Source: Verrucomicrobiota bacterium
GTDB lineage: Bacteria > Verrucomicrobiota > Kiritimatiellia > SS1-B-03-39 > UBA6053
DNA: 34,776 nucleotides
Direction: 5' to 3'
Assembly (NCBI GenBank): GCA_020831625.1
Contig: JAFIGD010000050.1
Coordinates: 1 to 34,776, forward strand
In this document: positions 1 to 34,776 of the stretch, piece by piece
How the letters are laid out: each line of letters starts with the position of its first letter
Numbering within the stretch: position 1 is the stretch's first letter
Program-made: the position numbers and the translations under genes
Notes under the pieces: model-generated
Told to the model about the DNA's origin: nothing
The model's input: only the letters and a program-made list of their open reading frames with translations
The model's database searches: none

Positions 1-447
1 GAAACCAGACCTCCCGCGCCCGCCTTCCCCGCGCTGACGCCACCCGACCCCGCCGACCTGTCTCCCGTCCCCCCGCATCCCGATGCCCTCGCGTTCGGAA
101 CCCCCGACATCCCCCCCGAACGGGAGCCCGTTTTGCTTCTCACCTTTTTCGAAGCCTACCGGGAACGGTTCGGCGCCTATCCCGCCGGTGAAGACAACGC
201 CCAGTTTATGAACGCCCTGCGGGGCAACAACCCCGCCCGACTCGGCATTTTTCCCCTGGAACATCCCCGACTCGACACCCACGGACAGCTCCTCGACGCC
301 TGGGGCAACCCCTTCATCTTCCACAAGCTCTCCCGCGACCACCTCGAAATCCGCTCCATGGGCCCCGACCAAACGCCCTACACCGAAGACGACCTCCTCG
401 CCCCCCGCCGCCCCCGGGATCCGTCACTCAGTCCTTGGATTTTTTAA
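1..447 (+). CDS. Pseudopilin (GspG-like) C-terminal part, 5' partial
   Basis: The frame is open from base 1 and stops at 445-447, so the gene begins upstream of the window. The visible 148 residues start with a proline-rich linker (about residues 1-42), then a compact domain. Near the end, D-A-W-G-N-P-F followed by I-R-S-M-G-P-D and T-E-D-D-L matches the C-terminal signature of type II secretion major pseudopilins (D-x-W-G-N-P-Y ... S-x-G-P-D-G ... D-D-I), which holds the calcium site in GspG. The N-terminal prepilin methylation helix that would confirm the family lies outside the window. It could instead be a pseudopilin-like protein of an unrelated secretion or pilus system. The proline-rich linker is unusual for GspG. 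Confidence 0.55.
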   Translation, partial: ETRPPAPAFPALTPPDPADLSPVPPHPDALAFGTPDIPPEREPVLLLTFFEAYRERFGAYPAGEDNAQFMNALRGNNPARLGIFPLEHPRLDTHGQLLDAWGNPFIFHKLSRDHLEIRSMGPDQTPYTEDDLLAPRRPRDPSLSPWIF

Positions 448-468
448 AAAGATCCATATGTCACCCGA

Positions 469-1215
469 ATGAAAATCACGTTAGACCAGGTCTCGAAATC
501 TTTCGGGAAAACGCCCGCGTTGGATCAGGTGAGTTGCCATGTGCATCCGGGACAAACCGTGGCGGTGATCGGTCTGAACGGAGCGGGAAAAACCACCCTG
601 CTTCGTCTGTTGGGCGGAGTGCTGGTTCCAAGCGGAGGGCGGCTGCATTTTGACGGGCGTCCCTTTGACCGACGGGACCTTGCGTTCCGCCGGCGGCTTT
701 TTTTTCTTCCGGAGGAACTGCCCACCCTCGGAGAGTATTCCCCTCTCCGGCACGCGGCGATGGTGCTGCCGCTCTGGGGACTGGATGTGGAGGCGGAAAA
801 AGAAAACCTGATGGATCTCTACGAGCGTTTTGATCTGCTTCCCTGTCTGAACTCCCCGATCTATTCGCTTTCACGGGGGCAAATTTACAAAGCCATACTG
901 GCGCCGCTGCTGTTGATCGCTCCGGAACTCTGGTTGATCGACGAGCCTTTCGCCGCCGGAATGGATCCGGAGGGCATGATGCTGTTCCGTGAAAAAGCCA
1001 GGGCGGCGGCGGCGAAGGGAAGCACGGTGATATTCACCACCCAGATTCTGGAAATTGCAGAGGATTTCGCGGATCTGATTTATGTGCTGCACGAAGGTCG
1101 GCTGGTGGAAATCCTTAAAGTCGAGGAGCTTTCACATCACTTGGGACAGCAAAAAGTGAGCGGTGAAGTGGTGCGTCTCCTGGGCAGGCTCCGCAGCGGC
1201 GGAGAAACGAAATGA
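469..1215 (+). CDS. ABC transporter ATP-binding protein
   Basis: A 248-residue ABC ATPase, the usual length for a stand-alone nucleotide-binding subunit. Visible motifs: Walker A G-L-N-G-A-G-K-T (35-42), signature L-S-R-G-Q (134-138), Walker B L-W-L-I-D-E-P (154-160) and D-loop G-M-D (164-166). The H-loop position reads F-T-T-Q with Gln192 where the switch histidine normally sits. The family couples ATP hydrolysis to export or import through a membrane partner, which here is the next gene, overlapping by the ATGA at 1212-1215. The substrate cannot be told. The ATG at 469 keeps the full first beta strand; no clear Shine-Dalgarno sequence precedes it. Confidence 0.9.
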   Translation: MKITLDQVSKSFGKTPALDQVSCHVHPGQTVAVIGLNGAGKTTLLRLLGGVLVPSGGRLHFDGRPFDRRDLAFRRRLFFLPEELPTLGEYSPLRHAAMVLPLWGLDVEAEKENLMDLYERFDLLPCLNSPIYSLSRGQIYKAILAPLLLIAPELWLIDEPFAAGMDPEGMMLFREKARAAAAKGSTVIFTTQILEIAEDFADLIYVLHEGRLVEILKVEELSHHLGQQKVSGEVVRLLGRLRSGGETK

Positions 1216-2834
1216 GATTCTGGCGGGCCGCGGACGAACGTTCCCTGCGCCGAAGTCTGCATGAACGACTGCTCAAGCAGCAGGACACCCTGCGGAAGAA
1301 GTCCCGCCGGGCAAAGAAGGTGGATTCCCTTTTCTTCACATACACCAAAAAAATTTTCAGCATTGTCGTTTTTGCGCTCCTGCTTCCGGGACTCTTTCTT
1401 TTGTGGCTCCTTCAGGAAACAGCCGGGTTCGCAGCCCCCGCAACCGGGAGCTTTGCGTTGTTTGCGATCGCCTGGTTCCTTTCTCTGTTTGCACGGACAA
1501 TCTTCCGCCATGATATGGAGATCTATTTTTCGATGACGCTGCCGCTGGCGGCCACCGTTGTGCTGAACGCCGCATGGCGGCGGCTGCTTACATTTTCTAT
1601 AGCCGTGAGTCTGATCGTTTTTGGGAGCAATGTTGCACACATGCATATCGGACCGAAACCGGCAGGACTCTATCTGTTTGCCCTGTTGCATGCACTGGCG
1701 TTTGTGATGACGCTCCTCTTATTTGCCGGGATACGAAAAGGGCAGCACGCTTTTCTACTGGCCATCACCAGCCTTTGTCTGGGGCTGGTTCGAATCAGCG
1801 CGGTGGTGAAGGAAACCGTTTTGGCGGATCTGATTGACGGCATTTCCCTTCTTTTACCCAATGAATGGATTCAACAGGCGCATAACGCATTTCTGACCGG
1901 AAATTTTTTACAGGCCGGTCTTTGGGCTTCATTGCCAATCCCCTGCGGATTTCCGGTTGCCGTATGGATTCGGCGGCAAAACAAGGTCTTGCTCAAGACG
2001 TGTCTTGAGGAAGAGTGGACGCTTGCACTGGTTGGGCTGGAGGATCCGGATGAGGAACGGGTGACGGACATAGACCCGGATCAGCGGGGACGTGTCGGCA
2101 TCCGGCTGCTGAAATTTGTGCCAGAGGAACTGCGTCCTTTTCTGGATTTTTTCGATGGGGATTTAAGTGCGGGGGACGCCGTGTGGTCATGGGCGTTCCG
2201 AGCCTCCGTTGCCGGGTTTCTGCTGACATGGATTCCCCATCCTTTGCTGCAATTCCCCGGACTCATTCTCCTCGTTGTGGTGCTGCTCTTCAACACGCCG
2301 ATCCTCGGGGGCGGATGGCTGAGACGCTCCGCGGAGCAGGGGGGGTATCAGCCGATTGCGCTCTGGGCGCTCTATCCGGTGGAGTTTAAATCGCTTGCGG
2401 ACACCGCCTGGAGGATTAATATTCTTCGCTGTTTGCTGGCCCTGCCCTTCTGGATGCTGGCGGGAGTGGGGATCGGCAAGACATTCTTCACACCACTCTC
2501 CGGTCTTTGTCTTTCGCTGAGTTTATGGGTTACTGTGGCGGCCTACCAGGGTCTGGCGGCGGTGCTGATTCTGACCGAGACCCGGGTAACCGTGGCAAAA
2601 GGAAAATTTTGGCGGAAGCTGGTTTCCTGTTCCGGCATGCTGATATGGATAGGGATATTTCTGGCGACGGTTGCACTATGCTTCTGGATGAGACAGGACG
2701 TTCGGGTTTTCCGGTGGTGGGCTCCAATGGTGGTGCTGGGCGTGTTTAGCTTTGGAGGGGTGATGCGGGCCTGGCTGGTGCGTGAATGCCGTGGAGCGTT
2801 CTCCGACCATGTGGCCGTCCAAAGCGGGAGATGA
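1212..2834 (+). CDS. Large membrane protein, probable ABC permease partner
   Basis: A 540-residue protein translationally coupled to the ATPase (ATGA overlap). It starts with a basic cytoplasmic stretch of about 40 residues rich in Arg and Lys, then several hydrophobic segments (about residues 48-70, 75-95, 105-155, 165-200). A central acidic soluble region (about 255-320) with D-P-D-E-E-R and D-I-D-P-D-Q is followed by a second block of hydrophobic segments (about 330-370, 400-460, 470-525). I recognise no specific permease family. The role as membrane half of the transporter is inferred from coupling and topology. The next gene, a toxin-antitoxin pair, is convergent. Confidence 0.7.
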   Translation: MRFWRAADERSLRRSLHERLLKQQDTLRKKSRRAKKVDSLFFTYTKKIFSIVVFALLLPGLFLLWLLQETAGFAAPATGSFALFAIAWFLSLFARTIFRHDMEIYFSMTLPLAATVVLNAAWRRLLTFSIAVSLIVFGSNVAHMHIGPKPAGLYLFALLHALAFVMTLLLFAGIRKGQHAFLLAITSLCLGLVRISAVVKETVLADLIDGISLLLPNEWIQQAHNAFLTGNFLQAGLWASLPIPCGFPVAVWIRRQNKVLLKTCLEEEWTLALVGLEDPDEERVTDIDPDQRGRVGIRLLKFVPEELRPFLDFFDGDLSAGDAVWSWAFRASVAGFLLTWIPHPLLQFPGLILLVVVLLFNTPILGGGWLRRSAEQGGYQPIALWALYPVEFKSLADTAWRINILRCLLALPFWMLAGVGIGKTFFTPLSGLCLSLSLWVTVAAYQGLAAVLILTETRVTVAKGKFWRKLVSCSGMLIWIGIFLATVALCFWMRQDVRVFRWWAPMVVLGVFSFGGVMRAWLVRECRGAFSDHVAVQSGR

Positions 2835-2852
2835 AAAATCAGAAGAGGTCCT

Positions 2853-3257
2853 CTACAAAACCCGCACGTTTAAGTCCTGGACACGACGGAAATGCACTTC
2901 GTCCCGCTGTCCGACCAACACGGCGAACCCCAGAAAACGGGCCGTGGCGGCCACTTGGATGTCGTTCTGGGGAATCATTTCGCCCCTTTTGTGCAGGTCC
3001 GAAAAGATGTCCGCGTACTGTTCCGCGATTTCATCCGTGAACGGATGAACCCGGGTAATTTTTCGGATCGCCTCCAAACGGGCAAGTCTGCGTGCCGCCC
3101 TCTGAACGGAATCCGCAAGACGAACCCCCGCCAGCGCCTCCGCCCAAACAATGGCCGGCAAGACAACAAGCTCCTCCGAGGGAATGCCTCCAGACATCCA
3201 AAGATCGGGGCATCGCTCCAAAGCCACCAAGGCCGAAGTGTCCAGGATCAGTCCCAC
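2853..3257 (-). CDS. PIN-domain toxin (VapC-like ribonuclease)
   Basis: 134 residues, the normal VapC length. The acidic residues expected of a PIN nuclease are visible: Asp6 in L-D-T-S, Glu40 in W-A-E, Asp99 in P-Q-N-D-I and Asp119 in Q-R-D-E. Known VapC toxins are Mg-dependent RNases cutting tRNA or rRNA. The gene overlaps the upstream antitoxin by 10 nt, the standard antitoxin-toxin order with coupled translation. All four acidic positions are kept, so it looks active. The target RNA cannot be inferred. Confidence 0.85.
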   Translation of the reverse strand: MGLILDTSALVALERCPDLWMSGGIPSEELVVLPAIVWAEALAGVRLADSVQRAARRLARLEAIRKITRVHPFTDEIAEQYADIFSDLHKRGEMIPQNDIQVAATARFLGFAVLVGQRDEVHFRRVQDLNVRVL

Positions 3258-3508
3258 GGATTCTCCGGAAGGCGGTCCAGTTGATTCACCCGTTGCAAAT
3301 CATCAGCAAATTCCTCGTCAAAAGGGAGGGCGGCGAGTGACGCGGCGATGTCCGACCAATTCCCCTTATGTGAAATGCCTGCCGGAAGCAGTTCAGCGAC
3401 AGCCTCATCATTTTTTGTGATCACAAACGCTTCACCCCGGTATTTCACCCGGGCCAGACAGTCTCCAAGCTGTCGAACCAGTTTTGTGCTAGAAATAATT
3501 GTTTTCAT
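3248..3508 (-). CDS. Phd/YefM-type antitoxin
   Basis: 86 residues from ATG 3508. An in-frame start further upstream at 3568 would add a hydrophobic stretch of 20 residues foreign to the family, so the internal Met (M-K-T-I-I-S-S) is chosen. The N-terminal half resembles Phd/YefM DNA-binding folds (L-V-R-Q-L-G-D-C-L-A-R-V, then E-A-F-V-I-T-K-N-D-E-A-V-A-E-L-L-P). The C-terminal part is acidic and would wrap around the toxin. Such antitoxins repress their own operon together with the toxin. No strong Shine-Dalgarno sequence is visible. Confidence 0.8.
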   Translation of the reverse strand: MKTIISSTKLVRQLGDCLARVKYRGEAFVITKNDEAVAELLPAGISHKGNWSDIAASLAALPFDEEFADDLQRVNQLDRLPENPWD

Positions 3509-3706
3509 ACAGATAAATGTAAAATACATATTTAAGAATGTCAACAGCGCTTCGATCCAAACAAGCAAAACGCTGATCCATGATCATCTCCGCCTTTCCA
3601 ATGTCAGTGGAATTACTTGGACAAGTACGGAGGAGATCGAAACCGAGGACGACATACAAACCATGATTATTCAATCGCATATCTCGAATCGTTCGGAACT
3701 CAAACC

Positions 3707-3723
3707 AGCGGCGGGACGCCGCT
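3707..3723 (-). terminator. Weak hairpin downstream of csoR
   Basis: A 7-bp perfect stem (AGCGGCG/CGCCGCT) with a 3-nt loop lies just after the csoR stop. It has no good T-run on the minus strand, so termination is only a possibility. Confidence 0.3.
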
Positions 3724-3735
3724 GTCACTTTGGCT

Positions 3736-3999
3736 TTATTGATTCAGCTTATCTATGACCGCCATAATTTCCCGAATCTTGTTTTTGTGATCCGCTTTGT
3801 CGAAGGCTTCGAGCACGCAGTGTTCGAGATGTTCCTGCAGGATTTCCGCGTTCACGCGCTTGAGGATGGCCCGGGTGGCCATGAGCTGGTTGGAGATGTC
3901 GATGCAGTATCGATCCTCCTCCACCATCTTTAAGAGGCCGTCGAGCTGTCCGCGGGCGGTTTTCAGTTTCCGGAGAATTTTGGGTTTATCAGCCTGCAT
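3736..3999 (-). CDS. csoR: CsoR/FrmR-family copper-sensing repressor
   Basis: 87 residues from M-Q-A-D-K. A longer open frame exists upstream, but it overlaps copA and lacks family similarity. All-helical DUF156 protein with the Cu(I) ligand set Cys32, His57 and Cys61, which has the same spacing as the C-H-C triad of CsoR (Cys36/His61/Cys65 in the M. tuberculosis protein). In the family, apo-CsoR sits on the operator and Cu(I) binding releases it. The gene starts inside the end of copA (11-nt overlap), so the two are one operon and autoregulated. FrmR or RcnR-type sensors would have a different ligand set, so copper is favoured. Confidence 0.9.
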   Translation of the reverse strand: MQADKPKILRKLKTARGQLDGLLKMVEEDRYCIDISNQLMATRAILKRVNAEILQEHLEHCVLEAFDKADHKNKIREIMAVIDKLNQ

Positions 4000-6298
4000 G
4001 GCGGTCTCCTTTCTTCGGGTGTGAGGTGTCGGGTTTTGAATGTTTGGGCTGGAAGAAGCGAAGCCGCAGGGCGTTGAAGACGACAAAGAGAGAGGAGAGG
4101 CTCATGGCCGCCGCGCCGTACATGGGGGTGAGCCGCCAGCCGAGCGCGGGGTAAAACACGCCCGCGGCCAGGGGGATGCCCACCACATTGTAAAAGAAGG
4201 CCCAGAAGAGGTTGCCTTTGATGTTTCGAATCGTGGCTTTGGAAAGCTCGATGGCCGTGGCCGCGTCAAGCAGGTCGTTTTTCATGAGGACGATATCCGC
4301 GGAGTCGATGGCAATATCTGTCCCGGCGCCGATGGCCACCCCCACGTCGGCTCTGGCCAGGGCGGGCGCGTCATTGATGCCGTCCCCCACCATGGCCACC
4401 CGCCGGCCCGCTTCCTGAAGAAGCCGCACTTCCCGCTCTTTGTCCTGGGGCAGCACCTCCGCCACCACGCGGTCGATGCCGAGCTGTTTTCGGACGGCCT
4501 CCGCCGTGCGCTTGTTGTCCCCGGTGAGCATCACCACATCGATGCCCATGGCCTTAATGGCGTCAATCGCCCGCAGGGAGGTGGGCTTGACCACATCCGC
4601 CACGGCGATGAGCCCAATGATTTTTTTTGTGTCCGCAAAGTACAGGGGCGTTTTGCCTTCGCTGGCCAACTGATCGGACCGCTTCTCGAATTCGGTGATG
4701 TCAATCCCCTTCTCCCGCATGAGGGCGAGATTGCCCGCGATGTATTGCGTCCCTTCAATCGCCCCGAGAATACCCATGCCGGACACCGAATCAAAGTGAT
4801 CCAATGGAAAAAGTGCAAGCTCCTGTTCTTCCGCGCGCCGGACGACAGCATCCGCCAGGGGGTGCTCCGACGGTTTTTCCAGGGTGGCCGCCAGGCGGAG
4901 AAACGCCGCCTCTTCCATGCCGTTTGCGGGCAGAATATCCGTCACCACCGGCTTGCCTTCAGTGAGGGTGCCGGTCTTGTCCAGCACCACCGTGTCTACG
5001 GAGTGAAGAAGTTCGAGCGCCTCCGCGGACTTGATCAGGATGCCGTTCTGCGCGCCTTTTCCCGTGCCCACCATGATGGAGACCGGTGTGGCCAGTCCCA
5101 GGGCGCAGGGGCAGGAAATGACCAGGACCGTGATGCCGAGGGAGAGCGCGAAGTGGAAGGGCTGGCCGAGAAGCAGCCACACGGCGAGGGTCACCAGGGC
5201 AATGGAGATGACTGCGGGGACGAAAATACCGCTGATTTTGTCCGCGAGCTTGGCAATGGGGGCCTTGGTGGCGTTGGCGTCCTCCACCAGTTGGATGATC
5301 CGGGCCAGGGTGGTGTCGTCGCCCACCTTTTCGGCTTTGAACTTGAAGGAGCCGGTCTTGTTCATGGTGGCGGCGATGACCTTGTCGCCCGCCCCCTTGG
5401 CCACAGGAATGGATTCGCCGGTGATGGCGGCCTGGTCGACGGAGGAGGATCCCTCCACGATGACGCCGTCCACGGGAATGCTCTGTCCGGGTTTCACCAC
5501 CAGCGTGTCGCCCACCAAAACCTCCTCAACAGGCACCACAGTTTCCCGGCCGCCGCGCAGGACCGTCGCCTTTTTGGGTGCAAGGTCCATGAGTTTTTCA
5601 ATGGCTTCGGAGGTCTTGCCCTTGGACTTCGCCTCAAGATATTTGCCGACCGTGATGAGCGACAAGACCACCGCGGCCACCTCGAAATACAGATCGTGAA
5701 GGTAAGCGTGCACGATGTCCATATTGCCGTTCCCGAGGCCGTGGCTCATCATGAAAATAGCGAACACGCCGTAGAGGAAGGCGGAAAAGGTGCCGATGGC
5801 CACCAGTGAATCCATGTTGGGGGACCGGTTCCTCAAGGTCTTGAAGCCCACTTCATAGTACTTGCGGTTGACATACATGATGGGCAGGGTCAGCATCATT
5901 TGAGCGAAGGCGAAAGTAATCCCGTTGTTCGCGCCTTCCATCCAGGCGGGGATCGGCAGGCCCGCCATGTGTCCCATGGAAATGTAAAACAGAGGGGCCA
6001 GGAAGGCCAACGACACTCTGAGCCTGTAGGCCATGCGCAGGCGCTCCTCCTCCACGGGGTTGACCTCTTTGGTCTTGGCGCGGGTACCGTCCCCGCCGTG
6101 CGGGACCGCTTTGTACCCCGCCGCCTCCACGACCCGGATGACCTCGGAGGGGTCGGTGTCTCCCGGTTCCAGACTCATGCGCCCGGTGAGAAGGTTGACA
6201 CTGACGTTCCGCACGCCCTCCATGTTCTTCACGGCTTTTTCGACCGTCGCCGCGCAAGACGAACAGCTCATTCCGGAAATTTCGAATTTCAAACTCAT
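3989..6298 (-). CDS. copA: Copper-exporting P1B-type ATPase
   Basis: 769 residues. The start is ATG 6298 because AGGAG lies about 8 nt upstream; an in-frame ATG at 6316 has no such site. Order: one heavy-metal-associated domain with G-M-S-C-S-S-C (9-15), two N-terminal helices, the actuator domain with T-G-E-S, the metal-channel motif C-P-C (about 394-396), the phosphorylation motif D-K-T-G-T-L-T (about 440), S-E-H-P-L of the nucleotide domain, G-D-G-I-N-D-A-P (about 636) and last helices containing Y-N and M-S-x-S-S, typical of Cu(I) pumps. It exports cytoplasmic Cu(I) across the inner membrane using ATP. A promoter with a CsoR-like dyad lies upstream. Complete and apparently functional. Confidence 0.95.
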   Translation of the reverse strand: MSLKFEISGMSCSSCAATVEKAVKNMEGVRNVSVNLLTGRMSLEPGDTDPSEVIRVVEAAGYKAVPHGGDGTRAKTKEVNPVEEERLRMAYRLRVSLAFLAPLFYISMGHMAGLPIPAWMEGANNGITFAFAQMMLTLPIMYVNRKYYEVGFKTLRNRSPNMDSLVAIGTFSAFLYGVFAIFMMSHGLGNGNMDIVHAYLHDLYFEVAAVVLSLITVGKYLEAKSKGKTSEAIEKLMDLAPKKATVLRGGRETVVPVEEVLVGDTLVVKPGQSIPVDGVIVEGSSSVDQAAITGESIPVAKGAGDKVIAATMNKTGSFKFKAEKVGDDTTLARIIQLVEDANATKAPIAKLADKISGIFVPAVISIALVTLAVWLLLGQPFHFALSLGITVLVISCPCALGLATPVSIMVGTGKGAQNGILIKSAEALELLHSVDTVVLDKTGTLTEGKPVVTDILPANGMEEAAFLRLAATLEKPSEHPLADAVVRRAEEQELALFPLDHFDSVSGMGILGAIEGTQYIAGNLALMREKGIDITEFEKRSDQLASEGKTPLYFADTKKIIGLIAVADVVKPTSLRAIDAIKAMGIDVVMLTGDNKRTAEAVRKQLGIDRVVAEVLPQDKEREVRLLQEAGRRVAMVGDGINDAPALARADVGVAIGAGTDIAIDSADIVLMKNDLLDAATAIELSKATIRNIKGNLFWAFFYNVVGIPLAAGVFYPALGWRLTPMYGAAAMSLSSLFVVFNALRLRFFQPKHSKPDTSHPKKGDRHAG

Positions 6299-6333
6299 TT
6301 CAGATCTCCTTTGCAAACACCTGCCAAGGCAGT

Positions 6334-6362
6334 AAGGTACTATACCCCGGGTGGAGTGTCAA
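6334..6362 (-). promoter_or_regulatory. copA-csoR promoter with CsoR-like operator
   Basis: On the minus strand, TTGACA (6357-6362) and TACCTT (6334-6339) are 17 bp apart. The spacer and flanks contain the GC-rich pseudo-dyad ACTATACCCC-GGGTGGAGTGT (plus-strand reading, 6339-6359), the kind of C/G-run dyad that CsoR repressors occupy. Binding between -35 and -10 would block RNA polymerase. The assignment combines motif reading with family knowledge. Confidence 0.65.
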
Positions 6363-6789
6363 GATTGCCGTCCCGGAACCTTCCCCATTTTTAGACAGGC
6401 CCAAGCTTGCCAAGGGAGCATTGATTTTTTTAACAGGAGATAACGGAGAGAGCAGAGGGGAAAGGCGGTGGATTAGCTCTATTTTCTTTGGTACCTTCTG
6501 TAAAACCCATCGCTATTGTGGATGCGCTATGCGCACTTTATTGTTTTTTGCCCCATGCGAACACTCATTTGAAATGTGTATACTCGTCAGGGCAACGCCC
6601 CTGGGCGGATTCACATCAAAAATCCTTCATCCTGAAGGGATGAAACTTTAAAGGCGAATCCTCAATTTTACCCTGGAAAATGGGGGATGTCCTGTGCCGT
6701 CCCCCTTTCTCGAAAGGGTTTGGCCCGCGAATGAAGCATTCTGTCTTGCCAACCTTCACTTCCATCCATTCCCTTTACTTCGTGAACTC
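6363..6789. other. Gene-free stretch
   Basis: Between the divergent copA promoter and the gene at 6790. It contains AT-rich runs and a short open frame (6421-6651) with no recognisable composition or start signal. Nothing else is supported. Confidence 0.5.
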
Positions 6790-7347
6790 ATGAAGCCAAC
6801 CGACACAAAATCCCGTTTCAAAGCAAAACTCCTCCGCCCCGCCGGAATGGGAAACGGAGCACCGTGGGCTTTTGTGATCCTTCCGAAGGAATCAAGCGAA
6901 AAGCTTCCCAGGAGGGGGAGGACGACGGTGGAGGGGACCCTCAACGGTCACGAGTTCCGGGCCACCCTCGAACCGGACGGTCAATTGAGTCATTGGCTGC
7001 GCTTGGAGGATGCGTTCATCCAATGTGCTGCGGGTGCGAAGATCGGCGACCCGGTTTCGTTTGAGATCATGGCCGTGGGGCAAGAACCTGAGCCTGAAGT
7101 GCCCGCCGACCTGCAAGCCGCCTTGGCGGCGGCCCCCGAAGCCAAAGCCGTTTGGGACGACACCACGACCATCGCCCGCCTGGACTGGATCCACTGGATG
7201 ACGTCAGCCAAACAGGCCAAAACCCGGGAGAAGCGAATTCGTGATGCCTGTGACATGCTTGCTTCCGGAAAAAAGCGGGTTTGCTGTTTTGATCCGTCCG
7301 GGTTCTATAGCAAAGCGTTCAGTGCTCCAATCGCGGAGGAAGGATAG
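6790..7347 (+). CDS. DUF1905/YdeI-OmdA-like protein
   Basis: 185 residues from ATG 6790; an in-frame start at 6694 adds an unrelated proline-rich leader. The N-terminal half (about 1-95) has the DUF1905 pattern: K-A-x-L, W-A-F-V-I-L-P, G-R-T-T-V-E-G-T-L-N-G-H-x-F and L-x-P-D-G. The C-terminal half resembles the YdeI/OmdA helical module (W-x-D-x-T-T-I-A-R-x-D-W-I-x-W and K-x-R-x-x-R-I-x-x-A-C-D-M-L-A-S-G-K-K-R-x-C-C-F-D). Members have been linked to bacteriocin protection, but the molecular role is not established. Cytoplasmic, no signal peptide. Confidence 0.75.
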   Translation: MKPTDTKSRFKAKLLRPAGMGNGAPWAFVILPKESSEKLPRRGRTTVEGTLNGHEFRATLEPDGQLSHWLRLEDAFIQCAAGAKIGDPVSFEIMAVGQEPEPEVPADLQAALAAAPEAKAVWDDTTTIARLDWIHWMTSAKQAKTREKRIRDACDMLASGKKRVCCFDPSGFYSKAFSAPIAEEG

Positions 7348-7385
7348 ATGATGGTTGCTCCACCGCTTAACCAACCGGGAGAATT

Positions 7386-7805
7386 ATGATTAGACCACCA
7401 GTATTTTCAGACCTGAAAGCAATTGCCCGGCTCAATCGGCTCGTGCATGAAATGCATGCGCAAAATGCCCCCGCGCATTTCAAGCAGCCATCGGGCACGG
7501 ATGATTTTCTCTCTTGGTTCACGCCCGTTCTTCAAGAGCGGGATTCATTCGTGGTCGTTGCGGAGGTTTCCGGTGACGTGGTGGGATATCTGTACGCCAA
7601 GGAAGTCAAGAAAGCGGAATCGTGGATCCGGCCGGGCACCCATTTTTTCATGTTGCACCATATCGCCGTGGACCCGTCGTTTCAAAGGGGTGGGTACGGC
7701 TCAGGCTTAATGAACGCCCTGTTCGAGGAGGGAGCGAAACGCGGCATTTCAGCAGAAAATGGATGCCGAGATTCCTCAATCAAAAACCACCGCAATGAAG
7801 AATGA
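7386..7805 (+). CDS. GNAT acetyltransferase, apparently 3'-shortened
   Basis: 139 residues. GNAT motif A is present: H-I-A-V-D-P-S-F-Q-R-G-G-Y-G-S-G-L-M (acetyl-CoA pyrophosphate loop), preceded by a good beta4 segment. After E-E-G-A-K-R-G-I-S, where the family normally continues with beta6, an Asn-rich turn and beta7, the frame runs only about 17 more polar residues and stops. The usual length is 150-170. The missing C-terminal strands suggest a truncation or local deletion; activity is doubtful. It overlaps the next gene by 11 nt. Confidence 0.6.
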   Translation: MIRPPVFSDLKAIARLNRLVHEMHAQNAPAHFKQPSGTDDFLSWFTPVLQERDSFVVVAEVSGDVVGYLYAKEVKKAESWIRPGTHFFMLHHIAVDPSFQRGGYGSGLMNALFEEGAKRGISAENGCRDSSIKNHRNEE

Positions 7806-8727
7806 ACAAAAGAATTTACGCACTGACGCCTTCAAGAAAGCGGCATTGTTTTTGAAAACGAATGCGCGTCCTCTGGAAAGGACCCGGTTTGAACATATCT
7901 TTGCTTCGGGTTCGGTCGGGGATGTCCGGATCGAATTGATGAAATTCCAGAACGCCGACGGAGGTTTCGGCCAGGCGCTGGAGCCGGATTTACGGGCGCC
8001 CGAGAGTTCCGCGCTGTGCACATCGGTCGCATTCCAGATTATGCGCTATCATCAAATCCCGGAAGGAGAGCCCTTCGTGCGGCGGGCCATTCGGTATCTT
8101 GCGGATACGCTGGATCGGGATACGCTCCACTGGCGGATTATTCCGAAGGGCATCGACGCGTATCCACACGCCCCCTGGTGGAATCAGGAAGTGCGGGAGA
8201 CGGGATTGGCTGCCTTTTCGCTGAATCCAACCGCCGAAATTCTGGGCATTGTGCTCGATGGTGGCGGTGCAGACTTCGAACCGAGTATCGCGTCCCAACT
8301 CATGGATCGGGTGATCGAACAACTGGATTCCATTCAAAAAATCGAGATGCACGATCTTCTGTGCTGTTTGCGGTTGCTGGAGGCGAAAAATCTGCCTTCG
8401 ACCGTTCGCGGGCGACTCATGGAAGCGTTGAAACGTCTGGTTTCGGGTTCCATTGCCATCCGTCCGGATCAATGGAAGGGATATTGCCTCCGGCCGCTTC
8501 AAGTCATTCACCACCCGGACTCTCCTTTCGGGGAAGGCTTGGAAGATGCCGTGGCCCTGAACCTGGAGTACGAAATCGAGGAGCAGATGAAAAACGGAAC
8601 CTGGTCCCCCACCTGGTCCTGGGGAGATCAATTCCCAGAAGCATGGGAGGATGCCAAACGTGAATGGACCGGGGTCTTGACTCTGGAGAAACTCATTACC
8701 CTGAAGCGTTTTAACCGCGTCACATGA
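7795..8727 (+). CDS. Alpha/alpha-toroid (terpenoid cyclase/prenyltransferase-fold) protein
   Basis: 310 residues from ATG 7795, which overlaps the end of the GNAT gene. The N-terminal part contains a QW-like repeat, L-M-K-F-Q-N-A-D-G-G-F-G, as found in squalene-hopene cyclase, prenyltransferase and related toroid folds. A long helical body follows, and W-S-P-T-W-S-W-G near the C-terminus resembles a second repeat. There is no D-x-D-D cyclase motif and no signal peptide. The catalytic role is unknown; the fold assignment is by motif only. Confidence 0.55.
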   Translation: MKNEQKNLRTDAFKKAALFLKTNARPLERTRFEHIFASGSVGDVRIELMKFQNADGGFGQALEPDLRAPESSALCTSVAFQIMRYHQIPEGEPFVRRAIRYLADTLDRDTLHWRIIPKGIDAYPHAPWWNQEVRETGLAAFSLNPTAEILGIVLDGGGADFEPSIASQLMDRVIEQLDSIQKIEMHDLLCCLRLLEAKNLPSTVRGRLMEALKRLVSGSIAIRPDQWKGYCLRPLQVIHHPDSPFGEGLEDAVALNLEYEIEEQMKNGTWSPTWSWGDQFPEAWEDAKREWTGVLTLEKLITLKRFNRVT

Positions 8728-9080
8728 TCCCCACCCACCAGGCCAACCGTGTCACGTTCAAATGACCAAGGTAGGGATGCTAAGACAACACGTCATGAAG
8801 AATGGTGTCCTGAACGACATCGTAGAATAAGGCATTCTTAAAGCGGAATACGACAATACCCAACCAGGCTGTAAATTCAGGAGTTTTTTTCGTGAACTGC
8901 GGCGTGCTGCCGCGGGCCACGCAATGCCGGATGCATCCCCGGAGCGCGCGCTCCGAGTGGTCACCTGAGCGTTGGGCGCAGGCGCGGGCAGGTCATCGGC
9001 TGGGCGAATGCCGCCGTGAGTAACGGACAGTTGAAACGAAAGCGGAAAAAATAAATTAAGAAAAGATATGCGCGCGCCTA
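8728..9080. other. Gene-free stretch
   Basis: Between the toroid gene and the convergent PRC-barrel gene. Short frames on both strands have no recognisable product. A 12-bp palindrome GAGCGCGCGCTC lies near 8941-8952. No terminator or RNA gene can be supported. Confidence 0.4.
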
Positions 9081-9980
9081 TCAGCTTTTCGTTCTGTTCA
9101 CTGCGACGGCCTCGACAGCACTTGAATCCGTTTCACCCTCAAACCCGCAGTCATTGCAGACGGTGGATACGCCGCCGCCTTCGTTGTCCCAGTCGTCCAC
9201 AGCCTCTTGATACCTTTCCCTGCTGCCTTCCGGCTCCAAGGCCCAGTATCCGTCCCGTTGATAATGTGTGTGCAGTCCGGATTCATATTCCCGGGTGAGG
9301 AGCCCTTCTTCTCGGTACTCCGGGGAATTGCGGATGGCATCCCGGGTGAGATGGACAAAGACGGTGGCGCTTTCCCAACTCACCCGCTCAATCCACTGCG
9401 GGGAAATCAGGACCTTCCGGCCCGGCAGCCATTTGTGGGTGTCAACCACCAGATAGCGGATGCTCCAGGTCGAATCATCCACGATGAAATCCGCCACACG
9501 GCCGATGGATCCGTCATCGGCCTCGATTTCATACCCGCGCACGGTTTCGGCGGAACGCAAATGCGGGTCCTCGGATGTTGATTCTGGAGGACTTGGCGAT
9601 TCCAAATTCCGCGACCCCCGGGCGATCATCGGCCCCGCTCCCCACATGTAGGGTCCGTCCCAGTAAACGGGCCATCCATAAAATTCATGAAATTCGGTTT
9701 CAAATTGACGCGAGACGGGCTGGTCGCTGCTCAGCGCCGGGCTGTCCTGAATCCGCGCCCGGGTTAAATTCACATTCATCCTTTTTTTTTCATGGCTCAG
9801 TCTGATTTGCGCATGGGGTGAAATCAACACGTCCCGTCCGGAAAACCATGTGCCCGTTTTGGCCACAAGATATCGCACGGTCCAGTACTGGTCATCAAAG
9901 AGGAGATCTTTGACCCCGCCCAGCTCACCGTCGAGGCTGTTGAGTTTGTATCCGGCAATCGATTTGGAGGAGAATAACAT
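9081..9980 (-). CDS. PRC-barrel domain protein, two domains (copy 1)
   Basis: 299 residues with two PRC-barrel units: about 1-75 (S-K-S-I-A-G-Y-K-L-N-S-L-D-G-E-L-G and D-x-Y-W-T-V-R-Y-L-V) and about 145-230 (V-R-G-Y-E-I-E-A-D-D-G-S-I-G, I-V-D-D-S-T-W-S-I-R-Y-L-V-V-D, and G-R-K-V-L-I-S-P-Q-W-I). The C-terminal tail is acidic and then low-complexity. PRC-barrels act as small docking or assembly domains, and such genes are common among stress-inducible loci. A close paralogue sits at 16469-17248. It has its own phased promoter (10041-10083), and the terminator at 10113-10150 isolates it from the gene upstream. Confidence 0.85.
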   Translation of the reverse strand: MLFSSKSIAGYKLNSLDGELGGVKDLLFDDQYWTVRYLVAKTGTWFSGRDVLISPHAQIRLSHEKKRMNVNLTRARIQDSPALSSDQPVSRQFETEFHEFYGWPVYWDGPYMWGAGPMIARGSRNLESPSPPESTSEDPHLRSAETVRGYEIEADDGSIGRVADFIVDDSTWSIRYLVVDTHKWLPGRKVLISPQWIERVSWESATVFVHLTRDAIRNSPEYREEGLLTREYESGLHTHYQRDGYWALEPEGSRERYQEAVDDWDNEGGGVSTVCNDCGFEGETDSSAVEAVAVNRTKS

Positions 9981-10040
9981 GGCATTTCTTTTGGTGGATT
10001 ATTTCAGGGGCAGGAGATGGGGGTTTCAAATTGAATTTCC

Positions 10041-10083
10041 TTTTTACCTGAATTCGCAAAAACACACAATGGGGCGAAACCCT
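10041..10083 (-). promoter_or_regulatory. Island promoter 1 (AGGGT-N3-CCCC box + 22 bp + -10)
   Basis: Minus strand: box AGGGTTTCGCCCCAT at 10069-10083, exactly 22 bp, then TAAAAA at 10041-10046. The predicted start near 10034 leaves about 54 nt to the PRC-barrel start codon. No -35 consensus is evident. Confidence 0.7.
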
Positions 10084-10112
10084 ACAGGGAAATGTAAAAA
10101 GGCGTGATTCCG

Positions 10113-10150
10113 CATAAAAAAGCCCGATGGCGGACCATCGGGCTTTTTAT
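10113..10150 (-). terminator. Rho-independent terminator, probably bidirectional
   Basis: A strong hairpin AAAAAGCCCGATGG / CCATCGGGCTTTTT with a 4-nt loop, flanked by A- and T-runs on both sides. It ends the transcript coming from 10211-10864 just before island promoter 1. Confidence 0.85.
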
Positions 10151-10210
10151 GGGTGGACGGCGTTTCCGTCTTTCTTTTCTCAGCAATCGGGACGGTTCAG
10201 CATCCCGCGG

Positions 10211-10864
10211 TTATTCATTTCGAACAACGCCTCCGCGCACCGGATCGTTCAGAGGTGTGCCCGGATTGAGGGGCCGGGTGTCATTCGTGTCATACACGGT
10301 GCCGGGAGTGCGGATTTCGCCGCGCTCCTTGACATCGTGTTGATCTCCCTTGGAGGATTCGCCGGCGGTGCAGATGTCCTCGGCCTCCGCATCGGAGAAG
10401 ATCTTCTTGGCGCGCTTGATTTCATCCGAGCATTCGGTGTGGACGGAGATCAGGATATTGCCTTCTTTCAATCTGCTTTCATAGCGTTTGGCTTCGATCT
10501 CGGGAATGCCGAGGCCGATCAAACCGCCGGTGATGCCGCCCACGGTTGCGCCAATGGCAGCTCCCCCGAGTGCGGCCATGATCGGGCCGGCGGCAATGAA
10601 CGGGCCAATCCCGGGAATGGCCAGTGCGCCAATGCCCGCGATCCAGCCCAGCGAGCCGCCAAGGATACCGCCGGCGCCGACGCCGGTGACCGCTCCCTCG
10701 GGGGCCTTGGTGTTTTTTTCGTGCGCGAATTCCTGGTTCGTGTTCTTATCAGCGAACAACACGGAGATGTCGCTGTTTGAGAAGTTCGCGTTCTTGAGCT
10801 GATCAACAATTTGATCGGCCTGAACGCGCGAGTTTGCAATACAGAATACGGCTTTATTTGACAT
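10211..10864 (-). CDS. Glycine-zipper general-stress-type membrane protein
   Basis: 217 residues. The N-terminal alpha/beta domain (about 1-50, starting M-S-N-K-A-V-F-C-I-A-N-S and containing D-I-S-V-L-F-A-D) resembles the small domain of YflT-type heat-induced and related general stress proteins. A long Gly/Ala-rich hydrophobic core (about 58-125) with repeated G-x-x-x-G follows. Then comes a second alpha/beta piece ending in I-L-I-S-V-H-T-E-C, and a polar, proline-rich tail. It probably sits at or in a membrane. It lies 56 nt after the BON gene, without a box of its own, so it is likely the last gene of the operon from island promoter 2. Confidence 0.65.
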   Translation of the reverse strand: MSNKAVFCIANSRVQADQIVDQLKNANFSNSDISVLFADKNTNQEFAHEKNTKAPEGAVTGVGAGGILGGSLGWIAGIGALAIPGIGPFIAAGPIMAALGGAAIGATVGGITGGLIGLGIPEIEAKRYESRLKEGNILISVHTECSDEIKRAKKIFSDAEAEDICTAGESSKGDQHDVKERGEIRTPGTVYDTNDTRPLNPGTPLNDPVRGGVVRNE

Positions 10865-10920
10865 GAGGATTTCTTTCTTTTTGGTTTCTTGTTTTCTTCA
10901 GTTTCGGGTGCGAATGGACT

Positions 10921-11754
10921 TCACTTCACTTCGAGTTGACTGTCCACTTGACCGGCGTGCGCGATCCGTCCGGCGATTTCATCGATGATCCGCTTTTCCC
11001 CGGCAGAATTGACGGGACCACGCAGGGTGACCTTGCCGTCTTTTGTGATGATCTTCACGTTCTTGCCGTTGGTGGACATGTCGTCGACATCCAGAATCGC
11101 CTTGCGGATGTCCGCGGTGATTTCCGTGTCGCGCTTGCCGGAGCCCTGGTCAAAAGATGTCAGCGCCTTGTCGTCGCGGTCCCGCACGTTGCGGCCGGTG
11201 TTGTCCTTATCGGTCGTCCGTTCGATTTCCTGTGTGCGCAAGGCTTCGGCCTTTTCATGATGAGCCCGGAGCATCGGGAGCCGCTCGGCTGCGAAGGCCT
11301 TGACCTGAGCGTCCTTCGCGTCTTCGGCCGCGTCCTCGTAGTCGCCGATCTGCTTTTTGTGATCGTCCACCATCCGGTCGAGGAATTTCCGGTCGAAATC
11401 CTCCCGGTCGGTTTTCTCCAGATTCCGGTGTGTCCGGGTGGGCTCGTATTCCATATCATCCGACAGGTCCAGGCCCCGGGTTGATGCCAGGATCATCAGA
11501 TTTGCGCGGGACGCGGTGTGGTCCGTCACGATCATCTCAGCATATGCTTTGACATCGGGATGAACGGCTTTTTGAACGCCGAGTTGCGCGAGATTCACGT
11601 CTTCCATGTCGCGGGATGCGGCGTTTTAGATGAATTTCTCATCGGCTCTGTTCAAGGCGTTTCTCTCGTTCGCCATGGCGTACGGAACGGACAGCAACAT
11701 GCCGCACAGGGCGAATGTCGTGTTTGACAGGAGGGTGTTGAATTTAGTTCTCAT
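10921..11754 (-). pseudogene. DUF4142-BON envelope protein interrupted by a TAA codon
   Basis: From ATG 11754 the frame gives a signal peptide (M-R-T-K-F-N ... P-Y-A-M-A-N-E) and the start of DUF4142 (A-D-E-K-F-I). It then meets TAA at 11626-11628 and continues in the same frame as N-A-A-S-R-D-M-E-D-V-N-L-A-Q-L to 10921. DUF4142 proteins carry Lys or a similar residue there, so one A-to-T change (AAA to TAA) explains it. The remainder (about 235 residues) has the DUF4142 helices with the V-T-D-H metal-like motif, and a C-terminal BON domain (about the last 70 residues, V-T-L-R-G-P-V-N-S). An internal ATG at 11607 could restart translation but without the signal peptide. Alternatives are sequencing error or readthrough. 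Confidence 0.75.
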
Positions 11755-11829
11755 AAGGATTGCAGTTCTTTTTTTGTCACGTTGTATTTCGTTTTCCACT
11801 AAGAACGTCGTGTTGCTTAGTCTGGGAAA

Positions 11830-11872
11830 AGCATACACGCCTCACGGCGATACCTAAATGGGGTAAAACCCT
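11830..11872 (-). promoter_or_regulatory. Island promoter 2
   Basis: Minus strand: box AGGGTTTTACCCCAT at 11858-11872, 22 bp, TATGCT at 11830-11835. It drives the DUF4142-BON gene (start codon 11754, leader about 69 nt). Divergent to island promoter 3. Confidence 0.8.
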
Positions 11873-11910
11873 AAAGCCGGTTTCAGCACCGGCCACGCGC
11901 TTCTCCAGGT

Positions 11911-11953
11911 CGGGTTTAACCCCATGGTAATTGTGACGCGGTTTCTCCATTAT
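11911..11953 (+). promoter_or_regulatory. Island promoter 3
   Basis: Plus strand: box CGGGTTTAACCCCAT at 11911-11925, 22 bp, CATTAT at 11948-11953. It drives the small membrane protein starting at 12025 (leader about 65 nt). Confidence 0.7.
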
Positions 11954-12024
11954 GGTGCGGAATGCGAAACAATCATTCCACGACCCCATTCCACGACCCG
12001 AACCAAAAACCGAAAGGAATTCCC

Positions 12025-12231
12025 ATGCACAACAATGCCTCAGAACTTCAGAATAAAAATACCCTGTCCAATGCCTCCGGGACGGACCGGAGTGAGCTCC
12101 TCAAACCGCGCCGCGCCTCCGAGGTGAAACCTCCCTGCAAAGCGGGAAAAATCGGCTGGGCGCTTCTCTGGCTGATGGGGATTCCGATTCCAGTGCTCCT
12201 GCTGATCTTTTTGGTCCGTGGCTGCAGCTGA
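12025..12231 (+). CDS. Small single-pass membrane protein
   Basis: 68 residues from ATG 12025, preceded by AAGGAA about 6 nt upstream; an in-frame ATG at 11962 has no such site and lies at the predicted transcription start. The first 40 residues are polar and basic, followed by one transmembrane helix (about 44-65, G-W-A-L-L-W-L-M-G-I-P-I-P-V-L) and a short V-R-G-C-S tail. I know no family. Its own phased promoter ties it to the stress island. Confidence 0.65.
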   Translation: MHNNASELQNKNTLSNASGTDRSELLKPRRASEVKPPCKAGKIGWALLWLMGIPIPVLLLIFLVRGCS

Positions 12232-12277
12232 GCGCCGGATATCAGTCTGTCAGGCGGGTGCGGGTCTTGATTTTTCC

Positions 12278-12679
12278 TTACCCGTCGCTCTCCGACTCCA
12301 GCGCCTCTTTCAGGAGGGTGTGGGCGCCGGAGTTTTTGATCCAGTTTTCATCACTCGATTCGTTACCAATCACAATGAAGGCGGTAATCGTGTAAAGCGA
12401 TCCCAGGCCAAGAATCAGGAAGGCTTTGACCCGCATGGACCAGGGAAGCAGCATGAACAGCGCGGTGTGCAGCAGCAACAGCCCCATGGCCATCATCCCC
12501 ACCATCAGACTGATCCGGATCATGGAACTCGCCGAATTGCGGGCGACGATCACACAGCGCAGGTAAATCCGGGCCAGTTCAATCCTGGCCAATCGAAACG
12601 AGGCGCGGCCGCAACTGTTCAGTTGCTCCACGGCCGCGACGGCCAGGAGGGCTTTATACAGGCCGGTGAACATGGACAT
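12278..12679 (-). CDS. Membrane protein, YqjK/holin-superfamily-like
   Basis: 133 residues (Met1 or Met3 are both possible). The N-terminal amphipathic helix (about 1-50, A-V-E-Q-L-N-S-C and L-A-R-I-E-L-A-R) is followed by two transmembrane helices (about 52-75 and 82-105) and a polar C-terminus. Size and topology recall the small inner-membrane proteins (DUF1469/phage holin superfamily III) that typically accompany YqjD-like genes. It lies 5 nt downstream of the YqjD-like gene, consistent with one operon. Confidence 0.55.
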   Translation of the reverse strand: MSMFTGLYKALLAVAAVEQLNSCGRASFRLARIELARIYLRCVIVARNSASSMIRISLMVGMMAMGLLLLHTALFMLLPWSMRVKAFLILGLGSLYTITAFIVIGNESSDENWIKNSGAHTLLKEALESESDG

Positions 12680-12684
12680 TTCGT

Positions 12685-13038
12685 TTACCCGTCGGACTTC
12701 CGGTGAAGCGCGAGGCCCAGGACAAGGCCCGCGAGCACTCCGCCGCCAATGTAGCGCCAGGGAAATTCATGCACGTTCTTGTCCACGTCGCGGCCGAGTT
12801 CGGCGGCTTTGCGGACGCCTTCGTCTTTTAAGTCCGTCACGGTTTCAACCGCGCTGTCTTTGGCCCCGCTCAGGCTGTCCTTCAGACTGTGCTCTTTATC
12901 CTGAATCAGACTCCTCAGGTTTTTGTAATTGCCGGTCAGGATGGTTTGCACCTCCTCTTTTTTGTCGCGGGCGGCCTCCTCCAAAAGTTTGATGGCTTCG
13001 GGAATGCTGGTCGATGAACTTGTTTTATGTGCGGTCAT
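12685..13038 (-). CDS. YqjD/ElaB-like (DUF883) protein
   Basis: 117 residues from M-T-A-H-K-T; the longer frame upstream is polar, unlike the family. A long amphipathic helix rich in Lys/Asp/Glu is followed by a single C-terminal transmembrane segment with the hallmark P-W-R-Y-I-G-G-G-V-L-A-G-L-V-L-G motif. In E. coli, relatives anchor ribosomes to the inner membrane in stationary phase; that role is only inferred here. It lies in a tandem with the genes at 12278 and 13092. Confidence 0.8.
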   Translation of the reverse strand: MTAHKTSSSTSIPEAIKLLEEAARDKKEEVQTILTGNYKNLRSLIQDKEHSLKDSLSGAKDSAVETVTDLKDEGVRKAAELGRDVDKNVHEFPWRYIGGGVLAGLVLGLALHRKSDG

Positions 13039-13091
13039 AGTTTTAGTCTGTCTTTTGTGGGTGATGTATGTGTCGCGGGACTGTTCCCGTG

Positions 13092-13277
13092 TTAATTGAT
13101 GCGCATGCTGTTTCCGCTGAGGATGCCGAACACCTGAAGCAGCCAAATACAAAGGATGACCACAACGACGATGTTCAGAATTTTCTTCACGGACGCGGCC
13201 ATGGGGATGTACGAATTGATCGCCCAGAGCGCCACGCCGACAATGACCAGGGTTATAATGATATTGAGTAAGGGCAT
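13092..13277 (-). CDS. Thivi_2564-like small membrane protein
   Basis: 61 residues with two hydrophobic helices (about 3-24 and 33-52) separated by I-P-M-A-A-S-V-K-K, the pattern of the Thivi_2564 family of small membrane proteins. AAGGAACATT precedes the ATG. It follows the collagen-like gene by 19 nt, so it is probably cotranscribed from island promoter 4. Function unknown. Confidence 0.75.
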   Translation of the reverse strand: MPLLNIIITLVIVGVALWAINSYIPMAASVKKILNIVVVVILCIWLLQVFGILSGNSMRIN

Positions 13278-13296
13278 AATGTTCCTTTAAGGAGGG

Positions 13297-14580
13297 TTAT
13301 TGGTTGGTGCGGATCATAATGGCGAGTTCGCCGTTGCGTTCGGCCCGGGTGTTTCGGAAGGCTCCGGTGCGGATGCTGGCCGCGGGCACGCCGGCATCAA
13401 TCAGATTTTCCCGGACCGCCTGAAGCCGCTGATCCACCATCTCCTGATTGTGGGTCTCATTGCCCTCAGGATTCACGGAGGCATCAATGCCCACCGCCAG
13501 GCTGGGGTTGGCTTTCAGATACTGCGCGACTTCTTTCAGGCTCGCGTTTTCGGAGCTGCGGAGTTCCCGGCCGTGGTGATCGAACCGCACTTCGCGGTAC
13601 AACACCCAGCCGTCCACAACGCCGACCGCGCCCTGTTCGCCGGCGGCACCGACCTCGCCGCGTTCACCGATATCACCCGCGTCCCCGGCGGCACCGGCAG
13701 CGCCCACCGTTGCACTCCCGGCATCGCCAGCGGGACCGGCAACCCCGCGTTCACCGGTTTGTCCGGCGCGGCCCGCACGACCGGCGGCGCCGGCTCCGGT
13801 CTCACCGCGTTCGCCGATGGACCCGACAGCACCCGGTTCACCGGCTGAACCGGCATATCCTGCGGGTCCGGTCGGTCCGACCAGGGTTTCACCCTGCACG
13901 CCGGTTTCTCCGGTCACGCCGCGCGCGCCGGTCGGACCGGCGGGGCCCGCCGGACCGCTCGGTCCAACTTGCGACTCACCCCGGGCTCCGGTTGCGCCAA
14001 CGGCACCCTGAAGTCCCGCCGCGCCGACAGGCCCCGACGGCCCGGCGGATCCGGCCACACTTTCGCCCTCCGCTCCGGCCGCGCCCGCAGCCCCGCGCTG
14101 TCCGGCGGGACCTGCGGCGCCGGTTTCACCCGCGCTTCCCGCAACGACGCGTCCGGCTTCGCCTCTCGCGCCGGTTTCACCCCGGTCCCCGGCGGCGCCG
14201 ATCGGACCCTGCCGGCCTTCGGGACCGGCAATGCCGGCTCCCGCGGCGCCGGTGGCCCCGATTTCACCCTGCTCGCCGGTCGGACCGGCCGCGCCCTGCG
14301 TTCCTGCAGGTCCCTCAATCCCCGCGCCCTGACGGCCGGTCGCCCCCGCCTCGCCCTGCGCTCCGGCGGGACCGGCGGGGCCGGTGGCTCCGCGGGGCCC
14401 CATTAAATTGTCATACGCGCGCTGCTCCTGAGGAGACCCGGCAGCCGCGGATCCGGTCCGGGCTTTGGTTCCACAGCATCCGGCCGTCAAAAGAGAGAGA
14501 GCCCCAATGCCGGCCGCGGATGCCATGAAAGCCAAACGGTTTGCTTTCGGTTCATTCTGTTTCGTGATGTCATTTTTCAT
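13297..14580 (-). CDS. Collagen-like lipoprotein with OmpA-like C-terminus
   Basis: 427 residues from ATG 14580, preceded by GAGGA at a normal distance; the longer frame upstream runs through the promoter. Signal peptide with lipobox L-T-A-G-C (about 35 residues in). A Gly-X-Y collagen-like block of about 270 residues (M-G-P-R-G-A-T-G-P ... G-E-Q-G-A-V-G) follows, rich in G-P-A, G-A-A and G-E-R triplets. A C-terminal OmpA-like domain of about 105 residues ends it, with N-P-E-G-N-E-T-H-N and R-L-Q-A-V-R-E-N-L, which in the family binds peptidoglycan. It plausibly forms a trimeric stalk bridging the outer membrane and the wall. First gene after island promoter 4. Confidence 0.85.
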   Translation of the reverse strand: MKNDITKQNEPKANRLAFMASAAGIGALSLLTAGCCGTKARTGSAAAGSPQEQRAYDNLMGPRGATGPAGPAGAQGEAGATGRQGAGIEGPAGTQGAAGPTGEQGEIGATGAAGAGIAGPEGRQGPIGAAGDRGETGARGEAGRVVAGSAGETGAAGPAGQRGAAGAAGAEGESVAGSAGPSGPVGAAGLQGAVGATGARGESQVGPSGPAGPAGPTGARGVTGETGVQGETLVGPTGPAGYAGSAGEPGAVGSIGERGETGAGAAGRAGRAGQTGERGVAGPAGDAGSATVGAAGAAGDAGDIGERGEVGAAGEQGAVGVVDGWVLYREVRFDHHGRELRSSENASLKEVAQYLKANPSLAVGIDASVNPEGNETHNQEMVDQRLQAVRENLIDAGVPAASIRTGAFRNTRAERNGELAIMIRTNQ

Positions 14581-14637
14581 AATCATTCCTCTAAGGATTG
14601 TTGGATTTTGTAATTCAGGGATTGAATCTTCATACAC

Positions 14638-14680
14638 AGCATACGGGTTTCGAACCGGTTCAGCCATGGGGTCTAACCCG
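14638..14680 (-). promoter_or_regulatory. Island promoter 4
   Basis: Minus strand: box CGGGTTAGACCCCAT at 14666-14680, 22 bp, TATGCT at 14638-14643. It drives the collagen-like lipoprotein (leader about 51 nt) and probably the three membrane-protein genes after it. Confidence 0.8.
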
Positions 14681-14705
14681 GCTTCCGTCCAACAAGGAGG
14701 CGGAA

Positions 14706-14873
14706 TTATTCCCGCATTTTCTCCGTGACTTTATCGGTCGCCTTTTCGGCGTCGTGCTTCACTTTGCCGACAGCCTGGTCGGTCTTGCCTTTGGCTTTCA
14801 GTTTTTTGTTTCCGGTCAGCGATCCGAACGCTTCTTTGATCCGGCCTTTGATGGTATCGGTTTGAATAGCCAT
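14706..14873 (-). CDS. CsbD family stress protein
   Basis: 55 residues: M-A-I-Q-T-D-T-I-K-G-R-I-K-E-A-F-G-S-L-T-G and then K-A-K-G-K-T-D-Q-A-V-G-K-V-K, the two hallmark CsbD segments, ending in a Lys/Glu-rich tail. AGGAAA lies upstream of the ATG. CsbD-like proteins are small, hydrophilic and general-stress induced; their biochemical role is unknown. It sits between two island promoters and has its own (14935-14977). Confidence 0.9.
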   Translation of the reverse strand: MAIQTDTIKGRIKEAFGSLTGNKKLKAKGKTDQAVGKVKHDAEKATDKVTEKMRE

Positions 14874-14934
14874 GATGAGTTTCCTGTTTCTTTGATTGAG
14901 ATGTGTTGGGTCGGAGAATTCCGACTGGACCCTT

Positions 14935-14977
14935 ACATTACGCTTTTCCCGCGCAATCTGAAATGGGGTGATTCCCT
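14935..14977 (-). promoter_or_regulatory. Island promoter 5
   Basis: Minus strand: box AGGGAATCACCCCAT at 14963-14977, 22 bp, TAATGT at 14935-14940. It drives the CsbD gene (leader about 55 nt). The box touches the stop codon of the upstream TPR gene. Confidence 0.75.
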
Positions 14978-15461
14978 ACTCGGCCCGTTTTGCCTGAATG
15001 CTTCGCAGGGTGTCTTCGTACGGTTCGCGTGGCAGGGGCTCCAACGAGAGCGCGCGGCGGATCAGGGCTTCCGCCTCGTCCAGAGATCCGTTTCCGTCAG
15101 CCAACAGCCAGGCGAGATTGTTCAGGGCCCCGGGATAGTCGGGATCGTTCTTCAGCGCGGCGCGATAGAGGCGTTCCGCTTCGGGAGTATCCCCCGCGGC
15201 CGCGAAAATATTGCCCTGATAGGTGAGCGCCGCGCTTTTCATGGAGCCGCGTTCGGCGCGCCGGTATTCGCGCAGGGCCAATTTCAGTTCCCCCTCCTGT
15301 TCATAGGTGACCCCGAGATTCAGGCGTTCCGCCGCGGTCAGCGGATCGGTTCCGCCGCGCGCGGCGCGCAGCGAGGCGCAGCCGCCTGAGAACACCGCGG
15401 TCAGCGCGAGGATTGCGAGGGCGGCGAAAGAATTAAAAATTGATTTCCGGCAAGTGTCCAT
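14976..15461 (-). CDS. TPR lipoprotein (PA2778 C-terminal-type)
   Basis: 161 residues. Signal peptide with lipobox-like F-S-G-G-C (about residues 24-28), then three tetratricopeptide-like repeats (A-A-E-R-L-N-L-G-V-T-Y-E-Q-E-G-E; A-A-L-T-Y-Q-G-N-I-F-A-A-A-G-D; A-L-N-N-L-A-W-L-L-A-D). Its first 61 nt overlap the end of the cysteine-peptidase gene in another frame. In PA2778-type proteins the peptidase and TPR parts are one polypeptide, so here they seem split, with the TPR part gaining its own lipoprotein signal. Probably at the outer-membrane face of the periplasm. Confidence 0.75.
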   Translation of the reverse strand: MDTCRKSIFNSFAALAILALTAVFSGGCASLRAARGGTDPLTAAERLNLGVTYEQEGELKLALREYRRAERGSMKSAALTYQGNIFAAAGDTPEAERLYRAALKNDPDYPGALNNLAWLLADGNGSLDEAEALIRRALSLEPLPREPYEDTLRSIQAKRAE

Positions 15462-15949
15462 TGTCTTTTAAACTTCCTGTGAGAGAGATAATCGTTCTTC
15501 AAAGTCGATGAGAGGAGGAACACCCCCTCCCCCGTGACGCCGGTGACGGCGGTGAAGTGGGGAACCCGGAAGCCGGCGGCGCCCAGATCGAGCAGAACAA
15601 TCGGCGGCCGGCCTTCGGCAACCGCCCCGCGCAGCGTATCGAGATTTCCGCTGCCGGAATGCGTCTCAAATCCCCGGTCCCGCGCGACGCGCGCCAGGTC
15701 TGTCAAAAGCACCCCGCGCGCGCCGGGACTGTAAATGACGTCGGTGATGTCCGCCTCCGGGACCTTCACACCGTGGAAGGCGAAAACAGACGCCAGCGTG
15801 GTCGGTCCGCACTGATAGCGGACACTGGACTGGGGATTCATCGTCAGCGAGGGTGTCTGGCCGTCGGGACCTACGGACACGCAGCCGCCGCCCCCCATCC
15901 AAAAGCAGATGAGCGCGGCGGCGGCGGCAGGTTTAAACGGAACGGTCAC
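15401..15949 (-). CDS. PA2778-type C39-like cysteine peptidase
   Basis: 182 residues with an N-terminal lipoprotein-like signal (G-G-G-G-C, Cys23). Papain-fold C39-like domain: Y-Q-C-G-P-T-T-L-A-S-V with Cys47, and V-P-H-F-T-A-V-T-G with His131. The Asp that usually follows the His strand (V-x-L-x-D-P) is replaced by L-S-S-T, so the third catalytic residue is not obvious. The TPR half usual in PA2778 relatives is encoded by the overlapping next gene. It lies 2 nt after the PA2779-like gene. Substrate unknown. Confidence 0.8.
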   Translation of the reverse strand: MTVPFKPAAAAALICFWMGGGGCVSVGPDGQTPSLTMNPQSSVRYQCGPTTLASVFAFHGVKVPEADITDVIYSPGARGVLLTDLARVARDRGFETHSGSGNLDTLRGAVAEGRPPIVLLDLGAAGFRVPHFTAVTGVTGEGVFLLSSTLKNDYLSHRKFKRQWTLAGNQFLILSPPSQSSR

Positions 15950-15951
15950 GG

Positions 15952-16374
15952 TCAGGCCATAAGTAAATCTGACGGAGCGGATTCAACCGCCGCGATCCGC
16001 TGAATAAGGAGCACCAGCAGGATAATGACCAGGACGGTGACGAGGATTCCGCCGCCGCCGCCGGCCATGAGGTTTTCCGAATGCATGGCGAGTTGGCGGA
16101 GTTCCGCATCGTCGGCATACGCAATGCGGTCATTGATTTCTTCCGGACTGAAACCCAGTTCGGTCAGGCGGTGCTGAACGACCTTGGTCTCCAGCGCCTT
16201 CTGAAGGGTGGCGATGTCCGCCGTCCGGGCGTCTCCGGCTGTGATCAGCGATGAGGGGATCATGCCGGCCGCCGCGATCGGCACCATGCCGTGCAAACCG
16301 AAAATGAGGGTCATCAGGGTGGCGACCGCGCGGATGCGCCGTGAAAATGAGCTGACAGGTTGGCTTGTGTTCAT
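15952..16374 (-). CDS. PA2779 family membrane protein
   Basis: 140 residues. N-terminal hydrophobic segment (about 17-36), a central helical part with L-G-F-S-P-E-E-I-N-D-R-I-A-Y-A-D-D-A-E-L, then a glycine run and a C-terminal transmembrane helix (about 108-126), the typical PA2779 layout. It is the first gene of a three-gene unit with the C39-like peptidase and the TPR lipoprotein, mirroring the PA2779-PA2778 pairing known from Pseudomonas. Function undescribed. Confidence 0.8.
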   Translation of the reverse strand: MNTSQPVSSFSRRIRAVATLMTLIFGLHGMVPIAAAGMIPSSLITAGDARTADIATLQKALETKVVQHRLTELGFSPEEINDRIAYADDAELRQLAMHSENLMAGGGGGILVTVLVIILLVLLIQRIAAVESAPSDLLMA

Positions 16375-16422
16375 AGGATACCTCTGGGGTTGATTTTATA
16401 GACGTTCTTCGGGACAATTTTC

Positions 16423-16465
16423 AGTGTAAAGGATTCCGGCGACAAACCCAATGGGGTAATACCCT
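16423..16465 (-). promoter_or_regulatory. Island promoter 6
   Basis: Minus strand: box AGGGTATTACCCCAT at 16451-16465, 22 bp, TACACT at 16423-16428. It drives PA2779-peptidase-TPR (leader about 42 nt). It lies immediately after the stop of the second PRC-barrel gene. Confidence 0.8.
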
Positions 16466-16468
16466 GCC

Positions 16469-17248
16469 TTATGCGGATGGGGTCCAGCTCCCGGCGGCAA
16501 AGGTTTCAACGCGGTTGAACTCCGGAAAATTTTCGGCAGCATCCTCAACGCAGACGGTCGGGACGCCACCGCCTTCATTGTCCCAATCCTCCACCGCCTC
16601 CAGATAGTGTTCACGGCTGTCTCCCCGCTCCCGGGCCCGGCATGCGGCCCGGTCGTAGGGCGTGTGAGGGCCGGTTTCAAGTTCACCGTTCAACAGGGCT
16701 TTCTCACAGTATTCGGGAGAGTGATCAACGGCCTCCGGCGTGAGGTCCAGGAACAGAACGTTCTCGTCCCGGTTCATGCGTTCAATCCACTGGGGGGAAA
16801 TCAACACTTTCCGGCCCGGAATCCGGTGGCGGAGGTCGACGATCAGGTAACGAATCCGCCAGGTTGAATCGTCCAGAATATAATCATCCAGAAATCCGAC
16901 CGTCCCGTCACCGGCCCGGACTTCATATCCGCGGACTTTTCTGGCGGAGCACAGATTCGGCTCTCCGGGAAACTGCAGGCTCACGGGCAGATCGCTGCGG
17001 AGGGCCGGACTGTCCAGAACCGCCGGCCGGGTCAAATGCACATGCATTTGATTCTCTCCGGGACGTAGTTTCAGATCCGAGCGGGGCGAGATCAGCACCT
17101 GGCGGCTGGTGAGCCAAAGACCGGTTCGGGCGACCAGGAAGCGCACGGACCAGTCCTGATCATCAAAAAAGAGGTCTTTGACACCGCCCAATTCTCCGTC
17201 CAGGCTGTTGAGTTTAAATCCGGCAATTGATTTGGCTGAGAAGTACAT
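16469..17248 (-). CDS. PRC-barrel domain protein, two domains (copy 2)
   Basis: 259 residues from M-Y-F-S-A-K-S-I-A-G; an in-frame upstream ATG at 17290 lies at the predicted transcription start. Same architecture as copy 1: PRC-barrel at about 1-75, linker, second PRC-barrel at about 108-195 (V-R-G-Y-E-V-R-A-G-D-G-T-V-G and I-L-D-D-S-T-W-R-I-R-Y-L-I-V-D), then an acidic tail with W-D-N-E-G-G-G-V shared by both copies. It is shorter in the linker by about 35 residues. Probably a docking protein; an older duplication within the same regulon. Confidence 0.85.
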   Translation of the reverse strand: MYFSAKSIAGFKLNSLDGELGGVKDLFFDDQDWSVRFLVARTGLWLTSRQVLISPRSDLKLRPGENQMHVHLTRPAVLDSPALRSDLPVSLQFPGEPNLCSARKVRGYEVRAGDGTVGFLDDYILDDSTWRIRYLIVDLRHRIPGRKVLISPQWIERMNRDENVLFLDLTPEAVDHSPEYCEKALLNGELETGPHTPYDRAACRARERGDSREHYLEAVEDWDNEGGGVPTVCVEDAAENFPEFNRVETFAAGSWTPSA

Positions 17249-17295
17249 GATATCTTTGTTTTGGTTCGCGACCGGGGAATTCCGACACATCCGGC

Positions 17296-17338
17296 ATCAT
17301 ACGGGTTTTCTCCGGAATCGAAAATAGGGTGATCCCCT
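17296..17338 (-). promoter_or_regulatory. Island promoter 7
   Basis: Minus strand: variant box AGGGGATCACCCTAT at 17324-17338, 22 bp, TATGAT at 17296-17301. It drives PRC-barrel copy 2 (leader about 41 nt). The arms are swapped in base content (AGGGG/ACCCT) but the dyad and spacing are kept. Confidence 0.75.
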
Positions 17339-17350
17339 ACCCGGTCTTTC

Positions 17351-18034
17351 TCAGCAGGTCGGTTGGACAGAACTTTCGATGATCCCGGCGGAAATCGCGT
17401 ACCGGGTCAGGCCTGCGGTCTCGTGGATGTCCAGTTTCTGCATGAGGTGATCCCGGTGCTTTTCAACCGTCTTGATGCTGATCCCGAGGATATCGGCGAT
17501 TTGCTTGTTCGCGCCGCCTTCGGCAACCAGTTGCAGCACCTCCATTTCGCGTTTGGTCAGACTGACGGGCTTTTTCTGTGACCGCCCCTGCCGGTCCAGG
17601 ACTTCCCGCTGCTGGCGGTCGACGGTTTTTTTCACCGAGGGACTGAAAAAACTGTTCCCGCCGTGGACCTCAAGAATCGCTTTACAGAGATGTTGCGAAG
17701 AACTTTGTTTGATCAAATAGCCGGAGGCCCCGAGGTCCATCAGCCGCTCGATATACATATCGTCGCTGTGCGCGGAGAGAATCAGCACTTTTGTCTCCGG
17801 AGATGTCTCCCGGATCTGCCGGGTGGCTTCAATGCCGTTCAGTTGCGGCATGGCGATGTCCATGATCACCACATCCGGCTTTAATTTCAGCGTCATTTCC
17901 AGCGCCTCACGCCCGTCCGAAGCCTGGCCGACCACCGCGATGCGCGGTTCCGACTCCAGCAGCTTCAACAGACCCTCCCGAACGATCATGTGATCTTCGG
18001 CAAGCAACACGGTAATCGTGGAATCAGATTTCAT
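17351..18034 (-). CDS. NarL/LuxR-family response regulator
   Basis: 227 residues. Receiver domain (about 8-125) with the acidic pocket E13-D14, phospho-acceptor Asp59 in V-I-M-D-I-A-M-P and K-Q-S after the last strand. LuxR-type HTH at about 158-215 (L-T-K-R-E-M-E-V-L-Q-L-V-A-E-G, and K-Q-I-A-D-I-L-G-I-S-I-K-T-V-E-K-H). AAGGACC precedes the ATG. No histidine kinase is in the window, so the partner is elsewhere. It lies 83 nt after the Lmo0937-like gene on the same strand with no terminator seen, so promoter 8 probably transcribes it too. Best candidate for the activator of the nine phased promoters (inference). Confidence 0.92.
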   Translation of the reverse strand: MKSDSTITVLLAEDHMIVREGLLKLLESEPRIAVVGQASDGREALEMTLKLKPDVVIMDIAMPQLNGIEATRQIRETSPETKVLILSAHSDDMYIERLMDLGASGYLIKQSSSQHLCKAILEVHGGNSFFSPSVKKTVDRQQREVLDRQGRSQKKPVSLTKREMEVLQLVAEGGANKQIADILGISIKTVEKHRDHLMQKLDIHETAGLTRYAISAGIIESSVQPTC

Positions 18035-18117
18035 GGTCCTTCTATTCTCTCACAGACGCGGCCCGACCGCAACCTTCATCACCCGGGCGGCGGAATTCGG
18101 GGACGGCCTGGAGGAGG

Positions 18118-18258
18118 TCAAACACCGTTTATGACCCTGACCAGGACCAGAATGACCGCAATCACGAGAAGGATATGCACAAATCCTCCCATGGTGTGAC
18201 TGCTGACCAGTCCCAACAACCAAAGCACAATTAACACAACAGCGATAGTCCACAACAT
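18118..18258 (-). CDS. Lmo0937-like small membrane protein
   Basis: 46 residues from M-L-W-T-I-A-V-V, with GAGGAAACGATT before the ATG; an upstream in-frame ATG lacks this. Two short hydrophobic helices separated by G-L-V-S-S-H-T-M-G-G-F-V-H, the signature of the Lmo0937 family, ending in V-I-N. Function unknown; members often sit beside CsbD and PRC-barrel genes. It is under island promoter 8 and may be cotranscribed with the response regulator. Confidence 0.85.
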   Translation of the reverse strand: MLWTIAVVLIVLWLLGLVSSHTMGGFVHILLVIAVILVLVRVINGV

Positions 18259-18334
18259 AATCGTTTCCTCCAACAAGGGGATGGTAAAACGCGCAGTTGG
18301 CGCGACGGACGGCAAGGGGCCGCTCCGGTTCGAA

Positions 18335-18377
18335 AGAGTAGATGAACGGTGAAGAAAAGGCCATGGGGTAAAACCCT
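18335..18377 (-). promoter_or_regulatory. Island promoter 8
   Basis: Minus strand: box AGGGTTTTACCCCAT at 18363-18377, 22 bp, TACTCT at 18335-18340. It drives the Lmo0937-like gene (leader about 70 nt) and probably the response regulator. Divergent to promoter 9. Confidence 0.8.
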
Positions 18378-18403
18378 ACCGGGAGAGCATTTCGGAAAAA
18401 GGT

Positions 18404-18446
18404 AGGGTTATACCCCATGGCGAAGGCTTACCCCGTGTGATAACTC
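18404..18446 (+). promoter_or_regulatory. Island promoter 9
   Basis: Plus strand: box AGGGTTATACCCCAT at 18404-18418, 22 bp, TAACTC at 18441-18446. It drives the ice-binding-like gene at 18506 (leader about 53 nt). The 26 bp between this box and that of promoter 8 are the only space separating the two divergent sites. Confidence 0.8.
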
Positions 18447-18505
18447 TGATAAGTATTACCAATGATATTTATAGATCTATTCAACATTACAAAAGGTACG
18501 CCGCC

Positions 18506-20580
18506 ATGAAGACTCAATTTACTCACACCACCGACTCCGGGAAAAACCTGTCCCGTTCTTATCTGGGCTTTCTTGTCGCTGCGACGCTTTTGCTGAACCC
18601 CGTCAAGGCGGCGGATCCCGAATTACCGCTGGAACTGGGCACCGCCGGCGATTTTGTCATTCTGGCAAAATCCGGCATCAGCACCGTGCCGCCTTCAGAC
18701 ATCACCGGCGACATGGGGGTGAGTCCCATCACCTCCACCGCCATCACCGGTTTCGCGTTGACGATGGACAGTTCGGGAGAATTTTCCACCTCCGCCCAGG
18801 TCACGGGAAATATTTATGCGCCGGACTATGCGCCGCCCACACCCGTCAAAATGACCACAGCGATTTCGGATATGGAGACCGCGTACACCACTGCGGCGGG
18901 ACGAACCATACCGAACACCAATAATGAGGGTGCCACGGCCGCAAGCGACAGAGACATCGGCGGACTCACCTTCGCGCCGGGACTTCATAAGTGGACCACA
19001 GGGGTGCTTGTCAGCACCAACGTGACCCTCGACGCCCAAGGCCGGCCGGATGCGGTTTTCATCTTCCAGATTGAAGGCGATTTAACCGTGGCCAGCGGTC
19101 AACGTGTAATCCTCGCCGGCGGCGCGCAGGCCAGAAACATCTTCTGGCAGGTGGCCGGGGGCACCGGAGCCACCATTGGCACCACCGCACATTTTGAAGG
19201 CGTACTGCTGACCGCCACCTCCATCAACCTGCTCACAGGAGCCTCGTTCAACGGCAAACTCCTCGCGCAGACGGATGTGAATGTGCAATCCAATGTGATT
19301 GTGGATTCATCGCTGATCAACCAGTACACCCTGACCTACACCGCGAGTATTGGCGGCGCCGTCCTTGGCGACTCCCCGCAGTTCGTGCTGGAAGGAGAGG
19401 ACGGTACGGAAGTCACGGCCGTCGCGGATCTTGGTTTCGTTTTCCGGCAGTGGAGTGACGGCTCCATCTTCAACCCCCGCACCGACCTCAATGTGATGGA
19501 CGACATCACTGTAGAGGCCGAATTTGTTCCGGAATATACCCTGACCTACACCGCAGGTCTTGGCGGAAGTGTTTCCGGCGACACGCTTCAGACCGTTGCC
19601 GAAGGCGAAGACGGAACGGACGTTACCGCGCTTGCCGATCCGGGATTTGTTTTTGTGGACTGGAGTGACGGATCCACAGTAAACCCCCGCACGGATCTGA
19701 ATGTGATGGCGGACATTACGGTGGAGGCTCAGTTCGTGGCCGATCCCGTATCCTGCGGGATTCCGATCACCCTGGGAGCCTTGCTCGAAAACGATCTGTC
19801 CGGAAGCTTTACCGGAGAAAATCTGATTTACACCGCCTCCTCAAGCAACCCCCTGATCATGACCGCTGTGATCACACCGGAAACAGACTCAGAACCGAGG
19901 CCCTGAGCCTTGGTCAGGTGGAAATCACGGTCACCGCCAGCCAATTGGAAACTGCGGATCAGGTACTCGTTCTGCAGATCGACGTCGTCGGCCATCCCAC
20001 GCTCGTCAGCAGTGGTTTTCTCCCCTTTGAGCCCTGGAACCCCCGGTTTACCCAGGAAATCCGAATCCGGAACGATCAGCCCTGTGACGCGATCGGAGTC
20101 CGGCTTCTGTTTTCAGAGATGAAAGACGGCATCGTGGTGGAAAACCAAAACGGCACCGCGCCGGCTCCGGACGGCCGCGCGGCAATTTCCATGGACTTCC
20201 TGTTTGCATCAGGCGCTGAAATTGATTTGTCGGTCGTTTACCTCTCCACAGGTGCGTTCCGGCCCGACCAACATCCGCCCGTGATCGAAATCCAGTTCAT
20301 CATGGCGGACACCCCCCTGCCCCCCGAAGAAGGCAGCACCATCCTGATCAGCCGAATTCAAATTCTGGAGGACGGCCGGGCCTTTCTGGAGTTCAGCAGT
20401 GTGGCCGGAACCTACTATCAAATCGATTACATGAACGATTTCCCCGACGGCTCCTGGATCACCGTCGCCCTGGAACTGCTTGCGGGCGGGAACTTCACCC
20501 AGTGGATTGATCAGGGGGCCCCGGCGACGGAGCCGATGAGCGGTGTCCGCGTCTATCGTGTGCGGTCCATCACCCCCTGA
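18506..20580 (+). pseudogene. Secreted DUF3494 (ice-binding-like) protein with InlB-type repeats, frameshifted
   Basis: The start at 18506 is chosen because the longer frame begins upstream of the -10 of promoter 9. Signal peptide (cleavage near P-V-K-A-A), then a DUF3494 beta-solenoid of about 240 residues (F-V-I-L-A-K-S-G-I-S, G-V-S-P, A-V-F-I-F-Q-I-E-G-D-L). Two InlB B-type repeats of about 70 residues follow (Y-T-L-T-Y-T-A; F-x-x-W-S-D-G-S). At about 19880-19900 the frame changes: the first frame ends at 19906, while the next frame continues smoothly (G-N-R-L-R-T-E-A-L-S-L-G-Q-V-E-I-T-V-T-A) to 20580 and ends in a PVC-style tail (Y-Y-Q-I-D-Y-M-N-D; V-Y-R-V-R). One lost base explains it; sequencing error is possible. 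DUF3494 proteins bind ice or serve as adhesins. Confidence 0.75.
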
Positions 20581-20619
20581 ACCCCCTCACATTCAAACGT
20601 CAAACGTTAAAGGAATCTC

Positions 20620-21891
20620 ATGAAAACTTCAAAAAACACTTCGCGCGCGTCACACCTTCAGGGGGCGGCGCTTCTGACCCTCCTGCTCGCCTCGTTCACA
20701 ACACCCCTCTCCGCAGAGTGGTTTGTGGAAGCCGGGCCGTTTTATCGCGGACAGATGAAACTCTCCGTGAACGGCGGCTCCCGCGCCCGGGACACCGGAG
20801 CCCTGGCGGCGGTGCCCGGCACCCGGGGCGGCACCACCATCGGCCCCGGATTGCCGGTGAATGATGACGGCACCGCCGCCGTCTTCCGCGCCTTTGACAA
20901 CGGATACGTGGGTCCTTCCGGCTGGGGTTGGGCACAGGATGCGGGCCTCACCCAGTATTTCGCATACGAAACCGCGGATCAATACGATGCCGCCGCGAAC
21001 ACCCTCACCTTCACACGGTCCGTATCCGCCTCCGGAGAGGCCTCCACCCGCACCGCCACCCGGGTCACCGAAAGCGGACAGCCAGGATGGAGAGACGCCA
21101 CCCGCACCAATGGCGTCGGCATCATCGCCACGCTGGGCTATCTCCTGTGTGAACGGACAGACCCGGAGGACGCGGAGCGCGGTGAAGAGAAAAATGATCA
21201 CGAATGGAGCCTGCTCTTCCGCTTTGGCTGGTTGAACGGCATGGGCGCGAATTTCCGCAGCCGGTCCGCCTTGCGGCAGAACGTGAACACCACCCGGGAA
21301 ACCTCCATGCTCACCGGCGCGGATGTCCGGCAGTACAGCTATGACACTCTGGGAAATCCATTCTTCCCGTCCGCGCCCTACACCATGGCCAATCCGGGCG
21401 GCGTCGGTCCACTGATTGCCGACACGCCGGAAACCATTACCCCCCTTTCCACTTTCGACACAACCACGGGCGGAACCGGCCGCACCGCCTATCAGGCTCA
21501 GAGCCTTGTCGATCTGGATCTGGATGTCGAAGCCTTCACCTTCCAATTCGGCCCCCGCTGGTTGTGGGGCCTCAACGACAGCGTTTCCCTCTTCCTCCAG
21601 CCGCTCGCCACCGTGAACCTGATCGATGTCACCGCGCGGCGGCAGGAGCATTTCCGGGACAGCAACGGACGGCTGATCGGCTCCTGGAACGACCGGGCGG
21701 ATGAGCAGTCCTGGCGCTGGGGCGGCGGCATTCAACTCGGTCTCCAGGCCTACGTGTCCGAAAACTGGTACCTCAACGGCTCCGGCGGATACGACTGGGT
21801 GAAAGCCGCGCACGTGAACGTCGGCCCCGACCGCGTGCGGATCGACCTCTCCGGCTATCAGATCGAGCTGGCCCTCGGGCGCCGGTTCTAA
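20620..21891 (+). CDS. Outer-membrane beta-barrel protein, family unknown
   Basis: 423 residues. AAAGGAATCTC precedes the ATG. Signal peptide ending S-A-E-W, many alternating amphipathic strands (W-F-V-E-A-G-P-F-Y-R-G; F-T-F-Q-F-G-P-R-W-L-W-G; W-Y-L-N-G-S-G-G-Y-D-W-V) and a C-terminal strand ending in Arg-Arg-Phe, the aromatic terminus recognised by the BAM complex. No named porin family is recognised. It lies 39 nt after the ice-binding-like gene and could be in the same transcript, perhaps as its surface partner (inference). Confidence 0.65.
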   Translation: MKTSKNTSRASHLQGAALLTLLLASFTTPLSAEWFVEAGPFYRGQMKLSVNGGSRARDTGALAAVPGTRGGTTIGPGLPVNDDGTAAVFRAFDNGYVGPSGWGWAQDAGLTQYFAYETADQYDAAANTLTFTRSVSASGEASTRTATRVTESGQPGWRDATRTNGVGIIATLGYLLCERTDPEDAERGEEKNDHEWSLLFRFGWLNGMGANFRSRSALRQNVNTTRETSMLTGADVRQYSYDTLGNPFFPSAPYTMANPGGVGPLIADTPETITPLSTFDTTTGGTGRTAYQAQSLVDLDLDVEAFTFQFGPRWLWGLNDSVSLFLQPLATVNLIDVTARRQEHFRDSNGRLIGSWNDRADEQSWRWGGGIQLGLQAYVSENWYLNGSGGYDWVKAAHVNVGPDRVRIDLSGYQIELALGRRF

Positions 21892-21957
21892 CCCGGATCT
21901 TTCACAACGGTTCGGTGTTTCGGATCATGCAGAAAGCATGAACAGAGCCTGGACGCC

Positions 21958-22644
21958 ATGCGGATTGCAATCCGGCGGGGCTGGTTTGATGCGGAATTCG
22001 CGGTGGCATGTCAATTGCTGATTGAATACCAGATCTTCTTCACCACTGTCGACCGGGCCGCGGACATGGGGGCGGCGGGCGTGGGCGCCAGCGTTTACTT
22101 CGGATCGGAGGAATCCAACCGGCAGATCGGGGAAGTGGCGGAGGCCTTTTCCCATGCCCATGACCTCGGGTTGTTCACGGTGCTCTGGTGTTATGTCCGC
22201 AACGCGACCTTCCGGCACGACGGCCTCAACGACGAGACCTCCGCAGACCTCACCGGACAGGCCAACCATCTGGGGGTCACCCTGCAGGCCGACCTGATCA
22301 AACAAAAGCAGGCCACCCACAACGGCTGCTACACGCGGCTGGAAAACTTCGGCAAGACCGATGAGCGCATGTACACGGAACTGACCGGCGATCATCCCGT
22401 CGACCTCTGCCGCTGGCAGGTGGCGAACTGTTATATGGGACGCATCGGCCTGATCAACTCCGGGGGCGCCTCCGGCGACAATGACTACGCGCAGGCGGTG
22501 CGCACCGCCATCATCAACAAACGGGCCGGAGGCTGCGGACTCATTTCCGGGCGCAAGGTGTTTCAGCGTCCCCGCGCCGCCGGCATCGACATGCTGCACA
22601 CCATCCAGGATGTCTACCTCGAGGACAGCATCACCGTGGCGTGA
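21958..22644 (+). pseudogene. Class I fructose-bisphosphate aldolase (FbaB type), N-terminally truncated
   Basis: From about 22042 the frame matches the second half of FbaB/DhnA-type aldolases: [26 protein letters not shown], the Schiff-base lysine region [19 protein letters not shown], and the usual C-terminus [12 protein letters not shown]. About 200 of about 350 residues remain. The first half of the TIM barrel is missing and is replaced by about 28 unrelated residues. Not expected to fold into an active enzyme. First of a series of gene remnants. Confidence 0.8.
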
Positions 22645-22808
22645 CCCGGGCACGGCGATCCGCCAAGGTGCGGGTCCGCTTCGGCGAGCCCCTCGACGCC
22701 TCCGCGCTCCGGGGGGAAGACGCGGACAAAGAACCCCGGGCGGTGGCGGACGCCTTGCGCAAAGCGGTGCGGGAACTTTCAGAGTCCGGGCGTGGGAAAG
22801 GGGAATAA
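22645..22808 (+). pseudogene. Acyltransferase (PlsC-type) C-terminal remnant
   Basis: The frame directly following the aldolase stop reads K-V-R-V-R-F-G-E-P-L-D-A-S-A-L and then a basic helix A-V-A-D-A-L-R-K-A-V-R-E-L, stopping at 22806-22808. The V-R-x-G-E-P-L-D motif is the last strand of 1-acylglycerol-3-phosphate acyltransferases. No start codon with a ribosome site and no catalytic H-x4-D part are present. It is joined edge to edge to the aldolase fragment. Confidence 0.55.
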
Positions 22809-22896
22809 AAAGATACTCACGGCTATGCATCTTTAGGATAAACATCAAAAATACAATTAAAGCCTGTCTAATTATAGGATGCGGCTCAGGAGCGCA

Positions 22897-22932
22897 GGTG
22901 ATGCTCACCCATGCCGCGAGGGCATGGGACTC
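22897..22932 (+). repeat. REP-like hairpin, copy 1
   Basis: Head GGTGATGCTCACCC, stem ATGCC/GGCAT around loop GCGAG, tail GGGACTC. Confidence 0.7.
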
Positions 22933-22962
22933 GTGAACTTAACGAGAATTCAACTAGCCTTA

Positions 22963-22998
22963 GGTGATGCTCACCCATGCCGCGAGGGCATGGGGCTC
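22963..22998 (+). repeat. REP-like hairpin, copy 2
   Basis: Same head and stem as copy 1; tail GGGGCTC. Direct repeat 66 bp after copy 1. Confidence 0.7.
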
Positions 22999-23019
22999 AC
23001 CACAAAACCATTTTTAATC

Positions 23020-23055
23020 GAGTCCCGCGTGCTTGTCACGCGGGTGAACATCACC
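23020..23055 (-). repeat. REP-like hairpin, copy 3 (inverted)
   Basis: On the minus strand: head GGTGATGTTCACCC, stem GCGTG/CACGC around loop ACAAG, tail GGGACTC. Head and tail are conserved with copies 1-2 while the stem differs on both sides. Confidence 0.7.
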
Positions 23056-23087
23056 TGCGGCTAGAGGAAAACCCCACCCAAAAACAC

Positions 23088-23123
23088 GAGTCCCGCGTGC
23101 TTGTCACGCGGGTGAGCATCCTC
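23088..23123 (-). repeat. REP-like hairpin, copy 4 (inverted)
   Basis: On the minus strand: head GAGGATGCTCACCC, same stem and loop as copy 3, tail GGGACTC. Confidence 0.65.
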
Positions 23124-23235
23124 TTCGGCTTCTTTTCCTGCAGGGCATTTAATACTATTCACTAATTCCAGGATGCGCGACCGCCTGAAAGTGTTTCCGC
23201 TTCCCTTCGGCGTAAAAGTCCTGTATTTTGGGGAT

Positions 23236-23478
23236 ATGAAAATCCTCATGGCGGACAAGGACCAGACGCAACTGCAACGGGCCAAAGTGGAAATCGAAAA
23301 AGCCGGTCACACCATGGTGCCCGTGGTGTCGTTCCGGCAGCTGCACCGGGTGATGGACGAGGAGCACGGGATCCATGCCATTTTTATCAGTCAGCGTTTC
23401 GGGAATGCACATCAAAAAAGTGCTCGCGCAGACCGACAGCCAGGAAGAGGCGGCCTCCATTCTCGGCATCGGAAAAAC
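23236..23478 (+). pseudogene. NtrC-type response regulator remnant (receiver start + Fis-type end)
   Basis: From ATG 23236 the frame reads like the first half of a receiver domain (M-K-I-L-M-A-D-K-D-Q-T-Q-L, acidic pocket D-K-D; H-A-I-F-I-S). At about 23402 a different frame carries H-I-K-K-V-L-A-Q-T-D-S-Q-E-E-A-A-S-I-L-G-I-G-K-T, the Fis-type helix-turn-helix that ends sigma54-dependent regulators. The rest of the receiver and the whole AAA+ domain between them are missing. The two ends of one gene brought together by a large internal deletion is the simplest reading. Confidence 0.6.
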
Positions 23479-23895
23479 ACGGCGGAGACCGTGGACGCCA
23501 TCCGCGAAAACGGCGGCAAAGCCTTTCCTTTGATCGCGGACATCTCCCGCTACCCGGATATGGAGCGGGTGCGCGACGAAATAGAGGCGGGATACGGCTT
23601 ACTGGACCTGCTCTTCGCCAACGCGGGGGTGAACGGCACCTGGGCGCCGCTGGATGAGCTGACACCGGAGGAATTCGATAAAACCATTCAGATCAATCTC
23701 AACGGCACCTTTCACACCATCAAGGCCATGTACCCGGTGGAGTTTCCGGAAGGGCAAATTCCGTTGACACACGGCCGTCCCGGAGATCCTGAAGACTGTG
23801 CCGAAGTGGTGTATTTCCTCGGGAGCCCCGCGGCCAAACACATCACCGGCGCCAACATCTACGTGGACGGCGCTCAGTCCCTCCTGCAGGGGTGA
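23479..23895 (+). pseudogene. Short-chain dehydrogenase (SDR) remnant with internal deletion
   Basis: In frame with 23236-23400, the sequence reads A-E-T-V-D-A-I-R-E-N-G-G-K-A, A-D-I-S-R-Y, L-L-F-A-N-A-G-V-N-G (the N-A-G motif) and I-Q-I-N-L-N-G-T-F-H-T-I-K-A. It then jumps to G-R-P-G-D-P-E-D-C-A-E-V-V-Y-F-L-G-S and the usual end T-G-A-N-I-Y-V-D-G. The N-terminal G-x3-G-x-G cofactor loop and the whole Ser-Tyr-x3-Lys catalytic stretch are missing. Non-functional SDR; fused to the preceding regulator remnant. Confidence 0.7.
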
Positions 23896-24264
23896 GCGGC
23901 AAACGGTCGGTTTGTTCGGAAACCTCTCTGATCGTATATCGGATTTTCTTTTCCTTTGAGTTCATTCTTGCAAAAGCGAGTACCCCACCCTGCCCATCTT
24001 ACATTTTGCATGATCGAATGCGCGGTGGATTGGCGGGGAGGACGTTAGGGGCGCATCTCGCAATTGGTGAAGAGTATACCCTTTCATCCTAACGCAAAGG
24101 GTTGGTTACGCCACCACCGCCCTCGTGGCGGTGGGGCGACGGTCGAAACAACATGCATTCTCCGCCTCCCCACCCCGCATCCAGCGCAGCGCGCTGGATG
24201 CGGGGTGGGGGTGAGGGGCCGCACAGCTTCTTGACGTGACCGGGGCGCCACTCCCTATGCGGCC
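23896..24264. other. Gene-free stretch with a large palindrome
   Basis: No coding frame is recognised between the SDR remnant and the glycosyltransferase remnant. The main structure is the 17-bp-arm palindrome at 24171-24207. Confidence 0.5.
24171..24207. repeat. 37-bp perfect palindrome
   Basis: Arms of 17 bp (CACCCCGCATCCAGCGC and its exact complement) around a 3-nt loop AGC. There is no T-run on either side, so a terminator role is doubtful. Its GC-rich form resembles a miniature repeat. Confidence 0.7.
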
Positions 24265-24438
24265 ATGGATTGTTTTGTGTTCGCCTCTCAAACGGAAACC
24301 CAGGGCATTGTTCTGGCTGAAGCCATGGCCGCCGGCAATCCAGTTGTCGCCCTGGACGGCCCCGGCGTGCGGGAAATCGTGGCGGACGGGAAAGTCGCTT
24401 TGAACAAGCAGGGAAAGACGGAGGTTTCGCTTGATTAG
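24265..24438 (+). pseudogene. GT4-type glycosyltransferase remnant
   Basis: 57 residues. D-C-F-V-F-A-S-Q-T-E-T-Q-G-I-V-L-A-E-A-M-A-A-G-N-P-V-V-A and G-V-R-E-I-V-A-D-G are the donor-binding E-x7-E region of family 4 glycosyltransferases, normally in the last third of a protein of about 380 residues. Everything before it is absent, and the frame stops soon after. It ends the run of gene remnants. Confidence 0.75.
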
Positions 24439-24482
24439 TCCCCTGTCCGTTTTTATGCGGAGATTTCGAGATGTTTGTTATT

Positions 24483-24503
24483 GCATATAGTATAACTATA
24501 TGC
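24483..24503. promoter_or_regulatory. Palindromic operator-like site upstream of the DUF4143 gene
   Basis: GCATATAGT-ATA-ACTATATGC, 9-bp perfect arms, 15 bp before the start codon at 24519. A further partial copy, GCATATGG, overlaps the start. The position suggests control of initiation of the ATPase gene. Confidence 0.5.
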
Positions 24504-24518
24504 CATTTCTGATTGCAT

Positions 24519-25682
24519 ATGGTAAAAAGAGCGCTGTGGATGGAGAAGGTGAAAACCGCATGGTCGGAGCGACCGATCCTGTGGCTGACAGGCGTGCGGC
24601 GTGTGGGGAAAACCACGTTGTCCCGATCCCTGGAACCGATCGCATACTATGACTGTGAACTTCCGCGGGTGCGCCGGGAAATGGAGGATCCTGAATTTTT
24701 TCTGCGGAATTGCGGGGCGAAAAGGCTGGTGTTCGACGAAGTACACCGGCTGGACAATCCCTCCGAGCTTCTCAAGATCGCTGCGGACCATTTTCCCGAA
24801 CTGCAGATCCTCGCCACCGGCTCCTCCACGCTGGGGGCCAGTGCCCGGTTTCGGGATACACTGGCGGGTCGAAAACGCGAATTGCACCTCTTGCCTGTCC
24901 TGTTCAGAGAACTGGAAACCTTCGGCGTGGAGAGCCTCATCCACCGTCTCCGCAATGGAGGTCTTCCGGAAAACCTGCTGGCTGAAACCTTTCCCGAAAA
25001 AGACTATGCAGAATGGACACAAGCCTTCTGGGCACGGGACATTCAGGAATTGTTCCGTCTGGAGAAGCGGGATGCATTCCTGAAACTCATGGAATTGCTC
25101 TGGCTGCAAAGCGGTCAGCTCTGTGAAATCAATTCGCTGGCCGCTCCCTGCGGAGCCAGTCGCGCCACCCTGCAGAATTACCTCGGTGTCCTTGAGGCAA
25201 CCGGTGCCGTGCATGTGATACGGCCGTTTGCGAAGAACAAACAACGCGAAATCGTGGCCATGCCGAAAGTTTATGGATTTGACACCGGCTTTGTCTGTTT
25301 CGCCAAAGGATGGCGCGACGTCAGGCCGGATGATCTGGGTCTGTTGTGGGAGCACCTCGTTCTGGACGAACTGATCGCGACGTTCGGACGGGAAAGTGTT
25401 TTTTACTGGCGCGACAAACAAAAACACGAGGTGGATTTCATCCTTGTGCTCCGCGGACACCCCGTCATTGCCATTGAGTGCAAATGGAAAAGCCGCAAGG
25501 ATGCGGGTAAAAATTTCCGTCATCTCAAAACGCTTCATCCGGAGGCCCGTTGTTTGGTCGTAAGTGCCGACGCCATCTCTCCCCGGCGTCATCTGGAGGG
25601 GGAGTGGATCGAAACCGGTCTGCAACACATGCCGAAAGCCGTCCAACACCTGTTGAAAGACAAAGAGGATGGGAGCGGCTGA
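24519..25682 (+). CDS. AAA ATPase with DUF4143 C-terminal domain
   Basis: 387 residues from ATG 24519 (M-V-K-R-A); a TTG two codons earlier is less likely. Walker A G-V-R-R-V-G-K-T-T (25-33), Walker B R-L-V-F-D-E-V-H (about 71-78), sensor-like A-T-G-S-S. A helix-turn-helix-like stretch (about 205-235) comes next, followed by the DUF4143 part with W-R-D-K-Q-K-H-E-V-D-F and A-I-E-C-K-W, a nuclease-like E-V-D ... E-x-K arrangement. The family is widespread, often mobile and of unknown role; defence or toxin-antitoxin-like functions are only speculated. It ends at the terminator shared with the convergent sigma factor. Confidence 0.85.
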   Translation: MVKRALWMEKVKTAWSERPILWLTGVRRVGKTTLSRSLEPIAYYDCELPRVRREMEDPEFFLRNCGAKRLVFDEVHRLDNPSELLKIAADHFPELQILATGSSTLGASARFRDTLAGRKRELHLLPVLFRELETFGVESLIHRLRNGGLPENLLAETFPEKDYAEWTQAFWARDIQELFRLEKRDAFLKLMELLWLQSGQLCEINSLAAPCGASRATLQNYLGVLEATGAVHVIRPFAKNKQREIVAMPKVYGFDTGFVCFAKGWRDVRPDDLGLLWEHLVLDELIATFGRESVFYWRDKQKHEVDFILVLRGHPVIAIECKWKSRKDAGKNFRHLKTLHPEARCLVVSADAISPRRHLEGEWIETGLQHMPKAVQHLLKDKEDGSG

Positions 25683-25704
25683 AAAGCGGAATCACTCCGC
25701 TTTT
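25682..25704. terminator. Bidirectional terminator between convergent genes
   Basis: Stem AAAAGCGGA/TCCGCTTTT with a 5-nt loop ATCAC and T-runs on both strands. It serves the DUF4143 gene (plus) and the sigma-factor gene (minus). Confidence 0.8.
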
Positions 25705-26796
25705 TTATCGTTTCCTTTCGCCTTTGCCGTCGAAACGCGTGTCCCGCATAATCACCCGGACTTTCTGCAGAGCCTCCTCCTGAAGCTGCTTGATCCGCGC
25801 CCGGGTCAATCCGAACTCTTTGCCCACATCCTCCAGCGTGTGCCCCTCGACATAGCGCATCTTCAAAATCAACTGCATCCGCTCCGGCAACTGCGCCACC
25901 GCCGTCCACACCTCGTTGCGCTCCGCCAGCATGGACGCGTCGGGATGATGCGAATCCGCCACCAGCTCGTGCAGACTCGACCGCGAATCCCCCAGCACCG
26001 CGTCCAGCGACAGCGCCGCGTTCGGCATCCGCTCCCATTGACGCACCAGCGGCATCAGCCGCTTCACCCGCTCCGGCGGCAGCTGCGTCATTTCCGAAAT
26101 CACCACCTCCGACGGATCCTCTCCGTGACGGTCCCGCCAGTTCTGAATCACCTCCAGCATCCGCGTCATATCGTAACTCGGCTTCATCCCCAGCGCCCCC
26201 GTCCGGATATGATCCCGGAAAAAATTCCGCAACCGGTTCTGGATCGACCGCTGGGAATAGGCGTAAAACGGAATGCCCCGCGTGAAATCAAAATTCCGGA
26301 TCGCGTTCGCCAGCGCCCGCGATCCCTCCTGCAGAAAATCCGAAATCCAGATCTGCCCGATCCAGTAAAACGGTTTCACGCAGGCCACCACCAGCTGACG
26401 GTTGGCGATAAACAACTCCTCCTCCGCCGCCTCCATCCGATGCGCCAGTTTGATCGTCCGCATCACCGCGTCCGCCCAGTACGCCGGATCCTCCGAATCC
26501 GACTCCGCCAACTCCCGCAACCGCGCGCAACACCAGTGAATCTCCTTGAACAGCTCCAGAATCTGCTCCGGTTTCAGGATCTCCACCATGCCCCGCTCCG
26601 CCAAAAACCGTGTGATCGGCTGGGTGCTGCTGTCCGGATTCCCGTACCGCCGCGACTGCCGCACCGAGTCCGGCTCATACGCCGGATTCTCAAATTCCGG
26701 CAAATCAATCCGCTTGAACGGCAGACCCTCCACCGCATAGCGGACCTCAGCCCGGTCCAGCTCCATTTGTTCAGTTGTCTTGTCTTCCTTGCTCAC
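25705..26796 (-). CDS. Sigma-70 family RNA polymerase sigma factor
   Basis: 363 residues. Region 2 at about 125-205 (E-E-E-L-F-I-A-N-R-Q-L-V, core-binding and -10 recognition; F-D-F-T-R-G-I-P-F-Y-A-Y-S-Q-R-S-I-Q-N-R). Region 3 at about 240-290. Region 4 at about 305-352 (L-P-E-R-M-Q-L-I-L-K-M-R-Y, and T-L-E-D-V-G-K-E-F-G-L-T-R-A-R-I-K-Q, the -35-reading helix). The first 100 residues are unusual. This is a group 2/3-type alternative factor, not the housekeeping one, since region 1.1 is missing and region 2.4 is divergent. It starts 10 nt after the MurU-AmgK gene and is likely cotranscribed. It could read the island promoters, but those lack a -35, so this is only a possibility. Confidence 0.85.
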   Translation of the reverse strand: MSKEDKTTEQMELDRAEVRYAVEGLPFKRIDLPEFENPAYEPDSVRQSRRYGNPDSSTQPITRFLAERGMVEILKPEQILELFKEIHWCCARLRELAESDSEDPAYWADAVMRTIKLAHRMEAAEEELFIANRQLVVACVKPFYWIGQIWISDFLQEGSRALANAIRNFDFTRGIPFYAYSQRSIQNRLRNFFRDHIRTGALGMKPSYDMTRMLEVIQNWRDRHGEDPSEVVISEMTQLPPERVKRLMPLVRQWERMPNAALSLDAVLGDSRSSLHELVADSHHPDASMLAERNEVWTAVAQLPERMQLILKMRYVEGHTLEDVGKEFGLTRARIKQLQEEALQKVRVIMRDTRFDGKGERKR

Positions 26797-26806
26797 ACAT
26801 CCGTCC

Positions 26807-28519
26807 CTACTGCATTCCGCCCGCTTTGTCGTTCAAAAAATTCCCCGCCCACCGCTGAATCACCGGATCTTCGGATATCAACGTCATTTGCCGCACCGCC
26901 GCCGGAATCGATTTCAGAAACCGCCGCGTCCCCGGATTCGCGCCCAGACGGCCGTACGCGCCCAGCGCCTGCGCCAGCCGCTGCACCGCCGCCGCGCGGT
27001 ACGCCGCCGCCGAAACCGGCCGCAACGCCGTCTGATTATACACCGCCAACAGACGTTCCTGCTCCCGCGCGGAACGCTCCACATACGGATCGGCCAAAAA
27101 CGACGCCACGTCATACGCCGCCGCGCCCGAACGCATGCCCTGATAATCAATCAGCACCGCCTCCCCCCGGTGCAGCAGAAAATTCGTGCTCTGCAAATCC
27201 CGGTGGATCAGCACCCGGGGCTCCTCCAGCAGGCGGGCCGCGGCCCTGGCAAGCGCTTTTTTCAAGGCCGCGCGGTCCGCTCCGGGATCGTGACGCGCCA
27301 GAAATTCGGTGAAAAACAACGCATGCTCCCAGGCGTAAAGCGCCGCGTCAAAGCCCGGCTCCAATTGCAAACGCCCCCAGCCCTTCAGACCGTGCAGCCA
27401 TGCCGCCGCCGCCAGCGCCTTGCGGGTGTTGGCCGGCGTCGGCGCGTCCAGCAGATGGATGCGCCCCGCATCCTCCAGCAGCCAGGCCCGCCCGTCCCGG
27501 CTCTCCCGCAGAATCTCCGGCACCCGGATCCCCTTCCCCGCCAGAAAGCGGGTATTTTTAGTAAACCGCGCGTTTTCCGCCCGCGCCTCCCCCCGGCGCA
27601 TCAAAATCCACGTCCCCTTTGCGCCGTGAATCCGGCTGAAATTCCGGTCCGACCCCCTCGCGTCCAGCACCTCCACCGCCTCCGCGTCCGGCACCCAGCC
27701 CCGCTCCTCCGCATTCAGACCAACAACCGGCGCCACCACCAGACCCGAAACCCGCCGACCGCGCCGAATCCGCGCGCCCGGCCCCACAACCGCCTTCTCC
27801 AGCATCGCCCCGGCATCCACCCGCGCCCCTGCCATCACCACATCCCCGCCCTCCGCCGCCAGCCACTGCTCCGGCGTGCCCACATCCGCCCATTGGCTCC
27901 CCGGCATCGCCACAGCCCGGACCACCTCCCCCGCCGCCATCCCCCTTTCATACGCCGACACCACCGACGAAAACACCTCCGCCTCCGGCAGATACCGCAG
28001 AATGCGCGGCGAAAGCAGATGCAGTCCGCTGAACGTCATGCCCCCCGACCGGAAATCCGCCACCCGGCCGTCCACCACCCGCACCGTTTTCGGCCCCGCG
28101 TCCGGAACCATCCACAACGTCGCCAGCGGATTCTCCCGGCGATGCGCCCGGATCAACGACTCCGGATCCACATCCATCACCACATCCGCGTTCGCCAGCC
28201 AGAGCGGCTCCTCCCCGAAAAACCAGGCCGCCCGCCGCAGCGCCCCGCCCGTGCCCAGAATCTCCGGCTCAAACGAAAACTGAAGCCGAAGCCCCTCCGG
28301 CGCCAATGCCGGGATCTCCCGAAACAGCACATCCGCACCATGATGCAGATTGATCAGCACCTCCCTCACCCCCCACGAATTCAGCCGCCGCAACAGGTGA
28401 ATCACCATCGGCGTGCCGTGCAGCGGAATCAGCGGCTTGGGCACCTCACGCGTCAGCGGAGCCAGCCGCGACCCGAAACCGGCGGCCAGGACAATCGCTT
28501 TCGAAGGGGATTTATGCAT
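26807..28519 (-). CDS. MurU-AmgK fusion: MurNAc-1-P uridylyltransferase + sugar kinase
   Basis: 570 residues. N-terminal nucleotidyltransferase (about 1-220): L-A-A-G-F-G-S-R-L-A-P-L-T with K-P-L-I-P-L, N-A-D-V and W-A-D-V-G-T-P-E-Q-W. A short left-handed beta-helix-like hexapeptide linker follows (about 225-265, V-V-G-P-G-A-R-I). The C-terminal phosphotransferase (about 300-570) has I-H-R-D-L-Q-S-T-N-F (about 438) and L-I-D-Y-Q-G-M-R-S-G. In Pseudomonas and relatives, AmgK phosphorylates MurNAc/GlcNAc at C1 and MurU makes UDP-MurNAc, bypassing fosfomycin-sensitive MurA. Here both steps are on one chain, in reverse order of the pathway. Sugar specificity is inferred from pairing only. Confidence 0.8.
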   Translation of the reverse strand: MHKSPSKAIVLAAGFGSRLAPLTREVPKPLIPLHGTPMVIHLLRRLNSWGVREVLINLHHGADVLFREIPALAPEGLRLQFSFEPEILGTGGALRRAAWFFGEEPLWLANADVVMDVDPESLIRAHRRENPLATLWMVPDAGPKTVRVVDGRVADFRSGGMTFSGLHLLSPRILRYLPEAEVFSSVVSAYERGMAAGEVVRAVAMPGSQWADVGTPEQWLAAEGGDVVMAGARVDAGAMLEKAVVGPGARIRRGRRVSGLVVAPVVGLNAEERGWVPDAEAVEVLDARGSDRNFSRIHGAKGTWILMRRGEARAENARFTKNTRFLAGKGIRVPEILRESRDGRAWLLEDAGRIHLLDAPTPANTRKALAAAAWLHGLKGWGRLQLEPGFDAALYAWEHALFFTEFLARHDPGADRAALKKALARAAARLLEEPRVLIHRDLQSTNFLLHRGEAVLIDYQGMRSGAAAYDVASFLADPYVERSAREQERLLAVYNQTALRPVSAAAYRAAAVQRLAQALGAYGRLGANPGTRRFLKSIPAAVRQMTLISEDPVIQRWAGNFLNDKAGGMQ

Positions 28520-28778
28520 GAAATGAGCAGATGTATAACGTTATGACAGCCGAACAACCAGAAAAACCCTGGAAACCCGTTCGGCATCGGTTTAGAATTC
28601 ATCCATAAGCGATCATCACCGTTTGAAGCAAGCTTAACCCGCCTAAAACCGAGTCCCGGCCAGGTTTCCGAATCCCGGAAAACAAGGCCCGACATTTTCC
28701 GAACCTCGGAAAAACCCGAAGTCCCGTTTCCGGCGGTCGGAAAACCTCCCGGCCACCACTGTGAACCCCAAAAACCCT
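28520..28778. other. Gene-free stretch holding three phased dyads
   Basis: Between the divergently facing 5' end of the MurU-AmgK gene and the 3' end of the integrase remnant. Apart from the dyads at 28665-28743, nothing is recognised. Confidence 0.6.
28665..28743. promoter_or_regulatory. Three TTTCCG-N5-CGGAAA dyads spaced exactly 31 bp
   Basis: Dyads start at 28665, 28696 and 28727, each TTTCCG, 5 nt, CGGAAA. The intervals are 31 bp both times (about three helix turns), so the sites face the same side of the DNA. They lie 145-225 bp upstream of the MurU-AmgK start codon and 35 bp past the integrase end. Confidence 0.6.
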
Positions 28779-29269
28779 TTATTTCGGGAAATCCAGCGGA
28801 CTCTTCCGCTCCTTTTGCGTCCGGCTTGGAACCGTGTGTGTGTAGATCATCGTCGTCCGCACATCGGAATGACCCAGCATCTCCTGGATCGTCCGAATAT
28901 GTCCGAGTATTGACGAATCCGAATCTCTTCTTTGATGCGGCGACTCAACTCCGCCCAAGCTCCTGCCTTCCCACACCCAGACTCTTCTGTCACCTGAGGC
29001 CCCTTCATTTTCGAACGCAGAATCTCCTGACACAAGCGAACCGCCTCTGTCGCCGCCGCCTGCTGCTCAGGGGATTGCCCTTTCGAAGCCAGTTTCTGTA
29101 AAAACGGCATCAAACTATCCTCCTCCTGAGGAGGATGACGATACTTCGCACAAAAATCCCAGTAAAACCGAAGCCACTTCAACGCCTCCCCATGACCCTG
29201 ACCTGACACGCCCATCTTCTTCAGAGCGTCAGAAAAACTCGAAAATACATCAGCGGGTGGAGCGTTCAT
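28779..29269 (-). pseudogene. intI: Integron integrase with internal deletion
   Basis: From ATG 29269, residues 1-121 form an extra N-terminal core-binding-like domain (L-R-F-Y-W-D-F-C-A-K-Y-R-H-P and [19 protein letters not shown]). Near 28900-28912 the sequence jumps, in another frame, to the very end of an Int[23 protein letters not shown] with the catalytic Tyr, then K-S-P-L-D. Missing are the second core-binding part and nearly the whole catalytic domain, including both catalytic Arg and the IntI-specific patch. At least about 160 residues are gone, more if the extended type is the reference. Inactive as it stands. Confidence 0.88.
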
Positions 29270-29416
29270 GGACTTATATAAATAACGTATAACATGTTCG
29301 TTTGAGTAGTTATACGATTAGTCAAAATCCTTTTCAACCACAAAATGTAGAAAATGCTTGATCAAAATAAAGCTCCGGTGCAAGATACCCGAAAAACGCT
29401 CAATAACTTGTTAGGC
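29270..29416 (+). other. attI region, recombination point G|TTAGGC at 29410
   Basis: The stretch between the integrase start and the first cassette ends in GTTAGGC (29410-29416). Cassette 1 begins at 29411 with TTAGGC, which complements its own R'' core ACCTAAC. The AT-rich upstream part should hold the integrase promoter and the cassette promoter, but I cannot place either with confidence. Confidence 0.75.
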
Positions 29417-29424
29417 CCACTGAA

Positions 29425-29745
29425 ATGAATATATTCGAAATACTTCACATGTGGCTGTTGAAAGTTTCGCCCTCTAAAATCTACAAGACACAAACACGGC
29501 TAGAAGAAGAAGGGCTATCTGTGGCAACCAAAGACTTGATCGCTCATTATCTTGCCTCTAATGAGGAAATGAATGAGCTGATCGAGCTTGTTTCTGCCAT
29601 AAAACGTCATGATCTCGAAATTGATATGCCCTTGGCGTCTGCTTTGGTCCTTTCCGATAGAAGCGACCAGGTTGTCAAAAATCTTGATAACCCTGAATAC
29701 CGCCAAAAATACATTGAAATGTGGAAAAGCAAAATTTTGACCTAA
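29425..29745 (+). CDS. Cassette 1 protein, unknown helical
   Basis: 106 residues in cassette 29411-29792. Highly charged and mostly helical by composition (S-K-I-Y-K-T-Q-T-R-L-E-E-E-G-L; N-E-L-I-E-L-V-S-A-I-K), no signal peptide or transmembrane part. Start 14 nt into the cassette; stop inside the R'' core, so the gene fills the cassette exactly. Being next to attI it should be the best expressed. No family recognised. Confidence 0.75.
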   Translation: MNIFEILHMWLLKVSPSKIYKTQTRLEEEGLSVATKDLIAHYLASNEEMNELIELVSAIKRHDLEIDMPLASALVLSDRSDQVVKNLDNPEYRQKYIEMWKSKILT

Positions 29746-29798
29746 CAAAAACATCGAGCGAACCGAGAGTACTCGGTCCGCTCATCTAATCGTTGACT
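29740..29798 (+). other. attC 1
   Basis: R'' ACCTAAC (29740-29746), stem GCGAACCGAG/CTCGGTCCGC around AGTA, R' GTTGACT (29792-29798). Confidence 0.9.
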
Positions 29799-29872
29799 AT
29801 GGAAGAAAACGAATCTGAACCACGGAACGCACGAATAAACAGAGATAAGTCAGCTCAAAATCAAGAAAGAAA

Positions 29873-30136
29873 ATGAAAACAACTATAGACTTCAAAAATT
29901 TCACCTTTCAACTCAATGAAACTTCGTTCATTTCGCTCCTCCCTATACTCGTCTTGGGTTTAATCACGTTACTTCTCGCGATCATCGCTTTATTAAAACT
30001 GCGAAGACGCCCCATGGACGAAACTTCAAGAGCCATTTGGGCCTTTGTTATCCTATACACTCCTTTTGTCGGCCCCATTGTTTTTTTCATTGTTCGACCT
30101 GGAAACATTCCAGATGAAGTGCGCAGGTACGCCTAA
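29873..30136 (+). CDS. Cassette 2 protein, PLDc_N-like small membrane protein
   Basis: 87 residues in cassette 29793-30288. Two transmembrane helices (about 17-43 and 55-78) with a short basic loop (K-L-R-R-R-P). W-A-F-V-I-L-Y-T-P-F-V-G-P-I-V-F-F-I-V-R-P-G resembles the N-terminal domain of cardiolipin synthases (PLDc_N), which also occurs alone. An 80-nt leader precedes it, unusual for a cassette; the leader holds AACCACGG and AAACAGAGAT, related to a repeat in cassette 8. Confidence 0.65.
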   Translation: MKTTIDFKNFTFQLNETSFISLLPILVLGLITLLLAIIALLKLRRRPMDETSRAIWAFVILYTPFVGPIVFFIVRPGNIPDEVRRYA

Positions 30137-30234
30137 TCGTTTTAGACAACGGAGTTGATTGAATTAGGTTATGCATTGCCTGAACCTGATAAAGATAATC
30201 TATGACTACCGATAAAATTATGTTAAAAAATAAG

Positions 30235-30294
30235 AGTCAACCAAAGACGGCAGCGAACCGAGAGTACTCGGACCGCTGCGTCTAGACGTTATCA
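30235..30294 (+). other. attC 2
   Basis: R'' AGTCAAC (30235-30241) complements the cassette 2 start; stem GCAGCGAACCGAG/CTCGGACCGCTGC; R' GTTATCA (30288-30294). Confidence 0.9.
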
Positions 30295-30314
30295 CGATTT
30301 AATACAGTATAAGC

Positions 30315-31208
30315 ATGAAATATTTAGAAACGTTTCGCGAAAACCATCAAATTACCGCAGGAGCGGACTTAACGGATATAGAGGTTTCTGTAGAGTGTGT
30401 ATCAGAGGCAAATGAGTTGGCTTATGAATACCTCGCAAATATCGATAATAAAACCAATAAAGATGGATTTATTATGCACACTCATCTAAACTTACTTGGA
30501 AGAGTACACGAACAAGCTGAAGGAATGCTTGCATGCATTGCGAACAGATGCCCTACAAGCTCAGAAGCCCTAGGTAGAATTGTAGTTGAGGGTTCAATAA
30601 ATTTGATGTTTTTGTCAGTATTGGGGGATGAAAGACATATTTTATCATTTTTTAACCGTTGGATCGTGGAGCACAAAAGAAAACTTGAGGAATGGAGACT
30701 GAAAGTCGAAGGTAAAGCCTATATGCAGGAGATTCAATCAATGATTGATGATAGGCTTTCTGCACTGGAGAATTATAAGTATTATGTAGACTTTGTTATT
30801 AAAAACTTGTCTGTTGATGTAATGAATCTTCCAAAATATTGGCCTAAATCGTTATATAATAGGTTTGAAAGTCTGGGTTTGGAAGAGTCCTACTATACAA
30901 TTTATCACAGGTTAAGTGGCTCGAGCCATATTACAGCGGAAGATACAATTTCATGGATGATGTTTCTGAACCAGTCAAATGAGCAAAGGAGATCTTTGGC
31001 AATAGAGGCATGGTCATATTCGATAATGATGTCACGTATCGTTTCTTTAACTTTTATTGAAGGAGTTATGGGATGTTGCCAAGCACATGGATTAAAAGAT
31101 AATCGGACCTTGCAAAGATTCAATGAACTTAAACAATATTTGGCTCAAGCTGTATCTGAAATATCAGAATCTGCTGGAGTGCCAAATGATAACAATCCCC
31201 GTCAATGA
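30315..31208 (+). CDS. Cassette 3 protein, DUF5677-like
   Basis: 297 residues, by far the largest cassette gene (cassette 30289-31229). All-helical: H-L-N-L-L-G-R-V-H-E-Q-A-E-G-M-L-A-C, then E-A-L-G-R-I-V-V-E-G-S-I-N-L-M-F-L and L-S-G-S-S-H-I-T. This recalls DUF5677 proteins, which contain a conserved R-x2-E and S-x3-H pattern of unknown role. The stop lies inside attC 3. AT-rich throughout, unlike the left flank. Confidence 0.65.
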   Translation: MKYLETFRENHQITAGADLTDIEVSVECVSEANELAYEYLANIDNKTNKDGFIMHTHLNLLGRVHEQAEGMLACIANRCPTSSEALGRIVVEGSINLMFLSVLGDERHILSFFNRWIVEHKRKLEEWRLKVEGKAYMQEIQSMIDDRLSALENYKYYVDFVIKNLSVDVMNLPKYWPKSLYNRFESLGLEESYYTIYHRLSGSSHITAEDTISWMMFLNQSNEQRRSLAIEAWSYSIMMSRIVSLTFIEGVMGCCQAHGLKDNRTLQRFNELKQYLAQAVSEISESAGVPNDNNPRQ

Positions 31209-31235
31209 ACGAGTCATTGCGGATAGGCGTTGGCT
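31187..31235 (+). other. attC 3 (short, divergent stem)
   Basis: R'' TGATAAC (31187-31193), stem CCGTCAATGA/GTCATTGCGG, R' GTTGGCT (31229-31235); 49 bp, overlaps the end of the cassette 3 gene. Confidence 0.85.
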
Positions 31236-31243
31236 GAGATAAA

Positions 31244-31609
31244 ATGAGGCGATATACGATAGAAATTTGGATTACCGACGAACGCGAGGCTACAGCTTCT
31301 CGGATAAACCGTTGTGAAGAGGTTTCAATCATGGTTCGTGCAGAAAACCAAGATCATGCGCTAGCACTTGGGAAATCTGTTCTTGAAGAAGGTGAATGGG
31401 AAAGTCGCCGAATTCTTGAGTACGATGTTCAGGAAGTCGGTGAATGGGAGGATGATGCGAAACCAGAAATCATCAGCTATCCTATCCGTAAAGAACTTAT
31501 CCGAAAAAACGACTCGCCATTCTTAAAATGGTTGTCAAAATTTAACAATAACACGAAAAAGCCAACAACCAGTCGCACCGAACCGCGAGTACGCGGTCCG
31601 GTGGACTGA
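31244..31609 (+). CDS. Cassette 4 protein, unknown (identical to cassette 9)
   Basis: 121 residues in cassette 31230-31613. Starts M-R-R-Y-T-I-E-I-W-I-T-D-E-R-E-A and continues with an acidic alpha/beta pattern (V-R-A-E-N-Q-D-H-A-L-A-L-G-K; W-E-S-R-R-I-L-E-Y-D-V-Q-E-V-G-E-W-E-D). No signal or membrane segment, no family recognised. The last dozen residues (S-R-T-E-P-R-V-R-G-P-V-D) are encoded by attC 4 itself. Confidence 0.75.
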   Translation: MRRYTIEIWITDEREATASRINRCEEVSIMVRAENQDHALALGKSVLEEGEWESRRILEYDVQEVGEWEDDAKPEIISYPIRKELIRKNDSPFLKWLSKFNNNTKKPTTSRTEPRVRGPVD

Positions 31610-31747
31610 GACGTTGTCGAAGTCCAGACGAACGGCGGAAATACGCTTCTCCCCCTGTTTCTCGCCGTCGATAACTGCAAACATGAACGCCTGATTTGGA
31701 GGGCAGTGCTTGCTTGGGACAATCTTAAAAAGCTCTGACATTTTCAT
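31535..31747 (-). CDS. Reverse-strand cassette 5 protein, unknown
   Basis: 70 residues on the minus strand from ATG 31747 (M-K-M-S-E-L-F-K-I-V-P-S-K-H-C; A-F-M-F-A-V-I-D-G; S-A-V-R-L-D-F-D-N). The first 50 residues have a convincing protein composition. The last 20 are just attC 4 and the end of cassette 4 read backwards, so the original C-terminus is lost or was short. The start overlaps the stop of an upstream minus-strand frame (ATGA, 31744-31747). No family recognised; cassette 31614-31801. Confidence 0.4.
   Translation of the reverse strand: MKMSELFKIVPSKHCPPNQAFMFAVIDGEKQGEKRISAVRLDFDNVSVHRTAYSRFGATGCWLFRVIVKF
31560..31619 (+). other. attC 4
   Basis: R'' AGCCAAC (31560-31566), stem CACCGAACCGCG/CGCGGTCCGGTG around AGTA, R' GTTGTCG (31613-31619). 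Confidence 0.92.
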
Positions 31748-31964
31748 ACCGAATCCTCCCGACAACCATCCGCATCAGCGAAGGATCGCTGAGCGGCGGC
31801 GTTGATGTTTGCGCAAATCTGTATGATCTCTTGCATTTCGGTTTGCGTAGCCGTTGCCCCCAACTCCCGCGAAAGGAAATTAAACAGCGGCTGGTAGGGG
31901 TCAGAATCAAAAACATCAACAATCCCCTCGACCGAACGCGCTTGATCGCGCGTCCGGTCAGGGG
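31744..31964 (-). pseudogene. Reverse-strand fragment in cassette 6, running through attC 5
   Basis: Minus-strand frame open from about 31964 to TGA 31744-31746, reading F-D-S-D-P-Y-Q-P-L-F-N-F-L-S-R-E-L-G and E-M-Q-E-I-I-Q-I-C-A-N-I-N-A-A-A-Q-R-S. The composition is protein-like, but there is no ATG until Met at 31836, which would leave 30 residues. It looks like the C-terminal part of a gene cut at attC 6. It crosses attC 5 and is coupled (ATGA) to the next minus-strand frame. Confidence 0.35.
31760..31807 (+). other. attC 5 (short)
   Basis: R'' CGACAAC (31760-31766) complements the start of cassette 5 (TTGTCG); stem ATCAGCGA/TCGCTGAG; R' GTTGATG (31801-31807). 48 bp. Confidence 0.8.
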
Positions 31965-31975
31965 TGGCGTATCAT
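31914..31975 (+). other. attC 6 with atypical R' GTATCAT
   Basis: R'' CATCAAC (31914-31920) complements the start of cassette 6 (TTGATG); stem ACCGAACGCGC/GCGCGTCCGGT; the R' position reads GTATCAT (31969-31975) instead of GTT. Confidence 0.8.
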
Positions 31976-32597
31976 GATCACTAAAACAATAATCGCGGTG
32001 GTTTGCCTCATTAGTCCCTTTCTCTCTTTAGCGAATGAAAGGGAGCATAAAGATGTGCGAATCTATCATTTAGGTAGCAGGTCGTCTGTCCTGTTTCTGA
32101 GGCTAAACACAGTGAATAAAGAGTTGTTTAACCAGAAAGGTGCGGAAAGTGGCTTCTCCGAAATAATACTGATAGACCGAAATGAGCGGTATGTATCCAG
32201 CAAACATGAGATGGCGCTTGTTGAGCATATTCTAGCTCATATTGGTTCCGAAAATGAGGGTAGAAAGGAATATTCTGTTGGCCCCATGTCTGCGCATGGT
32301 AGCGAACGTTATATCATTGAATCTGGTGATGAAATATTGTTTGTGACTCCGCATTGGGAAGACCATTGGAAGAAATATGACACCCTAAAAACTCCCATGG
32401 TGGATGTTCAGCGTTGCACTAAAATCGGAGAGACAACGCTTAATGGAGTGAAGTATGATATTTACGAAATTAGCGGACGTTATCATCAATATTTGGAGGT
32501 TCCTAGAAATATAGCAGATGAAGTCGACTGGTTCGAATACAGATTCAAAGATTCTCAACCTGATGAAGAACCTGTTGTAGTTCCTGGCAATAAATGA
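31974..32597 (+). CDS. Cassette 7 protein, secreted, unknown
   Basis: 207 residues in cassette 31970-32647, starting 4 nt into the cassette. Signal peptide (T-I-I-A-V-V-C-L-I-S-P-F-L-S-L-A-N), then an alpha/beta pattern (V-L-F-L-R-L-N-T-V-N; F-S-E-I-I-L-I-D-R-N-E-R; Y-D-I-Y-E-I-S-G-R-Y-H). Polar acidic tail. Likely periplasmic. The stop overlaps the R'' core. No family recognised. Confidence 0.7.
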   Translation: MITKTIIAVVCLISPFLSLANEREHKDVRIYHLGSRSSVLFLRLNTVNKELFNQKGAESGFSEIILIDRNERYVSSKHEMALVEHILAHIGSENEGRKEYSVGPMSAHGSERYIIESGDEILFVTPHWEDHWKKYDTLKTPMVDVQRCTKIGETTLNGVKYDIYEISGRYHQYLEVPRNIADEVDWFEYRFKDSQPDEEPVVVPGNK

Positions 32598-32653
32598 TAC
32601 CAGGCACTGGTGCGAACACTCGTCCCGCGCGTCGCACAGTTTTAACGTTGGCT
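32594..32653 (+). other. attC 7 with atypical R'' ATGATAC
   Basis: R'' ATGATAC (32594-32600) is the exact complement of the odd GTATCAT at the start of cassette 7; stem GTGCGAAC/GTCGCAC; R' GTTGGCT (32647-32653). Confidence 0.8.
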
Positions 32654-32681
32654 AAGCAATCTAAAAGCAGATACTATTAAG

Positions 32682-32999
32682 ATGAAAAAGCGAAACAAAG
32701 TCCTCCTTCTGTCAATACCCTTTTCTCTTTTCGGGATAGTCCAGGCTACATTCGTATGGATGGGTTATGAAACGGGCATTCGCTCGATACATTACCTAGG
32801 TTATTTTGGAGTAGCACTAACCGTTAATATTGCGTGTGACGTGGCTTACAGAATTGGTAGGGCCGATGAACGTATTGCGAAAGGAAATCAAGAACTTCAA
32901 CGTTCATGCATCAGTGTTCATCAGTGTCCATCAGTGGTTGATCACCATCAGCCAACCAACAGTCTCACCGAACCTCGTAAACTCGGTCCGGTGGACTGA
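32682..32999 (+). CDS. Cassette 8 protein, small membrane protein
   Basis: 105 residues in cassette 32648-33003. Two hydrophobic segments (about 7-26 and 36-58), then A-Y-R-I-G-R-A-D-E-R-I-A-K-G. After about residue 75 the sequence is encoded by a 10-bp-period repeat (32911-32940) and by attC 8 (T-E-P-R-K-L-G-P-V-D), so the natural protein probably ended earlier and was extended by insertion of the repeat. Function unknown. Confidence 0.55.
   Translation: MKKRNKVLLLSIPFSLFGIVQATFVWMGYETGIRSIHYLGYFGVALTVNIACDVAYRIGRADERIAKGNQELQRSCISVHQCPSVVDHHQPTNSLTEPRKLGPVD
32911..32940 (+). repeat. ATCAGTGTTC-type tandem repeat, 3 units of 10 bp
   Basis: ATCAGTGTTC, ATCAGTGTCC, ATCAGTGGTT in tandem. Similar ATCxGTGTTCATCxGTGG strings recur in many unrelated bacterial genomes. 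A reverse-oriented degenerate relative seems to sit at 29815-29850 in cassette 2. Confidence 0.6.
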
Positions 33000-33009
33000 G
33001 ACGTTGGCT
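32950..33009 (+). other. attC 8
   Basis: R'' AGCCAAC (32950-32956), stem CACCGAACCTCG/ACTCGGTCCGGTG, R' GTTGGCT (33003-33009). Confidence 0.9.
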
Positions 33010-33017
33010 GAGATAAA

Positions 33018-33383
33018 ATGAGGCGATATACGATAGAAATTTGGATTACCGACGAACGCGAGGCTACAGCTTCTCGGATAAACCGTTGTGAAGAGGTTTC
33101 AATCATGGTTCGTGCAGAAAACCAAGATCATGCGCTAGCACTTGGGAAATCTGTTCTTGAAGAAGGTGAATGGGAAAGTCGCCGAATTCTTGAGTACGAT
33201 GTTCAGGAAGTCGGTGAATGGGAGGATGATGCGAAACCAGAAATCATCAGCTATCCTATCCGTAAAGAACTTATCCGAAAAAACGACTCGCCATTCTTAA
33301 AATGGTTGTCAAAATTTAACAATAACACGAAAAAGCCAACAACCAGTCGCACCGAACCGCGAGTACGCGGTCCGGTGGACTGA
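33018..33383 (+). CDS. Cassette 9 protein, duplicate of cassette 4
   Basis: The same 121-residue protein as at 31244-31609. The whole cassette (33004-33387, 384 bp) reads identical to cassette 4 including its attC. See cassette 4 for protein features. Confidence 0.8.
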   Translation: MRRYTIEIWITDEREATASRINRCEEVSIMVRAENQDHALALGKSVLEEGEWESRRILEYDVQEVGEWEDDAKPEIISYPIRKELIRKNDSPFLKWLSKFNNNTKKPTTSRTEPRVRGPVD

Positions 33384-33393
33384 GACGTTATGA
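33334..33393 (+). other. attC 9
   Basis: R'' AGCCAAC (33334-33340), same stem as attC 4, R' GTTATGA (33387-33393). Confidence 0.92.
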
Positions 33394-34010
33394 ATAGAGA
33401 AATTATGAAGCGTGCAACAGCAAACATATGGATACCTCTGGGCGTATTGATTATCCTGTGTAATGGTTGCGTCTATATAAGTTCAACTCAGGTAGGAAAA
33501 AGCGCATATCCACCAGAGCGTGAATGGGATGCTGTGGAATCTGGCAAAAGTGCCATACACATTATTGCGTTACTGCAAGGTGATAAAAATTCGTATGGGA
33601 TACCATGGATATTTTTGTTTGAAAGAGATCAACTGCCGTACCAACTAAATCTTGTTTTCGCGGTCCCTGAAGATCAGCCAGCTGACAAAGTTGTTATAAC
33701 ATATTTAGAAGTTGCGCACGAAGGAAGGCTTGGCGGTTCATACTCAATACTAGAGGACGGCTATGAAAAAATTGCCAAATTTGGCTTTGATGACATGAGC
33801 CAGTGGAATGCACCCTCAATGTATCGTTCCAGAGTTTCTTTTCCAGCATCGATACGTAGTCGGTCAAATTTTGAACTTACGATACAAGGTTATATCAAGT
33901 TTTCAGAAGTAAATGAAAAATTTAGTCAGTTCTTGAGGGTTGACAGCAAAGAGGAATGGTACTTAACGCCCTCATTATTTGAACAACTTCTTCGTGATGC
34001 CTCTTGGTAA
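33390..34010 (+). CDS. Cassette 10 protein, lipoprotein of unknown function
   Basis: 206 residues in cassette 33388-34091. The ATG (33390) is part of the recombined core itself (TTATGA); Met6 is an alternative. Signal with lipobox I-L-C-N-G-C (Cys at about 27). The rest is beta-rich (H-I-I-A-L-L-Q-G-D-K; Y-Q-L-N-L-V-F-A-V-P-E-D; F-E-L-T-I-Q-G-Y-I-K). Probably outer-membrane or periplasmic. No family recognised. Confidence 0.7.
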   Translation: MNREIMKRATANIWIPLGVLIILCNGCVYISSTQVGKSAYPPEREWDAVESGKSAIHIIALLQGDKNSYGIPWIFLFERDQLPYQLNLVFAVPEDQPADKVVITYLEVAHEGRLGGSYSILEDGYEKIAKFGFDDMSQWNAPSMYRSRVSFPASIRSRSNFELTIQGYIKFSEVNEKFSQFLRVDSKEEWYLTPSLFEQLLRDASW

Positions 34011-34037
34011 CTGAAACTAATTTTAAGATGACAATAA

Positions 34038-34097
34038 TCATAACCATCAGTCGCACCGAACCGCGAGTACGCGGTCCGGTGGACTGAGACGTTGCAC
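34038..34097 (+). other. attC 10
   Basis: R'' TCATAAC (34038-34044) complements the cassette 10 start; stem as attC 4; R' GTTGCAC (34091-34097). Confidence 0.92.
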
Positions 34098-34120
34098 CTA
34101 TAACCCGAAGGAACCTGAAC

Positions 34121-34342
34121 ATGAGCCCAAGAACCAACATCCAAGAAGTTAGCATATCACTGGACAAAACAGATGCTAGGGTGCGTGCACTATTCGAACA
34201 CCTACCACGCGTCGGGGACCACCTCCATTATGATGACAAAACATATGTCGTCGCAAGAGTGGTGTTTGGTATCACCTCTGAGAAACAGTGCTTGTTTGGG
34301 TACCCGAACTTGTTTTGCGAGCCTCTTCCGGATATCCAATAG
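34121..34342 (+). CDS. Cassette 11 protein, small, unknown
   Basis: 73 residues in cassette 34092-34550. GAAGGAACCTGAAC precedes the ATG, a good ribosome site for this array. Soluble alpha/beta pattern (V-S-I-S-L-D-K-T-D-A-R-V-R; P-R-V-G-D-H-L-H-Y-D-D-K-T-Y-V-V-A-R-V-V-F). No family recognised. A second short frame follows in the same cassette (34414-34515). Confidence 0.65.
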   Translation: MSPRTNIQEVSISLDKTDARVRALFEHLPRVGDHLHYDDKTYVVARVVFGITSEKQCLFGYPNLFCEPLPDIQ

Positions 34343-34413
34343 CGCGGGGAATTTCCGGGTTGGTGTCCAATAAGACATACCCCCTTTTTACAGACAGGCA
34401 CCTAACCCAGTTT

Positions 34414-34515
34414 ATGAATTTTTTCATAATTTTCTCCTATTTTACTTTGCTTCCGATTGTCGGAATACTTGGTTCAAGCACGCTCCGAACGTCGGAACGC
34501 GCAACAATCAGCTAG
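34414..34515 (+). CDS. Possible 33-residue hydrophobic peptide in cassette 11
   Basis: M-N-F-F-I-I-F-S-Y-F-T-L-L-P-I-V-G-I-L-G followed by a polar tail that runs into attC 11. One membrane helix, no ribosome site visible. Could be a small membrane peptide or chance in AT-rich DNA. Confidence 0.25.
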   Translation: MNFFIIFSYFTLLPIVGILGSSTLRTSERATIS

Positions 34516-34556
34516 ACCGAACCTCATTCTTCGGTCGGTCAGCCTGGGCGTTCAGG
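34499..34556 (+). other. attC 11
   Basis: R'' GCGCAAC (34499-34505, one mismatch to the cassette 11 start), stem GACCGAA/TTCGGTC in GCTAGACCGAA...TTCGGTCGGTCAGC, R' GTTCAGG (34550-34556). Confidence 0.8.
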
Positions 34557-34723
34557 GGTCGCTGCGCTCCCCCTGAATGACGGCGCTCACTTCGTTCAGC
34601 GGCTATTCTGGATGGGTCCGCTTCGCTCCCCCCTCCAGAACTAGCCACTTCACCGCACTTCGGTCTGGCTTTACGCAAACAAGTTTGCTTCAATCCCTCC
34701 CTTCGGCGGTGAGCGCCGTCATT
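34551..34723 (+). ncRNA. Highly structured leader of cassette 12
   Basis: A perfect 15-bp inverted repeat (AATGACGGCGCTCAC at 34576-34590, complement at 34709-34723) encloses further stems: GGCTA-t-TCTGGA with TCCAGA-ac-TAGCC, ACCG/CGGT, and GCAAAC/GTTTGC (34675-34688). It is preceded by an 8-bp hairpin TTCAGGGG/CCCCTGAA (34551-34577). No coding frame is credible here. It could be a structured RNA, a regulatory leader for the following gene, or a nested insertion. Confidence 0.45.
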
Positions 34724-34728
34724 ACCCC

Positions 34729-34776
34729 ATGAAGAAATATAAAAACATGATTTTTGCTTTTCTGGCAGGAATGGCG
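34729..34776 (+). CDS. Cassette 12 gene start, 3' partial
   Basis: From ATG 34729 the frame reads M-K-K-Y-K-N-M-I-F-A-F-L-A-G-M-A and runs off the window. A basic start plus hydrophobic core looks like a signal peptide or first membrane helix. Only 16 residues are visible. Confidence 0.45.
   Translation, partial: MKKYKNMIFAFLAGMA

Follow-up and report, generated by a model that had tools for sequence, protein, structure and literature searches.

A gene cassette of 384 bp, consisting of an open reading frame (ORF) for 121 amino acids and an attC site, is present in two identical copies in the cassette array of a bacterium from the phylum Kiritimatiellota. The best explanation is a duplication by an integron integrase (probability about 0.8), most likely at a time when the intI gene of this lineage was still intact. 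The exact identity, the attC borders, the non-tandem position and the same pattern in the closed genome of a relative are observed; the agency of an IntI, its route and its timing are inferred.

The window (the whole stretch of DNA analysed, 34,776 bp) corresponds to the complete contig 87 (C87) of a 4.89-Mb genome that consists of 111 contigs and is 96.3% complete. As a first scan for attC sites, in which every AAC...GTT pair was folded, was far too noisy, the sites were called instead with a covariance model (CM) built here from 13 sites. This model recognized 11 attC sites on the plus strand between 29744 and 34554. The series delimits short units in a single orientation with AAC...GTT-type ends, that is, an integron cassette array, in which the cassettes end at about 29792, 30288, 31229, 31613, 31801, 31969, 32647, 33003, 33387, 34091 and 34550. 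Its features are as follows:

28782-29269, minus strand: intI relic with ~122 N-terminal and ~33 C-terminal residues; centre deleted, frames shifted
29150-29410, plus strand: leader and attI, near-identical and gap-free on C87, C68 and C32; the shared part ends at CTTG|TT
29411-31229, plus strand: cassettes 1-3, with attC at 29744-29796, 30239-30292 and 31191-31233
31191-31233, plus strand: attC of cassette 3, the cassette to the left of copy 1 (CM score 41.1 bits)
31230-31613, plus strand: cassette 4, copy 1 of the 384-bp unit, exactly matching 33004-33387 and bounded by CG|TT
31244-31609, plus strand: 121-aa ORF of copy 1, which runs into attC with its final residues (SRTEPRVRGPVD) and stop codon
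31564-31617, plus strand: attC of copy 1 (CM score 73 bits); the bottom strand folds into a long hairpin
31614-33003, plus strand: cassettes 5-8, between the copies, with attC at 31764-31805, 31918-31973, 32598-32651 and 32954-33007
32954-33007, plus strand: attC of cassette 8, the cassette to the left of copy 2 (CM match)
33004-33387, plus strand: cassette 9, copy 2 of the 384-bp unit, exactly matching 31230-31613
33018-33383, plus strand: 121-aa ORF of copy 2, identical to that of copy 1
33338-33391, plus strand: attC of copy 2 (CM score 71.7 bits)
33388-34091, plus strand: cassette 10, right neighbour of copy 2 (attC match)
34722-34776, plus strand: first 55 bp of another cassette, also present directly after attI on C68

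Alignment of the two copies revealed 384 matches over 384 bases, with neither mismatches nor gaps. On the left, the identity runs on for 2 bp (CG) and is then broken (GG vs GA), the junctions being GGCG|TTGGCTGAG for copy 1 and GACG|TTGGCTGAG for copy 2; on the right, it also runs on for 2 bp (TT), followed by G vs A (GACG|TTGTCGAAG and GACG|TTATGAATA, respectively). The shared block ends on both sides at the attC crossover core CG|TT and matches precisely the unit that an integron integrase would excise, a single cassette, plus the short overlap of the conserved core. In 1.45 million random draws of block pairs (100-1000 bp) from the same array, not once did all four ends fall 2 bp or less from a cassette border, and the coincidence with the borders is therefore not due to chance. 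The identity is confined to the cassette unit, from CG|TT to CG|TT, as in an integrase-made duplication. Adjacent copies or the repetition of a whole block, the marks of a tandem produced by unequal crossing-over, were not found: the copies are not in tandem, have unrelated neighbours and are separated by four cassettes which are themselves not repeated. A search of the whole assembly returned these two copies and no third one, and a piece-by-piece BLAST comparison of the array fragments retrieved from the genome found no other exact duplicates of cassette length. The initial annotation had described cassettes 4 and 9 as base-for-base the same, attC included, and different immediately outside, and this description is accurate. 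The exact alignment that it proposed as a check showed neither identity past the G|TT borders (beyond the core) nor several differences, and its cassette numbering agrees with the mapped attC ends.

The attC site of copy 1 has a predicted single-stranded fold of -21 kcal/mol (z -6.4). Bottom-strand hairpins are supported at three attC sites, including this one, with z-scores of -6.4, -3.3 and -5.8; the attC of cassette 3 folds more weakly (z -2.0). The attC sites of cassettes 8 and 10 are 85% and 96% identical, respectively, to those of the 384-bp copies. At 31969, the core reads G|TAT instead of G|TT. The last 55 bp of C87 are also the last 55 bp of C68 (C68:45236-45290), where they directly follow attI, so that a second cassette, or at least its first 55 bp, is common to two arrays; on C87 this cassette start is preceded by CGTCA and not by the usual CG core. 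Some other features of the contig may be mentioned here. The ORF of cassette 1 (29425-29745) is similar to the N-terminal region of flotillin-like FloA, with a score slightly below the Pfam cut-off. A ~32-bp repeat of the CATCAGTGT type inside cassette 8 (32910-32942) is found at dozens of sites in this genome and its congeners. Outside the array, the region 18437-19906 encodes a protein of 489 amino acids that combines InlB B-type repeats with an ice-binding-like domain.

The locus has the layout of a complete integron, with intI beside the array in the opposite orientation and attI between them (attI-like point CTTG|TTA at 29410|29411), in which intI is a relic. An intact integrase with the catalytic residues is absent from C87, and the locus is in effect an array with attI and without integrase. 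The leader is 97.5% identical between C87 and C68 over 29015-29413, and the leader-attI segment is followed by a different cassette on each of C87, C68 (44840-45238) and C32 (159-435); the attI core is also present in the relative G001 (G001:C135). The intI truncation differs from contig to contig, with 85 N-terminal residues left on C68 and 41 on C32, and a fourth, more distant intI copy of the same lineage on C13 is interrupted as well. The description of intI as broken in the initial annotation was thus right for C87, and the three other relics are broken too. No intact intI was found in the 4.89-Mb assembly (96.3% complete), and no match in the genome reached the TIGR02249 cut-off of 265 bits. 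An integrase-like ORF on C100 was considered as IntI and rejected (best TIGR02249 match 102.8 bits, profile positions 179-236 missing). As nearly one third of the intI genes were pseudogenes in an early survey (PMC2426708), a broken intI is not unusual. Repeats of the TTCCGA...TCGGAAAA type adjoining the intI relic (28665-28745) recur across the genome.

An integrase would recombine the folded bottom strand of attC. As this reaction is semi-conservative, a cassette can be released while a copy is retained, and the released circle would then be inserted at another attC in the array. The integrase might also have captured the cassette twice or inserted cassettes 5-8 between two adjacent copies, with the same footprint. 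An integrase route is supported by the CG|TT limits at all four ends, by the strong bottom-strand hairpins of attC and by intact, full-length intI frames in the same genus (congeners G001 and G003). Against it counts that the acting integrase is not seen, as the assembly contains no intact intI. Furthermore, insertion at attC is a rarer reaction than insertion at attI, which also speaks against an integrase.

Copying and reinsertion by an integrase, which the initial annotation had preferred to unequal crossing-over, indeed fits better than a single event of the latter kind, considering the borders at the attC crossover points, the non-tandem position, the unrelated flanks and the same pattern in the closed genome of the relative B12222 (see below). 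A nearly identical footprint would be left by the insertion of cassettes 5-8 between tandem copies, and also by homologous recombination if unequal crossing-over in near-identical attC sites had duplicated a larger block (e.g., cassettes 4-8) and the second set of cassettes 5-8 had later been lost. In favour of the homologous route, the attC sites of cassettes 4, 8, 9 and 10 show 85-98% similarity over 53 bp, but at least two steps are required, traces of a second set of cassettes 5-8 were not found, and the attC of cassette 3, which adjoins copy 1 on the left, is short and differs from that of cassette 8. Moreover, it would take an integrase to lose these cassettes with an exact CG|TT border restored, and we consider the homologous route quite improbable. 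There is an even slighter chance of an assembly effect, in which copies with a few base differences were merged, or copies that do not follow each other in this order in one chromosome were so arranged by the assembler. In three cases, a pair of contig ends has an overlap of exactly 55 bp, which identifies a k=55 de Bruijn assembly; assemblers of this kind can merge near-identical copies, and the copies are 'identical' as assembled. For metaSPAdes, an aggressive collapsing of bulges into a consensus has been described (PMC8021871), though the assembler used here may be a different one. A chromosome with one copy, together with an excised circle of cassettes 5-9, would give the same graph. Nevertheless, the contig follows the simplest path through such a graph, and comparable exact duplicates exist in the closed B12222 genome.

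The initial annotation had also concluded that the identical pair dates integron activity close to the present. This is not supported, as 0 differences in 384 positions limit the divergence only to <0.78% (95% upper limit), and gene conversion or merging by the assembler could lower the apparent divergence further. With the local intI relic, the broken relics on C68, C32 and C13 and no intact intI found, the duplication may be older than the loss of intI, or it may be the work, in trans, of an integrase that escaped assembly; both directions of copying and both orders of duplication and intI loss are compatible with the data. Recent activity in trans, with an intact integrase in an unassembled part of the genome or on another replicon moving the cassette after the local intI was broken, appears unlikely to us. 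It is a variant of the integrase-made duplication that differs in timing, and the confidences in the two overlap. The perfect identity of the copies, the fragmentation of array contigs at repeats, the intact intI of relatives and the occurrence of one cassette start both at the attI position of C68 and at the far end of C87 all agree with it, but no intact intI is present in the assembly, and timing below 0.8% divergence is beyond resolution. It is very doubtful that all integron platforms of this genome lost intI by separate deletions, with the leader-attI remaining near-identical, and that an outside integrase (from a plasmid, phage or neighbour cell) still copies cassettes within and between the arrays.

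The protein of 121 amino acids encoded by the duplicated cassette matches no family in Pfam, NCBIfam, PADLOC or PHROGs, and no relatives were found in plasmids, in 57 related genomes or in a genome set that represents each GTDB species once. A single PDB chain at E 0.05 was taken as a chance match. An attC-encoded tail similar to SRTEPRVRGPVD, with the stop codon inside attC, is common to several unrelated cassette ORFs that run into attC (31244-31609, 32682-32999 and 33018-33383 in the window; also L021, L096 and L098).

With the same covariance model, 38 attC sites were found on 16 contigs of this genome and 11-36 sites in each of three congeners. G001, a genome of the same genus, is a metagenome-assembled 'Verrucomicrobia bacterium'. 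Kiritimatiellota bacterium B12222 (G008, CP120722.1), a member of the same family with a closed genome (4,432,027 bp, one contig), possesses 97 attC sites at about ten loci. These two relatives place the host in Kiritimatiellota. The dispersal of the arrays is therefore real and not only a consequence of fragmentation. B12222 has two cassette pairs with 100% identity and ends at ACG|TT, one of 322 bp within the same array and the other of 316 bp split between two arrays; other cassette pairs are 97-99% identical. Cassettes 4 and 9 represent the same phenomenon as these exact pairs, and this comparison is decisive. The family holds at least two intI lineages. In B12222, each of the two intI lineages has a short insertion immediately ahead of the catalytic tyrosine (G008:C1; L151 about 4750-4785, L152 about 8295-8355); the two insertions are related, one being in frame and the other shifting the frame.

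The duplication is a new example of a known phenomenon and an ordinary event, as copy-and-paste duplication of cassettes has already been described for integrons. Its value is that of a clean natural example in the phylum Kiritimatiellota, for which our literature search found no integron studies. The wider picture of dispersed arrays, several intI relics with different breakpoints, a near-identical attI leader and at least two intI lineages in the family is more useful than the duplicate itself, and would make it possible to test whether filled arrays favour the loss of the integrase by selection.

The integrons of B12222, from the same family, are among the closest known systems, with the same attC class and exact cassette duplicates with the same borders, but at least one full-length intI frame is present there, and the 384-bp cassette is absent. 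For class 1 mobile integrons, copy-and-paste cassette duplication was observed experimentally and explained by the semi-conservative bottom-strand reaction (PMC8024014). There, too, integrase activity duplicated a full cassette with its attC, but with an integrase present and drug selection applied, the new copy was inserted at attI, whereas here the copies are in the middle of an array, beside an intI relic. The sedentary chromosomal integrons of Vibrio (PMC1382264) likewise contain repeated (paralogous or duplicated) cassettes in large chromosomal arrays; in contrast, the arrays described here belong to another phylum, are dispersed over many loci and are accompanied by several intI relics.
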